DNA of 64,000 bases from Brevundimonas sp. Root1279 (GTDB taxonomy: Bacteria > Pseudomonadota > Alphaproteobacteria > Caulobacterales > Caulobacteraceae): contig NZ_LMEB01000009.1 in the NCBI RefSeq assembly GCF_001425945.1, positions 124,001 to 188,000 of the forward strand. Reading direction: 5' to 3'. The notes beneath the pieces were generated by a model. That model did not search any database, was not told the DNA's origin, and worked only from the letters and a program-made list of their open reading frames with translations. Position numbers and translations under genes: made by a program. How positions within the stretch are numbered: the first letter of the stretch is position 1; the number at the start of each line of letters is the position of its first letter. Shown piece by piece: positions 1-64,000 of the stretch.

Positions 1-3000
1 GAACAACATGTACCGGATGTAGTCGTCGATCATCTCCGCGTCGGCGCTGACCGAGAGCATGCCCAGTTCGTTGCCGACGTTCAGACGGAAGCCGAGGATC
101 GGACCGCCGCCCTCGATGCCCGCCGGGCTGAGGGTGAACTCGTCGCCGCCGGACAGGAAGCGGGCGGTGGTGGCGCCCGGATCCATCGAGATGTTCTGGC
201 GCCAGCCGACCCGCATTTCCGGGCGCAGCCAGTTGTTCTCGCCCATCGACATGCCGATGTTGATCGCCGCCGTGGCGGAGAACAGGTGTCCTTCGCGGTC
301 GTCAATCTCGAGATCGAAGCCGTCGCCGCCGCCCGTTTCCGTGTGGCCGTCCTCGCTGAGCGAGAAATACTCGGCGTAGATTTCGGGGCGGACGTTGAAG
401 GAGCCGAAATTGCGCTCGTAGGAGGCGCCGCCGGCCACGGCCAGCGAGAAGCCGTGCCAGTCGGAGGTGTTGGTCAGGTTCAGACCTTCACCAACGAAGC
501 GGCGCTCCGAGCTGAAAGTGCCGTAGCCGGCCGCGGCGCGGGCCCAGGTGGTCCAGTACTGGCCCTGAGCGCGCCAGTAGAGGCCCAGCTCGAACAGGCT
601 GGCGGACAGGACTTCCTCGGCCTCGGCCTCGGGATCCTCGAGATCCGACGAGGTGAAGGCCGCGGTGATGCCGATGGCGCCCAGGCCGGTGCCGCGCTCG
701 ACGCCGCCGGCGACGCCGAAGCCCTCGGAGCGGAAGCCGTAGGAGTCGGTCTTGTCCTTGTCGGCGTAGAAGCTGATTTCCTGCACCCAGGCGCTGGTCT
801 CGCCCGGCGACGCCGAGGCGTTGCGGCCGGTGAGGGCGCGGGTGACGGCGTCGACGCCCGAAGCCAGCGAGATCAGCGGACCGCCCGAATGGTCGGGCAG
901 CAGCTGCTCGTACAGGTTCATGAAGTCGTCGCGGTTGGTCTGGCCGAGGAAGGCGTTGCGGATGTCCTCGGCGTTGTCAGAGCCGATCGCGCCGTAGAAG
1001 GAGTCGAACATCGACGCTTCGACGGGGATCATCTCGGCCTCTGCGGCCGTGCGGCGGCGCACGTCGGCGAAGACCTGGCCGGCGGCGACGTCGGCGTCGG
1101 CGCTGACCACGTACAGGTAGGGCGAGTTCTCTTCGATCGAGGTGAGGTCGATATCGCCGAAGTTCAGCGTCCCGGCGTCAATCAGGGTGAAGCGCTGCGC
1201 CGGGGTCGTCTGGGTCGGCGCGACCAGCAGCGAGTCGAAGCGCAGGCCCAGGCCCGCGCCGTCGGCGAGCGTGGCGGTCCCGGCGACGTTGAAGCCGCCG
1301 ACCGCGTTGTTGGTCGGGTCGAGGGTGACGATCAGCTCGCCTTCGCCGCCGACGTTCAGCTCGGAGATGTTCAGCGCGGTGGTCTGGCGGGCGTCCAGGG
1401 TGCCCTTGGTGACGTCGATGGTCAGATTGCCGTCGGTGTCGGACAGAGCGCCGTGGACCTGGCCGCCGCCCGTGATCGACAGCCTGTCAGCGCCGGCGCC
1501 GAACGCGATGTCGCCGATGACGAGACCGTTTTGGATGTCGATCAGGTCGTCGCCGGAGCCGAGGCGGACCTCGCCGACCAGATTGGGCTCGGCCGAATCG
1601 GCCACGCCGTCGCCGTCGCTGTCCGGGTTGCCGGTGGTGACGCCGCCGGCGATGCCCGACTGGATGTAGGTGAAGCCCGTGGTGTTGACCGAAACGTCGA
1701 TCGCGGTCGCGGTGGGCGAGTAGGCGTCGCCCTCGATGTCGTTGCCCTGGGTGGCCTGGATCGAGCGCGTGTTGGTGACGAGGCTCAGCGAGCCCTCGAG
1801 GTCGCGGATGGCGTAGGTGCTCGCCGTGCCGCCTGCAGAGGCCGCCACGATGCTGCTGCTGTTGTGGATTTCGCTGACGTTGGCGCCCGCGTCGATGCGG
1901 ATGGCGGTCGCCGTGCCGCCGGTCTCGGAGTTCACGCCCGCCGTAATCGAGCCCGAGTTGATCAGTTGGTCGGCCGTCGCGCCCTGACCAAAACGCAGGC
2001 CGGTCGAGTCGGCTTCGAACGCGATGGCGGCGATGGTGCCTTCGTTGCGCACGCCGCCCGCGACGTCGACGGTCTGGCCGGCGTTGCCGCCGATGACCAT
2101 CGCGCTGGCGGCCTTGCCGTCATAGATGCCTTGAGCGGTGATCGAGCCGCGGTTGATGAAGCCGAAGGCTTCGTCGCCCGTGCCGACCGCGCCCAGCGTG
2201 ATCGACTGCGTCGTCGAGCCGATCTGGACGGCCGGAGCCGTGCCGAGGCTGGTGATGCTCGCCTGTTGCTCGCTGGCGTCGAACAGCCCGTCGCCGTCAC
2301 GATCGGTGTCGTTGCGGTTGATCGTGCCGTCGCCGTCGTCGTCTTCGTCGCCGTTCTTGATGTTGTCGCCGTCGTCGTCGCCTTCGACGCCGCCGTTGGC
2401 GTAGGCCGGCGGACGGTCCAGCAACACGCCGCCGGCGATGTTGGCGGCGATGCTGAGGGCCGGGCCGCCCGCAAGCAGGTCGTCTGCGTCCAGCTCGTCG
2501 ACGAACAGGACGTCGTCGTCGTTGTCCGTCGTTTCATTGTAGCCCTCGGGCCGGTCGGCCGGGCGCGCCGGGTAGCGATAGCCGCTGACCGTAATGGTCG
2601 ATTCGACCAGCAGGGCCCCAGCCACGTCGCCTTCGACGGAGGCGCCGGTCGAGGCCGGACCGCGGACGGTGATGTTGCCGACCAGGCGGGCGTCGCCGCT
2701 GATCGTGCCGGTCGTCCGCACGCCGTAGCTGTTCTTGCCGGTGACGTTGACCCCGCCCAGCATGTCGAAATTGCCGGTGAGCGGCGCTTCCAGCGAGATG
2801 CCGTACGAATCGTTGCCGTCGACGCCGATCGCGCCGGTGCTCTCGACGATGATGTTGCCGACGAAGGGCGAGGTTCCGTCCAGGCGGATGCCATAGCGCG
2901 CGGTGCCGTTCGCGAACTCGCCGTCGATGTCGCCGTCGTTGTCGGCGTCCGTGTCGGTTTCGCTGGTGATGTCGTCGGTGAGGTTGATCGTGCCGCCCAC

Positions 3001-3306
3001 CGTGACGGTGCTGGTCACGCCGCCGTTGATCAGCAGGCCGGTCGAGCCGCTGGCCGTGTTGGCCATCGTGATCGAGCTGCCGGAATCCATGTCGAACGTG
3101 TTGTTCGAGTTCACCGTCGCGGCGGCGCCGGTGTTGACGGCGATGGAGCCGCCCGTGGCGATGCGGATGTTGTCCGCAGCAGTGCCGGTCGCATTGCTGG
3201 TGGTGATCGGCGTCGTGCGGGCAGTCGAAATGACTACCTCGGCCGATGCTCCGGACGCAGCCAGCAGGGGAGCGATCGCAACCGCGGTCGCGAGTAGAAT
3301 ACGCAT
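1..3306 (-). CDS. Autotransporter (type Va secretion), 3' end outside window
   Basis: A secreted or surface-displayed passenger carried by its own outer-membrane beta-barrel. The ATG at 3306 opens a frame of 1,102 codons with no stop before the window edge. Residues 1-22 form a signal peptide (MRILLATAVAIAP..ASGASA). The passenger is rich in Gly, Ser, Thr and Asn with repeated NxGxI-type motifs, as in beta-helical passengers. An Asp/Gly-rich stretch at about residues 305-342 (DDDGD, DRDGDG) resembles thrombospondin type-3 calcium-binding repeats. From about residue 830, alternating aromatic/hydrophobic strands (SAWVQEISFY, DWHGFSLAVAG, NNWLRPEMRVGW) match the autotransporter barrel. The last visible residues (DDYIRYMLF) resemble the usual barrel terminus, so only a few codons are probably missing. 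The long rightward frame opposite it is an antisense shadow. The substrate or adhesion role is unknown. Confidence 0.88.
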   Translation of the reverse strand, partial: MRILLATAVAIAPLLAASGASAEVVISTARTTPITTSNATGTAADNIRIATGGSIAVNTGAAATVNSNNTFDMDSGSSITMANTASGSTGLLINGGVTSTVTVGGTINLTDDITSETDTDADNDGDIDGEFANGTARYGIRLDGTSPFVGNIIVESTGAIGVDGNDSYGISLEAPLTGNFDMLGGVNVTGKNSYGVRTTGTISGDARLVGNITVRGPASTGASVEGDVAGALLVESTITVSGYRYPARPADRPEGYNETTDNDDDVLFVDELDADDLLAGGPALSIAANIAGGVLLDRPPAYANGGVEGDDDGDNIKNGDEDDDGDGTINRNDTDRDGDGLFDASEQQASITSLGTAPAVQIGSTTQSITLGAVGTGDEAFGFINRGSITAQGIYDGKAASAMVIGGNAGQTVDVAGGVRNEGTIAAIAFEADSTGLRFGQGATADQLINSGSITAGVNSETGGTATAIRIDAGANVSEIHNSSSIVAASAGGTASTYAIRDLEGSLSLVTNTRSIQATQGNDIEGDAYSPTATAIDVSVNTTGFTYIQSGIAGGVTTGNPDSDGDGVADSAEPNLVGEVRLGSGDDLIDIQNGLVIGDIAFGAGADRLSITGGGQVHGALSDTDGNLTIDVTKGTLDARQTTALNISELNVGGEGELIVTLDPTNNAVGGFNVAGTATLADGAGLGLRFDSLLVAPTQTTPAQRFTLIDAGTLNFGDIDLTSIEENSPYLYVVSADADVAAGQVFADVRRRTAAEAEMIPVEASMFDSFYGAIGSDNAEDIRNAFLGQTNRDDFMNLYEQLLPDHSGGPLISLASGVDAVTRALTGRNASASPGETSAWVQEISFYADKDKTDSYGFRSEGFGVAGGVERGTGLGAIGITAAFTSSDLEDPEAEAEEVLSASLFELGLYWRAQGQYWTTWARAAAGYGTFSSERRFVGEGLNLTNTSDWHGFSLAVAGGASYERNFGSFNVRPEIYAEYFSLSEDGHTETGGGDGFDLEIDDREGHLFSATAAINIGMSMGENNWLRPEMRVGWRQNISMDPGATTARFLSGGDEFTLSPAGIEGGGPILGFRLNVGNELGMLSVSADAEMIDDYIRYMLF

Positions 3307-3376
3307 TCTCAATGAACCCCTGTGGACGACACGCGCAGAGACGCCAGCGATCCTCTAATAGGGATCGTGCCAGCCT

Positions 3377-3401
3377 GCCTCAACTTTCTCGAATTTGAGG
3401 C
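3377..3401. promoter_or_regulatory. Inverted repeat upstream of the autotransporter
   Basis: Arms GCCTCAA (3377-3383) and TTGAGGC (3395-3401) are separated by 11 bases and lie about 70-95 bp upstream of the autotransporter start, inside the divergent promoter region shared with the SPFH gene. There is no T-run, so an operator is more likely than a terminator. The binding factor is unknown. Confidence 0.4.
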
Positions 3402-3450
3402 GAATGCAAGGCCGAAGGTGCGCAGCTGTCCCTCCGTGAGACACGCGCTA

Positions 3451-3483
3451 TTGCAAAGTTCGAGATCAAAGTGATATCACTTT
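3451..3483 (+). promoter_or_regulatory. Promoter with perfect 16-bp palindrome (operator) for the SPFH-RHH operon
   Basis: AAAGTGATATCACTTT at 3468-3483 is a perfect palindrome. A possible promoter overlaps it: TTGCAA at 3451-3456, an 18-bp gap, then TATCAC at 3475-3480, so a protein bound here would cover the -10. It sits 22 bp upstream of the GTG start at 3506, which has the ribosome site AGGAGG. The ribbon-helix-helix protein encoded downstream is the obvious candidate binder; that link is inference. Confidence 0.6.
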
Positions 3484-3505
3484 CATATCGACACAGGAGG
3501 GACCC

Positions 3506-4387
3506 GTGACCACTACGCATTCGAAATCCACCGAACGCCCCGCATCGACGGCCAATGGCATCCTGATGCTGCTGGTCGGCCTGGGCCTGATGGTCGCGGG
3601 GCCGGTGGGCGTCGCCCAGAACTCGGACAGCATCCTGTTCGTGGTCGGCGGGATCTTGACCGCCCTTGTCGGCCTCCTGCTGATCTGCGGCCTGTATTCG
3701 CTGCAGCCCAACGAGGCCATGGCCATCCTGCTGTTCGGCGACTATCGCGGGACCGATCGCACCACCGGCCTGCGCTGGGTCCTGCCCTGGTACAGCCGCA
3801 AGAAGGTCAGCCTGCGGGTCCGCAACCTGACCTCCGACAAGCTCAAGGTGAACGACAAGCGCGGCAACCCGATCGAAATCGCCGCCAACGTGGTCTGGCG
3901 CGTCGAGGATTCGGCCCAGGCGCTGTTCGATGTCGACGACTACCAGGCCTTCGTGAACATCCAGGTCGACACCGGCCTGCGCGATCTGGCCTCCCACTAC
4001 GCCTATGACCACGGCGAGGAGCATGAACTGACCCTGCGCGCCGACGCCGAGGACGTCGCCGCCCGCCTGCGCGACGAACTGGTCGGGCGGGTGTCTCGGG
4101 CGGGGGTCTCCATCGATGAGGCGCGCCTGGCTCACCTGGCCTATGCGCCCGAGATCGCCGGGGCCATGCTGAAGCGCCAGCAGGCCGAGGCGGTGCTGTC
4201 CGCCCGCCGCCTGATCGTGCGGGGCGCCGTCGGCATGGTCGAGAACGCCCTGACGGACCTGGGCGAGCGCGGCGTGGTCGAGCTGGACGAGGACCGCAAG
4301 GCGATGATGGTCTCGAACCTGCTGGTCGTGTTGTGCGCCGACCGCGAGGCCCAACCCGTGGTCAACACCGGCACGCTGTACGGCTGA
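3506..4387 (+). CDS. SPFH (band 7/prohibitin) domain membrane protein
   Basis: A 293-residue protein with two N-terminal membrane segments (about 18-37 and 42-63) followed by an SPFH domain (about 65-250; [35 protein letters not shown]). SPFH proteins build ring-like scaffolds that organise membrane microdomains or guard proteases; which one applies here cannot be read from sequence. The start is GTG at 3506, well placed behind AGGAGG. The next gene starts 1 base after this stop, so the two are probably translated together. Expression is probably controlled through the 16-bp palindrome just upstream. Confidence 0.85.
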
Positions 4388-4388
4388 G

Positions 4389-4586
4389 ATGGCCGCGCCC
4401 CGGCAAGGCAAGGTCAGGAAGCCCTTCCTGATGCGGACGTCCCCGGGCGTCATGGCGGCGGTCGAGCGATTGGCCGCCGCCGAGCTGCGCTCGGTCAACG
4501 CACAACTGGAGGTCCTGCTGCGCGAGGCCCTGCACCGGCGCGGCCTTTCGATCGACGAACAAGCTCCGCCGAAGGACGGCGCTTGA
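4389..4586 (+). CDS. Small Arc-like ribbon-helix-helix protein
   Basis: Sixty-five residues. The core ([23 protein letters not shown], about 11-33, then [15 protein letters not shown]) has the strand-helix-helix pattern of Arc/MetJ DNA-binding proteins: a short basic strand, then two amphipathic helices with the [12 protein letters not shown] second helix typical of Arc. It lies directly behind the SPFH gene in the same operon. A role as autorepressor at the palindrome 3468-3483 is inferred from architecture. An antitoxin role is less likely, since no toxin gene is next to it. Confidence 0.75.
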
Positions 4587-4617
4587 GCTTCGCGGCGACC
4601 GGCGCTACGGGCCGGTC

Positions 4618-5970
4618 ATGGTGAAGTCGCACATGGCGAAGGTCCGCAAGGCCCGCAGCCTCCACAAACGGGCTCGACGCGTCGGCGCGGCTGGAATCAG
4701 TCCAGCCGAGCGGGAGCTGATGAACCTCGCCGGTCTCGAGGTTCAGGAGGGCGAGCTTCGCCTGATCCCCGGCTGGGACGAGGAGGTCTCCGACACCCTG
4801 CGCGCCACCAAGGTCGCGGGCGAGGATCCCCGGCCGCGGCTGGTCGACACCACCATGCTGTATGCGCCGCGCTCCGGCGGGGTGAAGCGCTACCTGCTGT
4901 CGAAGAAGGCCTGGCTCGAGGCCAACCGTCCCGACGTCGCCCATTCGCTGGTCGTGCCGGGCACGCACCACAAGGCGGGCGATGACGGCATCGTCCAACT
5001 GCACGCCACCAAACTGCCCTTCGGCGACGGCTATCGCTGGCCGACCTCGGTGCGGCGGTGGGGCGCCTGGGTCGCCTCTCTGAACCCGGCGCTGATCGAG
5101 GCCGGCGATCCCTATACGCCGGGGCAGGGCGCTCTGGAGGCCGGCCAGCGCGCCGGCTGCCCGGTGGTGGGCTTCTGCCACTCGGACCCCGCGGGTCTGG
5201 CGGCTCTGCATTTCGGCGAATGGGCCAAGAAGCCGGTCGAGAAGCGCTGGGCCCGCCTGTTCGGCCAGTTCGACCGCGTCATCTCGCCGAGCCGCTACAT
5301 CGCCCGTCGCCTGGAAGAGGCGGGCATCCAGGACATCGTCATCCAGCCGCTGGGCGTCGAGGTCGACACCTTCCGCCCCGACCGCCGCGACCGCGACTGG
5401 CTGCTGAAGAAGCTGGGCCTGCCCGCGTCGGCCCGGCTGCTGTGCTTCGCCGGCCGCCCGGCCCGCGAGAAGAACATCGATGTGCTGATCGAGGCCGTCC
5501 AGAAGCTGGGCGACCCCTACTATTTGATCCTCGTCGGGGCCGGCGCAGGCCTGCCGCCCGAGGAGCGGGTCATTTCGCTGCCGTACGAGGCCAACCCCAA
5601 GGCCGTGGCCAAGATCATCGCCTCCTGCGACGCCTTCGTGCACGCCAATGACAAGGAGCCGTTCGGCCTGATCGTGCTGGAGGCCATGGCCTGCGGCCGT
5701 CCGGTGGTCGGGGTCAACGCGGGCGGGGTCAAGGAGACGGTCGACAATTCGGTCGGCCAACTGGCCAAGAGCGCCGACCCGGCTCACTACGCCGAGGCGG
5801 TCGAGGCCCTGTTCGCCCGCGACATCGAGGCCATCGGCGCCGCCGCCCGCCAGAAGGCGGTCGACCGCTTCGCCTGGAACCGCGTGTTCGAGGGCCTCTT
5901 CGACACCTATGCCGACGTCAGCGGCGAGGCCGCGTTCGCGGGCCGGGGCATCGCCACCGCCGCCGAGTGA
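4618..5970 (+). CDS. Family 4 (GT-B) glycosyltransferase
   Basis: A 450-residue retaining glycosyltransferase, probably transferring a sugar from a nucleotide-activated donor to an envelope glycan or lipid. The C-terminal donor-binding half is typical of GT4: FAGRPAREKNIDVLIEA, then the EPFGLIVLEAMACGRPVVG segment with the EX7E pair, then GGVKETVD. The N-terminal half (TTMLYAPRSGGVKRYLLSKKAWLE) is the acceptor domain. The first Met has no clear ribosome site; the Met at 4633 is an alternative. The acceptor and pathway are unknown, and no other glycan genes adjoin it. Confidence 0.85.
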   Translation: MVKSHMAKVRKARSLHKRARRVGAAGISPAERELMNLAGLEVQEGELRLIPGWDEEVSDTLRATKVAGEDPRPRLVDTTMLYAPRSGGVKRYLLSKKAWLEANRPDVAHSLVVPGTHHKAGDDGIVQLHATKLPFGDGYRWPTSVRRWGAWVASLNPALIEAGDPYTPGQGALEAGQRAGCPVVGFCHSDPAGLAALHFGEWAKKPVEKRWARLFGQFDRVISPSRYIARRLEEAGIQDIVIQPLGVEVDTFRPDRRDRDWLLKKLGLPASARLLCFAGRPAREKNIDVLIEAVQKLGDPYYLILVGAGAGLPPEERVISLPYEANPKAVAKIIASCDAFVHANDKEPFGLIVLEAMACGRPVVGVNAGGVKETVDNSVGQLAKSADPAHYAEAVEALFARDIEAIGAAARQKAVDRFAWNRVFEGLFDTYADVSGEAAFAGRGIATAAE

Positions 5971-6025
5971 GGGCCTCGACACGGCGGTTTGTGGCCGCCA
6001 GTCTGGGACCAAAGGGGAGATGATG

Positions 6026-6541
6026 ATGAAACGCCTGCTGCTCGCCACCGCGCTGTCGCTGCTGACCGCCGGTTCGGCCCTGGCCCAGACGGTGGTGCTG
6101 GTTCGGCACGCCGAGAAGGCCGACCAGAGCTCCGATCCGGTGCTGTCGGTCGCCGGGCAGGCGAGGGCGCAGGCCCTCGCGGCGACGCTGGCGGATAGCC
6201 ATCCGGCGGCCATCCTGGTGACCCCGCTGCAGCGCACCGGCCTGACCGCCGCGCCGACGGCCCAAGCGCATTCGGTGACGCCGGAAGCGATTCCGCTGGC
6301 CGGCGGCGTGGAGGGCCATGTGGCGGCCGTGGCCGCCAAGGTGCGCTCTTATCCGGCCGACGCCACCGTCGTTGTCGTGGGCCACAGCAACACCATCCCG
6401 CAGATCGCCCGGGCCCTGGGCTATGCGGACGCCGCCGACATGCAGGAATGCGAGTTCGATCGCCTGACCACCCTGCACCTGATGCCCGAGGGCGCGCATG
6501 GCGAGGTCAGCCGCTACGGCGCGCCGGCCAACTGCCCCTAG
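6026..6541 (+). CDS. Secreted histidine phosphatase superfamily protein
   Basis: About 172 residues. A signal peptide (KRLLLATALSLLTAGSALA) is followed at once by the LVRHAEKAD motif holding the phospho-accepting His, and a second conserved histidine lies in VVGHSN. This is the compact SixA/phosphoglycerate-mutase-like fold, here periplasmic. Three consecutive ATGs occur at 6020-6028; the third is best spaced from AGGGGAG. Substrate unknown. Confidence 0.8.
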   Translation: MKRLLLATALSLLTAGSALAQTVVLVRHAEKADQSSDPVLSVAGQARAQALAATLADSHPAAILVTPLQRTGLTAAPTAQAHSVTPEAIPLAGGVEGHVAAVAAKVRSYPADATVVVVGHSNTIPQIARALGYADAADMQECEFDRLTTLHLMPEGAHGEVSRYGAPANCP

Positions 6542-6556
6542 GCGAGGCGCAGGGTT

Positions 6557-7351
6557 TCATTTCTGGACCATGTCGGTGACGTCCTCGATCCGGTCTCCTT
6601 CCACCGAGAAGAAGCGATCGCCTGCGCCGATCACGAGCGGCAGCCGGTTCTGGAGCGACAAGAAGACGTGGGTCTCGACCGGCCCCTTTGAGACGATCTG
6701 GGTGTAGAACAGCAGGGCGTCCCGCATCTCCGCCGGGGGGCGATCCGCGAAGAAGCAGCCGTTGCTCAGTTGATCGCGTCGCAGCACCGAGCCGCCGTCG
6801 GCGCTGATGCGGAACCGGTAGTGCCCGCCGATGGGAATGGCTCCACTGTCTGGCGTGGGCGTCAGCAGCCAGACCAGCCAACCGTCGCTGTCAGGGTCGT
6901 CCAGCACGACGGCGTTCAGCTGCCGGGAGCAGCGTAGCGGCCCGATGTTCTGGATGGCGGTCTGGCGGGCGCGAAACTGGGCCTGTTCGGACTCCGAAAG
7001 CGCCTCGTCGACGACCTTGACCGGTCCCGCCCGCCCATTGCGCACGACCACGTCGAAGGCCGCCTTCAACACGCCCGCGTCGTCGCGGAGGTATCGAACC
7101 CGCTGATCGGCGCCGTCCTTGACGACAATCCAGCCCGCCATGTCCGCCGGAGGCTGCGCGCCTGCCAGATGCGCCATGAGCGCGTCAGTGCTCACCCACG
7201 CCGCCACGTCCTGGTCGTAGATGGCCTCGCCGATCGCGCTGACCTTTTCGAGCGGCCACTCCTCGATGGGCACGGGATCGGGCGCGCGCTGGGCGAAAGC
7301 GGGCGTGGCCAGGCAGGCGGCCGAGGCCGCGGCGAGCAGGACGTTGCGCAT
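6557..7351 (-). CDS. Periplasmic protein of unknown function
   Basis: 264 residues with a clear signal peptide (MRNVLLAAASAACLATPAFA). I do not recognise a family. The mature protein has one Cys in PLRCSRQ and one in NGCFFADRP, which could pair in the periplasm, and a central stretch (DSDGWLVWLLTPTPDSG..GGHYRFRISADG) that looks like paired beta strands. It reads toward and ends just short of the histidine phosphatase gene (convergent) and lies 33 bp beyond the end of parE on the same strand. Confidence 0.75.
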   Translation of the reverse strand: MRNVLLAAASAACLATPAFAQRAPDPVPIEEWPLEKVSAIGEAIYDQDVAAWVSTDALMAHLAGAQPPADMAGWIVVKDGADQRVRYLRDDAGVLKAAFDVVVRNGRAGPVKVVDEALSESEQAQFRARQTAIQNIGPLRCSRQLNAVVLDDPDSDGWLVWLLTPTPDSGAIPIGGHYRFRISADGGSVLRRDQLSNGCFFADRPPAEMRDALLFYTQIVSKGPVETHVFLSLQNRLPLVIGAGDRFFSVEGDRIEDVTDMVQK

Positions 7352-7384
7352 GAGAGATCCCCCAAAGATTGAGGGAGCTTACCT

Positions 7385-9523
<2,139 letters not shown>

Positions 9524-10884
9524 AGGGATACTGTGCGGCGATTCGGGGAGGGGTCTGGTAGGCCCCGCGCCGCTTGGGAGCAAGCGGGACCGCCTCGGTT
9601 GTGGATGACGGCATGAGGGCGCGCGTCAGGACCGCCAGGAAGAGCACCCATGGCAGGCTCTGGTGCGTCAGCAGGATCGATTCCGACAGGCTCAGCACGA
9701 AGAAGGCGGCCAGGAAGCCCAGCGACCACCAGCCCTCGCGCATGCCGGCGCCGGTCGCCCGCAGGACGGTGACGAGGCCGCTCAGACCGATCAGGCCGCC
9801 GACCAGCCACGCGCCGGGCCAGCCCAACTGGACCAGCAGGTCGATCCAGCCGTTGTGCGCCGAAGGCACGGCCCAGCCGGTCTCCTTGCGCACCCAGTCG
9901 GCGGGCACGGACTCGCCTTCGCGGCCCCAGAAGGCGCCGTAGCCGTAGCCGGTCCACGGCCGGTCGGCGACCTTGCGCATCAGGGCGTCCCAGATGTCCG
10001 TCCGGCCGGTCAGCGACGGGTCCTTGCCCAGCGCCTCGAGCACGGCGACCGAGTGCGACTCCCAGATCCAGATGCCGGCCGCGGCGGCGACCACGGCGGC
10101 CCAGATGGCGACGACGGCGAAGGCTGGACCGCCGCGGCGCAGGGCCCAGAACCCGCCGACCATGCCCAGGCCGATCATCAGGCAGAGCAGGGAGGTCTTG
10201 GACTGCGTGGCCAGCACGAGGCCGCTGGACAGGGCCAGGGCGATGGCGGGCAGCAGGCGGCGAGGGTCCGGCGAGGCCAGGCAGGCGGCGGCGGCCGTGG
10301 CCCCGATGACCATGACGGCCCCCATCTGGTTCTTCTCGTACCAGAGGCCGCGCCAAAGGCCGGCGTTCTCCTGGTGGTGGACGCCGATGGCGGGGAAGGC
10401 GAAGACCATGATCAGGCTGCCGACGGCCATCAGCAGGGCGGCGTGCATCAGCAGGCGGGGCAGGTGGGGACCGCGGAAGACGGCGCCGAGATAGAGGGCG
10501 AAGGCGCCGCTGATGGTCAGGGCGATCACCCGGCGGCTGGTCGTAGCGGGGTCGATCGACCAGTATTTCGAGGCGAAGGTCAGGCCGATCAGGAGGACGA
10601 TGGCGACGGCTCCGGGCCAGGCCCGCCACATCCGGTTCATGCGGAACAGGATCAAGCCGCCGATGGCCGCATAGGCCGGCAGCCAGACGAGGCGCAGCAC
10701 CGGCGTCTCTTCCTGCAAGGGCGCGAACACCGGGCCGATCAGGGCGCCGGTCAGCATGGCGATCAGCACAATGCACAAACCGCGCTCCCAGACGTTGGGA
10801 GCGGGCTCGATCATGGCCTCGGCTGGACGGTGGGCGTTCACCGTCGCAGGGTCGGCGAACAGGCTTAAGGAAGGGTTGGATTCG

Positions 10885-12045
10885 ATGGCGCGCGACCTGC
10901 TGAGGGCCCGGGACGGCGGGCACGCCCGGGTCGGCTTCGTCGAGCTGTTCTTCGATCTGGTCTTCGTCTTCGCCATCACCCAGGTGTCCCACACCCTGCT
11001 GGAGCACCTGACCTGGCTGGGGGCCCTGCAGGCGGCCATGCTGCTCGGCGCGCTGTGGTGGGCCTGGATCGACACCAGCTGGATCACGAACTGGCTCGAT
11101 CCTGAACGGCCGCAGGTGCGTATCCTGCTGTTTTTCCTGATGGGGGCCGGGCTGGTCATGTCGACCTCCCTGCCGAGGGCGTTCGATGACCGGGGCCTGG
11201 CCTTCGCCTGCGCCTTCGTCGCCATCCAGGTCGGCCGGGGCCTGTTCGCGCTCTGGGCGGTGCGGCGTGACGAGAAGCTGCGCCGCAATTTCCAGCGCAT
11301 CTGCGTCTGGTCGATCGTCGGCGGCGTGCTCTGGATCGCCGGCGGCCTCGCCGAGGGTCAGACCCGGGTGGTGATCTGGCTGGCGGCGGTGCTGGGCGAG
11401 TTCGCCGCCCCTCTCTGCTATTTCTGGGTTCCCGGCCTCGGTCGGTCCCGCACCACGGACTGGGAGGTGGAGGGCGGTCACATCGCCGAGCGGGTCGGCC
11501 TGTTCATCATTATCTGCCTCGGGGAGTCCATCCTTGTCACCGGCGCGACCTTCGCGGGCCTGGTCTGGACCCCGGATGTGGTTCTGGCTGCGTCCACCGC
11601 CTTCGTCGGCTCGGTGGCCATGTGGTGGATCTACTTCAGCCATGCCCATGACGCCGCGTCGGAGGTCATCGAGCATGCGAAGGACCCCGGCCGGGTCGCG
11701 CGCCGGGCCTTCACCTACGGGCCGGTGCTGGCGGTGGCCGGGATCGTGGTTAGCGCCGTCGGCGACGAGCTGTCGCTGAGCCACCCCGAGGGGCCTGTCG
11801 CCGTCACCGCGGCCCTGGTGCTGATCGGAGGGCCGCTGCTGTTCATGCTCGGCGCACTGATCTTCAAGCTGGCAGCCTTCGGCGTCTGGTCGCGCTCGCG
11901 ACTGGTTGGGGTGGGGCTACTGTTGGCGCTGATCCCCGCCTTGCCCTTCTTGACGCCCCTAACCCTGGCCATGGCGACGACGACGGTGCTGGTCTTTGTC
12001 GCAGCCTGGGAGACCCTGGTTCCGCAGGCTGGGCGGACGGCCTAG
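10885..12045 (+). CDS. Low temperature requirement protein A (LtrA) family
   Basis: A 386-residue multi-pass membrane protein. VGFVELFFDLVFVFAITQVSH near the N-terminus and the central ERVGLFIIICLGESIL segment are hallmark LtrA motifs. LtrA was first linked to growth at low temperature in Listeria; its biochemical role is unknown. The start at 10885 has a good AAGGAAGGG ribosome site. It is divergent from the O-antigen ligase-like gene, with 70 bp between starts. Confidence 0.85.
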   Translation: MARDLLRARDGGHARVGFVELFFDLVFVFAITQVSHTLLEHLTWLGALQAAMLLGALWWAWIDTSWITNWLDPERPQVRILLFFLMGAGLVMSTSLPRAFDDRGLAFACAFVAIQVGRGLFALWAVRRDEKLRRNFQRICVWSIVGGVLWIAGGLAEGQTRVVIWLAAVLGEFAAPLCYFWVPGLGRSRTTDWEVEGGHIAERVGLFIIICLGESILVTGATFAGLVWTPDVVLAASTAFVGSVAMWWIYFSHAHDAASEVIEHAKDPGRVARRAFTYGPVLAVAGIVVSAVGDELSLSHPEGPVAVTAALVLIGGPLLFMLGALIFKLAAFGVWSRSRLVGVGLLLALIPALPFLTPLTLAMATTTVLVFVAAWETLVPQAGRTA

Positions 12046-12102
12046 GCGGTCTGGTCAACGGGTCGCCTCCTGCGCCATAAGAGGCTCCTCTCGGGGGATT
12101 AC

Positions 12103-12642
12103 ATGAAATACCTGCTTGTCCTGGCCGCCACCGCGGCCGCGCTGTCCGTCACCGCGCCCGCCATGGCGCAGGAGGCCCCTCGGGCGGTCCCGGTCGTCGC
12201 CCAGGACGCCGATCGCGCCGAGCGGGAGGCGCTTGTCCGTCGCTATCTGACGGCCATTCAGATGGATAAGCTTATGAATGGGATGATGGAGTCCATGATG
12301 GGCTCGATGCTCGAGGATTCCGAAATCCCGGAGGAGAAGCGCGAACTGGTTCGTGACGCCGCTCTCGCGGCCTTCGCCAATGTCATGCCTCAAATGAACG
12401 ACGCCATGATCGACATGTACGCCGAGGCCTTCACCCGCGACGAGCTGCAGCAACTGGTCGCCTTTTATGAGAGCCCCGTCGGCCGTTCGATGATGTCCAA
12501 GACCGTCATGCTGACCCGTCAATCGGGCGAGCTCTACGAGAGTTTCGGGGCAGCCATGGAGGAGGAGATGATGAAGCAGCTCTGCTTGCGCATGGATTGC
12601 TCCGCCCTGACGGACGACGTCGCGCCGACCGCCAAGCGCTAG
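12103..12642 (+). CDS. DUF2059 domain secreted protein
   Basis: 179 residues with a signal peptide (MKYLLVLAATAAALSVTAPAMA). The helical C-terminal half carries the DUF2059 signature (DMYAEAFTRDELQQLVAFYESPVGRSMMSK). Function of the family is unknown. Two cysteines near the C-terminus (QLCLRMDC) could form a disulfide. It ends by overlapping the convergent GH5 gene by 4 bases. Confidence 0.82.
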   Translation: MKYLLVLAATAAALSVTAPAMAQEAPRAVPVVAQDADRAEREALVRRYLTAIQMDKLMNGMMESMMGSMLEDSEIPEEKRELVRDAALAAFANVMPQMNDAMIDMYAEAFTRDELQQLVAFYESPVGRSMMSKTVMLTRQSGELYESFGAAMEEEMMKQLCLRMDCSALTDDVAPTAKR

Positions 12643-13955
12643 ACCCCCGCCAGCGCTCCGGCACGGTCGCGGAAGATCGCCCGGGTCGAGGCGTCCTGGT
12701 CGAAGACGCCGTACCAGCCCTGCGGCTCGTGCGGCGGGTCGCCGAGGAAGGCCGTGTCGCCCGGCTTGAAGCGGGCGTCGGCATGCGCCGCCCGCCCTTC
12801 GCCGTTCCAGGCCCAGAAGTTCGAGCCGACCAGCGGCCCGCCGGCGCGGGCGTCGGCCAGGACGGCGTCGTGGACCATCTCGTAGAACTGGTCCCGCATC
12901 GTCGTCGGCACGTCGAGGGCGTAGAGGTCGCCGTCGCGCGGATAGCCGAACTCCTCCAGGACCAGCGGCTTGCCGGCCTGTTTCGCCAGGGCGACGTGCT
13001 GGGCGATGTATTCAGCCGACAGGGTCATCGAGCGGGCGTGCGAGCCGGCCATGTCCTTGCGGTCCAGCCAGCCCCAGTTGCCCGGCCACAGGTGGGCGGT
13101 GGTGTAGTCGATGGACTCGTCGGCCTGGGATGACAGCACCAGCGCCGGCCGCTCCATCGAGCCCTTCAGGCCTTCCCCGCCGGTGGAGACCAACTGCTTG
13201 GGCGCGATCGACTTGATCAGCCGCGCCGTGCCCGAGATCCAGTCGTGGAAGGCGGGCAGGGTCTGGTCGGTGACGGCGTCGGTGCCGCCGGGCCGCGGCT
13301 CGTTGGCCAGCTGCCAGGCCATGATGGTCGGGTCGTCTGCGTAGCGCACGCCGGTGACGCTGTTGGTCCGGCCGACGATGCGGCGGACGTGGTCGTGATA
13401 GAGACCGACGGCCTCCTGGCTGCGATAGAAGCCGGCGACGAAGTCGGGGAACTCCGGCCACGGGTGGGCCGGGTCGTTCATGTCGATGTACCGCCCCCCG
13501 TTGGTCCACAGCAGGTAGGTGGCCATGCCGCCCGACCACTCCCAGAAATTGGTCAGGTACAGCACGGTCTTCAGGCCGCGCTTGCCGATCTCGGCCACCG
13601 CATGATCCAGCCCGGTCAGTAGGGCTTCGTCATAGGCCCCCTCGCCATTGTGGAAGGCGGGACGGACCGAGTTCTTCAGCGGCGAATGCTCGGCCGAGGC
13701 GGCGACGCGCAAATTGGTGACGCCGTCGGCCGCCAGGGCGTCGAGCTCGCGTCCCAGCCGCGCGCGGTCGATCCACGCCGCGTACCACATGTTGGCCCCG
13801 ACGAAGCGGTAGGGCTTGCCGTCGAGGGTCAGGGCTGTGCCGTCGCGGCGGACGAAGCTGGTCGACGCCGGCCGGGCCTTGGCGGATCCGCAGCCGGTCA
13901 GCGCGAGGGCGGAGGCGGCGAGAGACGCGCCCATAATGGTGCGGCGGTTGATCAT
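12639..13955 (-). CDS. Glycoside hydrolase family 5 (endo-beta-mannanase-like), lipoprotein or Tat signal
   Basis: 438 residues. The N-terminus has twin arginines (NRRTIMGASLAASALALTGC) ending in a Cys, fitting a lipoprotein or Tat signal. The body is a GH5 TIM barrel: the acid/base Glu in WQLANEPR and the nucleophile Glu in LVLEEFGYPRDG. The opening (FVRRDGTALTLDGKPYRFVGANMWYAAW) is typical of GH5_7 mannanases, so cleavage of beta-mannan is the likely activity. No transporter or other glycan-degrading gene adjoins it. Confidence 0.86.
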   Translation of the reverse strand: MINRRTIMGASLAASALALTGCGSAKARPASTSFVRRDGTALTLDGKPYRFVGANMWYAAWIDRARLGRELDALAADGVTNLRVAASAEHSPLKNSVRPAFHNGEGAYDEALLTGLDHAVAEIGKRGLKTVLYLTNFWEWSGGMATYLLWTNGGRYIDMNDPAHPWPEFPDFVAGFYRSQEAVGLYHDHVRRIVGRTNSVTGVRYADDPTIMAWQLANEPRPGGTDAVTDQTLPAFHDWISGTARLIKSIAPKQLVSTGGEGLKGSMERPALVLSSQADESIDYTTAHLWPGNWGWLDRKDMAGSHARSMTLSAEYIAQHVALAKQAGKPLVLEEFGYPRDGDLYALDVPTTMRDQFYEMVHDAVLADARAGGPLVGSNFWAWNGEGRAAHADARFKPGDTAFLGDPPHEPQGWYGVFDQDASTRAIFRDRAGALAGV

Positions 13956-14058
13956 GGCGAGGCTCCCGACGAATTACCGTGACGCTGTTGTCGCCGGGAA
14001 TGCGCCGGTCGGCCAGCGGGGAGGGCGATCACGAATTACGACGGGCGGCGTTGGGACG

Positions 14059-14334
14059 TCATCGATCCTGTCGGCTGTGCAGGATGCGGCCGATCACCAG
14101 TCGGTCCGCCTCAACCTTGTAGATCACATGGAACCCGTCTCGCCCGAACCGGATCGCCAACACGCGTTCGTCTGCATTGATCGCTCGCCCCATCAGTGGG
14201 AACACAGCCAGCGCCTTCAGGCGGGTTCGGATGGCGGCTTCAGCGTGACGGGCTGCTGAAGGTGAAAGCCCGGCCAGCCAGTCAATCTGGGCGATCAGGT
14301 CCAGGTTCGCCTTCCGGCTCAGGACGACCCTCAA
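14059..14334 (-). CDS. ParE/RelE-superfamily toxin
   Basis: 91 residues from a TTG start at 14334 that overlaps the antitoxin stop (TTGA); no ATG or GTG is available at a sensible place. The fold pattern matches ParE/RelE toxins: two N-terminal helices (DLIAQIDWLAGLSPSAARHAEAAIRTRL), then FPLMGR, then beta strands (VLAIRFGRDGFHVIYKVEADRLVIGRILHSRQDR) with the HSRQDR ending common in ParE-type toxins. ParE members poison gyrase, RelE members cut mRNA; the HSRQDR end favours ParE. Confidence 0.82.
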   Translation of the reverse strand: MRVVLSRKANLDLIAQIDWLAGLSPSAARHAEAAIRTRLKALAVFPLMGRAINADERVLAIRFGRDGFHVIYKVEADRLVIGRILHSRQDR

Positions 14335-14657
14335 TCGGCCGAGGTCCTCGATCGGCCCTTCAGCTTGTCGCTGAAGCCGTCCAGCGCCTCGTCCAGGTCC
14401 ACGAAGGGCCCTTCGTAGTCGTCGGCCGTCGTGGTCGGGTCGGATTCCGCTGCGCTTTCGTTCGCCGTCGTCCACGCCCGGGTCGACTCACCGACGCCCG
14501 TAGCGACGCCTCCCGACCTGCAAAGGTCGCCGTCGGCGAGGATCCATGACTCCAGCGCTGTCGCGGCCAACTGCTCAGGCGTGACGCCGATCCGACGAGC
14601 GGCCTCCGTCAGCTTGCTCAGCGCATAGCTATCCAGTTTTACGGTGAGGGTCGCCAT
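14331..14657 (-). CDS. Ribbon-helix-helix antitoxin partner of the ParE-type toxin
   Basis: 108 residues. The N-terminus (MATLTVKLDSYALSKLTEAARRIGVTPEQLA) is a ribbon-helix-helix DNA-binding domain; the acidic C-terminal tail (ADDYEGPFVDLDEALDGF) is the probable toxin-binding segment. The TTGA overlap with the toxin gives the usual antitoxin-first order and coupled translation. About 80 bp upstream separate it from the helicase gene and hold an inverted repeat. Confidence 0.78.
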   Translation of the reverse strand: MATLTVKLDSYALSKLTEAARRIGVTPEQLAATALESWILADGDLCRSGGVATGVGESTRAWTTANESAAESDPTTTADDYEGPFVDLDEALDGFSDKLKGRSRTSAD

Positions 14658-14713
14658 GGCCGGAAGTGTCGCACAGCCTCCAGGAGGGGGCCAGCGACAG
14701 CAATCCCAGGTTA

Positions 14714-14734
14714 GTTGAACGGCGACAGTTCAAC
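14714..14734. promoter_or_regulatory. Inverted repeat between helicase gene and toxin-antitoxin operon
   Basis: GTTGAAC (14714-14720) and GTTCAAC (14728-14734) are perfect 7-bp arms around a 7-base centre, 57 bp upstream of the antitoxin start and 5 bp beyond the helicase stop. With no T-run it is more likely an operator bound by the antitoxin than a terminator, though a weak terminator for the helicase remains possible. Confidence 0.4.
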
Positions 14735-14738
14735 CTGA

Positions 14739-17075
14739 TCACGCCTTCTCCACAAACGTGTCGATGACCTTCTTCTCGCCCGCCTTCTCGAAATCCACGA
14801 CCAGCTTGTTGCCCTCGATCGTGCGCACCGCGCCGTAGCCGAACTTCTGGTGGAAGACGCGGTCGCAGCGCTTCCAGCCGGAGCCGGCCTTGGGGTCGGC
14901 GGTGGCGACCAAGCGGCCGTCGCCCTCGATGAGGGTGTGGCGGGCCGGGCGGGCGGCCGGGGCCTTGGCGGCGGTGAAGGACTGGGCGCGCTTCCAGCCG
15001 GGCGAGGAATAGCCCGAGCCGAAGGTCGGCGTGTCGTCCCAGCGGCTCTTGGCCTCCTTCATGCCGGCGGAGGCGCCATAATAGCCCGTGTCGCTCTCGG
15101 CCTCGACGTGGTCGATCGGCAGTTCGTCGACGAAGCGGCTCGGCAGCTGCGAGGTCCAGCGGCCGTAGACCAGACGGTTGGCGGCGAAGCTGATGCGCAC
15201 GTCCTGCTTGCCCCGGGTGACGCCGACGTAGGCCAGGCGGCGTTCCTCCTCGAGGCCCTTCTCGCCCTTCTCGTCGATGCTGCGCTGGCTGGGGAAGACG
15301 CCTTCCTCCCAGCCGGGCAGGAAGACCAACGGGAACTCCAGCCCCTTGGCCCCGTGCAGGGTCATGATCTGCACCGAGTCCGCGCTGTCGCCGCGGTCCA
15401 GGTCCATGACCAGGGACACGTGCTCCAGATAGGCGGGCAGGGTGTCGAACTGCTGCATCGACTGGGTCAGCTCTTTCAGGTTGTCGAGCCGCGTCTGGCC
15501 GGAGGCGCGGTCGGCCTTCTGCATGTCGGTGTAGCCGCTCTCCTCGAGGACGGTCTCGGTCAGCTCCCAGTGGGTGGTGTCCTGGGCCCGCAGGCGCCAG
15601 CGGTCGATGTCGCGCACGAAATTGGCCAGGGCGGTGCGGGTCCGGGCCTGCAGCTCGTCCGAAGCGATCAGGTCGCGGACCGCCGCCATGGCCGAGCGCT
15701 CAGACAGGCGGGCGATCTGGAGGATGCGCTGCACGCTGGTGTCGCCGATCCCGCGCTTGGGCACGTTGACGATCCGCTCGAAGGCCAGGTCGTCGTCCTC
15801 CGAGAGGATCAGCCGCAGATAGGCGTGGGCGTCGCGGATCTCGGCGCGTTCGAAGAAGCGCGGGCCGCCGATGACCGTGTAGGGCACCGCCAGCATCAGG
15901 AAGCGCTCTTCGAAGGCGCGCATCTGGAACGAGGCGCGCACCAGCACGGCCATGTCCTTGTAGGCCACGCCCTGGCGGCGGGCGGTCTCGATCTCGTCGG
16001 CGATCAGCCGGGCCTCGGCCTCGCCGTCCCAGACGCCGCGGACGCGGACCTTGTCGCCGGTCGTCGCCTCGGTCCACAGCGTCTTGCCCAGCCGCCCCTT
16101 GTTGGCGGCGATCAGGCCCGAGGCGGCGCCCAGGATGTGGTGCGTCGAGCGGTAGTTCCGCTCCAGCCGGATCACCTTGGCGCCCGGGAAGTCGCGCTCG
16201 AACCGCAGGATGTTGTCCACCTCGGCCCCGCGCCAGCCGTAGATCGACTGGTCGTCGTCGCCGACGCAGCAGACGTTGCCGGTCGAGGAGGTCAGCAGGC
16301 GCAGCCACAGGTACTGGGCGACGTTGGTGTCCTGATACTCATCGACCAGGATGTAGCGAAAGCGACGGCGATATTCCTCAGCGATATCCGCGTGTTTTGA
16401 CAGGATGGTGAGGTTGTGCAGCAGCAGGTCGCCGAAGTCGCAGGCGTTCAGGCTGACCAGTCGCGCCTGATAGGCGGCGTACAGGGTCTGGCCCTTGCCG
16501 TTGGCGAAATCCTCGGTGGAGGGCAGCTTCTCCGGCGTCCAGCCGCGGTTCTTCCAGTGATCGATCAGGCCGCTCAGCGAGCGCGGCGTCCACCGCTTGG
16601 TGTCGAGGTTGGCGGCCTCCAGCAGCTGTTTGCAGACCCGCTCCTGGTCGTCGGTGTCCAGGATGGTGAAGGTCGACTTGAGGCCCACCAACTCGGCGTG
16701 GCGGCGCAGGATCTGGGCGGCGACCGAGTGGAAGGTGCCCAGCCAGCGAAGGCCCTCGGCCGACGGACCGATCAGGTGGGTGATCCGCTCGCGCATCTCG
16801 CGCGCGGCCTTGTTGGTGAAGGTGACCGCCAGCAGTTCCCACGGCCGGGCCCGCCCGGTGGCGAGGATGTGCGCCAGTCGGGTGGTCAGCACCCGCGTCT
16901 TGCCGGTGCCCGCGCCGGCCAGCACCAGCACCGGTCCCTCGGTGGTCTCCACGGCGTCGCGCTGCTCCGGGTTCAGGCCGGAGAGGTAGTCGGGGATTTC
17001 GGCGGGCAGGCCGCCCGGGCCGCGCGAGCGGGCGAGGTCGGAGATACGCGGGGCAGGGGCTTCGGGGAGACTCAT
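14739..17075 (-). CDS. uvrD: UvrD/PcrA-type superfamily 1 DNA helicase
   Basis: 778 residues, a 3'-5' helicase for nucleotide-excision and mismatch repair or for removing RecA filaments. Motifs run in order: LNPEQRDAV (Q motif), LAGAGTGKTRVLTTR (Walker A), ILVDEYQDTN (Walker B), GDDDQSIYGWRGA (motif III), and LMTLHGAKGLEF-like motif V/VI text with YVGVTRGK. The C-terminal 45 residues (RVFHQKFGYGAVRTIEGNKLVVDFEKAG) form the Tudor-like domain that contacts RNA polymerase in PcrA/UvrD. Confidence 0.92.
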   Translation of the reverse strand: MSLPEAPAPRISDLARSRGPGGLPAEIPDYLSGLNPEQRDAVETTEGPVLVLAGAGTGKTRVLTTRLAHILATGRARPWELLAVTFTNKAAREMRERITHLIGPSAEGLRWLGTFHSVAAQILRRHAELVGLKSTFTILDTDDQERVCKQLLEAANLDTKRWTPRSLSGLIDHWKNRGWTPEKLPSTEDFANGKGQTLYAAYQARLVSLNACDFGDLLLHNLTILSKHADIAEEYRRRFRYILVDEYQDTNVAQYLWLRLLTSSTGNVCCVGDDDQSIYGWRGAEVDNILRFERDFPGAKVIRLERNYRSTHHILGAASGLIAANKGRLGKTLWTEATTGDKVRVRGVWDGEAEARLIADEIETARRQGVAYKDMAVLVRASFQMRAFEERFLMLAVPYTVIGGPRFFERAEIRDAHAYLRLILSEDDDLAFERIVNVPKRGIGDTSVQRILQIARLSERSAMAAVRDLIASDELQARTRTALANFVRDIDRWRLRAQDTTHWELTETVLEESGYTDMQKADRASGQTRLDNLKELTQSMQQFDTLPAYLEHVSLVMDLDRGDSADSVQIMTLHGAKGLEFPLVFLPGWEEGVFPSQRSIDEKGEKGLEEERRLAYVGVTRGKQDVRISFAANRLVYGRWTSQLPSRFVDELPIDHVEAESDTGYYGASAGMKEAKSRWDDTPTFGSGYSSPGWKRAQSFTAAKAPAARPARHTLIEGDGRLVATADPKAGSGWKRCDRVFHQKFGYGAVRTIEGNKLVVDFEKAGEKKVIDTFVEKA

Positions 17076-17194
17076 CGGGAGAACATAAGGGGCACGGAGG
17101 CGTCTGTCAGCGCCCGCGTGCGGCCGGCAGGCCCGGGAACCGCCAAGCCTGAGGCTCGTTTCCGTCGCCGACAGGGATCTGGAAGGGACTGCTT

Positions 17195-17395
17195 ATGGCT
17201 GACAACATCAACAACAACCCGAGTAGCGGCGGCAACACCGGGCTGGCCTTCATCGTCGGCGCGGTCGTCGTGGTGCTGGCCGTCATCGCCTACTTCGTCT
17301 TCGTCCGGGGCGGCGCGCCCGAGACCAAGAAGGTCGAGGTCGATGTGAAACTGCCGGAAGTCTCGGCTCCGCAGGTCCCGGGCACGGGGAACTGA
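17195..17395 (+). CDS. Small single-pass membrane protein
   Basis: 66 residues. A short polar Asn-rich head (MADNINNNPSSGGN), one strongly hydrophobic segment (about 16-37), then a charged tail KKVEVDVKLPEV ending in Pro. No family known to me. It is followed 2 bases later by a longer protein of the same layout, suggesting an ancient tandem duplication and co-expression. Confidence 0.72.
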   Translation: MADNINNNPSSGGNTGLAFIVGAVVVVLAVIAYFVFVRGGAPETKKVEVDVKLPEVSAPQVPGTGN

Positions 17396-17397
17396 GC

Positions 17398-17715
17398 ATG
17401 ACCGATCCGAACGTTCCCCCGCCCGAGCGGCCCGAGGTCGTGCACAACACGACGATCAACAACCCGCCGCCTCAGCGCGGCGGCGGCGGCAGCGTCATGG
17501 CCTTGCTGGTCGGCGGCGTCATCGTGGTGCTGATCATCATCGGCTTCGTGCTGTTCTCCAACGGCGGCGGCCTGGACCGCGACACGAAGGTCGACGTCGA
17601 CGTCGACCTGCCGCGACCGGAACTGCCCAAGGCGCCGGACCTGCCGGACCTGCCGACGCCGCCGCCGGTCGAGCCGCCGACGGTGCCGCAGCCTTCGCCG
17701 GCTCCGGCGAACTAG
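17398..17715 (+). CDS. Single-pass membrane protein with proline-rich tail
   Basis: 105 residues: polar Pro/Asn head, Gly run, one membrane segment (about 34-54), the acidic/basic strip DTKVDVDVDLPRPELPKAP, then a Pro-rich C-terminal tail. The KVDVDVDLP strip mirrors KVEVDVKLP in the preceding 66-residue protein. Probably envelope-located with the tail crossing the periplasm; function unknown. It converges on the SIMPL gene with 3 bases between stops. Confidence 0.72.
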   Translation: MTDPNVPPPERPEVVHNTTINNPPPQRGGGGSVMALLVGGVIVVLIIIGFVLFSNGGGLDRDTKVDVDVDLPRPELPKAPDLPDLPTPPPVEPPTVPQPSPAPAN

Positions 17716-17718
17716 CGA

Positions 17719-18435
17719 TCAGCGTAGCCGGTAGCTGATGGTGGTCACGACCCGGACCTTCTTGTCCGGGGACTGGCTCTCGTCGCCGGTCTGGTCGCGC
17801 GGCAGGATCTCGAAATAACCCTGCGAGGCTTCACGGATCGAGCCGACCGCCGTGCCCGAGTCCTTGGCGAACTGCTCCGCCCCGGTGCGGGCGGAGGCGG
17901 TCGCCTCGGCGATCATCGCCGGCCGCACGTCGTTGAGCTTGGTGAAGACATAGCTGGGGCCCGTGTAGTCCTGCAGCAGTACGCCCTGGCGGACCAGATC
18001 GTTCATCGCCCGCGAGGTCGCCTGCACCCGGTCGACGTCATTGGTGCGCACGATCACCGTCTGGGAGAGGATGAAGCGCGGTCGCCCGTCGGCGGCCCCG
18101 TAGGCCTGGGCCTGGGTGTCGCTGACCTCTAGCCGGCCCAGGGTGACGGCCGCATCCGGATAGCCCTGCTGGGCCAGGAAGCGGCGCACGATGGCCAGGT
18201 CGTTGTCGATCCGCGCCTGTACGTCCGACAGCACCTCGCCCGAGACGGTGAAGCGCAGCGGCAGGATGGCCAGGTCGGCCTTCACGTCACGCTCTGCCAG
18301 GCCGCGTACGCTGACGGAGCGGTCGCCGACGCGGGCGTTGACCACGCCCTGTCCGATGAACCAGCCGCCGCCGATCAGGCCGAGCGCCAACAGACCGCCG
18401 AAGACGGCGGCCGGGATCAGTTTCTCGTTGTTCAT
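17719..18435 (-). CDS. SIMPL domain (DUF541) periplasmic protein
   Basis: 238 residues from the ATG at 18435. An N-terminal membrane anchor or signal (EKLIPAAVFGGLLALGLIGGGWFIG) precedes a SIMPL domain (VSVRGLAERDVKADLAILPLRFTV, then VVTTISYRLR at the end). SIMPL proteins form periplasmic oligomers of uncertain function, linked to oxidative stress in E. coli (YggE). Confidence 0.85.
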   Translation of the reverse strand: MNNEKLIPAAVFGGLLALGLIGGGWFIGQGVVNARVGDRSVSVRGLAERDVKADLAILPLRFTVSGEVLSDVQARIDNDLAIVRRFLAQQGYPDAAVTLGRLEVSDTQAQAYGAADGRPRFILSQTVIVRTNDVDRVQATSRAMNDLVRQGVLLQDYTGPSYVFTKLNDVRPAMIAEATASARTGAEQFAKDSGTAVGSIREASQGYFEILPRDQTGDESQSPDKKVRVVTTISYRLR

Positions 18436-18488
18436 GTGAGAGGTCTCCGAGACGGAGAATGCGCCAACGGCAGCGCCTGTCAATCGGC

Positions 18489-18722
18489 CTATCCGTGTTC
18501 GGCGAAGCTTCGGTCGCCGCCTGCCCAGGCCAGCGCGAGCAGCCGGCAGGCGGAAGCCAGGGGCGTGCGCCCCCGGCGCTCGTCGATCCGCTTCATCAGC
18601 CCGGCGTTGGTCAGCTGCAACTCGTCGGAGATCCGGTCCAGGACGACCCAGAACGCCGGCTCCAGCGCCACCGAGGTGGCGTGGCCCGACAGGGACACCG
18701 AACGCTTGACGAGACTGCTCAC
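18489..18722 (-). CDS. RHH_4-type ribbon-helix-helix protein
   Basis: 77 residues from a GTG at 18722; upstream codons in the same frame look non-coding. The text (VKRSVSLSGHATSVALEPAFW..LDRISDE, then NAGLMKRIDERR and ASACRLLALAW) is the alphaproteobacterial ribbon-helix-helix family found near sspB, fumC and DUF4169 genes. It lies 10 bp behind the YbaY-like gene on the same strand. A regulatory role is assumed from the fold; the target is unknown. Confidence 0.8.
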   Translation of the reverse strand: MSSLVKRSVSLSGHATSVALEPAFWVVLDRISDELQLTNAGLMKRIDERRGRTPLASACRLLALAWAGGDRSFAEHG

Positions 18723-18732
18723 GCGGGGCGGC

Positions 18733-19146
18733 TCATCGGGCGGCGACCAGCATGATCTCGGCCCGGTCGGGCGCGCCGCGGGTGAGCACGGAATGGCGCG
18801 TGTCGGTGGTGAAGCGCAGGGCGCCGCCAGGCTCGCGGATCTCGGCCCGGACGGCGTACTCAAGGCGGGGATCGATCCGGTTGGTCGGGACGTCGACGGT
18901 CAGTTCATAGGGCGGGCCGCGCTCGCCCGTCGTCATGCTCGCCTCTCCGACCACGACGGCAGGGGCGTCGGCGCGGCTCACATCCTCCACTCGCACAGAA
19001 ACGACATGGCCGGGCGGCAGCATGATGCGCTCGCGATAGCTGACGCTGACGTGGACCTGGGTGGTGTCGACCGCGGGTCCCGGCGTCGGCGCGCAGGCGG
19101 CCGCCAGCACAAGGGCGAGGGGAAGGGCGAAGATGGCGCGGCGCAT
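18733..19146 (-). CDS. YbaY/YscW-type lipoprotein
   Basis: 137 residues. Lipobox LAAAC after a short hydrophobic signal, then a beta-rich domain (VHVSVSYRERIMLPPGHVVSVRVEDVSRADAPAVVVG) matching the YbaY/YscW lipoprotein family, whose best-known member pilots a type III secretin. No type III genes are nearby, so a general envelope role is likelier. It is probably co-transcribed with the RHH gene downstream. Confidence 0.8.
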   Translation of the reverse strand: MRRAIFALPLALVLAAACAPTPGPAVDTTQVHVSVSYRERIMLPPGHVVSVRVEDVSRADAPAVVVGEASMTTGERGPPYELTVDVPTNRIDPRLEYAVRAEIREPGGALRFTTDTRHSVLTRGAPDRAEIMLVAAR

Positions 19147-19344
19147 GGCTTCCTCGACGTTGAGCGAGCTTTAGCAGAACGCGCCGTCGAAGCATAAGGC
19201 TGCGCCTCGCGTGGGCGTTATGGCGTACTACTCGCAACGGTGGCGGCATGTTCCCGAGGGCGGCCTCCGCGCCGTTGAATGATCGGCGTTCACCTGGAGC
19301 GGCCTTCAGGCTATGTTGACCGGGCTGCCGACAGGATGGCCTTC

Positions 19345-20097
19345 ATGACCGCCGCCGACTTCGACGAGTTCGACCGCCTGCGCCCGCAGAAGCTGGAGCC
19401 GATGAAGGCGTTCAGGGCCTTCCGTCGACTGGTCCGCGACAAGGAAGACACCGCCCAGGTGTTCGAGATCATGCGGGCGCTCAGCGGTCGTTCCATTCGG
19501 CGCGGCTACTACCGCATGCTCGACACCATGGAGGGCGGCCGCCAGGCCTTCCTGCGCACCGAGCTGGCCCACAAGCTGGACGATCCGGTCTGGCTGGCGC
19601 GGTTCAAGCCGGGCACCGTCGGGGCGGTCTACCGCGAGTTCCGCGAGGCGCGCGGCTTCACCGCCGAGGGGCTGGCTGACGAAGCGCGCAAGGTCGCGCC
19701 GATGACCGACGCCCAGCATCCTGTCATCTGGTATTCGCGCCGCATCCGCGACATCCACGACGTCTGGCACGTGCTGACCGGTTACGGCACCGATGCGCTG
19801 GGCGAGGCCTGCGTGGTCGCCTTCTCCTACGCCCAGACCCGCAACCTCGGCTTCGCCTTCATCGGCTGGGGCGCTGCCCGCGAGATCCAGCGCGAGGACC
19901 CGGCCGTGCCGGCCCGCCGCGCCGTCTGGCAGGCCTGGCGCAACGGCCGCGCCGCCCGCTGGCTGCCGGGGCTCGACTATGAGGCCCTGTTCGCCGAGCC
20001 GCTGGAGACCGCCCGCGCCCGCCTGCGGATCCGTCCGGCGACCGTCTATGAGGCGGTGCCCGAGGCGCGTCGCGCGGCCCTGAAGCTGCGGGCCTGA
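19345..20097 (+). CDS. Coq4 family ubiquinone biosynthesis protein
   Basis: About 250 residues. The zinc-ligand motif of Coq4 is visible: RDIHDVWHVLTGYGTDALGEACV (HDxxH followed by a Glu). Coq4 organises or takes part in late ubiquinone synthesis; recent work links it to C1 decarboxylation and hydroxylation of the ring. The Met at 19345 follows CAGGA with good spacing; earlier starts at 19336 and 19279 are possible. Confidence 0.85.
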   Translation: MTAADFDEFDRLRPQKLEPMKAFRAFRRLVRDKEDTAQVFEIMRALSGRSIRRGYYRMLDTMEGGRQAFLRTELAHKLDDPVWLARFKPGTVGAVYREFREARGFTAEGLADEARKVAPMTDAQHPVIWYSRRIRDIHDVWHVLTGYGTDALGEACVVAFSYAQTRNLGFAFIGWGAAREIQREDPAVPARRAVWQAWRNGRAARWLPGLDYEALFAEPLETARARLRIRPATVYEAVPEARRAALKLRA

Positions 20098-20188
20098 TCG
20101 GCGCGTCTCGGACGCCATAAGCGGTCCTTATGCCGCCCGACCCATTCCTCGGCTTGCGCCCATGCGCGGCCTCCTCCACTTGGCGAGT

Positions 20189-21130
20189 ATGACCGCGCCC
20201 ACCGACACCGTCGCCACGACCCCCGCCGGCCTGCGCCGCGCGACCCTGCTGGCGATCGGCGGGGTGGTGGTCTGCGCCCTGATCTGGGGCACCACCTGGT
20301 ACGCCATCACCTGGCAGCTCGGGACGGTCGATCCGATTGTCTCGGTGGTCTGGCGCTTCGGCCTAGCCGCCCTGGTGCTGTTCGCCGGCTGCCTGATCGC
20401 CCGTCAGCCCGTGCGGCTGAACAAGGCCCAGCACCTGGCCGCGATCGGGCAGGGGGCGTTCGTCTTCGCGCTCAGCTACGCCTTCGTCTACCAGTCCGAG
20501 GAACGGGTCGCCTCGGCCATCGTGGCGGTGATCTTCGCCGCCCTGGCCTTCCTCAACCTGATCCTGTTCCGCGTCGTCGGCGGTCAGAAGGCCGCGCCGG
20601 CCGCCTGGTTCGGGGCCGGTCTCGGCGTCCTGGGCGTCATCGTCCTGTCGGGAAGCGAGATGATCGCCGCCGACATGGGCCGCCACGCCCTGATAGGCAT
20701 CGGCATGGCCGTTGTCGCCGTGATGAGCTCGGCTCTGGGCAATTTCTTCTCATGGCGCGGCCAGCAGGCCGGTTCGCCGGTGCTCGGCTCCACCGCCTGG
20801 GCGATGGCCTACGGCACGGCCATGCTGGCGATCTACGGCTTCGCCACCGGCGTCGAATGGCGCATCGAGATGACGGCCGGCTATCTGATCTCGCTGCTGT
20901 ATCTGGCCGTGTTCGGGTCGGTGGTGGCCTTCGCCGTCTATTTCTGGGTCGCCCGCACCCGCGGCTACGCCCTGGCCAGCTACATCTCGGCCCTGACCCC
21001 GCCGATCGCCATGCTGGTCTCGGTTCTGTTCGAGGGCGCCCGCTTCGGCTGGCCGGCGCTGGCGGGCCTGTTGCTCGTCCTCTCCGGCCAGGCGCTGCTG
21101 ATCCGCGCGCCCAAGGTCTCGGCGGCCTAG
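20189..21130 (+). CDS. EamA (DMT) family transporter
   Basis: 313 residues, ten predicted membrane helices in two EamA repeats: CALIWGTTWYAITWQLG at the start of the first, and STAWAMAYGTAMLAIYGFATG to SYISALTPPIAMLVSVLFEG in the second. Such proteins usually export metabolites or amino acids; the substrate is unknown. The ATG at 20162 is an alternative start. Its stop overlaps the convergent small membrane-protein gene by 4 bases. Confidence 0.85.
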   Translation: MTAPTDTVATTPAGLRRATLLAIGGVVVCALIWGTTWYAITWQLGTVDPIVSVVWRFGLAALVLFAGCLIARQPVRLNKAQHLAAIGQGAFVFALSYAFVYQSEERVASAIVAVIFAALAFLNLILFRVVGGQKAAPAAWFGAGLGVLGVIVLSGSEMIAADMGRHALIGIGMAVVAVMSSALGNFFSWRGQQAGSPVLGSTAWAMAYGTAMLAIYGFATGVEWRIEMTAGYLISLLYLAVFGSVVAFAVYFWVARTRGYALASYISALTPPIAMLVSVLFEGARFGWPALAGLLLVLSGQALLIRAPKVSAA

Positions 21131-21627
21131 GTCGCGGCGCTCCAAGGGCCAGCGCTCGTGCGATGGCCGGCGGCGCGCAGAGCGTCGATGGCTGCTAGCA
21201 ATGCAGGTGCCTGACCCTCGTAGTGACCGGTGTGAAGCTTTTGCTCACCTGCCACGAGCTTGAGGCGAACGAATTCTCGAAGCCGCGAGGAGGGGTGCAC
21301 GACCTCGCCGCTGACGACGCTTGTTACATCCAGTCGGATCGCTGCGGGGTCGAGCACGATGAGGGCATTCGTGGCGTCTGCGAAGACAACGTATCGATTC
21401 CTGCGAAACCAGCAGACCCCGAAGTAGAACACACTTCGAAGGAGGGAGGCGGTGCTTAGCAGAAGGATCAGGTGATACACGATAAGCAAGAAGTGGCTCT
21501 TCATCGGCCAACCTGCAGCGAACAGCACCCAAGGAAGCGCTTGGGCTGTCAGAACTACGGCCCCCGGGATAAACCACACAGCCGATGAGCGCCTGGCTCG
21601 GATAAGTGGTTTCAGCGGCGGTGGCAT
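21127..21627 (-). CDS. Two-pass membrane protein of unknown function
   Basis: 166 residues. Two membrane segments (about 17-38 and 45-72) followed by a cytoplasmic domain that may be PH-like (NRYVVFADATNALIVLDPAAIRLDVTSV). The start ATG overlaps the stop of the upstream 51-codon gene by one base, so it belongs to the DUF4169 operon. No family recognised. Confidence 0.7.
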   Translation of the reverse strand: MPPPLKPLIRARRSSAVWFIPGAVVLTAQALPWVLFAAGWPMKSHFLLIVYHLILLLSTASLLRSVFYFGVCWFRRNRYVVFADATNALIVLDPAAIRLDVTSVVSGEVVHPSSRLREFVRLKLVAGEQKLHTGHYEGQAPALLAAIDALRAAGHRTSAGPWSAAT

Positions 21628-21782
21628 CAATTGAACCAGCCGCGCTTCTTCTTCGCCGGAGCCGGCTGGCCGGCCTTCTTGGCGGCCTCGGCGGCGCGCC
21701 GGTCGCGCTCGCCCTGGACCCGCATGGCCACCAGGATGGGGATCAGGCCGTGCTTGACCTTGCGATCGGTTCCGTCGGCCAT
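21627..21782 (-). CDS. 51-residue basic protein in the DUF4169 operon
   Basis: A short ORF with a good ribosome site in the end of the DUF4169 gene (GAGGAC). MADGTDRKVKHGLIPILVAM leads into a highly charged Ala/Lys/Arg helix and ends KKKRGWFN. Coupled on both sides by 1-5 bp spacings. Likely a real small cytosolic protein; function unknown. Confidence 0.65.
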   Translation of the reverse strand: MADGTDRKVKHGLIPILVAMRVQGERDRRAAEAAKKAGQPAPAKKKRGWFN

Positions 21783-21783
21783 C

Positions 21784-21960
21784 TCAGTCCTCGCGCTTGG
21801 CGCCGTCGAGCAGGCGCTCGGCCCGGGCTTTCTCTGTCTCGGTCTTCACCCGCTCGGCCTTGGTCCGGCCGAAGGCGGCGCGATTGGCCGCCGCCGTCGC
21901 CTTGGCGTCACCGCGCGCCTTGTCCTTGCGCGCCCGGTTCAGGTTGACGACCTCGCCCAT
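21784..21960 (-). CDS. DUF4169 family small protein
   Basis: 58 residues: MGEVVNLNRARKDKARGDAK, then ATAAANRAAFGRTKAERVKT, a single charged helix that matches the DUF4169 signature (NLxRARKxKAR, NRAAFGRTKAE). Found across alphaproteobacteria next to fumC, sspB and an RHH protein; function unknown. Here it heads a three-gene leftward operon. Confidence 0.85.
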   Translation of the reverse strand: MGEVVNLNRARKDKARGDAKATAAANRAAFGRTKAERVKTETEKARAERLLDGAKRED

Positions 21961-22032
21961 CAGCGGCCTCCGCTATGCAACCCGGCGCATTCCGGGCGGT
22001 TTCTCAAGCCCCCCGAAACGTGAGGAATCCCC

Positions 22033-22266
22033 ATGGTAGACGTCTCTCAAATCCGCGAACACCTCGAAGTCATCGGCTCGGACGGCGAGCATGTCGGTCG
22101 GGTCGATCACGTCCATGGCGACCAGATCGAACTGGCCAAGCTCGACATCACCGGCGGCTTCAAACACCACATGATCCCGGTGAGCTGGGTCGATCACGTC
22201 GACGAGCATGTGCACCTCAACGTCACCAAGGATGACGCCAAGGCGCGCTGGACCGAGAAGCACTAG
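22033..22266 (+). CDS. DUF2171 family protein
   Basis: 77 residues of PRC-barrel-like character: VSQIREHLEVIGSDGEHVGRVDHVHGDQIEL, then a WVDHVDEHVHL strand. DUF2171 proteins are small cytosolic proteins of unknown role, often stress-linked. It is a single-gene unit ending in the terminator at 22285. Confidence 0.83.
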   Translation: MVDVSQIREHLEVIGSDGEHVGRVDHVHGDQIELAKLDITGGFKHHMIPVSWVDHVDEHVHLNVTKDDAKARWTEKH

Positions 22267-22284
22267 GCGGCGCTGAACGTCTGG

Positions 22285-22314
22285 AAGGCCCCGTCGTCAT
22301 CGGCGGGGCCTTTC
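22285..22314. terminator. Intrinsic terminator after DUF2171 gene, probably bidirectional
   Basis: Perfect 9-bp arms AAGGCCCCG (22285-22293) and CGGGGCCTT (22304-22312) around a 10-base loop, followed by TTTCT. The A-rich left edge lets it serve the convergent hydrolase gene on the other strand as well. Confidence 0.85.
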
Positions 22315-22324
22315 TGCTGTCCGC

Positions 22325-23404
22325 TCAGTCGGGCGGCTCATCGGGCTCGGTCGGGCGGGGCGGTTCGGCCGGCTTGATCCCGGTCTCCTCGCCTAGCCGC
22401 CACGAGCGGATGCGTCCGACCCAGGTCCTGTTGGGGATGTCGTCCAGCGGGACGTCGCCCATCACCGCCGACATGTCGTCGCTCAGGGCCTGGCTGCGCA
22501 GATAGTAGCTGTGCTCGATGAAGGGGTCGGCGTCGCCGGCCACCACCCGGCAGTCGACCAGTTCGACCTTCTTGGGCAGCAGGTCCACGAAGCGAGGCCC
22601 GTCCGAGCCCAGCCGGTCCGGGTTGGCCTTGGTCTTGTCCGAGACCGTCAGTCCCTTGTCGTTCGGGTTGAAATAGACCGTCACCTGGCGACCGATGCGC
22701 GGCAGCAGGCGCAGCTTGTCGTCCCGCTCGAAGACGTCGTCGTCCTCGTCCGGGGCGGCCAGCATGATCTGGTCGAACAGGCGGGTCAGGCTCTCGCGAT
22801 CCTTGGCCAGCAGCGCCTGCAGCGCGTGGCGCAGCACATAGGCGCCCATGCTGTGCGCCAGCAGGTGAACCCGCCGCTGGCAGTAGTCCTGGCCGTCGAG
22901 GGCCACGACGAAATCCCGGAACTTCAGGAAGGCGCGGGCGATGGCCGGGCCCGAGGCGCGGGCGTCCTCGCGGTCGCTGTAGTAGGACATGAACGGGATG
23001 GCCGAGCCGTCCGACGGCCAGCTGAACACCACGATGTTCACCGGATGCCCGCCGACGCTCAGGCCCTGGGCGAGCAGGGCCCCGGCCTGCAGCGCGCCGG
23101 TGAAGCTGACGTTGTAGCCGTGGATGAAGACCAGGGTGTCGCAGCGCGGCCCGCGCGACATGGCCTTGCGCAGGTCGTCCATGAACATGCCGCCGCCGGT
23201 CTTGGTGATGTCCGGCTCGTTGAGCACGTCGGGATAGACGTTGAGCGTCTTGAGGACCGGCTTCTTCGGATCGGTCTGGAAGTCGGCGTAGCCGTACCGA
23301 AGCGCCGCGACCCCGTCCGGATTGAAGGTCCGTCCGAAGATCTGCTTCTTGTTGCCCGGCTGGTGGTTCCGGTTGGTGGCGAAGAACACGCGGACATCAG
23401 CCAT
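22325..23404 (-). CDS. DUF900 family alpha/beta hydrolase
   Basis: 359 residues. RVFFATNR at the N-terminus, LVFIHGYNVSF (oxyanion region) and the nucleophile elbow LLAHSMGAYVLRHAL are the marks of the DUF900 hydrolases. The acidic Pro-rich tail (KPAEPPRPTEPDEPPD) looks unstructured. No signal peptide; probably cytosolic esterase or lipase-like, substrate unknown. Confidence 0.83.
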   Translation of the reverse strand: MADVRVFFATNRNHQPGNKKQIFGRTFNPDGVAALRYGYADFQTDPKKPVLKTLNVYPDVLNEPDITKTGGGMFMDDLRKAMSRGPRCDTLVFIHGYNVSFTGALQAGALLAQGLSVGGHPVNIVVFSWPSDGSAIPFMSYYSDREDARASGPAIARAFLKFRDFVVALDGQDYCQRRVHLLAHSMGAYVLRHALQALLAKDRESLTRLFDQIMLAAPDEDDDVFERDDKLRLLPRIGRQVTVYFNPNDKGLTVSDKTKANPDRLGSDGPRFVDLLPKKVELVDCRVVAGDADPFIEHSYYLRSQALSDDMSAVMGDVPLDDIPNRTWVGRIRSWRLGEETGIKPAEPPRPTEPDEPPD

Positions 23405-23481
23405 GGCCTGCTCCCGGTCGTCGATGGAGGGAGCCTAACCGTAAAGGGCCGGTACGACCAATGCGGTCGTTCGGGCTGGCG

Positions 23482-24165
23482 TTACGCCGCCAGGCCTCGC
23501 CATTCCAAGCCGGCCGGCAGGTCGAAGTCGGCGTAGTCGACCTGGAGAACGCGTCGCCTCCGCTGGCCCGCCGCCCGGTCCGAGGCGTGCAGGATCGGGG
23601 TGCGGTAGGCCCAGATGTCGCCGGTCTCGGCAAGACAGACCCGCTGTTCGGCCCGCGCCGCGACAGCGACCGCGTCCTCCGCCGCGACACGACCGATCCG
23701 ATGTGTGCCCACGGCGAACCGGAGCGGAGCGTTGTCCGCGTCGACGGGATCAAGGTGGACCCTCAGGGTGATCATCCGCGCCAGGACTTCGAACGGCGGC
23801 GCGACGTGGAGGATTCCGTCCTTGCTCGACCAAGGACCGAACCCCTCCGCGTCGGTTCGCGCCCGCACCGGGATGGTTCGGTCCTGGTGCCAGGCGACGA
23901 CCCAGTTGGCGGCGGGCGATTTGTCGAACAGCACGGCGCGAACGGGTCGCGCGGCCGGCGACGTCAGTACAGTGGCGACGGCGCCGACGGGCCCATCCGA
24001 CGACAGGACGCGGGACAGCGTGTCGGAGCCTGTGAGCCGGGCGCCCGGTCGTGCTCCTAGGTGCGCATCGGCGACGGCGCGCAGATCCTCGACCTCGTCC
24101 GCCGTCAGGGACCCCGGGAAGTGCTGGGCGCCTTCCCGCTCGAAGGGCGTTTCGCCGTTGGACAT
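23482..24165 (-). CDS. Phytanoyl-CoA dioxygenase (PhyH) family oxygenase
   Basis: 227 residues. The Fe(II) facial triad is readable: HQD in VVAWHQDRTIPV and the distal His in TPILHASDR, with an Arg eight residues on for 2-oxoglutarate binding. These enzymes hydroxylate lipid, amino-acid or secondary metabolite substrates; the substrate is not deducible. Its ATG overlaps the stop of the upstream membrane-protein gene by one base, so the pair is coupled. Confidence 0.82.
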   Translation of the reverse strand: MSNGETPFEREGAQHFPGSLTADEVEDLRAVADAHLGARPGARLTGSDTLSRVLSSDGPVGAVATVLTSPAARPVRAVLFDKSPAANWVVAWHQDRTIPVRARTDAEGFGPWSSKDGILHVAPPFEVLARMITLRVHLDPVDADNAPLRFAVGTHRIGRVAAEDAVAVAARAEQRVCLAETGDIWAYRTPILHASDRAAGQRRRRVLQVDYADFDLPAGLEWRGLAA

Positions 24166-24689
24166 CAGCCCCGCATCGCCTCCACCACCTTGCGGTACCA
24201 GGCCTCGGTGAGGGCGGCCTGCTGGCGCAGGTGGGCGTTGTGCGGCTCCAACCCGTGCCTGCCGCCGTCGAGGAAGAGCACCGACCGGGCCGTCGGCTCC
24301 GGATCATCGGCGGTGATCCGCAGGCTCAGGGTTCGGGTGGTCGGCGGGGGCAGGGCGTCGCCCTCGCTGGCAGGGCCGGCTTCCAGGGGCTCGCGAGCGG
24401 CGCGAACCAGGACAGCGTCGTCGCGCAGGCCTTCGACCAGGCGAAGGGCCTCAAACGGAATGACCCGGTCGCCGTCCTTGTCGCCGAGCACCAGGATCCG
24501 GCGCGTCGTGGACAGGCCGATCAGGCTGCCGTCGTCCTCCGAGACGAAGGCGTCGTCCAGAGCGTGCTCCGCCACGAGCCGCTGACGGGCGGCCTCGGCC
24601 GATTTCACCCTGGTCTTCTCACGCGTCATCGAGCGGGCCATCAGCCAGAAGATGGCGAAGACGACCGCGGCGATCAGGATGAAGGTCAT
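24165..24689 (-). CDS. Membrane-anchored protein of unknown function
   Basis: 174 residues. One N-terminal membrane helix (TFILIAAVVFAIFWLMARSM) followed by a coiled, charged linker and a soluble domain with DGSLIGLSTTRRILVLGDKDG and ALTEAWYRKVVEAMR near the end. No family recognised. It lies 11 bp downstream of fumC on the same strand. Confidence 0.7.
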   Translation of the reverse strand: MTFILIAAVVFAIFWLMARSMTREKTRVKSAEAARQRLVAEHALDDAFVSEDDGSLIGLSTTRRILVLGDKDGDRVIPFEALRLVEGLRDDAVLVRAAREPLEAGPASEGDALPPPTTRTLSLRITADDPEPTARSVLFLDGGRHGLEPHNAHLRQQAALTEAWYRKVVEAMRG

Positions 24690-24700
24690 CGGGCCTCCCT

Positions 24701-26092
24701 TCAGCCCGGCGAGATCATCTTTTCGGGACGCACGGCCTCGTCGAACTCTTCGTTCGTCAGATAGCCGCCGCCGACGGCCTCCTCGCGCAGGGTGGTGCCG
24801 TTCTTGTGCGCGGTCTTGGCGATCTTGGCGCAGGCGTCATAGCCCAGCTTGCCGTTCAGGGCGGTGACCAGCATCAGCGAATTGTCGAGGCCGCGCTTGA
24901 TGTTGTCCTCGCGCGGCTCGATGCCGACGACGCAGTTGTCGGTGAAGCTGATCGCCGCGTCGGCCATCAGGCGCACCGACTGCAGGAAGTTGTAGGCCAT
25001 CACCGGGTTGAAGACGTTCAGCTCGAAATGCCCCTGCGAGCCGGCGAAGGTGACGGCGGCGTGGTTGCCGAACACCTGGACGCAGACCTGGGTCAGGGCT
25101 TCGCACTGGGTCGGATTGACCTTGCCCGGCATGATCGACGAACCCGGCTCGTTCTCCGGCAGGGCCAGTTCGCCCAGGCCCGAGCGCGGGCCGGAGCCCA
25201 GGAAGCGGATGTCGTTGGCGATCTTGAACAGCGAGGCGGCGACCGTGTTGATCGCGCCGTGGCTGAAGACCATGGCGTCGTGGGCGGCCAGGGCCTCGAA
25301 CTTGTTGGGGGCGGTGGTGAAGGGCAGGCCGGTGATGCCGGCGATCTGCTCGGCGACCTTCTCGGCGAAACCGACCGGGGCGTTCAGGCCGGTGCCGACG
25401 GCGGTGCCGCCCTGGGCCAGCTCCATCAGCTTGGGCAGGGTCTGCTCGATACGCTCGATGCCGTTGGCGACCTGCTGGGCGTAGCCGCCGAACTCCTGGC
25501 CCAGGGTCAGCGGGGTGGCGTCCTGGGTGTGGGTGCGGCCGATCTTGATGATGCCCTGCCAGGCGTCCGACTTGGCCTTCAGCGCCTCATGCAGGTGCTT
25601 CAGGGCGGGGATCAGGTCGCGGACCACCTGCTCGGCGCACGCCACATGCATGGCCGTCGGATAGGTGTCGTTCGACGACTGGCTCATGTTGACGTGGTCG
25701 TTGGGATGGACCGGCTTCTTGCTGCCCATCTCGCCGCCCAGCATCTCGATGGCGCGGTTCGAGATCACCTCATTGGCGTTCATGTTCGACTGGGTGCCCG
25801 AGCCGGTCTGCCAGACGACCAGCGGGAAGTGGTCGTTCAGCTTCCCCTCGATGACCTCGTTGGCGGCCTTGACGATGGCGTCGGCCAGGGCCGGGTCCAG
25901 CTTGCCCAGCGCCATGTTGGTCTCGGCGGCGGCGCGCTTGACGATGCCCAGGGCCCGCACGATCGGCAGCGGCTGCTTCTCCCAGCCGATCTTGAAATTG
26001 CCCAGCGACCGCTCGGCCTGGGCGCCCCAATAGCGATCCGAGGCGACCTCGATCGGGCCGAAGGTGTCGGTTTCGGTGCGGACGTTGCTCAT
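24701..26092 (-). CDS. fumC: Class II fumarate hydratase
   Basis: 463 residues, the standard length. Converts fumarate to (S)-malate in the TCA cycle without an Fe-S cluster. The superfamily signature [16 protein letters not shown] is intact, as are [16 protein letters not shown] and [11 protein letters not shown], which hold catalytic and binding residues. Start ATG at 26092. The following two genes read in the same direction. Confidence 0.95.
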
Positions 26093-26176
26093 GGCGAAGG
26101 CGCTCTTCAGGCGTGGCGGGAGGATGCGCGGCGGTGTAGCACGGGCGGACGAGGGGACAAGCGGAGGAGTCAGGCG

Positions 26177-26794
26177 ATGCGGATCAAGGCGGCGACGATC
26201 ATGGGCGCGTTTGCCCTGGCGGCCTGCGCGACGGGCCCGGCCGCGGCCTCCGACAATCCGCGCGTCACGCTCGAGACCGACGCCGGGCGGATGGTGCTGG
26301 AGCTGGCGCTGGACAAGGCCCCGCTGTCGACCTGCAACTTCCTCGCCTATGCGACCGACGGCGACTACGACGGCGGGAGCTTCTTCCGCACCGTGGTGCG
26401 TGCGACCAACGCCAATCCCAATCCGATCGACGTCATCCAGGCGGCCACGCCGCGCGGCTCGGACGACGACTCGCGCCCCTCGATCCCGCTGGAGCGGACC
26501 CGCGACACCGGGCTGAGCCATGTCGCCGGCGTCATCTCCATGGCCCGCGACGGCCCGGACACCGCCACCTCCAGCTTCTTCATCGTCACCCAGGACACGC
26601 CCAGCCTCGACTTCGGCGGAGGGCGCAATCCAGACGGCCAGGGCTTCGCCGCCTTCGGACGGCTGGTCGAGGGGCTGGACGTCGCGCGCCGTATCCAGAT
26701 GTCGCCCGCCGACGGGGAGGAGCAACTGACCCCGCCCGTCACCATCCGCTCGGCCCGCATCGAGGGCGAGGTTCCGGAGCAGTGCCGACCGTGA
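26177..26794 (+). CDS. Cyclophilin-type peptidyl-prolyl isomerase, lipoprotein
   Basis: 205 residues. The signal ends in a lipobox (FALAAC). The cyclophilin fold follows: [63 protein letters not shown]. It probably helps fold proteins in the periplasm. Divergent from fumC. Its last codons overlap the start of the RusA-like gene. Confidence 0.87.
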
Positions 26795-27144
26795 GCGCCG
26801 GCTGGATCGGGACCGGCAAGGTCCGCGCCCGCGAGGCGGACGGGGCTGTCGAGATCACCATCGACGGCCTGACCACCCAGGCCAAATACTACAAGCCGCT
26901 GGTCTATGAGTTCATGCGCAAGGAATGGACCTCGCGTCCGTCCTGGGGCGACTATGTCGTCGAGATCCGCATGGAGCATGTCGGCGAGCCGCCGTGGATC
27001 GACCTCGACAACCTGGCCAAGGCCCTGCTGGACGCCATCAAGGGCTATCTGTTCCACGACGACAGCCAGGTCGCCCGCCTGCTGGTCGAGCGCAGCGAAG
27101 GCGAGCGCGAGCGGATTTCGATCAGAGTGTTTCCGCGCCCCTAG
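26791..27144 (+). CDS. RusA-like Holliday junction resolvase family protein
   Basis: About 117 residues from a GTG whose last base pairs into the upstream TGA (GTGA overlap); a GTG at 26782 is an alternative. The RusA core appears as [28 protein letters not shown], with the acidic DLDN and D..HDD metal-site residues in place. RusA proteins are usually phage-borne; this one sits in chromosome far from the prophage and behind a cyclophilin gene, so it may be a domesticated copy. Confidence 0.75.
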
Positions 27145-27917
27145 GAACCGCTTCGCTCGAAGCGGAGCGTCGGCAGACGCATTTGCATGTCGGCGCCGAC
27201 GTAGAGCTGCGGGTCGGAAGATAGGGTGATGCCGGCTTCCTGCTCCCGGCGAGCGACGCAGGCGCGCGCGCCGGCAGCCAGGGCCAGGAAGTCGCGCGCC
27301 GTGGGCAGGGCCTCAAGCACGCAGCCGTCGAACCATGGATAGGTCTCTTCGGCGCCGCAGCCGAATGAGGTCCGCTCCCGGCTGGCGGCGGTCAGGATCA
27401 TCCGGTTCGAGGCGGCCAGGGCGTTGATGAAGACGCCGGAGTAGCAGGCCGAGACGATCACCACCGTCGGCCGCGATCCACACCACCGCCGCACCAGATT
27501 GGCCATGGCGGCCGGGCTGATGGTCTCCTTTGGGCCGAAGACGATGCCGTCGGGCGAGCCGTGGGAGGTGAAGTAGAGCAGGCACCCGCTCTGGCCGCGC
27601 GCCGCCGTCTCGGCCACGCCCTGCAGGGCCTCGGCCGAGGTCACCGGGTCGGGGGCGTCGGGGCGCAGCGAGTAGTCGGTCATCGTCGCGCGCGGGAGGC
27701 CCGCCGCCTGGAAGCCGCGGACGATATCGCGCCGTGCGTTGTCGAAGGCCTGCATGGGTTGGCCGCGGCCGTCACGCCAATCCGCGGCGATCACCGCCGT
27801 GGTCCAGCCGTCGAAGCGGCCGGGTGCGGGCGGAGACTGGGCGCAGGCCGGGCCCGCCAGCAAAGCCGCCATCGCCGCCAGCAGCGGCGCCGTTCTCCGA
27901 ATCCCGTTCCGACGCAT
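27141..27917 (-). CDS. Secreted C13 (legumain-like) peptidase
   Basis: 258 residues with a signal peptide (LLAAMAALLAGPACA). The caspase-like catalytic pair is present: His in LLYFTSHGSPDG and Cys in VVIVSACYSGVF. C13 enzymes cleave after Asn or Asp or act as transamidases; this bacterial branch is little studied. Further cysteines (RRWCGS, SFGCGA, DGCVLEA, RACVARR) could form disulfides. It overlaps the convergent RusA-like gene by 4 bases. Confidence 0.82.
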   Translation of the reverse strand: MRRNGIRRTAPLLAAMAALLAGPACAQSPPAPGRFDGWTTAVIAADWRDGRGQPMQAFDNARRDIVRGFQAAGLPRATMTDYSLRPDAPDPVTSAEALQGVAETAARGQSGCLLYFTSHGSPDGIVFGPKETISPAAMANLVRRWCGSRPTVVIVSACYSGVFINALAASNRMILTAASRERTSFGCGAEETYPWFDGCVLEALPTARDFLALAAGARACVARREQEAGITLSSDPQLYVGADMQMRLPTLRFERSGS

Positions 27918-27978
27918 ATCCGCCTCGCCCAGTCCCGTAAGACCGAGGTTAGCTCAAGCGTGGGCGGTGGGAAGGGGC

Positions 27979-28470
27979 TTACTTTTTCCGGAACTGGTCG
28001 AGCGAGACGACCTTCGGGCCGTCGTCGCCGGTCTCGGGGGAGGGCGCCTTGGCCGGCTCGGCCGCGGCGACCTCGGCGGCGATTTCCTCGACCGTGGCCG
28101 GGGACTCGAACTGCAGCAGGAACTGCACCGACGGGTCGTAGAAGCGGGTCACCGCCGTGTAGGGCATGGCCAGCACCTTCGGCATGCCGCCGAATTTCAG
28201 CATGACCGAGAAGCGGCCCGGCTCGACCTTCAGGTCCCAGTACTGGTGCTGCAGGACGACGGTCATTTCGTCGGGGTATTTGGCCAGGATGTCCGGCGGC
28301 ACGCTGACGCCGGGAGCCCGGGTCTTGAACGTGACGTAGAAATGGTGTGCGCCCGGGATGCCTTCAGGCGTGGCGGCCCGTTCGAGCGCCGAGCGGATCA
28401 CGCCGCGCAGGGCGTCCTGCGCCAGCTGCTCGTAGTGCATCTCATCGACGGGGGGCGTCTCTTCGGCCAT
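27979..28470 (-). CDS. sspB: SspB-type adaptor for ClpXP
   Basis: 163 residues from the ATG at 28470. SspB tethers ssrA-tagged proteins to ClpXP. The substrate-binding domain (YEQLAQDALRGVIRSALE, HHFYVTFKTRAPGV, MTVVLQHQYWDLKV, FSVMLKFGGMPKVLAMPYTAVTRFYDPSV) is of the alphaproteobacterial type, and the flexible tail ends in VVSLDQFRKK, the ClpX-binding motif. Its cognate tag source, ssrA, lies only about 0.6 kb away on the same strand. Confidence 0.9.
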   Translation of the reverse strand: MAEETPPVDEMHYEQLAQDALRGVIRSALERAATPEGIPGAHHFYVTFKTRAPGVSVPPDILAKYPDEMTVVLQHQYWDLKVEPGRFSVMLKFGGMPKVLAMPYTAVTRFYDPSVQFLLQFESPATVEEIAAEVAAAEPAKAPSPETGDDGPKVVSLDQFRKK

Positions 28471-28619
28471 GAGTATCCTCGTTGCCGGGCGACAGATAGC
28501 GGCAGCCGATGGCTGACGGAAGATGCGAAGTGTAGTCACCGCGCTGTTAACCAGCCCGACTCAAGCGGGGCGGTCCGGCGAGGTGTTCTGCGGGCCTGGC
28601 CTTTGAGACGACGGCAGGC

Positions 28620-28922
28620 TCAGCCGCCGCCGGCCCGGTGAACCGCAGCGGGGGCCGCCCCCGGATCGGTCTCGCTTGCGTCCGTCGGCCTGTCGTTCAC
28701 AACCGTGTTGTGATGCCGCTCGGCCATGAACTGGAGATGTTCCTGTTCGGTCCGCGTCAGGCAAACGCGCTGGCGCCGGTGGGTGCCGGTCACGCGCTCG
28801 TTCCGGCAGACGCGGCGTTCCGGCTCGGCGGCGGGCGCGGCGGACGCGGCCTGGATGACCGGCTGCGGCGGGAGGACTTCCTGGGTGGTCAGAAGCGCGA
28901 GCGCCAACATCGAAACCAGCAT
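28620..28922 (-). CDS. Small secreted cysteine-motif protein A
   Basis: 100 residues with a short hydrophobic N-terminus (MLVSMLALALL). The core RRVCRNERVTGTHRRQRVC is followed by LTRTEQEHLQFMAE. The same arrangement (CRxExVxG, RVCxTRxE) occurs in the 115-residue protein on the other side of ssrA, so the two are paralogues. The two cysteines probably form a disulfide. Function unknown. Confidence 0.7.
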   Translation of the reverse strand: MLVSMLALALLTTQEVLPPQPVIQAASAAPAAEPERRVCRNERVTGTHRRQRVCLTRTEQEHLQFMAERHHNTVVNDRPTDASETDPGAAPAAVHRAGGG

Positions 28923-29039
28923 GCATCCCTCCTGTGGGCCCGCTCACGAAAACGGCCTGAGGCAACCAGCCTACGAACGGGGGTTCGCGAGGTCAACAAC
29001 TGCTGGTTAGCTAGCACATTGGTCAAGGTTGTCGGGAGG

Positions 29040-29366
29040 AAGTGGAGGGCTTCTGTTGCCAGGCGCCCTCCGGGCCCCGCCTGAGGATCTGAACCCCCAG
29101 GACTTAGATTGGAATTACCGGAACCGCATTACGCGGCGACGGCGTATTCCCCAGCGAAGTTATCGTTCGCAGTTAGAAAATGACCCGATACGGTGGGTCA
29201 GGACGAGCGAAAGCAATCCTCTTTACACGTCCGTCGATGCTAGTCGGCCCCATGCTCGCTCCGCCGATAACGCGGGGAGAAATGGTGGAGCCGCCGGGAA
29301 TCGCACCCGGGTCCGGTCCGCTTATTACAGGCACGTTTATCGCCATAGTCCGGGCGAACCCGGACA
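29040..29366 (-). ncRNA. ssrA: Two-piece (circularly permuted) tmRNA
   Basis: Rescues stalled ribosomes and tags the incomplete protein for ClpXP. The gene is permuted as in other alphaproteobacteria. The acceptor piece comes first: T-arm and acceptor strand end in CGGCTCCACCA (CCA at 29285-29283). After a removed spacer the coding piece starts GGGGCCG at 29251, which pairs with the acceptor strand. The tag frame 29129-29170 reads ANDNFAGEYAVAA-stop; Caulobacter uses a near-identical tag. The outer ends are approximate. The SspB adaptor gene lies just downstream. Confidence 0.93.
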
Positions 29367-29371
29367 GGAGG

Positions 29372-29400
29372 AATATAGGGCTTCCGGGCCCGGCTTCCAA
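29372..29400 (-). promoter_or_regulatory. ssrA promoter
   Basis: TTGGAA (-35, 29395-29400), 17-bp spacer, TATATT (-10, 29372-29377), read on the minus strand. Transcription would begin near 29365, just before the acceptor piece of tmRNA. Confidence 0.75.
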
Positions 29401-29411
29401 GAGGCCGTCGG

Positions 29412-29759
29412 CTACTCCGAGCCGCTGTTGGTCGGGGCGTAGACGCGGCCGCGGTTGCTGTTCTGCACGTCCAGACGGCGGGCGAGGTTCTGCGACTCCT
29501 CCCGCCGCTGCGCCCATTCGCGACGAGTCATGCAGACGCGGCTGTTGAAGCGGCTGCCGACGACCGGCTCCGAGCGGCAGGTGACCCGGTCCATCGGATC
29601 TTCTCCGGCGATCGGGGCGGGCGCGCTGTTCGGCGCCTGGACCGGGGCGGCGGTCACATCCACGGGCGGCAGGACGGCGGCCGGGGGCAGGGGCTGTTGC
29701 GAAGGGGCGTCCTGCGGGACCAGGGCGACGAGAGCCGCGATGGCGGCGACGAAGGTCAT
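29412..29759 (-). CDS. Small secreted cysteine-motif protein B
   Basis: 115 residues: a short signal-like start, a Pro-rich linker, then DRVTCRSEPVVGSRFNSRVC followed by MTRREWAQRREES. It shares the CRxExVxG and RVCxTRxE pattern with the protein encoded at 28620-28922, giving two paralogues with ssrA between them. The basic, Gln/Asn-rich end is poorly conserved between the two. Function unknown. Confidence 0.7.
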   Translation of the reverse strand: MTFVAAIAALVALVPQDAPSQQPLPPAAVLPPVDVTAAPVQAPNSAPAPIAGEDPMDRVTCRSEPVVGSRFNSRVCMTRREWAQRREESQNLARRLDVQNSNRGRVYAPTNSGSE

Positions 29760-29843
29760 GACGACTCCTCCAGAGTCCTCGATCAGCCACCCTTGCAGCG
29801 AATTTCCTCCTCTTTCGAGCTCCGGTCAATCTATGGTCGCGGA

Positions 29844-30512
29844 ATGTCGCTCGATCCCGTCTCCATCATCGTCGCCGACGGGGAGTCCGTCTCCGGCCTC
29901 TGGCAAGCGCCGGAACGTCCCAAGGCCTGCCTCGTGCTCGCCCACGGCGCCGGCGCGGGCATGAACCATCGCTCGATGGCCGCCATCGCCGACGGTCTCG
30001 AGCGGCTGGGCGTGGCGACCCTGCGCTATCAGTTCCCTTATATGGAGAAGGGCGGGAAGCGCGTGGACGCGCCGGCCGTGGCGCATGCCGCCGTGCGCGC
30101 GGCCGTGACGGCGGCGCGCGAGCGGGCGGCCGGCCTGCCGCTGTTCGCGGGCGGCAAGTCGTTCGGCGGGCGAATGACCTCCCAGGCCCAGGCGAAGTCG
30201 GCGCTCGAGGGCGTCCGCGGCCTGGTCTTCTTCGGCTTCCCGCTGCATCCCGCCGGCAAGCCCTCGATCGAGCGCGCGGCGCATCTGTCCGACATCACGA
30301 TTCCGGTGCTGTTCGTGCAGGGAACCCGGGACGCCCTGGCCGACCTCGCCCTGCTCGAGGGCGTCGTCGCCCCGCTGGCCGACCGCGCGACGCTCCAACT
30401 CATTCCCGAGGCCGACCATAGCTTCCATGTGCCGGCCAAAACGGGGCGGAAGGACGCGGATGTCATGAACCAAGCCCTGGCCGAGGCGGCCGCCTGGATG
30501 GCGGCGCACTAG
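29844..30512 (+). CDS. Alpha/beta hydrolase (Tex30/KANL3-like)
   Basis: 222 residues from the ATG at 29844. ACLVLAHGAGAGMNH forms the oxyanion loop, LFAGGKSFGGRMTSQ the nucleophile elbow (Ser in GKSFGG), VLFVQGTRDALADL carries the acid and EADHSFHVP the catalytic His. This is the compact Tex30/KANL3-like branch. Substrate unknown. Divergent from the cysteine-motif protein B gene. Confidence 0.82.
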   Translation: MSLDPVSIIVADGESVSGLWQAPERPKACLVLAHGAGAGMNHRSMAAIADGLERLGVATLRYQFPYMEKGGKRVDAPAVAHAAVRAAVTAARERAAGLPLFAGGKSFGGRMTSQAQAKSALEGVRGLVFFGFPLHPAGKPSIERAAHLSDITIPVLFVQGTRDALADLALLEGVVAPLADRATLQLIPEADHSFHVPAKTGRKDADVMNQALAEAAAWMAAH

Positions 30513-30515
30513 GCT

Positions 30516-32774
30516 TCAGAATGGCGCGTCCCGCTCCCAAGGGCTGAGAGCCCAGTCGACATCTTTGGCCGTAGCCTCCGGCGCCGCCGCCGCGCCCAGC
30601 GTCAGCACCTGGCCGTTGGCGAAGCGGATCTGCTCCACGCCGGTGAGAAGGTCCACGCCGTCCCGCCCGGCGACGGCGTCCGTCACCCGCCAGGTCCCGC
30701 CGCCCAGATTGACGACCTGATAGTCGGCCATCAGTCCGAGCAACTCGGCGATGTCGGAGCCGCCGCCGCCGTTCAGCGTGTCGTTCCCCCCGCTCCCGGC
30801 CAGGACGTCGGCGCCGCTCCCGCCGGTGAGGGTGTTGGCCGAGGCGTTGCCCACGCCGCGGAAGGGGCCCGCGCCGAGGAACGTCAGGTTCTCAACATTG
30901 ACGGCCAGGGTGTTGGCGGCGAGCGTGGTCTGCACCGTATCGACGCCCTGGCCCGCCAGCTCCACGATCGTGTCGGCGGCCGAGACGACGTAGCGGTCGT
31001 CGCCAAGCCCACCCTGCAGCTGGTTCGCCGCGCCGGCGCCGCCTTCCAGAGCGTCATTGCCGCCCAGGCCGATCAGGACGTCGCGTCCGGTTCCGCCCCT
31101 CAGGGTGTTCGCCACGCTGTTGCCCTGACCGACGAAGTCGCCGGCGCCGGTGTGGATCAGCACCTCCACCTGGGCGGGCAGGCTGAAGCGCGCCAGGGTC
31201 GAGGTCTCGACCGTGTCGATGCCGCCGCCGGCCAGCTCCACGAGGGTGTCGTTGGCGTCGAGGACATAGCGATCGTCGCCTGCGCCGCCCTGCAACTGGT
31301 TGGCCGTGCCCGCGCCGCCCCTCAGGATGTCGTTTCCGTCCAGGCCCAGCAGCACGTCCCGCCCCAGCGCTCCGTTCAGGACGTCATTGCCCGCCTCGCC
31401 GGCCAGAACGTCATCGCCGACGCCGCCGTAGATCGTGTCGTCGCCGCCGCCGCCGTACAGCCTGTCGCTCCCGTCACCCGCCGTCTCCGACGGGGTCAGG
31501 CGGTGGATCTCGCCGTCCAGCCCGACGACGTACAGCCGTCCGCTTCCGTCCACGGCGAAGGAGGCGATCTGATTGACGGTCCCGGCGTCGACCGCCAGCT
31601 GCTCGTTGCGGCGGATGAAGTCGACCGCCTCGCCATTGACCACCCGCGTGGTCCATAGGTTGCCGCTGACGAAGTCGCCGAAGAAGTAGGAGCCCACGGC
31701 GCCGCCGGGCCCGCGGTAGACGTAGCCGCCGGTAATCGAATTGCCCTGCATCGGCCCCGAGCCGTGCCCGTAGACCAATACCGGCTCGGTCAGGCCGCCG
31801 GGGTCCGTCCCGTTGAAGGGCAGGTCGCCTTCGCGGATGCGCCAGCCGAAGTTCAGCCCCGCGCCGGTCCCCGCCGGAATGACGTTGACCTCCTCGCGCG
31901 CGCCCTGGCCCACGTCGGCGATGTAGAGGTCGCCGTTCGTGTCGAAGCTCATGCGCCAGGGGTTGCGCAGCCCCAGCATGAAGACCTCATCCGCGCCGGG
32001 CGACACGCTGATGAACGGATTGTCCGGCGGGATTGCGTAGTTCCGGGTCGGATCTGCCGGAAAGTCGTCCCGGTCCACACCGATGCGCAGCACCTTGCCG
32101 AGCAGGCTGTCGATGTTCTGGGCGTTGTTGTTCGGATCGCCGCCCGAGCCGCCGTCGCCCGAGGCGATGTACAGAAGGCCGTCGGGTCCGAAGCCCATCC
32201 AGCCCCCGTTATGATTGGCGAACGGCTGGTCAAAGGTCATCACCAGGCTGCGGGTCGCCGGATTGACGACGTCGCTTCCCGTGGTGCGGACGTACCGCCA
32301 GATTTCGGTGTCGCCGGCGGCATTGGTCAGGTTGACGTAGAACTGGCCGTTGACCGCGAAACCGGGATGGAAGGCCAGACCGAGCAGACCGCGCTCGCCG
32401 CCCGTCGACAGCTGCTCCTGGGGAATATCCAGGAAGGGCGTGGGGAGCAGGGTGTTGGTCAGCAGATCGAGGATGCGGATCTGGCCGGTGTTCTGCTCGA
32501 CGATGAACAGCCGGTCCGGATCGCCCGGCGGCGAGGCGGCGAAGAGCGGATTGGCCAGGCCCGCCGCCACCCGGGTCGCCGCGATTTGTCCAGCCCCCGG
32601 CAGCAGGTCGGCCGCGCTGAAGCCGTACAGGACGTCGTTACCGTCGCCGCCCCGAATGACGTCCGAGCCACCGCGCCCGCTGATCTGGTCCGCGCCGGCC
32701 GTTCCGGTCAGGGTCTCTCCCTGATCGCCGCCCTCGATGACGGCCGCCAGCGGCCCTTGGTTCGCCTGCGCCAT
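30516..32774 (-). CDS. RTX-flanked glucose/sorbosone dehydrogenase-like secreted protein
   Basis: 752 residues with three parts. A short N-terminal RTX block (GGDQGETLTG, GGSDVIRGGDGNDVLYG, about 15-52) leads to a six-bladed propeller of the PQQ-dependent sugar dehydrogenase family (about 60-430; GERGLLGLAFHPGF, NHNGGWMGFGPDGLLYIASGDGG, GLRNPWRMSFD). A long C-terminal set of RTX repeats (GGxGxDxL) ends in TGVEQIRFANGQVLTL, as in type I secreted proteins. No classical signal peptide is present, fitting export by an ABC (type I) system. No such transporter lies nearby. Sugar oxidation outside the cell is inferred. Confidence 0.87.
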   Translation of the reverse strand: MAQANQGPLAAVIEGGDQGETLTGTAGADQISGRGGSDVIRGGDGNDVLYGFSAADLLPGAGQIAATRVAAGLANPLFAASPPGDPDRLFIVEQNTGQIRILDLLTNTLLPTPFLDIPQEQLSTGGERGLLGLAFHPGFAVNGQFYVNLTNAAGDTEIWRYVRTTGSDVVNPATRSLVMTFDQPFANHNGGWMGFGPDGLLYIASGDGGSGGDPNNNAQNIDSLLGKVLRIGVDRDDFPADPTRNYAIPPDNPFISVSPGADEVFMLGLRNPWRMSFDTNGDLYIADVGQGAREEVNVIPAGTGAGLNFGWRIREGDLPFNGTDPGGLTEPVLVYGHGSGPMQGNSITGGYVYRGPGGAVGSYFFGDFVSGNLWTTRVVNGEAVDFIRRNEQLAVDAGTVNQIASFAVDGSGRLYVVGLDGEIHRLTPSETAGDGSDRLYGGGGDDTIYGGVGDDVLAGEAGNDVLNGALGRDVLLGLDGNDILRGGAGTANQLQGGAGDDRYVLDANDTLVELAGGGIDTVETSTLARFSLPAQVEVLIHTGAGDFVGQGNSVANTLRGGTGRDVLIGLGGNDALEGGAGAANQLQGGLGDDRYVVSAADTIVELAGQGVDTVQTTLAANTLAVNVENLTFLGAGPFRGVGNASANTLTGGSGADVLAGSGGNDTLNGGGGSDIAELLGLMADYQVVNLGGGTWRVTDAVAGRDGVDLLTGVEQIRFANGQVLTLGAAAAPEATAKDVDWALSPWERDAPF

Positions 32775-32861
32775 GTCTGGAGTCTCCCGCTACCGCCGTG
32801 AAACTGCGGAGAGGGGCGTCCGGGCGCGCCGAACCTCTGGTCGGGGGTCACGATCGGTTGA

Positions 32862-33731
32862 TCAGGCTGCGGTCCGCGCCCACCCGGGGGTCTGGTTCCT
32901 GAACCAGGTCAGCTGGCGCTTGGCGTAGTTGCGCGTGGCCTGGCGCGTCGCTTCGACGGCCTCGGCCAGCGTCGTCTCGCCGGCCAGATGGGCGCCGAAC
33001 TCGCGCACGCCGACGGCCTTCATGGCCGGGAGGGACGGATCGAGGCCGCGGGCCAGCAGGGCGCGCACTTCTTCGACCGCGCCGTGCTCGACCATCTGCG
33101 CCACCCGCCGGTCGCAGTTGGCGTAGAGCGCCGCCCGGTCCGGCTCGACGACCAGGCCCGTCCACAACCCCGGCGCCAGCAGGGGGGTGGTGTCGGCGGT
33201 CCAGTCGCTGAGCGCCCGGCCGGTGTGCTCGGCCACGGCCCAGGCTCGCGTCAACCGTTGACGATCGCCGCTCTCGATGCGCGTCTCGGCGGCCGGATCG
33301 ACCTCGGCCAGCCGGCGGCGGAAGGCGGTCTCGCCCAGGGCGTCGAAGGCTGCGCCCGACGCCTCGCGCGCCTCCAGCGGAACGTCAGGAATATCCGCCA
33401 AGCCTTTGGTCAGGGCCGTGAAATAAAGACCCGTCCCGCCCACGATCAGCACCGGACGCCCGGCCAGTTGATCCAGCAGCGGCATCACCTCACGGCTCCA
33501 CCGCCCCACCGACCAGGCCTCCGCCGCATCGGCCACGCCGTAGAGGCGGTGCTCCGCCCGGGCCTCTTCCTCGGCCGAGGGCCGGGCGCTGAGCACCCGC
33601 AGGTCGGCGTAGAGCTGCTGGCTGTCGGCGTTGACGATCACCGCCCCCGTCCGCTCCGCCGTCTCCAGCGCCAGCCGCGACTTGCCCGAGGCGGTCGCGC
33701 CGGCGATCAGGGTGATGAGGGGTTCGGTCAA
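32862..33731 (-). CDS. miaA: tRNA dimethylallyltransferase
   Basis: 289 residues from a TTG at 33731, the only start matching the family N-terminus ([23 protein letters not shown]-loop included). Adds a dimethylallyl group to A37 of tRNAs reading UNN codons. Other family segments: [70 protein letters not shown]. Divergent from the Mrp-type gene, which also uses TTG. Confidence 0.92.
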
Positions 33732-33819
33732 GGCGGGCTCGGATTTTCGTCCAGACAGGCGGGGCCTTTCGGCGATAGAACGCCCGCGACCCGCCCCGCA
33801 AGCCCCGCAGGATCCCGCC

Positions 33820-34890
33820 TTGCCCGACCGCGCCTCCGTCCTCGCCGCCCTCGACGCCGTCCTCGACCCGAAGAGCGGCAAGGGACTGGCCGCCTCGGGC
33901 CTGGTCCAGGCCCTGACCGTGACCGAAGACCGCGCCGGCTTCGTCATGGAGGTCGCCCCCAATGAAACCGCCCTCTACGCCCCCGTCCGCGACGCCGCCG
34001 AGGCGGCGCTGAAGGCCCTGCCGGGCATGACCCGGGTCTCCGTCGTGCTCAGCGCCGAGGCCGTGGCGCACGCGCCGGCCCGGCGCACCGCCTCCCTGTC
34101 GCCCCAGGCCGTCGACCAGACCCGGCCCAAGGCCCCGGTCCCCACCGACCGCCCCGCGCATGTGCGCCGCGTCCTCGCCGTCGCCTCGGGCAAGGGCGGG
34201 GTCGGCAAGTCGACCGTCTCGGTGAACCTGGCCGCGGCCCTGGCGGCGCGCGGCCTGTCGGTGGGCGTGCTCGACGCCGACGTCTACGGCCCCTCGCTGC
34301 CGACCATGCTCGGCATCTCGGGCAAGCCCGACTACCGCGACGGCATGATCGAGCCGCACGTGGCCCATGGACTCAAGGCCATGTCGGTCGGCCTGCTGAC
34401 CCAGGCGGACGACGCCATGATCTGGCGCGGCCCCATGGCCTCCCAGGCCCTGACTCAGATGCTGACCCAGACCCGCTGGGGCACGGAGGATGCGCCGCTC
34501 GACGTGCTGGTCGTCGACCTGCCGCCCGGCACCGGCGACGTGCAACTGACCCTGATCCAGAAGACGCCGCTGGACGGCGCCGTCATCGTCTCGACCCCGC
34601 AGGAGGTCGCGCTCGCCGACGCCCGTCGCGCCCACGCCCTGTTCCAGAAGGTGAAGGTCCCGACGCTGGGCCTGATCGAGAACATGAGCGGCCCGATCTT
34701 CGGCCAGGGCGGCGCCGAGGCTGAGGCCAAGCGACTGGGCGTCGCCTACCTCGGCGACCTGCCGTTGGAGGCGAGCGTGCGCGAGGGCGGCGATGCGGGC
34801 GTGCCGGTGGTGATCAGCGACCCCAGCGGCGATGTCGCGCGTCGGTTCGCCGACATCGCCGCGAGCATCGCTCAGGCGCTCGAACTTTAG
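33820..34890 (+). CDS. Mrp/NBP35-type P-loop ATPase (ApbC-like), CxxC loop missing
   Basis: 356 residues from TTG at 33820. An N-terminal MIP18-like domain (about 1-75) is joined to a Mrp ATPase with the deviant Walker [27 protein letters not shown], and [15 protein letters not shown]. Such proteins carry and deliver Fe-S clusters. The usual loop with CPxC between ENMS and FGxGGA is absent: the text reads [19 protein letters not shown]. That loop holds the cluster-bridging cysteines in typical members, so cluster carriage here needs another explanation. Confidence 0.88.
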
Positions 34891-34903
34891 GCCCCTCCGT
34901 TTT

Positions 34904-34930
34904 GTCATCCTCCGCTCGCCGGAGGACGAC
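34904..34930. repeat. Hairpin element downstream of the Mrp-type gene
   Basis: Imperfect inverted repeat: GTCATCCTCCG at 34904 against CGGAGGACGAC ending at 34930, with a small loop. It lies 14 bp after the Mrp-type stop. No long T-run follows, so it may be a dispersed palindromic repeat of the genome or a weak terminator. Confidence 0.5.
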
Positions 34931-35015
34931 GAAAGGAAAAAAGGCAGAGGACAGGGTTTCCAAAAGCAACTTGAATCGCCACCTTGCCGGTTCCAGTCAG
35001 TTTCCAGAGTTGCCC

Positions 35016-36113
35016 ATGTCCGTCGACGCCCTGTTCCGCCCGTTCACCGTCAAGTCCCTGACACTGCCGAACCGCATCGTCATGGCCCCCATGACGCGGT
35101 CCTTCTCGCCGGGCGGGATCCCCACCTCCGACGTCGCCGGCTACTACCGCCGCCGCGCCGAGGGCGGGGTGGGCCTGATCGTCACCGAGGGCACGGTGGT
35201 CGAGCGTCCGGCGGCCCGCAACGACGCCGCGGTGCCGGTCTTCCACGGCGAGGCTCTGCCCGAGTGGAAGAAGGTGGTCGAGGAGGTCCACGCCGCCGGC
35301 GGCCTGATCGCGCCCCAGCTCTGGCACGTCGGCTCGGCCCGAGGCCAGGGCGCGGACTGGCAGCCGCTGGGCAAGGTTGACAGCCCCTCGGGCATGACCA
35401 CGCCGGGCAACCGCAAGCTCGAGCCGATGACCGACGAGGACATCGCCGACACCATCGCCGCCTTCGGCCGATCGGCCCGCGCCACCCGCGAGCTCGGCTT
35501 CGACGCCGTCGAGATTCACGGCGCCCACGGCTATCTGATCGACCAGTTCTTCTGGAACGGCCTCAACGACCGCGCCGACAAATGGGGCGGCGGGACCATC
35601 GCCGACCGGGCCCGCTTCGGGGCCGAGGTGGTCAAGGCGGTGCGCGAGGGCGTCGGCCCCGACATGGCCCTGATCCTGCGCCTGTCGCAGTGGAAGTCGC
35701 ACGACTTCGGGGCCAAGAACGCCCACGACCCGGCCGAGCTGGAGCAGTGGCTTACCCCGCTGGTCGAGGCCGGCGTCGACGTCTTCCACTGCTCGCAGCG
35801 CCGCTTCTGGGAGCCGGAGTTCGAGGGCTCGGACCTCAACTTCGCCGGCTGGACCAAGAAGGTCTCGGGCCTGCCGACCATCACCGTCGGCTCGGTCGGC
35901 CTGGACGGCGAGTTCATTGCGGCCTTCGGCGGCGCCGGCTCCAAGCCGGCCTCGCTGGACGGTCTGATCGAGCGCCTCGAGAAGGATGAGTTCGACCTCG
36001 TCGCCGTCGGCCGCGCCCTGCTGGCCGATCCGCACTGGGTCGAGAAGATCCGCGACGGCCGTCACGACGAGCTGCGCGACTTCGAACGCTCGGCGATGGC
36101 GACGCTCTCGTAG
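35016..36113 (+). CDS. NADH:flavin oxidoreductase, Old Yellow Enzyme family
   Basis: 365 residues from ATG at 35016. FMN-binding TIM barrel: LPNRIVMAPMTRSFSPGG, LWHVGSARG, FDAVEIHGAHGYLIDQFFW (the catalytic HGAH pattern), LNDRADKWGGG, and VAVGRALLADPHWVEKI near the end. Reduces activated C=C bonds; physiological substrate unknown. Its stop codon lies in the CTAG-rich repeat. Confidence 0.88.
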   Translation: MSVDALFRPFTVKSLTLPNRIVMAPMTRSFSPGGIPTSDVAGYYRRRAEGGVGLIVTEGTVVERPAARNDAAVPVFHGEALPEWKKVVEEVHAAGGLIAPQLWHVGSARGQGADWQPLGKVDSPSGMTTPGNRKLEPMTDEDIADTIAAFGRSARATRELGFDAVEIHGAHGYLIDQFFWNGLNDRADKWGGGTIADRARFGAEVVKAVREGVGPDMALILRLSQWKSHDFGAKNAHDPAELEQWLTPLVEAGVDVFHCSQRRFWEPEFEGSDLNFAGWTKKVSGLPTITVGSVGLDGEFIAAFGGAGSKPASLDGLIERLEKDEFDLVAVGRALLADPHWVEKIRDGRHDELRDFERSAMATLS

Positions 36114-36187
36114 GTTCTAGGTTCTAGGGGGCTAGGTTCTAGGGAAGCGGGACCGCCCCTAGCCCCTAAAACCTAGTCCCTAGAACC
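36113..36187. repeat. CTAG-rich repeat block between convergent genes
   Basis: About 75 bp built from TAGGTTCTAGG-type units. CTAG occurs seven times (starting near 36117, 36124, 36132, 36139, 36159, 36173 and 36180). The left part (GGTTCTAGGG) is the inverted complement of the right part (CCCTAGAACC), with a GC centre near 36145-36157, so it can fold into a long imperfect hairpin. It supplies the stop codon on the YbjQ side and abuts the one on the OYE side; it may also act as a terminator in both directions. Confidence 0.75.
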
Positions 36188-36502
36188 TTCCTCCACCACC
36201 ACCGCCGTGCCGTACGCCAGCACTTCGGTGATCCCCGGCATGATCTCGTTGGCGTCGTAGCGCATGGCCAGGATGGCGTTGGCGCCCTGGGCCTTGGCGT
36301 GCTCGACCAGCTCGTCATAGGCCTCCTGCCGCGCGTCCTCGGCCAGCTTCACATAGGCCGAGACCCGGCCGCCGAAGATCGACTGCACACCGCCGACCAC
36401 GTCCGAGATGGCGTTGCGCGAGCGGACGGTGATGCCGCGCACGACGCCGAGGGTCTTCACGATCCGGTAGCCGGGGGCGTCGTTGGTGGTCACGATCAGC
36501 AT
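36173..36502 (-). CDS. YbjQ/UPF0145 family protein
   Basis: 109 residues matching UPF0145: MLIVTTNDAPGYRIVKTLGVVRG at the start and ANAILAMRYDANEI...EVLAYGTAVVVE at the end. Members assemble as pentamers; some are annotated heavy-metal-binding without firm proof. The last codons (EEGSRD) lie in the CTAG-rich repeat. It lies 7 bp behind folA on the same strand. Confidence 0.85.
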   Translation of the reverse strand: MLIVTTNDAPGYRIVKTLGVVRGITVRSRNAISDVVGGVQSIFGGRVSAYVKLAEDARQEAYDELVEHAKAQGANAILAMRYDANEIMPGITEVLAYGTAVVVEEGSRD

Positions 36503-36509
36503 GGCGTTC

Positions 36510-37037
<528 letters not shown>

Positions 37038-37113
37038 TTCAGACCTCACGCGCGCACGGCGAGTCGCCGCGGCGGTCTTTCCCCGTCTGTTTGCGCGATT
37101 CAGGCCGGAAGGT

Positions 37114-37266
37114 TCAAGCCGTCCCGTCCGTCTTGCGCGGCGGCTTGGGCGCGCCGCTATCCGGGGGCGACAGGGCCTTCTGCTTAGGCCAGCGCGGCAA
37201 GCTCAGGAAGCCGCAGCTCTCCAGCATGGCCAAGCCGATAGCCCGTTCCTGTTCGCTACGTTTCAT
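37114..37266 (-). CDS. Putative 50-residue protein downstream of aqpZ
   Basis: MKRSEQERAIGLAMLESCGF, then a basic Pro-rich tail. Its ATG lies inside the last codons of aqpZ (11-base overlap), a common arrangement for coupled genes. No family recognised; it could be a chance ORF. Confidence 0.4.
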   Translation of the reverse strand: MKRSEQERAIGLAMLESCGFLSLPRWPKQKALSPPDSGAPKPPRKTDGTA

Positions 37267-37930
37267 CGTCAGCCACCAGCACGCCGAAGCGGAAGAGAAG
37301 GGCGCCGAGCGCCGCCCCGACCGCCGGCGCGACAAGGAACAGCCACAGCTGGCTCAGCGCCTGGCCGCCGGCCAGCACCGCCGGGCCGAAGCTGCGCGCC
37401 GGATTGACCGAGACGCCGGTGACCTGGATGCCGACGATGTGGATCACCGCCAGGGTCAGGCCGATGGCCGTGCCCGCGAACGGCCCGTGGCCCTTGTCGC
37501 CGGTGACGCCCAGGATGACGATCACGAAGATGGCGGTCATCACCACTTCGAAGATGAGCGCCGCCGCCAGCGGATATTCGCCGAGGAAACCGAGGCCCCA
37601 GCCGTTCTGACCCAGGTTGGCCGTGCCGGTCTTGGCGATCAGCGACAGGATGAAGGCCCCGACCAGGGCCCCGGCGAACTGGGCCAGCCAGTAGACCAGC
37701 ATGGTCTTGGCCGGCATTCGCCCGGCCACGAAGGCTCCCAGGCTGACCGCCGGGTTCACGTGGCAGCCCGACACCGGCCCGATTCCGTAGGCCATGGCCA
37801 CGATGGCGAAGCCGAAGGCCAGGGACACCGCCAGCTGGTCGAACGGCTCCGGCCCCAACACCGCGGCGCCGCAGCCGAACAGCACCAGCACCAGGGTGCC
37901 GACCAACTCCGCCGAGAATTTCTTCAGCAT
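37256..37930 (-). CDS. aqpZ: Aquaporin Z
   Basis: 224 residues, six membrane helices and both half-helix NPA boxes (CHVNPAVSLGAF and SVNPARSFGPAV). The residues around them (His in the first, Arg after the second NPA) fit a water-selective pore. Starts LKKFSAELVGTLVLVLFGCGAAV, as AqpZ proteins do. Confidence 0.93.
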   Translation of the reverse strand: MLKKFSAELVGTLVLVLFGCGAAVLGPEPFDQLAVSLAFGFAIVAMAYGIGPVSGCHVNPAVSLGAFVAGRMPAKTMLVYWLAQFAGALVGAFILSLIAKTGTANLGQNGWGLGFLGEYPLAAALIFEVVMTAIFVIVILGVTGDKGHGPFAGTAIGLTLAVIHIVGIQVTGVSVNPARSFGPAVLAGGQALSQLWLFLVAPAVGAALGALLFRFGVLVADDET

Positions 37931-38020
37931 TCCCGCCTCCGTGAGTGAGCGGGCATTCTGGCGCCGTGGGGGGAAGGGCCTATCCGGTGGAACCCGGAGG
38001 CGGGACGCAACGTAGGCGGG

Positions 38021-38533
38021 TCAGGACGCGACCAATCGGTAGGTCACCTTCGCTTCCCCAATCGCGCCATCCGCGGGCTCGATGAGCTCGAGTACGGCGA
38101 TGACTCTCCCGTCGGCGTCGCGCTGTTCGAGGGACGTCCAGACTGTCGGGCGGGGCGCGCCGTCCTTCGCATCGCGCCACGCGGTCACACTGAACGCATG
38201 CGGCCAGTTGGACACGTTCGCCCGCACTGTCTCAGCCAGCCGGTCGCCCTCCGGCCGCCACCGGTCCGAAACGATCTCGCAACCCGACGGGTCTGCCCAG
38301 AGCCGCGTGGTCGCGCCGTCGACGGTGCGATCATAGTTCAGCATCATTCTGGCCGTCGTCATCCGATGGCCCAACGCCGTGGAGCGCTGTCGGGCCTCCA
38401 CGGCGACGCGACAGTGTTTCAAAAGGCGCTCGACCGACGTTGGCACATCGGCGGGCGCAGGCGGCTGCGCGACCGGCGGGATGGTCAGCGGCGCGGCCTG
38501 CTGAATCAAAAGTGCGACGGCAAGTCCGATCAC
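38021..38533 (-). CDS. Secreted protein of unknown function in the thyA operon
   Basis: About 170 residues from a GTG that overlaps the upstream stop as GTGA. A short hydrophobic start (VIGLAVALLIQQAAPLTI) followed by a Pro-rich linker suggests export. The body has Cys in LLKHCRVAVEA and PSGCEIVSDRW and ends IGEAKVTYRLV. No family recognised. Third gene behind thyA and the MazG-like gene. Confidence 0.65.
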   Translation of the reverse strand: MIGLAVALLIQQAAPLTIPPVAQPPAPADVPTSVERLLKHCRVAVEARQRSTALGHRMTTARMMLNYDRTVDGATTRLWADPSGCEIVSDRWRPEGDRLAETVRANVSNWPHAFSVTAWRDAKDGAPRPTVWTSLEQRDADGRVIAVLELIEPADGAIGEAKVTYRLVAS

Positions 38534-38835
38534 GCCTTCTTCTCCAGCCAGTGCAGCCACTTCCGCTGGATCGCCTGCTCGATGTCGATCCCCGCCGTGT
38601 CGCAATAGATCAGCAGCATGCCCAGCACGTCGGCCGCCTCGTCGCCCAGCTTGCCGGCGTCGGCGGCGCCGCGGGCCCGCCCGCTCATGCGCAGATGCTC
38701 AGCGGTCAGCTCGCCGAGCTCCTCCTGCACCTTCAGCAGCGCCCAGTCGGCCGAGCGCTCGATGCCGTGCTCGCGCGCATAGATGTCGGAGATGCGCAGG
38801 ACGTCGGCCTGCAGCGCCTTGAGGTCGAGCGCCAT
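38530..38835 (-). CDS. MazG-like nucleotide pyrophosphohydrolase
   Basis: 101 residues. All-alpha NTP-PPase fold: VQEELGELTAEHLR supplies the EExxE-like helix and DEAADVLGMLLIYCD the second acidic helix, giving the Mg-binding acidic residues. It would hydrolyse (d)NTPs to monophosphates; next to thyA a role in dNTP pool cleaning is sensible but inferred. Starts 1 base beyond the thyA stop. Confidence 0.85.
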   Translation of the reverse strand: MALDLKALQADVLRISDIYAREHGIERSADWALLKVQEELGELTAEHLRMSGRARGAADAGKLGDEAADVLGMLLIYCDTAGIDIEQAIQRKWLHWLEKKA

Positions 38836-38836
38836 G

Positions 38837-39694
38837 TCAGACGGCGACCGGCGCCTTGATGTGCGGCCACGGCGCGTAGCCCTCGAGCACGAAGTCCTCC
38901 AGCCGGTAGGCGAACAGGTCGTCCTTCGGCGTGATGGTCATGGTCGGCAGGGGCAGGGGCTCGCGGCTGAGCTGCAGCTCGGCCTGTTCGATGTGGTTCA
39001 GGTACAGGTGGGCGTCGCCGAAGGTGTGCACGAACTCGCCCGGCTCCAGGCCGCACACCTGCGCCATCATCAGGGTCAGCAGGGCGTAGGAGGCGATGTT
39101 GAACGGCACGCCCAGGAAGACGTCGGCCGAGCGCTGGTACAGCTGGCAGCTCAGCTTTCCGTCGGCGACGAAGAACTGGAACAGGCAGTGGCAGGGCGGC
39201 AGGGCCATGTCGTCGACGTCCGCCGGGTTCCAGGCCGAGACGATGTGGCGGCGACCGTTGGGGTTGGTCTTCAGCCCGTGGATCAGCTTCTCGATCTGGT
39301 CGATGACGCGACCGTCCGGCGCGGCCCAGCTGCGCCACTGCTTGCCGTAGACCGGGCCCAGCTCGCCTTCGGCGTTGGCCCATTCGTCCCAGATGCTGAC
39401 GCCGTTTTCCTTCAGCCAGCCGATGTTGGTCTCGCCGCGCAGGAACCACAGCAGCTCGACGATGATCGAACGCAGATGCAGCTTCTTGGTGGTCAGGACC
39501 GGGAAGCCCTTCGACAGGTCGAAGCGCATCTGCCGCCCGAACACGCCGCGCGTGCCCGTGCCGGTCCGGTCGTCCCGCACCGCGCCGTTGTCGAGGATGT
39601 CGCGCAGCAGATTGAGGTACTGCCACTCCGGATGATCAGCCGGGACGGCCCCGGTGCGGGCCTGCAGGTCAGCGAGGGCGACGGCGGCGTTCAT
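38837..39694 (-). CDS. thyA: Thymidylate synthase
   Basis: 285 residues. Methylates dUMP to dTMP using methylenetetrahydrofolate. Contains [20 protein letters not shown], the active-site Cys in [32 protein letters not shown], and GDAHLYLNH. First gene of a three-gene leftward operon with the MazG-like gene and an exported protein. Confidence 0.95.
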
Positions 39695-39779
39695 CCCGCG
39701 AGGTTGGACGCTGATTCGCGAATCCCCAACGCGGACGGTGGACACTTTGGCGTGCTGGCTGTGGACGCCGTGAAAGCCA

Positions 39780-39802
39780 CCTTCTCCCGCAAGGGGAGAA
39801 GG
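39780..39802. repeat. Palindromic element CCTTCTCCC/GGGAGAAGG
   Basis: Perfect 9-bp arms CCTTCTCCC (39780-39788) and GGGAGAAGG (39794-39802) around a 5-base loop. It lies between thyA and the DUF924 gene. This hairpin type is common as a dispersed intergenic repeat in high-GC alphaproteobacteria and may end transcription. Confidence 0.55.
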
Positions 39803-39810
39803 ACCATGGA

Positions 39811-40359
39811 TCACCCCCGCCAGCCGTCCTCGTCCAGGAACAGTTGCTCCTCCGGCGTCGTCTCTCGCCCCAGCATGCGGTTGCGGTGCGGGAAGCGGCC
39901 GAAGCGGGCGATGACGCCGTGGTGGTGTTCGGCCCAGCGGTCGTCGGCGGGACGCTCCATGCCCTGGAACAGCGTCACCTGCCGGTCCTGCAGGGCCAGA
40001 TCCTCGGCGTGCTGCAGCGGCAGGTAGAAGAAGCGCCGCAGGTCGTTCTCCAGCACCTGGTCCTGACCCTCGTCCAGCGCCATCACCGCGAAATGGCGGG
40101 CCAGCGGGTCGGTGGCGAAGGCATGGGCCGTGCCGCGGAAGGCGTTCCTGGGGAACTGGTCCAGCAGGATCAGCAGAGCCAGCGACCCCTCCGGCGTCTC
40201 CGCCCAGTGATCCAGCTCGCGCCGCGCCGCCGCCATGTGAGCCCCCTCGAACCGCTCGCGGAACAGGGCGTCGAAGGCCTCGTCCTTGGCGAACCACTTG
40301 GAGGGACCCGCCTCTTTCCAGAAGGCGACGACGTCGGAAGGGGTTATGTCTGCGCTCAT
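39811..40359 (-). CDS. DUF924 family protein
   Basis: 182 residues. The family core is plain: [86 protein letters not shown] helical TPR-like fold; function unknown. Its start codon overlaps the start of the divergent ketol-acid reductoisomerase-like gene by two bases (CATG). Confidence 0.86.
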
Positions 40360-41374
40360 GACCCAGCAGATAGCTACGCCGCTCCCCGCTTTCCACGACC
40401 GCGACTGCGATCTTTCCATCATCCGCGGCAAGCGGGTGGCCGTGATCGGCTACGGCAGCCAGGGGCGGACCCATGCGCTGAACCTGCGCGACTCGGGCGT
40501 CGCCGACATCGTCGTCGGGCTGAAGACCGGGTCGGCGACGCGGGCCAAGGCCGAGGCCGACGGGTTCCCGGTGATGACCGCCGGCGAGGCGACGGCGCAG
40601 GCCGACGTCGTCGCGGTCATGGTCTCGGACGAGGCCCACCGCGACCTGTGGCGCGACGAGCTGGAGCCCAACATCCGGCCGGGCGCGGCGCTGATCTTCG
40701 CCCACGGCCTGTCGGTGCGGTTCGAGCTGGTGAAGCCGCGCGCCGACCTCGACGTCATCCTCGCCTCTCCCAAGGGAATCGGGCCGCGCATCCGCGACCT
40801 CTATGTGGAGGGGCAGGGGGTGTTCTGCCTGTTCGGCGTGCAGCAGGACGCCACCGGGGGCGCCCATGCGCTCGGCCTGTCCTACGCGGCCGCGCTGGGC
40901 TGCGGCCGAAAGGGCATCCTTGAGACCACGATGAAGGACGAGTGCGAATCCGACCTGTTCGGCGAGCAGGTGGTGCTGTGCGGCGGCGTCGCCGAGCTGG
41001 TCGATTCCGCCTTCATGAAACTGGTCGGGGCCGGCTACCCGCCCGAGGTCGCCTGGTTCGAATGTTTCTATGAGCTGAAGCTGGTCACCGACCTGATGTT
41101 CGAGCGGGGAATCGCCGGGGCCTTCGGACGAATCTCCAACACCGCCGAGTACGGCGCCTACCTGACCGGCCCGCGGATCATCGGCGAGCCGTCGCGCGCG
41201 GCCATGGACGAGGTTCTCGCCGAGGTCCGCTCGGGCGCCTTCGTCGACAAGCTGATGGCCGACTACGACGCCGGATCGCCCGAACTGCTGGCGCGGCGCA
41301 AGGCGCTCGGCGAGCGCACCATCGAAGCGGTGGGCGCGCAACTGGCCGCCGTGTCCGCCAAAGCCAGCGGCTGA
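40358..41374 (+). CDS. Ketol-acid reductoisomerase paralogue (IlvC-like)
   Basis: 338 residues, near the class I length. The NADPH-binding Rossmann start ([22 protein letters not shown]) and the knotted domain with metal ligands ([35 protein letters not shown]) are present. Several normally invariant spots differ: GYGSQGH has R for H, AHGFSIHY reads AHGLSVRF, and the PGHTVR segment reads GPRIRDLY. It may therefore be a paralogue with a changed substrate or a second copy, rather than the main branched-chain amino acid enzyme. An in-frame Met at 40346 is an alternative start. Confidence 0.8.
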
Positions 41375-41378
41375 AACG

Positions 41379-41406
41379 AAAAGAGCGCCCCGAGGGGCGC
41401 TCTTTC
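41379..41406 (+). terminator. Intrinsic terminator after the IlvC-like gene
   Basis: AAAGAGCGCCCC at 41380 pairs with GGGGCGCTCTTT ending at about 41404, with a tiny loop, A-rich on the left and T-rich on the right, so it can work in both directions, including for tRNA-Pro on the other strand. Confidence 0.9.
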
Positions 41407-41433
41407 GTAGGCTCGGGAAGCCTCTCAAATAAA

Positions 41434-41510
41434 TGGTCGGAGTGGCAGGATTCGAACCTGCGACCCCTGCGTCCCGAACGCAGTGCTCTACCAGACTGAG
41501 CCACACTCCG
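41434..41510 (-). tRNA. tRNA-Pro (anticodon CGG)
   Basis: 77 bases. Acceptor CGGAGTG pairs with CACTCCG, followed by A and an encoded CCA (41436-41434). The anticodon stem CTGCG/CGCAG encloses TTCGGGA, giving anticodon CGG. T-arm GGTTCGAATCC is canonical. Confidence 0.96.
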
Positions 41511-41696
41511 ACTTGAGGAGCGGGCTTATAGCCATGGGTTTCGGGGGTCGCAAGCGCGGAAATTGGGTCGATCGAAAATAGTCTGACGGCCTGCTGAAAG
41601 AGACCTCGCACAAAGCGAAAACCGGGCTTGCGTCCGGCGCGACCTTGTCGTATCCGACCGCCTCCTCGCCGCAGGGCGGGGCCGCGCCGGACCTGC

Positions 41697-41770
41697 TGGG
41701 GAATGGTGTAATGGTAACACTCCGGTTTTTGGTACCGTCATTCTAGGTTCGAGTCCTAGTTCCCCAGCCA
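41697..41770 (+). tRNA. tRNA-Gln (anticodon TTG); probable prophage attachment site
   Basis: 74 bases with encoded CCA. Acceptor TGGGGAA pairs with TTCCCCA. The anticodon loop TTTTGGT gives anticodon TTG, and the T-arm is GGTTCGAGTCC. Prophage genes begin right after its 3' end, as expected if the phage integrates at the tRNA 3' half and restores it. The second att copy is not in the window, so this use is inferred. Confidence 0.95.
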
Positions 41771-41806
41771 TCCGCCTCCACTGGATTTGAGCGATAGTCA
41801 TCCCCT

Positions 41807-41825
41807 CCGGGGCGGGCCCGTTTTT
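41807..41825 (+). terminator. Possible terminator of tRNA-Gln
   Basis: A GC-rich segment with CCCC/GGGG and CGGGCCCG self-complementarity ends in TTTTT at 41821-41825, 37-55 bases past the tRNA. Weak stem, plausible position. Confidence 0.4.
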
Positions 41826-41862
41826 ACACCGGTTTTTACAGTTCTCGTTCCGTTCTTGTTCC
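41820..41862. repeat. Short direct repeats next to the tRNA-Gln junction
   Basis: GTTTTTACA occurs at 41820-41828 and 41832-41840 (12-bp step). It is followed by the tandem pair GTTCTCGTTCC (41841-41851) and GTTCTTGTTCC (41852-41862). Such arrays beside a tRNA junction resemble integrase arm-binding sites. This is position-based inference. Confidence 0.45.
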
Positions 41863-41887
41863 GGTATTCCTCCCCGCCGAGGGATGG

Positions 41888-42211
41888 ATGATGGAAGATC
41901 GCCTCTGGTTCCGGCCGAGCGAAGTCGCGGAGACCACGCGCATCATCGCGCGCTGCGTCCGCTGCCTCCACTCGCGGGACCTGGACCCGGCGACGCTTCC
42001 CGACGTGCCGCTGATCCAGACCGAGGCCAAGCTCCGGTGCGGATGGCGGGGCAAGGACGGCCAGCAACCTCCGTGCGGCAACCGGGCGCAGATCGAGATC
42101 ACCATCACCGCGCCAGGAATGGACGGGCGGGTCGAGCTGCCGGCTCCGCTGAAGCCCGGCGTCTTGGAGGCACGGCGCCGTTCGATGGGCGGACCTCCTC
42201 GTGCGCGATGA
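41888..42211 (+). CDS. Putative zinc-ribbon-like phage protein
   Basis: 107 residues (Met at 41891 also possible). CVRC near residue 23 and a later pair of cysteines (LRCGWRGKDGQQPPCGNRAQ) could bind zinc. It ends in a basic Arg-rich tail. It is the first prophage ORF after tRNA-Gln. No family recognised; a regulator or packaging accessory is possible. Confidence 0.6.
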   Translation: MMEDRLWFRPSEVAETTRIIARCVRCLHSRDLDPATLPDVPLIQTEAKLRCGWRGKDGQQPPCGNRAQIEITITAPGMDGRVELPAPLKPGVLEARRRSMGGPPRAR

Positions 42212-42321
42212 CCTGGCTGAGGCTGCGCATGTCGATCATCCGCGCGCAGGTCGGGCATCTGATCCAAGGGGCGGCCATGGAACCGCCAACCGGTCGCGGC
42301 GCTGATCCGTTCCGATGGGAG

Positions 42322-42381
42322 AAAGTGTGTTTCGCTACACACTTTTCCTTGCTTCCCGCCAGAGTGTGTGCAATAACACAC
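42322..42381 (+). promoter_or_regulatory. Twin inverted repeats upstream of hicA (operators)
   Basis: Site 1 is AAAGTGTGT-N6-ACACACTTT (42322-42345); site 2 is GTGTGT-N6-ACACAC (42364-42381). Both share the half-site GTGTGT with a 6-bp spacer, and their centres are 39 bp apart. Site 2 ends 3 bp before the hicA ATG. A possible promoter (TTGCTT at 42350, CAATAA at about 42371) lies between and over them. HicB carries a DNA-binding domain and normally represses its own operon, so these are its likely operators. Confidence 0.75.
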
Positions 42382-42383
42382 CC

Positions 42384-42572
42384 ATGGACAGCCGGACGAT
42401 CATTTCCCTCCTGAGGGCCGACGGATGGTTCCTCGTGAACCAGAAGGGCAGCCACCAGCAGTACAGGCACCCGACGAAACCGGGGCGGGTGACGATCGTC
42501 CACCCTCGCAAGGACTTCCCGACCGGGACCTTGAAGAGCATCGAACAACAGAGCGGCGTGAGGCTCCGGTGA
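42384..42572 (+). CDS. hicA: HicA mRNA-interferase toxin
   Basis: 62 residues, double-stranded-RNA-binding-like fold: IISLLRADGWFLVNQKGSHQQYRHPTKPG with the catalytic His in KGSHQQY, then VTIVHPRKDFPTGTLKSIEQQSG. HicA cleaves mRNA until bound by HicB. The ATG starts 3 bp after the second inverted repeat, leaving almost no leader. Confidence 0.93.
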   Translation: MDSRTIISLLRADGWFLVNQKGSHQQYRHPTKPGRVTIVHPRKDFPTGTLKSIEQQSGVRLR

Positions 42573-42610
42573 GAACCGGAGTCCAACCGCGCCAGACCAA
42601 GGAGGGTCAC

Positions 42611-43108
42611 ATGGCAACCCGAACCTACATCGCAGTGGTCGAGGAGTCGTCCCAGGGCGGCTACGGGGTCTGGTTCCCTGACCTGCCCGGCTGCGTCTCG
42701 GCCGGCGATGACCTGGACGAGGCCTGCACCAATGCGGTCGAGGCCCTGTCGCTGCACCTGGACGGGATGATCGAGGACGGCCAGGAGCCGCCGGAGGCCC
42801 GCTCAATGGATCAGGTCGACAAGGATCTCGACAAGCCCGCGGGGAGGTTCATCTATTCCGCGATCACCGCCGAGGTCGAAGACGACGGCGAGCGCGTCAA
42901 CGTCTACCTGCCGAAGTCGCTGCTCACCCAGATCAAGCGGTTCGGCGAGCGTACAGGCATCGACAACCGGTCGACGTTCTTGCGGCTGGCCGCGCGGCAA
43001 TACCTGAACTTCGAGCGCGGGGGCGAGACGGTGAAGATCAAGGCGAGCCGCACCATGTCCGGAGTGAGGGTCAAGCCGAAGGGAAAGAAGGCGGAGGCTG
43101 CGTCATGA
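42611..43108 (+). CDS. hicB: HicB antitoxin
   Basis: 165 residues from ATG at 42611 with GGAGG eight bases upstream. N-terminal RNase H-like fold (YIAVVEESSQGGYGVWFPDLPGCVSAGDDLDEA) binds HicA. The C-terminal part (VNVYLPKSLLTQIKRFGERTGIDNRSTFLRLAARQYL) is a ribbon-helix-helix DNA-binding domain suited to the operators upstream of hicA. Such pairs may stabilise the prophage or block other phages. Confidence 0.92.
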   Translation: MATRTYIAVVEESSQGGYGVWFPDLPGCVSAGDDLDEACTNAVEALSLHLDGMIEDGQEPPEARSMDQVDKDLDKPAGRFIYSAITAEVEDDGERVNVYLPKSLLTQIKRFGERTGIDNRSTFLRLAARQYLNFERGGETVKIKASRTMSGVRVKPKGKKAEAAS

Positions 43109-43413
43109 CGATGTTGGAGAAGGTCGCCGAGGCGATGTATCGGGCGCTCGAAGGCGGCGAGGCGATGCCTCGCTCGGATTGGATCGAAGACACCACGTAC
43201 TTCGACGACGTGAAGGTTGACGGAACCGTGGACCTCAAGAAGCTGGCCCGCGCAGCCCTGATGGCTATTCGGGAGCCGGACTGGGCATGGGGCGAGAAGG
43301 TGGTGGAGTCCGATACCGACGCGTCGCCGTACAACCCCCATCCGGTCGCGGCCTTCACCGCCATGATCGACGCCATCCTGAACGAAGAAGGCCCGCCACC
43401 CCCGAAGGAGTGA
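43105..43413 (+). CDS. Phage protein of unknown function
   Basis: 102 residues, start overlapping the hicB stop by 4 bases (ATGA), so part of the hic operon. Acidic with two helices (EKVAEAMYRALEGGEAMPRSDW and DLKKLARAALMAI), ending HPVAAFTAMIDAILNEEG. Proteins of this shape are common small phage ORFs; function unknown. Confidence 0.7.
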   Translation: MTMLEKVAEAMYRALEGGEAMPRSDWIEDTTYFDDVKVDGTVDLKKLARAALMAIREPDWAWGEKVVESDTDASPYNPHPVAAFTAMIDAILNEEGPPPPKE

Positions 43414-43526
43414 CGGGCCGTCGCGGTACGGTAAGCTACGTCGCGGCCGGGGGAACATACGCCCGACGAATGCCCAGTTCGCCGGCTGAAGGAACCGCCC
43501 AGCGGGCCCGCGACATCCTTATAGCA

Positions 43527-43560
43527 GAAAGGCCCACCCCGGCGAACCGGAAGCGGGCCT
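43527..43560 (-). terminator. Terminator of the prophage late operon
   Basis: On the minus strand AGGCCC (43560-43555) and GGGCCT (43535-43530) bracket an inner CCGG-TTCG-CCGG tetraloop hairpin, followed by TTTCT. It sits about 95 bp beyond the last late gene, the expected end of the leftward transcript. Confidence 0.7.
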
Positions 43561-43655
43561 CGACGCCTCTCGGGCGCTGGCGCCGAACTGGTGCCGAAAG
43601 GGCGGTTTTCGCCGCTCTCGTCCAGTGTTGGCGGGCATTTGTGGGTGGTGCCGAA

Positions 43656-44009
43656 CTAGCCCGGCCAGAGGCGCTTGAACCAGGGCTTCGGCTTGAGTCG
43701 TTCTGATGCCTCGGCGTCCCGCGCCTCACAGCGCTCCACGATGGTCAGCGCATCCGCGGCCCTGCCGTTTGCCTTATCCAGTTGACCCACCGCGGCGTCG
43801 GCGTAGGCCGACCAGTCGCCGGCCGTCGAGCCCGACGGAAGAGCGGGAGCCGGAACACCGTCGCGCCAGTCAGCGGGGACGAGCGTCGAGCAGGGCGACG
43901 CATTCAGGATCGCGACGGGATGACTGGCGCAGGCAGATAGCCCGCCGAGTAGCGGCGTCGAGGCCAGGATCAAGGCGCACGTCAGCGCCCGGCGCGTTGA
44001 GGATCGCAT
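43656..44009 (-). CDS. Rz1-like outer-membrane spanin lipoprotein (candidate)
   Basis: 117 residues. Signal with lipobox LSAC (about residue 27), then a Pro-containing middle (PADWRDGVPAPALPSG) and helical end. It starts inside the preceding Rz-like gene in another frame, 140-base overlap, as Rz/Rz1 pairs do. Spanins fuse inner and outer membranes at lysis. Confidence 0.7.
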   Translation of the reverse strand: MRSSTRRALTCALILASTPLLGGLSACASHPVAILNASPCSTLVPADWRDGVPAPALPSGSTAGDWSAYADAAVGQLDKANGRAADALTIVERCEARDAEASERLKPKPWFKRLWPG

Positions 44010-44256
44010 CGCGGTTCTCCTTCGTCTGGTTGTCGGTCTGGTCGTCTCGCTTGGCGGCGCCGCTGACGACGGCTACGGCGTCCCTGCCGGCCGCGGCCTG
44101 GCCTTGGGCCTGAACCCCCGTCGCCCGGTTGAGGTTGGCGCTCTCGCGGCTCCTGCGGGCCTCGGTGAGGGCGAACAGCACCAGGACGACGACGAGCAGG
44201 GCGACAGCGGCTACGGCCACCCAGCCGGCGCGGGTGAGATCGCGAAGGGGGTTCAC
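43870..44256 (-). CDS. Rz-like inner-membrane spanin (candidate)
   Basis: 128 residues from a GTG overlapping the endolysin stop (GTGA). One N-terminal membrane helix (GWVAVAAVALLVVVLVLFALT) then a periplasmic charged helix region (EARRSRESANLNRATG..KENRDAIL) of spanin type. Its 3' half overlaps the lipoprotein gene. Confidence 0.7.
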   Translation of the reverse strand: MNPLRDLTRAGWVAVAAVALLVVVLVLFALTEARRSRESANLNRATGVQAQGQAAAGRDAVAVVSGAAKRDDQTDNQTKENRDAILNAPGADVRLDPGLDAATRRAICLRQSSRRDPECVALLDARPR

Positions 44257-44822
44257 TTGCCCGTCCTCATCTGCTGAGCCAGGCGCACGGCGCGCTGCCC
44301 GACCTGACGGGCCCACTTCGAGGCGAGCATCCCGTCAGCGGCGCGGCCGTACTGGCCGGTCTGGACGAAGCCGAGGGTGTTCTTGAAGCCGAGCAGCCCC
44401 TCGACGCCGAGGTTGTAGGCCATGTTGTGCAGGACGCGCCGGCGGACGGGATCCAGCTTGGCGGCCCAGGGCGCGCGCTCCTCGAAGCGGCGGGCGTGGT
44501 CCTCCGCCATCTCGATAAGGCGCTGCTCGGCCTGGGCGTCGGTCCAGACGACCCCCTTGCGGATGTCCTTGCCGGTGGCGCCGTAGCCGATCGTCCAAGG
44601 GTCTCCGCCGGACAGGGGATCGGGGTAGGCATTCAGCCTCAGGCCTTCATCGCGCTTCAGGTCCTCGATCAGTTGGGCGTCCGTGATGCGGTCGGGCTCG
44701 CCCTCCTCACGCGGGAAGCCCAGCCCGTCGGCCAGCGCGTCGATCAAGTTCACCTGCTCCTGGCTGAAGCTCTGCTCGGGCGCGAACAGGCGGATGCAGT
44801 CGAACAGCTCCTTGCGGCTCAT
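44253..44822 (-). CDS. Endolysin, GH24 lysozyme
   Basis: 189 residues. A T4/P22-type muramidase: catalytic Glu in LKRDEGLRLNAYPD (E59), Asp in the same loop (D68) and Thr in DPWTIGYGATG (T77). It has an extra N-terminal helical stretch of about 50 residues and no signal peptide, so export should depend on a holin. Holin-like genes lie upstream in the operon and spanins follow. Confidence 0.9.
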   Translation of the reverse strand: MSRKELFDCIRLFAPEQSFSQEQVNLIDALADGLGFPREEGEPDRITDAQLIEDLKRDEGLRLNAYPDPLSGGDPWTIGYGATGKDIRKGVVWTDAQAEQRLIEMAEDHARRFEERAPWAAKLDPVRRRVLHNMAYNLGVEGLLGFKNTLGFVQTGQYGRAADGMLASKWARQVGQRAVRLAQQMRTGK

Positions 44823-44872
44823 GGTCGGCCTCCAGATTGTCGGGGGATGCTTTGCTGTGGCAGGGTCGAGCC

Positions 44873-45013
44873 ATGCCGTGGTCGCAGCCAGAGCCGGAGC
44901 GTGAGCCGGCGCCGTTCGAGCGGGTCGGGCTGTTCGTCTATCGGCTCGGTTGGCTCGGCGTGACCGGGTTCGTGATCTTCGGCGCGATCGTGGGTTGGAG
45001 CCTGATGGACTAG
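44873..45013 (+). CDS. 46-residue membrane peptide on the opposite strand
   Basis: ATG at 44873, weak CAGGG ribosome site. A Glu/Pro-rich head then one hydrophobic segment (VGLFVYRLGWLGVTGFVIFG) ending WSLMD. It occupies the only roomy gap in the late operon and runs against it, overlapping the adaptor gene stop by 4 bases. It could be a prophage-expressed accessory peptide or chance. Confidence 0.45.
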   Translation: MPWSQPEPEREPAPFERVGLFVYRLGWLGVTGFVIFGAIVGWSLMD

Positions 45014-45285
45014 CGGCCCAGGATCGGGAGCTTCACCTGAGCACCGATCTTGCGGCCGGCGGCGGTGTCGGCCAGCAGGTTCACCCGCGTGGTCGTCGCC
45101 CGGGTTCCACCGCCGCTGATGCGCAGGGTGGTCAGGGCTCCGACCGTGTCCTCTTCGTCGATCACTATGCCGCCGACTGGCGACGCTGTGACCGTGGTCA
45201 CGGTGTCGCCGTCCAGGGCGGCGGTCCAGTCGATCTCATAGTCCAGGACTTCGTCACCGAACTTCGCGGGCCAGCTGAGGATCAT
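45010..45285 (-). CDS. Phage fibre-tail adaptor-like protein
   Basis: 91 residues: MILSWPAKFGDEVLDYEIDW, then VTTVTASPVGGIVI and a beta-rich end. The pattern (WPxK.P.E.LDYxIDW, DTIxTxTasp) is that of small fibre-tail adaptor proteins in tailed phages. Its start overlaps the stop of the big repeat-bearing fibre gene by 4 bases. Confidence 0.7.
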   Translation of the reverse strand: MILSWPAKFGDEVLDYEIDWTAALDGDTVTTVTASPVGGIVIDEEDTVGALTTLRISGGGTRATTTRVNLLADTAAGRKIGAQVKLPILGR

Positions 45286-46937
45286 GGGACGGTCACTCTT
45301 CTGGATTGAGCGGGCAGGAAGGCGGAGCGGGAATGGGCGGAAACGGCCACAGACCGCGCCTGGGCGGGCGTGGAGGTGCGACGGAGGGTGACGGGGGCGA
45401 GGACCAGACGGGACACGGCTGGGACGGCTACGCGGCGCTCGGGAGGGACGGCGCTCGGCTGACCGCCTGCCTGGCCGGCGGCTGTGTCAGCCCCCTCTGC
45501 GACAGCCAGAGTGGCGCGGATAGCAAGGACGCCCGAGCCGGATGCGCTGTCGGGGCTCTCGGCGATGGTGGCCGAGCCGGTCCCGGCCAGAGGAGCGAGC
45601 GATCCAGAGGCCGAAACCTCGTCCGGCCCCTCGGTGATGGCCACCGAGCCCCGCAGGGCCAGGGTCGCAGACCCTGAGGCGGTGTCGCTCGCCTCCGTGA
45701 CGGGCCCGACAGCCATGATCCCCAGGGCGGCCGCGCCTGCAACACCGTCCGGAGCCTCGGTCAGCGCAGCCACACCCTTGAGGGCCAGCGCGCCGTTCGA
45801 GGACGTGGTGTCGGCGGCCTCCGTAATGGCGGCTGAGCCGGCGATCGGAGGGGCGATGCCGGTGGCCGAGACGACGTCCGCCGCTTCGCTGACCGCCGCC
45901 GCGCCGGCAAGCGGTAGGACCCCGGCGGCGACGGCCGTGTCAGCGCTCTCGGTGACCGAGCCTTGCCCGGCGAGCTTGAGGGCGCCCGCGGCCGCCGCGG
46001 TGTCGCTGGCCTCCGTGATCGCAGCAGCGGCCGACAGAGTCAGCTTGGCCGCAGCGGCGGCGGTGTCCGAGGCCTCAGTGATCGCGGCGCTCGCCCGAAG
46101 CGGGAGCGCGCCCGACGCGCCGACGGTATCGGCGGCCTCGGTGATCGAGGCTGCGCCCGCCACCGCGAGCGTCCCGACCGCGCCCGCGGTGTCCGCGTCC
46201 TCGGTCACCGCCGCCGCGCCGGCGATGGCCGCCGGCGCGTTCGAACTGAACGCCGCCGCGATCATGACATGCGCGCAAGCCAGGGCGTTGGTGGACTGGA
46301 TGGTCCCTGTCGACCCGGCCGATGACTTCACGGCATCGGCCACACCGATTGAGCAGTCCGCCCCGTTGAGAGTGTTGGTGCTGACGCGTCGCCGCCAGGC
46401 GTTGGCGCTGATCGCTCCGGTCGTGGCGTCCGTCGTCGTGCCGCTGCTGGTCGAGGGGTCCGTCGCCAGGAACGCCGACGCCGCTCCCGTGCGGCCCCCG
46501 CAGGCCACGGCGACGATCAGCGCGCCCGCGGCAACCGTCAGGCCCGCGGTGCTTGCCGCGGTGACGTTGGTGGCCGTGACCGCCTTGGAGCTTTCGTCGA
46601 AGGTGAAGCCGTCGGGGTTGCGATAGGCGATGATCCGGCCGACCGCCGCGTCGCCGCCCGTCCGGGTGAACATGCCGGAGGGGTTTGACCCGCCCCTGAC
46701 GATGTAGGCCATGAGGCCGCCGGGGATCGACGTCGTGACCCCGGTGTCCGTGTTCGCCCCGGTGTTCTCCTGCTCGATGAGCGTCCAGCCGGCTGGGACG
46801 GTGAAGGCAGGACTGTCCCGGTAGGAGATGTAGCCGATCAGGAGGTCGCCCGCCGCGATACCCGCAGGCATGGCGAGGGTGCAGGCCCCGCCCGACGAGT
46901 TCGACGCGCTGCCGATCGCGACCAGCTCCCACGCCAT
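45282..46937 (-). CDS. Tail fibre protein with 12 tandem 21-residue repeats
   Basis: 551 residues. The N-terminal domain (about 1-230; MAWELVAIGSASNSSGGACTL, AGWTLIEQENTGANTDTG, AVGRIIAYRNPDG) is a beta-sandwich common in phage tail proteins. Residues 237-492 consist of twelve near-21-residue copies with consensus xxAAITEASDTAAAAGALxL. The Arg-rich end has several (P)A.SR..VPA units. Probably a receptor-contact fibre whose shaft length can change by repeat number. Start ATG at 46937. Confidence 0.75.
   Translation of the reverse strand: MAWELVAIGSASNSSGGACTLAMPAGIAAGDLLIGYISYRDSPAFTVPAGWTLIEQENTGANTDTGVTTSIPGGLMAYIVRGGSNPSGMFTRTGGDAAVGRIIAYRNPDGFTFDESSKAVTATNVTAASTAGLTVAAGALIVAVACGGRTGAASAFLATDPSTSSGTTTDATTGAISANAWRRRVSTNTLNGADCSIGVADAVKSSAGSTGTIQSTNALACAHVMIAAAFSSNAPAAIAGAAAVTEDADTAGAVGTLAVAGAASITEAADTVGASGALPLRASAAITEASDTAAAAAKLTLSAAAAITEASDTAAAAGALKLAGQGSVTESADTAVAAGVLPLAGAAAVSEAADVVSATGIAPPIAGSAAITEAADTTSSNGALALKGVAALTEAPDGVAGAAALGIMAVGPVTEASDTASGSATLALRGSVAITEGPDEVSASGSLAPLAGTGSATIAESPDSASGSGVLAIRATLAVAEGADTAAGQAGGQPSAVPPERRVAVPAVSRLVLAPVTLRRTSTPAQARSVAVSAHSRSAFLPAQSRRVTVP
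45462..46229 (-). repeat. Protein-coding tandem repeat array (12 x about 63 bp)
   Basis: Twelve units of 20-24 codons, each carrying (A/S)(V/I)(T/A/S)E(A/S/G)xD followed by small residues and (A/T)L. The DNA is diverged between units, so it is an old array kept by selection at the protein level, not a recent expansion. Confidence 0.85.
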
Positions 46938-46981
46938 GCCCTAGCCCTCCGTCTTGATCAGGCCAGGGCAGTGCACCGGGA

Positions 46982-47386
46982 TCAGTTCGCGGCGGTGAGG
47001 GTGAACGAGGTGATCGAGAACGCTTGGCCGGCCGCGAAGACGACGTTGTCGACGGTGAGGTTGCCGCCGCCACTGGTCACGGTGACGTCGCCGCGAAGAC
47101 CAACGGTCGTGCCGTCCGAGGCGACGATCTCGAAGTGGCCGGCGGTGCCCGCGTTATCGGCCGACGTGTCCTCCCAGGTGCCGCTCTTGGCCTTCGACCG
47201 CGACGACGCAGCGGCCATCCAGTCGGAGGGCAGGGTGCAGGTTGCAAGGACGGTCCCCGACGACGCGGTGGCGACGGTGGCCGGGGCCGCGCCGGTGCGG
47301 ATGCGCAGGATGGCGGACGTGCCGATGGTGCTCTCGACGGCGTCGAGGCGGGCGTTGGCGATGGCGGTCGAGTAGGTCAGGGCCAC
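46982..47386 (-). CDS. Phage structural protein, probably tail-associated
   Basis: 134 residues from a GTG with GGAG eight bases upstream. Small-residue- and Thr-rich: LTYSTAIANARLDAVESTIG, LRIRTGAAPATVATASSGTV, then beta strands ending FTLTAAN. Similar small proteins sit beside fibre genes in many tailed phages. Precise role unknown. Confidence 0.7.
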   Translation of the reverse strand: MALTYSTAIANARLDAVESTIGTSAILRIRTGAAPATVATASSGTVLATCTLPSDWMAAASSRSKAKSGTWEDTSADNAGTAGHFEIVASDGTTVGLRGDVTVTSGGGNLTVDNVVFAAGQAFSITSFTLTAAN

Positions 47387-47450
47387 GAGGAGTCTCCATG
47401 CAGAAGCTCGCAGCCGAGGCCGCGCTGGGGTTGGTCAGAGGTGGGGTTGG

Positions 47451-47708
47451 TTAGGGGGTGGGGGTCTTGGCGACTTCGACGTCAGCAGCCTTCTTGGCTC
47501 CGAAGGCCGTCTCCGCAGCCTTGGCGCCGTACAGGACGGCTAGGGTGCCGCCAGCAGCGAAGATGACGCCTTCGGGAGCAGCCACCCATATGACCTTCGC
47601 CGTGGCCGTGCCGACAGCGATCAGGACGTAGGGCCGAGCAAGGTCGCCGATGAAGACCTTGAGGCGTTCAAGCCTGCCGACCGGGGGCTGGACGGGCGTG
47701 TCGGTCAT
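47451..47708 (-). CDS. Small membrane protein, holin candidate
   Basis: 85 residues from ATG at 47708. Two hydrophobic segments (about 24-42 and 45-64; YVLIAVGTATAKVIWVAAP and GVIFAAGGTLAVLYGAKAAE) with a short link and charged ends. Position just after the XhlA-like gene supports a holin or antiholin role. Confidence 0.65.
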   Translation of the reverse strand: MTDTPVQPPVGRLERLKVFIGDLARPYVLIAVGTATAKVIWVAAPEGVIFAAGGTLAVLYGAKAAETAFGAKKAADVEVAKTPTP

Positions 47709-47716
47709 TGCAGGCC

Positions 47717-48082
47717 TCAGGTCTTCCAGCCGACGGCGGCGGCCGCGGTGGCGGCCAGGCCAAACAGCCACGGGAAATACTTGGACAGCCAGCCGCCCAC
47801 GCTCAGGGCGCCGGCCTGCCGGTCGCGGATGGTTTCAAGGTCGTCGAGGCGCTTGCAGGCGGCGCGGAGGTCGGCCTTCACCTCGCGGAGGTCGCCTTTG
47901 ACGTCCTCCCCCTCCATCCGAATGACGCGCTCGCGGACGTCCTTCACGTCGTTCGCCAGGGTGGCCAGGCTGTTGTTCGTCGCCGAGAGGCTGTCGCTGA
48001 TCTGTCGAAGCGCATGGAGGTGCATCTCCGCGACAGCGTCCGGCTTCAGGACCGGCATGATGAACTCGTCGCCTGCTGACAC
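47717..48082 (-). CDS. XhlA-like holin/haemolysin-type protein
   Basis: 121 residues from GTG at 48082 (AGGAG six bases upstream). Long coiled coil (HALRQISDSLSATNNSLATL, DVKDVRERVIRMEGEDVKGD, RLDDLETIRDRQ) then one C-terminal membrane helix (YFPWLFGLAATAAAAVGW). This layout matches XhlA proteins, which act with a holin in lysis. Confidence 0.7.
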   Translation of the reverse strand: MSAGDEFIMPVLKPDAVAEMHLHALRQISDSLSATNNSLATLANDVKDVRERVIRMEGEDVKGDLREVKADLRAACKRLDDLETIRDRQAGALSVGGWLSKYFPWLFGLAATAAAAVGWKT

Positions 48083-48115
48083 TGGCAACTCCTACTGAGG
48101 GCAGGGACGGGGGAG

Positions 48116-49570
48116 TTAGAGCGGGCCGCCAGGACGGATCACGGTCCGCCGGCGATTGACCGAGGTGTAGACGTCGGCCGGATCCATCGCCCACGAGGTG
48201 CGCGGCGGGATCTGTTCTGACGAGTTGATGAAGACCCGGAACTTGGCGTAGTTCGGATTGCCGCCGGAGCCCGCCACGTCGGTCACGTGGACCCGGCCGT
48301 ACATGTTCAGGTCCCAGTTGAGGTCCACGCCATTCTTGCGCATCGGCGGGCCGAGGGTGACGCGGTCCTCACAGATGACGGTGTCGTCGGTGTCCAGGTA
48401 GAACTGCATGATCGGCAGCCCGGCGACCGCGTTCCAGTTGCCCTTCTGCTGATTGGCCGGAACGGTCTCGCCCACGAGGGTGATGGCCGTATAGCCCGCC
48501 AGCTTGGCCCGGTTGACCTGGCCGTTGCAGGTCGCGGCGAACATCGGGACGTAGCTGTCCTGCCACTTCACGTCGCTGCGCAGGGCCTGCATCGTTAGCT
48601 GTGTGCTCATGCCCTGCGAGTCGATCACCGAGTCGATGATGACCGAGACCGCCTCAGTCGAGGTGCCGTAGAACACTTGTCGCATAGGCACACGAAGGAC
48701 GAGCGCGGTCCCGCGAATGACCGTCCCGGCTGGCCAGGCCAGGAAGGACTGCAGGTTGCCCGCAGGCCCGTCCGTCATGGTGATCTGGTTGTCAGTCGGG
48801 GTGTTCAGCCAATGGCCGTGCCCGTAGCCGCCAAAGGCTCCGCCGGTGCTGTCCGAGCCGGTCGAGTAGGTGTAGGCCGCATCGTGGATCCGGATCGCCC
48901 CTTCCTCGATCGAGCGAGACCCGTCGGCTTCCGGCTGGATCAGCCACTCGTAGACCCGGCCCCCGACGAAGGCCCGGTGAGCCACCCGCTGATAGCCGCC
49001 GGCCACGCCCTGGTATCCCGCCGGGTCCTTGACCGTGAACTCCTCGAGGATGCCGGTGTCGGTCAGGCAGCGAACCACGAGCGCGTTGTCCGGGGTCCGC
49101 ATCGCCACCACGGGCTGAGCGGTGTTCGGGACCATCGTCGAGAAGTCGCCCGCATCGTCTCCGAAGGGCGGCTCGGCCAGGGCATACCCGCCCGGGACGG
49201 TCGTTCCGGCCTTAACGGTGAAGGCCCCCTCAAGCCGGGCCTGTTCCAGGTCGTCAGCGTCGGTGATGACGAGGTCGTAGGACAGGACGGCATCGGCGCC
49301 GGCCTTTGGCGAAGCCGCGGACCAGGCCGACATCATGTCCGGCCACTCGACGTGAGGGATGATCTGCCCGGCCGCGTCGTTCACGAACTCGATGCCGCTC
49401 GCCGAAGGTCCGGTGATGTCCGAGACCTTGGTCCCGTCCGACGTCCGAACCTGCATCCGAGCGGTGCAGCCCGTCAGGTTCAGCGGGACCTTGTTGACCA
49501 GGATCGTGATGACGTCCCGGGGCAGGGGGACGTTCGACCATCCGGCGAGGTCGCGGCGCTGAGGCTGCAT
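48116..49570 (-). CDS. Tail/fibre protein with BppU-like N-terminal domain
   Basis: 484 residues. The N-terminal 110 residues (PRDVITILVNKVPLNLTGCTARMQVR, LSYDLVITDADDLEQARLEGAFTV) match the 152-residue protein encoded at 50082-50540 in layout. The middle and end (GGAFGGYGHGHWLN, FLAWPAGTVIRGTALVLRV) are beta-rich, suggesting a carbohydrate- or receptor-binding part. Located between gpJ-like tip and holins. Start ATG overlaps the 49570 gene stop. Confidence 0.7.
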   Translation of the reverse strand: MQPQRRDLAGWSNVPLPRDVITILVNKVPLNLTGCTARMQVRTSDGTKVSDITGPSASGIEFVNDAAGQIIPHVEWPDMMSAWSAASPKAGADAVLSYDLVITDADDLEQARLEGAFTVKAGTTVPGGYALAEPPFGDDAGDFSTMVPNTAQPVVAMRTPDNALVVRCLTDTGILEEFTVKDPAGYQGVAGGYQRVAHRAFVGGRVYEWLIQPEADGSRSIEEGAIRIHDAAYTYSTGSDSTGGAFGGYGHGHWLNTPTDNQITMTDGPAGNLQSFLAWPAGTVIRGTALVLRVPMRQVFYGTSTEAVSVIIDSVIDSQGMSTQLTMQALRSDVKWQDSYVPMFAATCNGQVNRAKLAGYTAITLVGETVPANQQKGNWNAVAGLPIMQFYLDTDDTVICEDRVTLGPPMRKNGVDLNWDLNMYGRVHVTDVAGSGGNPNYAKFRVFINSSEQIPPRTSWAMDPADVYTSVNRRRTVIRPGGPL

Positions 49571-50082
49571 CAGGAGGCGGCTTCGTAGATGATGCCGAAC
49601 GAGTAGGAACGGCCGGTCGCCATGGCGACACCGCTCGCATCAGCCAACGAGATGATGGCGAGGGATGCACCAGCCGACACGCTGACGGTGAGCCCCTTGT
49701 TCGTGGAGCCGTATTCCTTGCCGTGGCCGAAGGTCGACCGGTAGGCGGCGGCGACCGGGAGGGACACGTTCACCGTGCCGGTCGCGGCTGGGCCGGAACC
49801 AATGTTGGTGATCTGGATGTCGACGATGGCCTCGACCCTGCGTCCCACCTTCTTGTAGCGAGCATTGACGAGCGAATGGGTGAAGCCCGACCCTGCCGGC
49901 GTCGAGGCCGTAACGGTTGGGACGTAGGTCGTGTAGGCCCCCCAGAGCTTCGACGCGATATAGTCGGCGAAGAGGGTCAGCGGGCCGCGCTTGGTGATGC
50001 CGCTCTGGTTCAGCACCACCTCGTCGGCATCGGTCAACGCGACGGCCGTCTGCAGGGCATTGGTCGCAACAACGTCAACCAT
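49570..50082 (-). CDS. Phage tail protein
   Basis: 170 residues. MVDVVATNALQTAVALTDAD then DEVVLNQSGITKRGPL.LFADYIASKL, a short motif common at the base of phage fibres, and a beta-sandwich C-terminal half (YKKVGRRVEAIVDIQITNIG..GTVNVSLPVAA). Start and stop overlap both neighbours by 1 base. Confidence 0.7.
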   Translation of the reverse strand: MVDVVATNALQTAVALTDADEVVLNQSGITKRGPLTLFADYIASKLWGAYTTYVPTVTASTPAGSGFTHSLVNARYKKVGRRVEAIVDIQITNIGSGPAATGTVNVSLPVAAAYRSTFGHGKEYGSTNKGLTVSVSAGASLAIISLADASGVAMATGRSYSFGIIYEAAS

Positions 50083-50540
50083 CAGGCGGTCTCCAGGTAA
50101 GCGCCGACAGTCGTCGTCAGCAGACGGCCGTCGATTGCAGTGAGGAAGATTTCGGCGTCAGCGGTGACGCCCTCGGTGACTTCGAACGGGCCCCAGCGCT
50201 CGATCCACGAGTAGCCGGTCGGGTCCGTGAGGATCAGGTCGTAAACGAAGCTGTCGTCACGGCCCTCGACGTTCCCGCTCGGCATGAACGCCAAGTCGAT
50301 GCGGTTGACGTAGGCGGTCACGGTCGAGCCTGAGATCAGCAGGCCGTCAGTCTGCTCCGTCGTGACCGTCTCCAGGTTCAGAAGCGGCTCTCCGGGCTGC
50401 ATGCCGTACAGCCGAACCTGCATCCCCGCGGTGTGGCCGGTCAGGTCCATCGGCTCGCCGTCCGCGTCCGTGACGGTGAAGACGTGGACGAACGGCGTGT
50501 TTCGCCGGGCCCTCAGAGTCTCGGGCCGAACGCTTGGCAT
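50082..50540 (-). CDS. Tail protein with BppU-like domain
   Basis: 152 residues. DLTGHTAGMQVRLYGMQPGEP and FVYDLILTDPTGYSWIERWGPFEVTEGVT parallel the start of the 484-residue fibre protein. These immunoglobulin-like domains attach receptor-binding modules to phage tips. It precedes the 170-residue tail gene with a one-base overlap. Confidence 0.7.
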   Translation of the reverse strand: MPSVRPETLRARRNTPFVHVFTVTDADGEPMDLTGHTAGMQVRLYGMQPGEPLLNLETVTTEQTDGLLISGSTVTAYVNRIDLAFMPSGNVEGRDDSFVYDLILTDPTGYSWIERWGPFEVTEGVTADAEIFLTAIDGRLLTTTVGAYLETA

Positions 50541-50552
50541 GCTCTCTCTCCG

Positions 50553-50801
50553 TCAGATCGCGACGTAGGCCAGGTCATAGGCCGGAGGCGTCACGCTCTC
50601 CGGCGCGCCTGGTGCTCGCTCCAGAGACCCGCTCTCGCCGACCACGATGTGTCCGTCGTCGATGCAGAACCCATCGTCCTCGATGATGACGAACAGGCTC
50701 TCGCCCTCAGTCACCTGCAGCGCGATCATCTCGGGAGGAGCGATGACCGTGCAGCGGATGGCCCCGGTGACGTCATCGATCACGATGGCTCGGTCGATCA
50801 T
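50553..50801 (-). CDS. Small tail-associated protein
   Basis: 82 residues, ATG overlapping the gpJ-like gene stop (ATGA). Beta-rich and acidic: MIDRAIVIDDVTGAIRCTVI, LFVIIEDDGFCIDDGHIVV. Unknown role; part of the tail-tip cluster. Confidence 0.65.
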   Translation of the reverse strand: MIDRAIVIDDVTGAIRCTVIAPPEMIALQVTEGESLFVIIEDDGFCIDDGHIVVGESGSLERAPGAPESVTPPAYDLAYVAI

Positions 50802-53119
50802 CGCTTCTCCTCCCGGACGCTGATGGTGAAGGACGAGACTTCCTGAGCGGCTGCACCGCCGTTGCTGAGCGTCACCCACGCCTCATAGGTGTAGGTTCCG
50901 GCCGCCAAGGTCTCGACCACGGTCGGGGTCTGCCAGCCCTGCAGCAGGTCGCCGTTGATGGCGTTGAAGGTCTGGCTGTAGATGTTGCCGCCGCCCCGCT
51001 TGATCTCGATGGTGGCGTCGATACCGCCGGCCGTGGGGTGCCAGATCGTCATGAAGAAGTTGGGCTTGATCTCGAGGCGACCACCCAGGCTGACGTAGGT
51101 GACTTGGCCGATCTTCTTCGGCGTCGTGCCGGTCAGGGTCTGGGCGCCCATCGTCGAGGTCGCGGCGTAGTTGGTGACCGCGTTCGGCGTGATGTTGGCG
51201 GTGTCGGCCTCGTCCAGCACGGCGAGGTCGCCTTGATCCACGAAGGTCGAGGCTGTCGAGGGACCGAGGGTCACAGGGTCCAGGATGGTCCGGGCGGAGG
51301 TTCGGCGATCGCGCCGGTACGACACCGCCACCTCCCAATCGCCGGGGGCCAGCCCGATCAGCTGCTTGCGCTCGATCTCCGGGCTTTCGGTTCCGGCCGG
51401 CGTCCAGTCGGTCGCACCGACGCGGCGATACTCGAAGATGGCCAGGTCGGCCGTGTCGTTGTCGACGGCGCCGGTCAGGACGACCGCAGGAACCACGGCT
51501 CCGTCGTCGCCGGTGATCGAGCCTCCAACCGAGGTCCATTCGCCCACCGCTGGGGGGCTCACGGTGTAGTCGGTCGGGGTCAGGACCTGCGTCTCTGGCG
51601 GATCAGGCGTCAGGCCCAGCGCATAGGCGTACTTGCCGTCCGTCTCGCTGACGAACGACACCCGCACGATGCCTGTCGCCGGGTCGTAGTCGGTGTTGAG
51701 GCAAAGGCACTTCAGCCCATCGAGAACGAAGCCCTCCTCGTCGATCGTGAAGGCGTCGCCCGGCTTGATGCGCTGCAGGTGGGGCTTGAGCGGGATGGTG
51801 CCGGCGATGCCCTCGCGGGTGTTGGCGATCTGGAGCGCCGCCAGCTGGCCCGCCTGGGTCGAGTTGGAGACGAACGGGAAGTCGACGCCCCGAGGCCGCT
51901 TCTCCCCGTTGTCGTCTGCCACGTAGGCAGCCGGGCTGATCTCCGGCATGGCGGTCATCTGCCAGCGGTGATCCGGGCTCCAGTAGCGGGGCCGAATGGT
52001 GTTGATGCGGTCGATGCGGCTCGACGCCGTGTCGATCTCGATGGGCCCAGCGGTATCGGCCGCCGAGATGGTGACTATGCTGGTCCGCGGTGCGGCGCGC
52101 TGGATGCACGAGATCTTGCCCGCGCGCTGGGCGTAGATGCACCCGCCCGCCTGCAGGAAGGCGTCCAGCACCTGCGCCTTGTCGTCGTCGGTGTTCGGAT
52201 AGGCCGAAACCGTCCAGCCGTTGGCGTCCGAGATATTGGCCGCCGACACGAAGGCAGGAACGTCGATCCCCGACAGCTTCGCCCCGATGCCGCCGACCTG
52301 GTAGTCCGTGCTCGAGCCGTGGGCTGGCGCGCCCTTCAGCGTCGGACCCTCCCAGAGACCCAGCGACCATTTCAGGGCCCACAGGATCGGATTGTCGGAA
52401 TAGACCCAGGTCGCCGGATCATTGAGGCGACAGGCGCCCGAGCCGCCTGGCCAGGTGCTGTCGAGACGCGGGTCCCAGAGCTTCAGGCCCCGGAAGGTGA
52501 TGAGCGGCTTGATCTCGCCGGTCGGGAAGGCGGTCTGCTTCGAGTTCTCGCCCATGACGGGCAGGAACGCGGCCTTGCCTGACAGCTTGTGCGCGCTCGT
52601 CCAGCCGGGGAGGGTGGCGCTATTCTTCAGGCCGGTCGGGTTAGCGAGGGCGGTGTCGGGCTGGGTTCCCAGCGTCGTCTTGAACCAGAGCTCTCCCGCA
52701 TACTCGCCGGAGGTCACCATCCCATTGCCGTCGAGGGTGACGGTCTCCTCGTCGGCCTGGTAGCTGACGTAGCCGTCGATCGGGCCCGCGCCGGAGAGAA
52801 CCGTCGGGACCCCGTAGTACATGAGGTCGGGGCCGTAGGTGTCCCGGTGGATGATGGATCCAGCCACGCCCACCGTGCCCCCCGCGAACGGGATCGGGCC
52901 GTCGGGATCAATGACCCATTCGAAGGTGCGGCCGCCTTGGCCAACCTGGGGCTGAAGCAGCGAGAGCGCCGCGGACAGAGCCAGGTTGGTGATCGTGTTC
53001 ACCGCCACCGTCGACAGGGTCGACATCAGGCCGGGTGCCGCCGTGGCCGTCGTTGAGATCGCCGCCGGCGCCGTCGAAGCGATGGTCGAGACAATGGCCG
53101 GCAGGGAGGCGAACGGCAT
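50798..53119 (-). CDS. Tail tip protein, gpJ-like host specificity factor
   Basis: 773 residues. An N-terminal Ala/Thr-rich helix region, then the GpJ-like middle (GAGPIDGYVSYQADEETVTLDG; NPILWALKWSLGLWEG; VLDAFLQAGGCIYAQRAGKISCIQRA) and C-terminal fibronectin-like parts (EYRRVGATDWTPAG; LAPGDWEVAVSYRR) ending in a beta-sandwich. It binds the receptor at the tail tip in lambda-type phages. Second-largest structural gene after the tape measure region. Confidence 0.85.
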   Translation of the reverse strand: MPFASLPAIVSTIASTAPAAISTTATAAPGLMSTLSTVAVNTITNLALSAALSLLQPQVGQGGRTFEWVIDPDGPIPFAGGTVGVAGSIIHRDTYGPDLMYYGVPTVLSGAGPIDGYVSYQADEETVTLDGNGMVTSGEYAGELWFKTTLGTQPDTALANPTGLKNSATLPGWTSAHKLSGKAAFLPVMGENSKQTAFPTGEIKPLITFRGLKLWDPRLDSTWPGGSGACRLNDPATWVYSDNPILWALKWSLGLWEGPTLKGAPAHGSSTDYQVGGIGAKLSGIDVPAFVSAANISDANGWTVSAYPNTDDDKAQVLDAFLQAGGCIYAQRAGKISCIQRAAPRTSIVTISAADTAGPIEIDTASSRIDRINTIRPRYWSPDHRWQMTAMPEISPAAYVADDNGEKRPRGVDFPFVSNSTQAGQLAALQIANTREGIAGTIPLKPHLQRIKPGDAFTIDEEGFVLDGLKCLCLNTDYDPATGIVRVSFVSETDGKYAYALGLTPDPPETQVLTPTDYTVSPPAVGEWTSVGGSITGDDGAVVPAVVLTGAVDNDTADLAIFEYRRVGATDWTPAGTESPEIERKQLIGLAPGDWEVAVSYRRDRRTSARTILDPVTLGPSTASTFVDQGDLAVLDEADTANITPNAVTNYAATSTMGAQTLTGTTPKKIGQVTYVSLGGRLEIKPNFFMTIWHPTAGGIDATIEIKRGGGNIYSQTFNAINGDLLQGWQTPTVVETLAAGTYTYEAWVTLSNGGAAAQEVSSFTISVREEKR

Positions 53120-53542
53120 TCAGACCCTCCAGGCTGCGACGAAAGCTTTGGGCGTCACCGGCTCAATCAGGCCAGTGGCGGGGTTGAGCGCGAGCGCCCG
53201 GCCGTTGTCCAAGGCCACCGCCAGAGAGCAGCCGAAGCCCTCGCTCTCCGTCGGCAGGCCAATCAGGTCGCCGGGCAGTGCGGCAGCCGGCGGAATGCGC
53301 TCCAGCCCCATCTTGTCGATCAGGGCGGGCAGATCCGTGCAGCCCTGCTTGCGGATGTACCGGAGGGCCGACGCCCAGGTCTTGCCCTTCCAACCGTTCA
53401 GCAGTTTCGCCGACCGCCCCATGTGGTGCAGGTTGTGCGCCCCCAGGTCCCGGCAATCGCGCACCCCCGGCTCGACCGGCTTGAAGGCGAACCGGTCCAT
53501 GCAGGCTTGCGTCGCCGCCGCCCGCTTCAGCATGGGGTGCAT
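53120..53542 (-). CDS. DUF6950-like tail protein
   Basis: 140 residues; ATG at 53542 overlaps the upstream stop. PVEPGVRDCRDLGAHNLHHMGR holds the GxxDC motif of this group, which resembles a worn NlpC/P60 peptidase site, followed by GWKGKTWASALRYIRKQGC and a PAAALPGDLIGLP strand. It lies where lambda carries gpK. Confidence 0.65.
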   Translation of the reverse strand: MHPMLKRAAATQACMDRFAFKPVEPGVRDCRDLGAHNLHHMGRSAKLLNGWKGKTWASALRYIRKQGCTDLPALIDKMGLERIPPAAALPGDLIGLPTESEGFGCSLAVALDNGRALALNPATGLIEPVTPKAFVAAWRV

Positions 53543-54180
53543 CAGCCTTGATCCCTCCAGGGGGTCAGCGAGCGCAGGAAGCGCTTGACCACGCCCGGGT
53601 TTTCCGGACGCTCGCGCCACTCCTTCTTGCGGGTGACGCCATCGACGAAGATCAGGCCCTTCTCGCCCGGCCAGATCAGCGAATGGAACGAGTGGTTTAG
53701 TCGCCAGTCGGCGTTCGGCTCCAACTGGCGCTCAGCCTGGGTGCCGCACTCCATGACCAGGCCCCAGCGTTCCCCGACACTGAACCGGGCCCTGTCCAGC
53801 TCGCCGTCGAACTTAAGCTCGGGCTCGCCGATCAACTGGCCGGTGGCGTCGTCAATCGCCCCTTCCCACCATTGGACGCGGACGCCCTGCAGCGTCGGGC
53901 TGGCGAGGGCCGCCACCGCGGTGTCCGAGGCGGGCAAGAGCGCAATGTCGATGCGCGTCGTCTGGGCTTCGGCCCCGTCTTTGATCGAGGGGACGGTGTC
54001 GAGGGTGCCGTATGTCGGATCTCGGCCGACGTAGGTCTCCGGACCCTCACCCTCGCCAGCGTCGAACTCGACGAAGCCGCCGTCGGTGAGGAGCAGCGCG
54101 CCGCCCGGCAGGTCGAACCGGACCAGGGTGCATTTCGTCGGCGCCGGAGCCTGAAGGGCCGCGACATGCGCCGCGTCCAC
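53542..54180 (-). CDS. Distal tail protein
   Basis: 212 residues, beta-rich. APTKCTLVRFDLPGGALLLTDGG, YGTLDTVPSIKDGAEAQTTRIDIALLPA and QWWEGAIDD fit the DUF2163-like or gpL-type proteins of siphovirus tail tips. Ends in a basic loop. Start ATG overlaps the upstream stop. Confidence 0.65.
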   Translation of the reverse strand: MDAAHVAALQAPAPTKCTLVRFDLPGGALLLTDGGFVEFDAGEGEGPETYVGRDPTYGTLDTVPSIKDGAEAQTTRIDIALLPASDTAVAALASPTLQGVRVQWWEGAIDDATGQLIGEPELKFDGELDRARFSVGERWGLVMECGTQAERQLEPNADWRLNHSFHSLIWPGEKGLIFVDGVTRKKEWRERPENPGVVKRFLRSLTPWRDQG

Positions 54181-54767
54181 TATTCACGCTCCCGGACGGT
54201 GAACTGCAGCATCACGGTCCAGTTGCCGTCGACCTCCCAGTCCTCCATGTCGCGGACGAAGCCCTCAACCATCGGATCCCCAAGCTCGATGCGGTCCCCA
54301 TCGGCCGGCGGGCGGCGCAGCATGGTTTGGAGCAGGATCGGAGCCTCGCCATTCGCGTCGGCGACGACCTCGCTCTTGGCCCGGTAGAGGAAGTGTTGGC
54401 CGCTGGCGGTGATGTGGTTGAGGAACTGCCCGCGCCGGATGACCGAATGCGGCGTGAGGGCTCGGGCCGCGAGCGTTGTCCCGGCCTGGCCGCCGCCGTC
54501 GACGACAGGCAAGCCGTGGGCTCCCGTGTAGAAGCCCGGCTGATGGACACGCATGCGGACGAGATCGCCTTCTACCGCGAGCCCAGACCAGTCCATGGAC
54601 GTCACGTAGTCCATGTTCAGCCGATAGGTCAGGGCGTAGCGGGTCCCCTTCCGCAGCAACTCCTGATCATCACCCCCATGAGCCGGGGTCAGGGTGTTCT
54701 TGGCCGACACAATGCCGATCCGCATGCTCTGAGGCACGGGGCTCGACGGCAGAACCTGGACCGCCAT
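54180..54767 (-). CDS. Distal tail protein
   Basis: 195 residues. SMRIGIVSAKNTLTPAHGGDDQELLRKGTRY, then MDWSGLAVEGDLVRMRVHQPGF and a C-terminal beta domain with WEVDGNWTVMLQFTVRERE. It directly follows the tape measure gene, where siphoviruses keep distal tail proteins such as gpM. Family not identified. Confidence 0.65.
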   Translation of the reverse strand: MAVQVLPSSPVPQSMRIGIVSAKNTLTPAHGGDDQELLRKGTRYALTYRLNMDYVTSMDWSGLAVEGDLVRMRVHQPGFYTGAHGLPVVDGGGQAGTTLAARALTPHSVIRRGQFLNHITASGQHFLYRAKSEVVADANGEAPILLQTMLRRPPADGDRIELGDPMVEGFVRDMEDWEVDGNWTVMLQFTVRERE

Positions 54768-56851
54768 CAGCGCGTGTACCGGCGGTTCTTGGCGAGATCA
54801 GCCGGAACGGTCTGACGGGCGCCGTTGTAAGCAGCCCCGCCAGCCGCGGTAGCGAGGGGCGTTGCGACCTGGACCGCCTTGCCGGTGACGAAGGCGTTCA
54901 GGCCGTCCCGGTCGGCCGAGACCCGAACGTCAACCTGCGAGGCGATGGAGGCCGCTGCAGCATCCCTGGAGACGGCGTCGCGCGCGTTGAAGCCCCGAAC
55001 GGCAGCCGTGGCGGTGTCGGGGCTTGTGTTGTCGTTTGCTGCAGCCGGAGCGCTGGAACTGCCGCCGCTGTTGCTCAGGCCTAGGCCCGCGAGTAGGCCG
55101 AGCATCGCCGCAACGGCAGGGAATGCCCACGGGCCCAGAGCCTCGAACATCCGCGCTGCACCGGCCGCCATGGAGGCTGTGCCCTTGGCGATGCTGTTGG
55201 CGATGGACTCGGCGGTCGCCTGCTTGCCGAAGGTCATCTCCTGGATCATGCCGATCAGCTGCTGGGCGCGGTACACGCGCTCGACGGCCAGCATGATCTC
55301 GTAGCCGTCGCTGCCTTCCTTGAAGAAGCCGCGGGCCGCAGCGGCCATGTCACCGTAGTTCTGGATCTGGGCCTGGGCGCGGTGCCGGTCGGCCTGGTCC
55401 CTGGTGATCGCGAGCTGCTCTTCCGCCCGATTGATGTCTGCAATCCGGGCCTCATAGCCGGTCATCACGGTCAGCAGGTCGCCGAGGGCCCGTCCCGTCT
55501 CTCCGAAAGCAGACGAGAGGCCGTCGGCGGTATCGAGCGCCAGTTCGTCGACCAGCCGAAGCTCTTGCGCCGTCAGTTCGAGCAGGCTGGTCAGCTCAAT
55601 GAAGGCTCCGCGCGGCTTCTCGAGGTTGATGTCCTCGATCTTGGTCAGGCGCTCCTGAACCTGACGCGCAGCGCGGCCGGCAGACCCGGCTCGCTCTGCC
55701 CCGGGGTCGCCCGCTGCATCGAGAACGCGGGCGCGGGTCGTCGCTCCCAGGTTGCCGAGGAAGCGGTTCCAGCTTGCGTCCATCTGCTCGTCGGCGGCGG
55801 CGAAACCTTCGGAAAAGGCCGCTCCGGCGCGGGCGCCGGCCGATCGGGCCGCGCCCGCCCACTGGTTCTCGATGTCGCCGAAATCCGCACGAGGTAGCGC
55901 AATGGGAACGACAGGCTTGCCAGTGAGCGCTGCAAACATGTTGTAGCCGTCGATCAGGTTCTGGATCTGATCGCGCGTGCCGTTGACCATGTCCTCGACA
56001 GCGTTGATCACGCGGTTCGCTGCCGTGATGGCCAGGTCGCCGATGACCGCGGGGAGGTCGCTCCACACGGCCCGGATGGCATAGAACGAGCCCCAGAAGG
56101 CTCCGGTGATCGCCTTCGCCGCCGCGATCCCGTTCTTGACCGTCCAGTCGTAGGCCTGGCCGAACTTCTCCTGCAGCCACTCAAGCTGCGGACCGATGGT
56201 CGACTGGATGGTTTCCTTCACGGTCGTGCCGTACGCCCGGAACACGTCGCCCATGGTCGCCGTCGTGGTGACGCCCTGCTCTTCAAGGCGCTTGAGTTGG
56301 GCCTCCGTGAGGTTGAGCTCGTCCGTAACGTCGCCGACCGCCTTCGATGCCTCCCGGGAGAAGATCGCGAAGGCCGCGGTGACTCCCGCAGCCGCCAGCG
56401 CAATGCCCGCGATGATCGGGATCAGCGGGGCCAGCGCCGTCCAGACAGCAATGCCGGTCGCCACCATGGCGGCCCGGATTGTGGTCCCGGCGCGGATGGC
56501 GGCGCCTTGGAAGATGTCGAAGAGCTGCGGACCCTGCTGGATCGCGATCATGAAGGGCGACATGCCCATCGCCATTTGAACGCCGATGTCCGCCATCTGC
56601 CGGCTCATGTTCAGGCCCTCGGCAGTGGTCAGCCCCATGCTGCTGCGAGACGCGGCCAGGACAGCATTCTGCTGACGAACCGCCACGGCCATGGTCGAGA
56701 CCTGGGCGCCCGCTGTTTGCGAGGAGGCCCCAAGGCTTTCGGTCGCAGTCTCGGCGCGGACTGCGGATGCAGTGAGATCATCCAGGTTGTCGGAAGCGAC
56801 GACCGCATCTTCGGAGCGGACGCGGATGCCGAGTTCGGCGAGGTCAGCCAT
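54767..56851 (-). CDS. Tail tape measure protein
   Basis: 694 residues, sets tail length. N-terminus ELGIRVRSEDAVVASDNLDDLTASA; the NMSRQMADIGVQMAMGMSPF-IAIQQGPQLFDIFQG block is typical of lambda gpH relatives; then hydrophobic segments (about 122-170) and long coiled coils. The C-terminal third has a Gly/Ser/Ala-rich membrane-like helix (FPAVAAMLGLLAGLGL). Length predicts a tail of roughly 100 nm by the usual 1.5 A per residue rule. Its start overlaps the end of the frameshift extension. Confidence 0.9.
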   Translation of the reverse strand: MADLAELGIRVRSEDAVVASDNLDDLTASAVRAETATESLGASSQTAGAQVSTMAVAVRQQNAVLAASRSSMGLTTAEGLNMSRQMADIGVQMAMGMSPFMIAIQQGPQLFDIFQGAAIRAGTTIRAAMVATGIAVWTALAPLIPIIAGIALAAAGVTAAFAIFSREASKAVGDVTDELNLTEAQLKRLEEQGVTTTATMGDVFRAYGTTVKETIQSTIGPQLEWLQEKFGQAYDWTVKNGIAAAKAITGAFWGSFYAIRAVWSDLPAVIGDLAITAANRVINAVEDMVNGTRDQIQNLIDGYNMFAALTGKPVVPIALPRADFGDIENQWAGAARSAGARAGAAFSEGFAAADEQMDASWNRFLGNLGATTRARVLDAAGDPGAERAGSAGRAARQVQERLTKIEDINLEKPRGAFIELTSLLELTAQELRLVDELALDTADGLSSAFGETGRALGDLLTVMTGYEARIADINRAEEQLAITRDQADRHRAQAQIQNYGDMAAAARGFFKEGSDGYEIMLAVERVYRAQQLIGMIQEMTFGKQATAESIANSIAKGTASMAAGAARMFEALGPWAFPAVAAMLGLLAGLGLSNSGGSSSAPAAANDNTSPDTATAAVRGFNARDAVSRDAAAASIASQVDVRVSADRDGLNAFVTGKAVQVATPLATAAGGAAYNGARQTVPADLAKNRRYTR

Positions 56852-57221
56852 TCGCCTTCTCCTTCCGCTTCCGGCTCGCTTCGGCCTTTGCCCTCAGGAA
56901 GGACGTCAGGCCGCCGCCTTGGGGCTGTGGATTGGGATCGACCAGACCGAGGGACACCGCTCGAACCCGATCGTCGATCCGTCGGATGAGAGCCTTCTCC
57001 CAGGCGGTCAGCCCTGAGAACGTGCCGGCGTCGAAGGCCTCGATCTCGACATAGGTGATCGGGGCGACGACCTGGGCCGGCTGGCGGGTGCCGGCCAGCC
57101 TGCCGAAGCAGGCCCAGACGTGCGCCAGAGCCTCGGGGAAGGGGGGGAGCGGTTCGATCTCGCCCTGAACCGCTCCCGCGTAGGTGATCAGGTCTTGGGC
57201 GAGACCTTCAGCCAGTTTCCC
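56844..57221 (-). CDS. -1 frameshift extension of the tail assembly chaperone (GT-like)
   Basis: An open frame of 123 codons with no usable start runs from the slippery site to TGA at 56844-56846. It is entered from the 57610 gene by a -1 shift at GGGAAAC (57221-57215; codons G GGA AAC in the 0 frame), giving a 255-residue fusion: 132 residues of chaperone plus 123. The extension is helical and charged (GRLAGTRQPAQVVAPI, FSGLTAWEKALIRRIDDRVR, LRAKAEASRKRKEK). It matches gpG/gpGT layout in lambda. Confidence 0.88.
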   Translation of the reverse strand, partial: GKLAEGLAQDLITYAGAVQGEIEPLPPFPEALAHVWACFGRLAGTRQPAQVVAPITYVEIEAFDAGTFSGLTAWEKALIRRIDDRVRAVSLGLVDPNPQPQGGGLTSFLRAKAEASRKRKEKANG

Positions 57222-57610
57222 CGGTCAGCCACGAACCTCCCGGCCTGTTCACGGAACAGAGGCACTTCACGGAACAGTTGGGCCGCGTGTTCGTCGTCGC
57301 AGGGCCAGGTCTCGCCGTCGAAAGCGATGCCGGTCCAGCCCTTGCCCGATAGCGTCACCGCCTTGGCCAGAACCTCGATTTCGTTCGCCCGCGCCGACGC
57401 CGCCGAGACGCCGCCTCCGGGGACACGCTGCTTCAGATAGCGGTCCGTCTGACGGTTCATGATCTTCGTCAGATCGTCGCTATCGGGACCCAGCATCCAG
57501 ACGCCGACGGCCTCGCCCTCGTCGGTGTGCAGCGGCATGCCGTCGGGCCCGGCGAAATGGCAGAAGGCGGGGTCATTGGAGTTGACGGCCTTGAGTGCGG
57601 AAAGGTCCAT
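57188..57610 (-). CDS. Tail assembly chaperone (gpG-like)
   Basis: 140 residues. MDLSALKAVNSNDPAFCHFA, MNRQTDRYLKQRVPGGG and EIEVLAKAVTLSGKGWTGIAFDG make this a typical tail chaperone that helps tape measure and tube proteins polymerise. Between tail tube and tape measure genes. A fraction of ribosomes should shift at GGGAAAC near its end to make the longer GT-like form. Confidence 0.82.
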   Translation of the reverse strand: MDLSALKAVNSNDPAFCHFAGPDGMPLHTDEGEAVGVWMLGPDSDDLTKIMNRQTDRYLKQRVPGGGVSAASARANEIEVLAKAVTLSGKGWTGIAFDGETWPCDDEHAAQLFREVPLFREQAGRFVADRGNWLKVSPKT

Positions 57611-57686
57611 GATGATGTCCTGAAAAGGACGCCGGGTGCGACCGCGGCGTTAGAGTTGAGGAGGGAGTTGGGAGGGCTGGGGGCTC

Positions 57687-58157
57687 TTACGGCCCTGGCT
57701 CAGCGGGGACCTCGTGCACGTCGTCCAGCAGGATCGAGAACGACCGCTTGTTGACGGCGTTGGACTGGCCGACGTTGACCTTGTTCGTGTTGACCAGGCC
57801 GATCAGGTAGAAGGTGGAGGGGGTGCCGTCCTCGTCCGGCTCGTCCGCCGCAGTGATCTTGAAGGCGTACTTCAGCTTGGAGGCCTCGGCCGCGATCATG
57901 GCCTCCTGGCCGGCATCGCCCGGCACGTTGGCGAAGGTGACGACGATGTCGCCCGCGTCACGGGCGCCCTTGCGCTTGATCACCTTCCCGTCGAGGCCGG
58001 TGAAGGTGATGGTCGCGGCCGAGGGGCCGAACTCGGGGATGGTCTCGACCTTGGCGATGTCCACATAGGGCGTCAGGGCGGTGATGGTCGAAGCGTCGTC
58101 GGACGCGGTGGAGGGACCGATTGCGATCGTGGTTCCGATCCCGTCGGAGATGGCCAT
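57687..58157 (-). CDS. Tail tube protein
   Basis: 156 residues. IGTTIAIGPSTASDDASTITAL, VETIPEFGPSAATITFTGLDGKVIK, DIVVTFANVPGDAGQEAMIAAE and VNVGQSNAVNKRSFSILLDDVHEV show the lambda gpV-like beta-barrel that stacks to make the non-contractile tube. Confidence 0.85.
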   Translation of the reverse strand: MAISDGIGTTIAIGPSTASDDASTITALTPYVDIAKVETIPEFGPSAATITFTGLDGKVIKRKGARDAGDIVVTFANVPGDAGQEAMIAAEASKLKYAFKITAADEPDEDGTPSTFYLIGLVNTNKVNVGQSNAVNKRSFSILLDDVHEVPAEPGP

Positions 58158-58220
58158 GGGAGGCTCCTTCAGTTGTGACGAAGCCGGCGCCCAGCTCGGC
58201 TTAGGGCGATCCGTGGGCGG

Positions 58221-58619
58221 TCAGGCCGTCCAGGGGATGGTGACGGGGACGCGGGTGGAGGCGTCCTCGAGGATGGGGGAGGAGGCGTAGGGCTGGCCGG
58301 AGACCTTCACGCCGTCTCCGAGGTTCAGGCCCTTGGGGAAGTGCGCCATGACTTGGGCGGCGACCTCCATGGCCTTCACGATGCCCTTGCCCTCGGGCCA
58401 GACGACGGAGACCTGCAGGAGGCCCTGGTCGTGGCGGCCTTCGCTGAGGCCTTCCCAGGCCGGGCGGTTGTAGAAGATCGAGACGTCCAAGTACTTGCCC
58501 GAGGCCGGCGGGGTGAACGGCACGTCCGGGTAGGAGACCAGCAGGGCCGGGGCCGGGGTCGTCACCAGGTTGGCGACGTGAGCGAGCAGGGCCGTGGCGA
58601 TGTCTGCCGGATCAGCCAT
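58221..58619 (-). CDS. Tail terminator-like protein
   Basis: 132 residues. ADIATALLAHVANLV, KYLDVSIFYNRPAWEGLSEGRHDQGLLQVSVVWPEG and MEVAAQVMAHFPKG match the DUF4128/tail-terminator family, which caps the tube at the head end. Position upstream of the tube gene agrees. Confidence 0.78.
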   Translation of the reverse strand: MADPADIATALLAHVANLVTTPAPALLVSYPDVPFTPPASGKYLDVSIFYNRPAWEGLSEGRHDQGLLQVSVVWPEGKGIVKAMEVAAQVMAHFPKGLNLGDGVKVSGQPYASSPILEDASTRVPVTIPWTA

Positions 58620-58622
58620 TCG

Positions 58623-59063
58623 TTACCCTCCGGCGCGGGCTTGGGCCTCGGCGCAGACTTCGTTGACGATGCGGGGCCACTGCTGGGCCGCGAGAGCCAC
58701 CCATCGGTCCCCGGGCTGGCCGTTCGCCCCGTATTCGCGGAACCGGGCGTAGTTGGCCGTGTAGACGATCGAGATCGGGTCGGTGATCTCGGCGTTGGCG
58801 ATGACCAGGCTGATCTGCGCGGGGCTGTAGGAGAACGCGCCGTCACCGTCGGGCTTGGTGGTCTGGACGGGGAGTGCGCCTGTCGTGGCGACCAAGGAGG
58901 CCCGCAGGAAGCCGGTGTCGACCCGAAGGTTTCCGCCGGCTCCGCGAGGCGTCTGCATGACCGCCACGACCTGCTGCGCGCTCTCCCGATAGACGAACTC
59001 GGTTCTGGTCTTGGTCTCGCGGACCCAACTGCTGACCTGAGCGCCGAAGGAGCCTTGGGCCAT
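58623..59063 (-). CDS. HK97 gp10-like neck/tail completion protein
   Basis: 146 residues. VREETKTRTEFVYRESAQQVV-like helix (written VRETKTRTEF), PRGAGGNLRVDTGFLRASLVA, YTANYARFREYGANGQPGDRWVALAAQQWPRIVNEV match neck proteins of the gp10 family. Starts at the stop of the 78-residue gene. Confidence 0.78.
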   Translation of the reverse strand: MAQGSFGAQVSSWVRETKTRTEFVYRESAQQVVAVMQTPRGAGGNLRVDTGFLRASLVATTGALPVQTTKPDGDGAFSYSPAQISLVIANAEITDPISIVYTANYARFREYGANGQPGDRWVALAAQQWPRIVNEVCAEAQARAGG

Positions 59064-59299
59064 CAGGGACGTCGGATTTCGAAGTCGCCCTCGACCCGTT
59101 CCGTCGCAGCTTCGTCGGGCCGATCAGGGTCACTGAAGATGAGTCCGCGCTCATTCAGGCGATAGCGGATCAGCCAGCCCTCAACGGTGTTGACCTCGAT
59201 CACCCGCGAGACCTCGCCCCCGGTCGCCCTGTCGATGACCTTCAGGCCCTGCCAGTCACTCGGCGGGCCGTCGACCTTCGCGTAGGTCAGCGGTTCCAT
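59063..59299 (-). CDS. Small phage protein in the neck cluster
   Basis: 78 residues from ATG at 59299. MEPLTYAKVDGPPSDWQGLK then RATGGEVSRVIEVNTVEGW, beta-rich and acidic. Similar 80-residue proteins often sit beside gp7-like genes; role unknown. Confidence 0.62.
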   Translation of the reverse strand: MEPLTYAKVDGPPSDWQGLKVIDRATGGEVSRVIEVNTVEGWLIRYRLNERGLIFSDPDRPDEAATERVEGDFEIRRP

Positions 59300-59303
59300 C
59301 TGA

Positions 59304-60344
59304 TCACCTGATGTTGGCGAGGAAGTCGATCCGGGCCTCAACGATGCAGCGGCAGCCGATGACCTCTGAGGCGGGGGCGCCGAGCAGCGTGTCGCCCGGA
59401 TAGCGGAGCATGGCGCCGGAGGGGCTGCGGAAAGCTTCGTTGAGCCCGACCGTGTCGGCGTTCAGGCCCATGTGGGTGTGGCGGACGCGGAGGTCGCCGG
59501 CCGAGCGCCAGACGCGGCGGACGGAGGTCTCCGGGATCTTGCCCGATGCGACGGCCTGGCGAAGGGCCTCGTAGGCGGCAGCGTTCAGGGACGTCAGGGC
59601 CTCAGTCCGGCCGATGGTGTCGCCCCGGAGCTTCAGGAGCCGGCGCTCGTAGGCGGTGATGGCCTTTGCCAAGGTCTCGGCGGGGACGGGCTTCTCGACC
59701 TCGATCGCGGCCCTCACGGCCTTGTCGAAGCGCTTATCCCGGCGGGTGCGGGTCAGGTAGTGGCGGAGGCTGGCCGGGTCGCCCGAGGCCAGTTCGTCCT
59801 TGGCCGACCGGACGTAGCTCTCTTGGACCTGCGTCAGGCCGAGGATGCCGCCTTCGCGCTTGCCGGTGGCCCGGTTGATGCGCCCGACGACGTCCAGGGC
59901 GGCGGTGCGCGGGTTAACGCCCCGCTCCATGTTCTCCCGCAGCGAGGTCCGGACGGCTGCCCGTTGGTCGTCGGTGATGCGGCGGATCAGGGTCGAGGAG
60001 TGGCTCTGCAGCCAGCGTTCGGCGTCGGGGTTCCGACCGTCGAAGCGGACCGACATGGCCGTGCCGTCTGGGCCGCGCTTCGGGAGGACGTCTGCGCCGG
60101 CCTTGCCGCCCGCTTGGTAGCTCTCCCGGATCTTGTCGAGCATCTCGTTGAAGGCGGCAGGGTCGATGTCGACCGCCTCAAGGGCCGCTTCAACGTCACC
60201 GGCAGCGTAGGCCGCCATGATCTGCTGGACCCGGGCCGCATTCCTGAGGTCGTCCAGTGCGCGGAAGAAGGCCTGAGCGACCTCTTGGCCATAGCGCTCC
60301 TGCAGGTCGATGAAGACCTGTTGTTGCGCCCGGGTTCTGGCCAT
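59304..60344 (-). CDS. Head morphogenesis protein (SPP1 gp7/Mu gpF-like)
   Basis: 346 residues. The C-terminal minor-head domain is well marked: VRRVWRSAGDLRVRHTHMGLNADTVGLNEAF, then GAMLRYPGDTLLGAPASEVIGCRCIVEARI with the conserved CRC. The N-terminal two thirds are helical. In SPP1 gp7 binds the portal and helps DNA entry. It normally lies next to the portal gene; here it lies downstream of the capsid gene among head-completion genes. Confidence 0.87.
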   Translation of the reverse strand: MARTRAQQQVFIDLQERYGQEVAQAFFRALDDLRNAARVQQIMAAYAAGDVEAALEAVDIDPAAFNEMLDKIRESYQAGGKAGADVLPKRGPDGTAMSVRFDGRNPDAERWLQSHSSTLIRRITDDQRAAVRTSLRENMERGVNPRTAALDVVGRINRATGKREGGILGLTQVQESYVRSAKDELASGDPASLRHYLTRTRRDKRFDKAVRAAIEVEKPVPAETLAKAITAYERRLLKLRGDTIGRTEALTSLNAAAYEALRQAVASGKIPETSVRRVWRSAGDLRVRHTHMGLNADTVGLNEAFRSPSGAMLRYPGDTLLGAPASEVIGCRCIVEARIDFLANIR

Positions 60345-60349
60345 GGGGT

Positions 60350-60568
60350 CTAGGTCTTGAGGACGGCCCGGACGTGCGTTGCCGCCGCCGTGGTGTGGTC
60401 GAGGAAGGCGTCCAGCACGGAGTGAGCCTCGCTACGCATGGTCTCGATCTCCTCCGGCGACGCCCCGCGGATCACCGCTGCCTGCATCATATGGCCGCGC
60501 GAGATCAGGTCCATGATCGCTCCGGTGGCGAGCTTGGAAGCGTCCTTGTGCTCGTCGGAGATGATCAA
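60350..60568 (-). CDS. Small helical phage protein
   Basis: 72 residues, all helical: ISDEHKDASKLATGAIMDLISRGH, EEIETMRSEAHSVLDAFLDHTTAAATHVRAVLKT. It lies between head-completion genes. Unknown role. Confidence 0.62.
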   Translation of the reverse strand: MIISDEHKDASKLATGAIMDLISRGHMMQAAVIRGASPEEIETMRSEAHSVLDAFLDHTTAAATHVRAVLKT

Positions 60569-60571
60569 GGG

Positions 60572-60976
60572 TTACCTTCGGCAGTGGAGCGTGAAAAGGA
60601 GCGTCGTCTCTGCCGGACGCAGGGTGTCGACGCCGACAATGTTCCACGGAGTGCCGCTCGCTTCAACCAGGAGGTCTGAGGTGGTCGGCGCGGTGTTGGT
60701 GTCGGGGTCCAACGGCTCCTGCCCAGGCTCGACCGTGAAGGAGCCGGGAGCCATGAGGACCTTCTTGTCGCTGGCCCGGACGCGCGTCCCGTCGATCTCG
60801 TTGGACCGGTAGCCGACCATGACGAAGCGGGCGGGGATGTCTTGGGGTTGGCCGTCGTCGGGGTCGTACGCCGTGCCGGTCTTCGGGCCCTCGCGACGGA
60901 TCGCCCCGTCCTGCCCGAACTTCTCGATCAGCCGGTTCGCCGTGGCGACGGAGGCGGCGTAGTTGAAGGTGCTCAT
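60572..60976 (-). CDS. Head-tail connector-like protein
   Basis: 134 residues. SVATANRLIEKFGQDGAIRR, PARFVMVGYRSNEIDGTRVRASDKKVLMAPG and DLLVEASGTPWNIVGVDTLRPAETTLLFTLHCRR fit head-closure proteins of siphoviruses (stopper type). The start overlaps the stop of the DnaT-like gene by 4 bases. Confidence 0.75.
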   Translation of the reverse strand: MSTFNYAASVATANRLIEKFGQDGAIRREGPKTGTAYDPDDGQPQDIPARFVMVGYRSNEIDGTRVRASDKKVLMAPGSFTVEPGQEPLDPDTNTAPTTSDLLVEASGTPWNIVGVDTLRPAETTLLFTLHCRR

Positions 60977-61461
60977 CCGATGGCCCAGAGGCCGAGACCG
61001 CCCATGGTCTCGACGATCAGGAAGGGAGCGAGCAGACCCTCGACGGGCGACAGGACGACGGTGGCGTCCTTCACGGCGTCGCCCGAGCCTGCGAAATACT
61101 CGACCTCGAGCACGTCCACCTTCTCACGCTTCACGGCTGCTGCTTGGGTCGTGGCGACCGCTAGCGAGCCCGGGTTGTCGGCCTCGTGCAGGGCGGCGAC
61201 GTAGCTGGACTTGATGACCTGGTCAGGAACGACGTCATCTGGGATGGCCGAGCCGTAGTAGGTGGCGCCGGTGCGCGGCCAGGCCCGCTCCTGGGCGAAA
61301 CCGCCGGTCGGAACGCCGGTGAACAGCGCCCCGTATTCCCCGTCGATGTAGCCGGCCCCGCGCTGGCGAAGCACGGCGGGCTCGGGAGCGCCATCAGGCA
61401 GGGTGTAGCCGTTCTCGGTCAGCCACGCCTCAAAGCCCGCGTCGTCCCCGTAGCCCGCCAT
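60973..61461 (-). CDS. DnaT-like domain head-completion protein
   Basis: 162 residues. GYGDDAGFEAWLTENGYTLPDG, RQRGAGYIDGEYGALFTG, AQERAWPRTGATYYG and IPDDVVPDQVIKSSYVAA match the phage 'DnaT-like ssDNA-binding' family. The name is inherited; in this place it behaves as a head-tail adaptor. Confidence 0.8.
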   Translation of the reverse strand: MAGYGDDAGFEAWLTENGYTLPDGAPEPAVLRQRGAGYIDGEYGALFTGVPTGGFAQERAWPRTGATYYGSAIPDDVVPDQVIKSSYVAALHEADNPGSLAVATTQAAAVKREKVDVLEVEYFAGSGDAVKDATVVLSPVEGLLAPFLIVETMGGLGLWAIG

Positions 61462-61464
61462 GGA

Positions 61465-61815
61465 TCAGGCCTTCTTCTGGTCGGCCACGAACGCGGCCTT
61501 GTCCTCGTCCGACAGGCCGTTGAAGGCGTCGGCGTCGGCCTTGGACAGGTCGCTCAGCAGGACTTCTTCGCCCTGAGTGATGCGGAACTTGCCGCCGCCG
61601 TGGTGCTCGGCCTTCAGGGTGGTGTCCGCCGTCTTGGCCTTGGCCGGGTTCGTGACGGCCGTCTTGGCGTCCTTCGGCGGCGGCATCTTGCCCGAGACGA
61701 CCTCGTAGCGGCCTTCCCAGCCCTTCGGTTCGGTCGTGACGTCGACCTCAGTGCCGACTTCGATTTCCTTGCCGGCGCCATCGAAGATGCCCGGGTGCGA
61801 GATTCTGATGCGCAT
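61465..61815 (-). CDS. Small phage head-region protein
   Basis: 116 residues. RISHPGIFDGAGKEIEVGTEV and KGWEGRYEVVSGK, a short beta domain, a basic Ala/Lys/Thr linker, then GGGKFRITQGEEVLLSDLSKADADAFNGLSDEDKAAF, a second small domain. Found between capsid and completion genes; function unknown. Confidence 0.68.
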   Translation of the reverse strand: MRIRISHPGIFDGAGKEIEVGTEVDVTTEPKGWEGRYEVVSGKMPPPKDAKTAVTNPAKAKTADTTLKAEHHGGGKFRITQGEEVLLSDLSKADADAFNGLSDEDKAAFVADQKKA

Positions 61816-61871
61816 CGCGCTTCCTTCCGTGAAAGGGGAAGGGCCCCGACCGAAGCCGAGGCCCCGCCGGG

Positions 61872-62945
61872 TTAGTCGACGTCGGTCGAGTAGAAGACGC
61901 CCGACTTGTTGTTGTAGTCGGCCCGGATTTCGATGCCGAGCGCGCCCATCACCAGGAACTGGTAGTTGTCCGTGGGGTTGGGGCGGGCCATCGCGGTCGT
62001 GTTGACCGCCATGCCGACCAGCGGACGGATGAACTCAGCCTTGGGCACGAACCCGAAGAACTGGTTGCCCGTCAGCTTGAAGGTCCGGACGATCTTGTTG
62101 ATCCGGGGGTTCTTCAGCAGTTGGTCGAGGAGCGAGCCGTCCTTGTAGCCCGCCGCCGAGGAGTAGGAGCGGTCGAGATTCCGGGCGATCTCCGGCGACA
62201 CGTAGATGTTCACCGGCCCGGTGATCAGGTTGGCGTCGAGCATGGCGCCGAGGGTCTGGGTGAAGAAGGTGTCGATCGCGTCGGCCGTGGTGGCCGAAGC
62301 CGTCAGGTCGATGTTCGCGCCGCCGACGGCCGAGCCCAGGTTGATGGCCTTGGACAGGGTCGAGGTGCGGATACCCTTCGCGCCGTAGCCCTGGAAGGTG
62401 ATCGTGGCGTCACCGTCGAGGACGAAGGCCGCCTGGTCACGCTTCAGCTTGTCGACGGCGGCTTCCTGATCGTCGGCCAGGGCGTCGAAGTTCTCCGACT
62501 GCAGGGTGTTCCACTCCCGCCATTCGCGACCGTAGCCGGCCGAGAAGATCGGGACCGGAGCGCCGCGGTAGTCGTAGACCACCTTGTCCATCGGAACCGC
62601 GACCTGGCCGGTCATCGAGCGGATGACAGGGTTGGCGGAGTCCGAGGCAACGCGGCTCAGGTGCACGAGCTTGCCGATGTGCACCGGCTTTGCCAGCGCC
62701 ATCAGGTCGTTCATGTACACCTCGCCGCCGTCGTCACGCAGGACGGTGCGGGTGATGGTGTCCAGGTCCAGCCAGGCGTCGCGCGGCAGGACGGCCGAGG
62801 CGTTGGCGATGCCGTTCAGCTCTCCGTAGAGGTTGGCGTGAACGTCTTCGCTGCGGTGGAAGTGCTCGCGGGCCATCGACACCTCGCCCCACCATTGCTG
62901 GTGCGGGCGGGAGTTGGCGACGAGCTGTTCGTCGAAATAGCGCAT
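61872..62945 (-). CDS. Major capsid protein
   Basis: 357 residues. MRYFDEQLVANSRPHQQWWG; NASAVLPRDAWLDLDTITRTVL; WREWNTLQSENFDALADDQEAAVDKLKR; NPTDNYQFLVMGALGIEIRADY. An HK97-fold capsid without a long N-terminal delta domain, which fits the use of a separate scaffold upstream. Followed by head-completion genes. Confidence 0.85.
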   Translation of the reverse strand: MRYFDEQLVANSRPHQQWWGEVSMAREHFHRSEDVHANLYGELNGIANASAVLPRDAWLDLDTITRTVLRDDGGEVYMNDLMALAKPVHIGKLVHLSRVASDSANPVIRSMTGQVAVPMDKVVYDYRGAPVPIFSAGYGREWREWNTLQSENFDALADDQEAAVDKLKRDQAAFVLDGDATITFQGYGAKGIRTSTLSKAINLGSAVGGANIDLTASATTADAIDTFFTQTLGAMLDANLITGPVNIYVSPEIARNLDRSYSSAAGYKDGSLLDQLLKNPRINKIVRTFKLTGNQFFGFVPKAEFIRPLVGMAVNTTAMARPNPTDNYQFLVMGALGIEIRADYNNKSGVFYSTDVD

Positions 62946-62958
62946 CGTTGGTGCTCCC

Positions 62959-63420
62959 TTACGAGGCCGCGGTCAGCTGGCCGTTCGTGGCGGCACGGAA
63001 CCGCACGAGCTGATCAGCGCCCGAAGTGTTGTTGTAGATTTCCTCGGCGTACCCGATGACCAGGTCCGACAGGGCGGCGATGGCGAGGGTGCCGTTGGCG
63101 CCCGGCGTCAGGGCGGTGCCCACGGCCGAGATGTTGACGCCGGTGGCGACGCGGCCGTTGAAGAACTGCTCATCGAGCAGCTCCATCCCGATCACCACGT
63201 CGCCCGAGGCGTAGGCGTCTTCGACACCCTTGCCGGCGAGGTAGTTGTCCTGGGCGATCCAGACCTTGCCGACGGTCGTGGCCGCGGCGCGGGTGAAGTT
63301 GCCCGAGGAGAGGACGATCAGGTTGCCGGGCTTGATGTTGCCGTCGGCGGCCGGAGCCTCGCGAACCTGCGGGGTGACCTCGGTCACCGGGCCGGCGTAG
63401 ATCTTGTTGGCGCGGGCCAT
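62959..63420 (-). CDS. Head decoration protein
   Basis: 153 residues, Ala/Gly/Thr-rich beta protein: PGNLIVLSSGNFTRAAATTVGKVWIAQDNYLAGKG-type text (in two parts: KPGNLIVLSSGNFTR and GKVWIAQDNYLAGKG), DVVIGMELLDEQFFNGRVATG. Such proteins sit on the capsid surface. Directly upstream of the capsid gene, as in many siphoviruses. Confidence 0.72.
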   Translation of the reverse strand: MARANKIYAGPVTEVTPQVREAPAADGNIKPGNLIVLSSGNFTRAAATTVGKVWIAQDNYLAGKGVEDAYASGDVVIGMELLDEQFFNGRVATGVNISAVGTALTPGANGTLAIAALSDLVIGYAEEIYNNTSGADQLVRFRAATNGQLTAAS

Positions 63421-63421
63421 C

Positions 63422-63802
63422 TTACTTCACCTCCGCCTTCGGGAGTTGGAACGTGGGCTTGTCGCCGGAGCCCGGCAGCTTGAAGCCGCTGTTGGCGAGG
63501 GGGGCGGCCTTGCCCGGCTCGGTCTTCGGCGCGAGGGCGCGAGCGGCGTTGAGCGTCAGCTCGCCGGCCGTGGCCTTGTCCATCAGGTTGGCGGCAACGA
63601 TCTTCTGGCGAAGGTTCGTCAGCTCGGTTTCGTCCTTGGCCTTCTGCTCGGCCGCGTTGGCGGTCAGCTGGTCGGTCAGCGGCTTCATCTTCGCGTCGAA
63701 GACGTTGCCGATGGCCGTGGCCAGCGCATCGGGCTTCATGCTCTCCGAGAGGGTCTTCACCTCTGCGGACAGCGCATCGAACTGCTCTTTCGAGACAGAC
63801 AT
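63422..63802 (-). CDS. Nested capsid scaffold protein (Nu3-like), in-frame start
   Basis: ATG at 63802 lies six bases after AGGAG, a strong internal ribosome site. The product (MSVSKEQFDALSAEVKTLSE...) is 126 residues, coiled-coil-like then proline-rich, typical of scaffolds. It shares the frame and stop of the longer protein, like lambda C/Nu3. Confidence 0.68.
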   Translation of the reverse strand: MSVSKEQFDALSAEVKTLSESMKPDALATAIGNVFDAKMKPLTDQLTANAAEQKAKDETELTNLRQKIVAANLMDKATAGELTLNAARALAPKTEPGKAAPLANSGFKLPGSGDKPTFQLPKAEVK

Positions 63803-64000
63803 GTCGTTCTCCTGGTTGTTGAGTGAGGTTTCCCGCTCGGTGCCGACGACGGCCTCGATGATCGCGGACTTCAGACGTTCCCAGCGGCCCAGGTTTTCCC
63901 TGCGCGCCAGTGCCTCGACCAAGCGGGTTCCCGCAAAGTCGATCTCTTGGTCGGCCATCTCCGTCAGCGACGAGTTGATGACCGTGATTTCCTGTTCTTC
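63422..64000 (-). CDS. Head protease/scaffold protein, 5' end outside window
   Basis: The frame is open to the window edge, with 192 codons visible. The far C-terminal part (EVKTLSESMKPDALATAIGN, MKPLTDQLTANAAEQKAKDE) is a helical scaffold ending in a Pro/Lys-rich tail (FQLPKAEVK). An internal ATG at 63802 with CAGGAG in front opens a nested 126-residue scaffold protein in the same frame. The upstream part should be the C-terminus of a prohead protease. Confidence 0.7.
   Translation of the reverse strand, partial: EEQEITVINSSLTEMADQEIDFAGTRLVEALARRENLGRWERLKSAIIEAVVGTERETSLNNQENDMSVSKEQFDALSAEVKTLSESMKPDALATAIGNVFDAKMKPLTDQLTANAAEQKAKDETELTNLRQKIVAANLMDKATAGELTLNAARALAPKTEPGKAAPLANSGFKLPGSGDKPTFQLPKAEVK

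Follow-up and report, generated by a model that had tools for sequence, protein, structure and literature searches.

Why should two matched inverted repeats stand directly in front of a toxin gene at the edge of a prophage? The stretch of the Brevundimonas sp. Root1279 genome analysed here (64,000 nucleotides, hereafter the window) carries such a pair upstream of a hicAB toxin–antitoxin operon, and a sequence-only reading had proposed that they are operators bound cooperatively by the antitoxin HicB, which would also cover the start region of hicA and so exert dual control over the toxin. Comparison with related operons supports the operator reading, and the other parts of the proposal have to be narrowed or given up. 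Features are collected in Table 1.

Table 1. Coordinates of the hicAB operon, its predicted control elements and the ends of the prophage (window coordinates).
Feature	Position	Strand	Description
tRNA-Gln(TTG)	41697–41770	+	prophage integration site
attL	41727–41779	+	3' half of tRNA-Gln; 52 of 53 bases repeated at attR
O1, predicted upstream operator	42322–42345	.	AAAGTGTGT-TTCGCT-ACACACTTT; arms 9 bp
Putative -35	42349–42355	+	TTGCTTC, between O1 and O2; weak, 4 of 7 positions of Caulobacter RpoD TTGaCgS
O2, predicted promoter-proximal operator	42364–42381	.	GTGTGT-GCAATA-ACACAC; arms 6 bp
Putative -10	42370–42377	+	GCAATAAC, inside O2; 6 of 7 specified positions of GCtANAWC
hicA	42384–42572	+	62-aa HicA toxin (PF07927); lacks a Shine-Dalgarno sequence; GSH motif with His24
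hicB Shine-Dalgarno	42600–42605	+	AGGAGG, 5 nt before the hicB ATG; read directly from the sequence
hicB	42611–43108	+	165-aa HicB antitoxin (PF15919); solved HicB relatives 6g1n, 4p78
HicB RHH DNA-binding region	42887–43015	+	residues 93–135; RHH_1
attR	88243–88295		repeat of attL; outside the window (contig C9:212243-212295)

The operon and its paired palindromes

The operon is carried by a prophage of 46,569 bp (46.6 kb) between attL and attR, with an integrase (PF00589) adjoining attR (L107:3979-5172), and the element is listed in IMG/VR as a viral contig starting near 42212. Adjoining attL, hicAB is the first pair of genes that can be recognised within the left end of the prophage; a 107-aa open reading frame between tRNA-Gln and hicAB (41888–42211) has no Pfam match. 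The toxin gene comes first and the antitoxin gene second, with 38 bp from stop to start codon. HicA matches its family with an E value of 8.2e-20 (71.1 bits against a cut-off of 27), no second HicA gene was found in the genome, and the number of its histidine is the one cited equally for the catalytic residue of Sinorhizobium meliloti and Burkholderia pseudomallei HicA (PMC11594946). HicB matches its own family with an E value of 2e-27. Its ribbon–helix–helix (RHH) match lies just above the cut-off (E 1.3e-4), and the solved HicB proteins align across its C-terminal RHH region, which is laid out as a strand (R95-V-N97-V-Y99) followed by helices at residues 102–115 and 120–135. In the HicB model, which has a low-confidence mean pLDDT of 64.7, both helices appear and the strand does not. 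Past the RHH region lies a basic C-terminal tail (residues 136–165, 43016–43105), and the model is of low confidence from residue 138. The HicA domain and histidine, the gene order, a HicB with a partial RNase H fold and a C-terminal RHH domain, and the palindromes in the promoter region place the operon in the RHH class of type II toxin–antitoxin systems (class 4 of PMC10865869).

Read directly in the sequence, the palindromes are as they were first described: all arm pairs are perfect, half-site and spacer length are shared, the centres (42333.5 for O1 and 42372.5 for O2) lie 39 bp apart, and two bases separate the end of O2 from the hicA ATG. No other two perfect 6-bp inverted repeats in the window share arm sequence and spacer length, lie within 100 bp of each other and do not overlap; 40 dinucleotide shuffles of the window gave 0.025 such pairs on average and never more than 1. 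In the whole genome of 3,425,771 bases (3.43 Mb), exact GTGTGT-N6-ACACAC is found in two places, O1 and O2, and no site carries exactly one mismatch; with up to two mismatches allowed, the 14 forward matches are at background, the reversed control giving 12. The exact motif is therefore confined in this genome to the hicAB operon and is not scattered where hic genes are lacking, in keeping with the original proposal. The hicA frame is also open upstream through both palindromes to an ATG at 42315 (42315–42383; an 85-aa open reading frame), and a read-through message from that codon could yield an extended HicA.

The motif in related hicAB operons

There is good reason to think that O1 and O2 are autoregulatory operators of the operon's own HicB, and on the comparison of sequences this is very probably the case, because the motif stands near hicA in 42 of 76 related RHH loci, in none of the 76 at a distal control position and in none of five non-RHH loci. 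The relatives were hicAB loci from 61, 398, 390 and 385 genomes, taken as the best matches (up to 30 loci per search), and 81 had both genes after repeats were removed. Loci were called RHH where the HicB match reached residue 100 (five of these 76 proteins carry other strands), and the small control set comprises the five in which it ended at residue 84 or less. Starts of hicA in the relatives were placed automatically by alignment and some look wrong (e.g. L086 and L088). A match to the consensus 18-mer GTGTGTATNNATACACAC was counted when at least 11 of 16 positions agreed and it started within 50 nt of hicA; the distal control lay 164–200 nt upstream, and shuffles gave a mean of 2.4 of 76 with a maximum of 6. 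The 34 RHH loci that fall below the threshold near hicA include some with other half-site arrangements or misplaced starts. Exact TGTGTA/TACACA half-sites are likewise concentrated before the toxin gene, with 166 in the last 110 nt against 4 in the 120 nt at -240 to -120 (99 loci).

Among these relatives O2 stays constant and O1 varies. Pairs of half-sites are convergent in 60 cases, direct in 46 and divergent in 20; the convergent pairs are mostly 10–12 bp apart, and the divergent and direct pairs peak near 10 bp or at the O1–O2 distance. Direct half-site repeats about 10 bp apart occupy the place of O1 in L053, L055, L066, L057, L058 and L068, an arrangement which suggests that RHH units may accept half-sites in either orientation.

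Searching in the reverse direction, from motif to operon, covered 84,980 species, each represented by a single genome. The double motif in exact form, its two sites 10–40 bases apart, occurs in six genome stretches, four of which adjoin HicA and HicB genes (Breznakibacter, L109; Azorhizobium, L110; Caulobacter, L111; Psychrobacter, L113); the other two (L108 and L112) have no HicA alongside and were counted as misses. Both double-motif stretches in viral contigs adjoin hicAB, one of them being this prophage. The motif thus accompanies RHH-type hicAB across Bacteroidota, Gammaproteobacteria and Alphaproteobacteria. The Caulobacter stretch belongs to Caulobacter sp. 17J65-9 (identical to L075 over 2500 of 2500 bases), which has the closest HicB among the matches listed (46% identity). 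As in the present operon, two GTGTGT-N6-ACACAC sites, there 42 bp apart, precede an ATG that directly follows O2; it differs in a perfect TTGACA between the sites and in a longer gap between hicA and hicB.

As a marker of hicAB the single exact 18-bp motif was rejected: it is present in 7 of 200 genomes of the order (this one included) against 3 for the reversed control, and the six other loci (L040–L045) have no HicA match. The informative markers are the double motif and the degenerate consensus only. A search with HicB alone gave no confirmed related locus in genome contigs, and in viral contigs it gave this prophage only.

Biochemical support comes from S. meliloti, where HicB, and also its RHH domain alone, is reported to bind a promoter fragment (PMC6327479). 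The primers given in that study delimit exactly 221 bp in an S. meliloti record from another strain (L116), and within these 221 bp TACACA-N4-TGTGTA stands 12 bases before hicA. The fragment thus carries half-sites of the same type just before hicA, although in S. meliloti they face apart. Between conservation, the reverse search and this published binding by a relative, the proposal that O1 and O2 are HicB operators is well supported.

Probable promoter position, toxin start and competing explanations

A sigma-70 promoter scan found no promoter at the locus and none upstream. The putative -35 and -10 elements were assigned by likeness to the Caulobacter RpoD consensus, TTGaCgS and GCtANAWC (PMC8144410); they are spaced 14 nt apart, and since an equal pair arose in 181 of 1000 shuffles, the match by itself is weak. 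Relatives often carry TTGAC at the position equivalent to the putative -35, and in the 28 loci in which O2 abuts the toxin gene (starting 15–21 nt before hicA, as it does here) a TTG-type -35 is found most often 15–18 bases before the start of O2. From the -35 position in relatives it follows that the -10 would fall inside O2, and we infer in turn that transcription would begin at the start codon. O2 therefore probably lies over the -10 element.

Regulation by HicB would then proceed as follows. One dimeric RHH unit would recognise each GTGTGT/ACACAC half-site through the beta-strand residues R95, N97 and Y99, and each palindrome would hold two units roughly one helical turn from each other. 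As O2 is situated where relatives have their putative -10 element and transcription start, HicB bound there would block RNA polymerase directly, and O1, upstream of the -35, would be an auxiliary site. Excess HicA would presumably loosen HicB from the operators and lift the repression, as happens in hicAB systems that have been characterised.

The predicted transcription start, at about 42383–42385, coincides with the hicA ATG, so hicA would stand at the head of the message with little or no leader, while hicB, placed behind its strong AGGAGG, may be favoured. A Shine-Dalgarno sequence precedes hicA in 1 of the 28 abutting loci and hicB in 21, which suggests that the toxin is translated without a Shine-Dalgarno sequence and perhaps without a leader. 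Poor translation of the toxin does not follow from this, because Caulobacter is reported to translate leaderless and Shine-Dalgarno-less messages as well as others, with a Shine-Dalgarno at 24.6% of start sites (PMC4117421). As for the dual control that had been attributed to HicB over the hicA start, bound HicB can block transcription only; the placement of O2 does suggest a second layer, but one of a different nature, which would be a toxin message lacking a Shine-Dalgarno sequence.

A sharper form of the same explanation borrows the two-promoter circuit of Escherichia coli: a promoter at O2 would yield an antitoxin-only message, and HicA would be made from an unrecognised upstream promoter. 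In E. coli K-12 the HicB-repressed promoter P2 (hicO; Turnbull and Gerdes 2017, as described in PMC10865869 and PMC6957337) lies near the hicA start and is reported to give functional HicB only, so that the antitoxin is favoured, and the 27 of 28 abutting loci in which hicA lacks a Shine-Dalgarno fit such an arrangement. That HicB is, however, of the HTH type, and the second, Sxy/CRP promoter upstream in E. coli has no recognised counterpart here, where the scan found none; with leaderless translation efficient in Caulobacter, HicA may come from that one message too. The two-promoter circuit is thus possible, although the balance of these observations tips somewhat against it.

Paired palindromes under an RHH-type HicB, one of them over the -10 element, are already known from Yersinia pestis hicA3B3 (Bibi-Triki 2014, as reviewed in PMC11594946), as a HicB-repressed, antitoxin-favouring promoter near the hicA start is already known from E. 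coli. Two inverted repeats occupy the Y. pestis hicA promoter, and the downstream one, BS2, overlaps the -10 box as is predicted for O2; the repeats are 15 bp long, however, and the gap between hicA and hicB is 174 bp as opposed to the 38 bp found here. The RHH-type HicB of B. pseudomallei is likewise described as acting on a palindrome that overlaps a predicted -10, although there it is a single palindromic region and also overlaps a predicted CRP site (PMC11594946).

It had further been supposed that HicB binds the two sites cooperatively, which would mean a single HicB assembly bridging O1 and O2. The matched sites are about four helical turns apart at this locus and in several relatives (39–47 bp in 11 of 15), and HicB relatives are reported to be tetramers (PMC11594946). 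The distances in relatives nevertheless range from 27 to 47 bp without significant helical phasing (Rayleigh p about 0.08 for n = 15 and 0.24 for n = 17), O1 is missing or otherwise arranged in many loci, with 16 of the 42 loci that have a clear O2 lacking any exact half-site over the 60 nt that precede it, and Y. pestis HicB3 is reported to bind fragments with either site, BS2 being the main operator (PMC11594946). A bridging assembly is therefore unlikely, cooperativity by helical phasing was rejected for want of a conserved and phased spacing, and the claim of cooperative binding finds no support.

Far less probable again is a role for the palindromes as RNA hairpins, with O1 as a terminator or an O2 hairpin governing access to the hicA AUG. 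As RNA both palindromes fold well (-9.7 and -6.9 kcal/mol; z = -4.2 for the 76-nt stretch), T-rich sequence follows O1 and O2 lies beside the AUG, but a scan of the + strand for intrinsic terminators (a GC-rich hairpin plus a T run) found none at O1 or O2, relatives keep the half-site sequence beyond mere complementarity, their 46 direct pairs cannot form such hairpins and divergent pairs occur besides the convergent ones, a message starting at the hicA ATG would not contain O2, and Rfam matches are tRNAs only; the hairpin reading was rejected on the scan and the direct repeats despite the good folding. That some other regulator, whether a phage repressor or a host factor, uses these sites in place of HicB is just as improbable, for although the operon is prophage cargo and many repressors use palindromes, the motif follows RHH-type hicAB in different orders and phyla, occurs nowhere else in this genome, is absent from all five non-RHH loci, and is borne by DNA that S. 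meliloti HicB is reported to bind (PMC6327479).

HicB strand, half-site and the operator family

The strand of HicB and the half-site before its operon vary together. In 99 loci, among which at least two proteins are repeated (L081/L135 and L098/L138), TGTGT-type half-sites accompany R-[VIFYL]-[NQ] strands in 83 of 85 cases, xAN strands in 1 of 9 and other strands in 0 of 5, and 8 of the 9 xAN loci have TGCGC-type half-sites (Fisher p about 4e-7). As exceptions, TGCGC-type half-sites outnumber TGTGT-type ones in six of the 85 RxN loci, and the xAN locus L125 has neither type. The best tree gives five changes, but only one independent pair falls on well-supported branches, and covariation independent of descent was rejected for this reason. 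As a comparison of sequences, the link is suggestive: an association tied to descent and short of proof.

Two loci illustrate the variety. In L032, where the HicB strand is SAN, a TGCGCA-type double palindrome stands before hicA (ATTTTGCGCA-N6-TGCGCAAAAT and ATGCGCA-N6-TGCGCAT). In L072 the strand reads PTIID and the palindrome before hicA is a different one, TTACATT-GTTT-AATGTAA, possibly a different half-site code.

We tentatively suggest, as something rather short of probable, that a widespread code underlies these operons. RxN RHH HicBs would read TGTGTA half-sites about one turn apart in any orientation, and xAN HicBs would read TGCGCA; in many Alphaproteobacteria the proximal operator would form one unit with the -10 element and the start codon of the toxin, and some 20 bp would serve at once for HicB binding, for the start of transcription and for a leaderless toxin message. 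Full-text searches of the accessible literature found no paper that states such an operator code, and none that describes the cross-phylum half-site, the abutment on the start codon or the link between strand and half-site.

The arrangement of O1 and O2 is ordinary in kind, but the motif recurs before many related operons and often lies against the toxin start codon. It provides a concrete predicted operator motif by which RHH-type hicAB operons can be found and assigned. It also offers a possible answer to how toxin-first operons are biased towards the antitoxin: the operator would occupy the position in which the toxin's ribosome-binding site is expected.

Follow-up and report, generated by a model that had tools for sequence, protein, structure and literature searches.

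Cassettes of the dnaX type for −1 ribosomal frameshifting consist of a Shine-Dalgarno (SD) sequence, a slip-prone heptamer and a hairpin. Bacteriophage lambda and many of its relatives use a −1 frameshift to express the tail proteins G and GT; across phages, such proteins usually resemble each other little in sequence, and for virus HCTV-1 the g-t shift site is listed as G_GGA_AAC (PMC5009743). In Caulobacter phage Sansa, ribosomal slippage is annotated in the gene of the tape-measure chaperone, at GGGAAAA.

We analysed a stretch of 64,000 nucleotides from Brevundimonas sp. Root1279 (the window), in which, judging by sequence comparison, a siphovirus-like prophage very probably uses programmed −1 ribosomal frameshifting to express its pair of tail assembly chaperones. 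The pair is a further case of the known lambda G/GT type and is ordinary in kind. As with gpG and gpGT of lambda, it lies before the tape measure gene, its slip site is near the end of the first open reading frame (ORF), and the −1 extension has no start of its own. The GGGAAA core of the heptamer is also shared with lambda; however, the window heptamer ends in C where that of lambda ends in G, and for the window we propose a downstream hairpin and an SD-like element. The slip site of Sansa lies in the same register. Fold searches with either half of the window pair matched the Sansa long form (weakly for the extension), which is too diverged for a sequence match by tblastn.

The minus-strand tail module runs in the order tail terminator, major tail protein, 140-codon ORF and tape measure gene, and the two overlapping frames sit directly between the tail tube and tape measure genes (Table 1). 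At the heptamer, the zero-frame codons are CGG GGA AAC, which is the X_XXY_YYZ register, ten codons ahead of the stop of the chaperone ORF. A TGA at 57227-57225 closes the −1 frame just upstream, so that this frame can only be entered within 57224-57188, and GGGAAAC is the sole canonical heptamer in that zone. From CTG at 57215 the −1 frame is open for 123 codons up to the TGA at 56846-56844; its end overlaps the tape measure ATG (56851) by 8 bases, and the predicted fusion product is 255 amino acids long. An earlier note, made from the letters of this DNA, had placed GGGAAAC in this register of the 140-codon gene, which is correct base for base, and its description of a 123-codon frame ending at 56844 and overlapping the tape measure start is exact. 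It had also stated that the extension has no ATG, GTG or TTG near its beginning; indeed, the first such codon is a GTG at 56957, codon 87.

Table 1. Features of the frameshift locus, in coordinates of the window
Feature	Position	Strand	Basis
Major tail (tube) protein	57687..58157	-	Match to PHROG 158 (major tail protein) at E 1.1e-16
Tail assembly chaperone, short form (gpG-like), 140 codons	57188..57610	-	PHROG 313, Foldseek, position
Slip site G_GGA_AAC, in register	57215..57221	-	Sequence and same heptamer in relatives
−1 frame extension (gpT-like), 123 codons + TGA	56844..57215	-	PF23812, selection, model
Tape measure protein	54767..56851	-	PF06791 TMP_2, E 3.4e-12; PHROG tail length tape measure
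Predicted stimulatory hairpin AGGTCT-CGCCCA-AGACCT	57190..57207	-	Perfect 6 bp in all GGGAAAC junctions of the family; compensatory changes in two pairs
Shine-Dalgarno-like GGGAGG, possible stimulator	57236..57241	-	Anti-SD duplex energy

The openness of the −1 frame is weak evidence for frameshifting; 18% of dinucleotide shuffles of this DNA (68% GC) keep the frame open at this length (p about 0.18). Codon statistics were derived from the 64-kb window alone. In a stretch of 12 codons, the expectation for an in-register G_GGA_AAC is about 6e-4, and that for any in-register heptamer of the XXX-AAA/TTT-Z class is about 0.003 (0.3%). For the remaining in-register heptamers of this class in the window there is either another explanation or no support. 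One of them, GGGAAAG at 43081, was considered as a second candidate frameshift and rejected: it is found where a HicB-like gene ends, and since the ORF that follows begins with an ATG of its own, the heptamer is probably a chance occurrence. The surrounding region (42315-43108, plus strand), an 85-amino-acid HicA-like ORF followed by a HicB-like antitoxin (PF15919), is a probable HicAB toxin-antitoxin pair.

Homology, rather than openness, is the decisive support for a frameshifted gene pair, and both halves fall in tail assembly chaperone families (PHROG 313, PF23812 and fold matches). The extension matches Pfam PF23812 (Phage_TAC_18, phage tail assembly chaperone) with E 1.3e-8 and 35.3 bits, above the curated cut-off of 27 bits, and all 19 aligned relatives match the same family. 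The 140-codon ORF matches PHROG 313, 'Tail assembly chaperone', with E 1.4e-7. Its AlphaFold2 model (pLDDT 86.7) has viral tape-measure and tail assembly chaperones as Foldseek matches, and the model of the extension (pLDDT 90.7) is all helical. Scans against Pfam, PHROG and NCBIfam gave no match to a model of lambda G or T, no solved structure gave a credible sequence match, and Rfam had no match. The best PDB fold matches, YqbN (3klu, Z 4.6) for the chaperone and Bcl-2-like helical bundles (Z up to 4.7) for the extension, are weak and were set aside as evidence.

The usable relatives comprised seven prophages of the same genus, a sewage phage record (MW091528) and alphaproteobacterial and IMG/VR contigs; L013, L069, L093 and L096 were left out as not interpretable or false matches. 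In 50 related loci, with 35 distinct junctions among them, the frame that encodes PF23812 lies −1 relative to the upstream chaperone ORF. A class-wide search for PF23812, which took in 385 genomes, gave 15 matches outside the window: 13 had a −1 partner, one had no overlap and one was an unrelated false match. A canonical heptamer was present at the junction in 11 class-wide loci (A_AAA_AAC in eight, G_GGA_AAC in L081 and L089, A_AAU_UUU in one). The window has the −1 layout in common with these PF23812 members, but in most of them the chaperone ORF ends with A_AAA_AAC, whereas the G_GGA_AAC of the window precedes the stop by ten codons. An identical IMG/VR copy of the window locus was also found; it is probably from the same isolate and adds little. 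In a Bradyrhizobium phage (L015, OP596612.1 16467-17275) the layout is the same, with AAATTTT at the junction; its record has one CDS for the chaperone, under the name of a branched-chain amino acid ABC transporter, and another for the extension.

In close pairs of relatives, synonymous changes in the extension frame outnumber nonsynonymous ones (22/3, 26/4, 21/6 and 13/1), and the other two frames of the same pairs show the opposite pattern. The earlier note had named such synonymous-biased change as a check, and these counts indicate that the extension is under purifying selection in the relatives. Between the window and its nearest relatives dN is 0.44-0.49 and dS about 1.2, which is near synonymous saturation, so the window's own selection signal is only moderate. 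That the two frames might be a decayed or mis-sequenced single gene is suggested by their differing by a single nucleotide, as after an indel; however, the −1 arrangement recurs in dozens of independent contigs and both parts are under purifying selection. Comparison with relatives thus refutes this reading, to which we give a negligible probability.

Residues FxEGLAxxLI of the extension are conserved immediately after the slip site, in the overlap before the chaperone stop, and the −1 frame is therefore translated there. This bears on whether the extension could be a separate gene with a non-standard start, reached by termination-reinitiation, for example at CTG 57191, which overlaps the chaperone stop (C TGA). 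Such a CTGA overlap of stop and candidate start is found in the window and in many relatives, and the annotators of MW091528 called a separate CDS. However, L010, L012, L034, L044 and L049 have CTA (C TAA) in its place, which cannot serve as a start; the conserved FxEGLAxx precedes CTG 57191; and the first standard start in the window, codon 87, falls at the distal end of the PF23812 match. A separate gene is therefore very improbable. The MW091528 record also qualifies the claim that a gene caller would miss the extension entirely: standard callers are blind to the 123 codons in the window, but in MW091528 there is a separate CDS from an internal GTG, with the front cut short. The central claim of the earlier note, a programmed −1 frameshift in the tail chaperone gene, is borne out by the family of both halves, the −1 layout in relatives, selection and the lack of a usable start.

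GGGAAAC occurs at the homologous place in L006, L034, L035, L049 and L050. The predicted hairpin, a perfect stem of 6 bp, begins 7 nt after the heptamer in the window, and all six pairs are present in 4 of 4 distinct GGGAAAC junctions of the window's family (which represent about three lineages) but in none of the remaining 31 distinct junctions. The arms are swapped in L006 and L034 (AGACCT...AGGTCT), and L049 has AGGCCT...AGGCCT; across the GGGAAAC junctions two pairs are altered on both sides, that is, by compensatory changes. At the protein level the arm swap is a glycine-aspartate exchange (EGLAQDL versus EDLAEGL), so that selection on the protein and on the RNA is not fully separable. 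Folded as a single sequence, the hairpin of the window does no better than shuffles (z -0.77). Prediction from the window sequence alone also gave a larger stem, of 10 bp (z -2.2), which is not claimed as a signal. No RNA structure is common to all relatives (z -0.9), and the two slip-site groups have different stems. The comparison moderately favours the hairpin as part of the GGGAAAC signal, and only moderately, because the window fold does not exceed shuffles and the four junctions amount to about three lineages.

The GGGAGG lies 14 nt upstream of the heptamer, and its duplex with the anti-SD has an energy of -10.9 kcal/mol against a control mean of -4.3 (sd 2.2). Among relatives the corresponding element is strong in L049 (GGAGG, -9.3) and middling in L006 and L034 (AGAGG, -6.5), which weakly suggests that it belongs to the GGGAAAC signal. 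In dnaX-like cassettes, as we defined them, an SD-like element lies about 10-14 nt upstream of the heptamer and a hairpin 5-8 nt past it; the window falls within both ranges and has the three parts, as predicted elements, in the same order, although its heptamer differs.

We propose that the majority of ribosomes would read the 140 codons and make the short chaperone, and that a minority, at G_GGA_AAC, would re-pair both tRNAs one base back (on GGG AAA), helped by the hairpin and probably by the SD-like element. The slipped ribosomes would read the 123 further codons and produce the fusion. By analogy with gpG and gpGT of lambda, a coat of short form and fusion would surround the tape measure protein, and the tail tube protein would be recruited through the extension. 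Of a fusion of the lambda type one would further expect synthesis at a low ratio and absence from virions. We infer the slippage itself, its efficiency, the roles of the hairpin and SD-like element, and the binding functions. Runs of three or four identical bases are too short for slippage of RNA polymerase, and it is highly improbable that the fusion arises by transcriptional slippage on the G4A3 run; the junction does contain a short homopolymer pair, GGGGAAA, but many relatives have no run longer than three or four at the junction, and the association with a hairpin points to ribosomes. The efficiency of ribosomal frameshifting at G_GGA_AAC may be low, because heptamers ending in AAG are highly shift-prone in Escherichia coli, whereas those ending in AAC are more typical of eukaryotic ribosomes (PMC5009743).

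Most relatives lack GGGAAAC yet keep the extension, an outcome that the earlier note had listed as refuting the frameshift. The outcome does occur, but it is no refutation, because another slip-prone sequence, at the same or the next codon, takes the place of GGGAAAC. The substitutes, one codon downstream, are A_AAU_UUC/U or the weaker G_AAU_UUY, C_CGU_UUU, C_CAU_UUY and A_AGU_UUU. At the weaker N_NNU_UUY sites presumably only the A-site phenylalanine tRNA re-pairs well. C_CGU_UUU or C_CAU_UUY, which offer no good P-site re-pairing, were seen in L007, L008, L010, L038, L039 and L045-L048, and these junctions suggest single-codon slippage on U_UUY. Weaker slip sites are not unprecedented, because the XXXYYY motif is missing from most annotated frameshift overlaps (PRFect; PMC10885494). 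In the relatives without GGGAAAC a different stem recurs, formed by CCUCGC and GC-GAGG (z -5.1 relative to column shuffles); its pairs hardly vary and so carry little covariation information. In L044 the junction at about 2503-2512, GGGAAATTTC, contains both types of slip site, GGGAAAT and AAATTTC, overlapping, as would be expected of an evolutionary intermediate between them.

In nine closely related IMG/VR viral contigs (L070-L078) the chaperone ends TTT CTT TGA and the homologous extension is in the +1 frame. Their chaperone is homologous to that of the window family (hmmsearch with the family profile, E 2.3e-28), and the +1 extension, with 20 synonymous and 2 nonsynonymous changes, shows the same purifying pattern. 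The CTT_TGA, at 2323-2328 of each locus, is a site of the bacterial release factor 2 type, although the shift is possibly −2 rather than +1. CUU before a stop is the commonest forward site in RECODE (PMC10885494). We tentatively suggest, at somewhat less than an even chance, that one homologous chaperone pair of alphaproteobacterial phages has had its recoding cassette exchanged as a whole, with the fusion protein kept the same. The cassettes would be G_GGA_AAC together with an SD and a hairpin of 6 bp; A_AAU_UUY, or single-codon U_UUY, placed one codon further downstream and accompanied by another stem; and +1 shifting at CTT_TGA in L070-L078.

For the window, the analysis corrects the annotation by adding a part of a tail gene, 123 codons long, that is invisible to standard callers. 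Among the relatives, slip signals range naturally over strong −1, weak −1 and +1 types, while the gene pair and its protein product stay the same, and this series would allow frameshift efficiency to be compared against a fixed required ratio of products.
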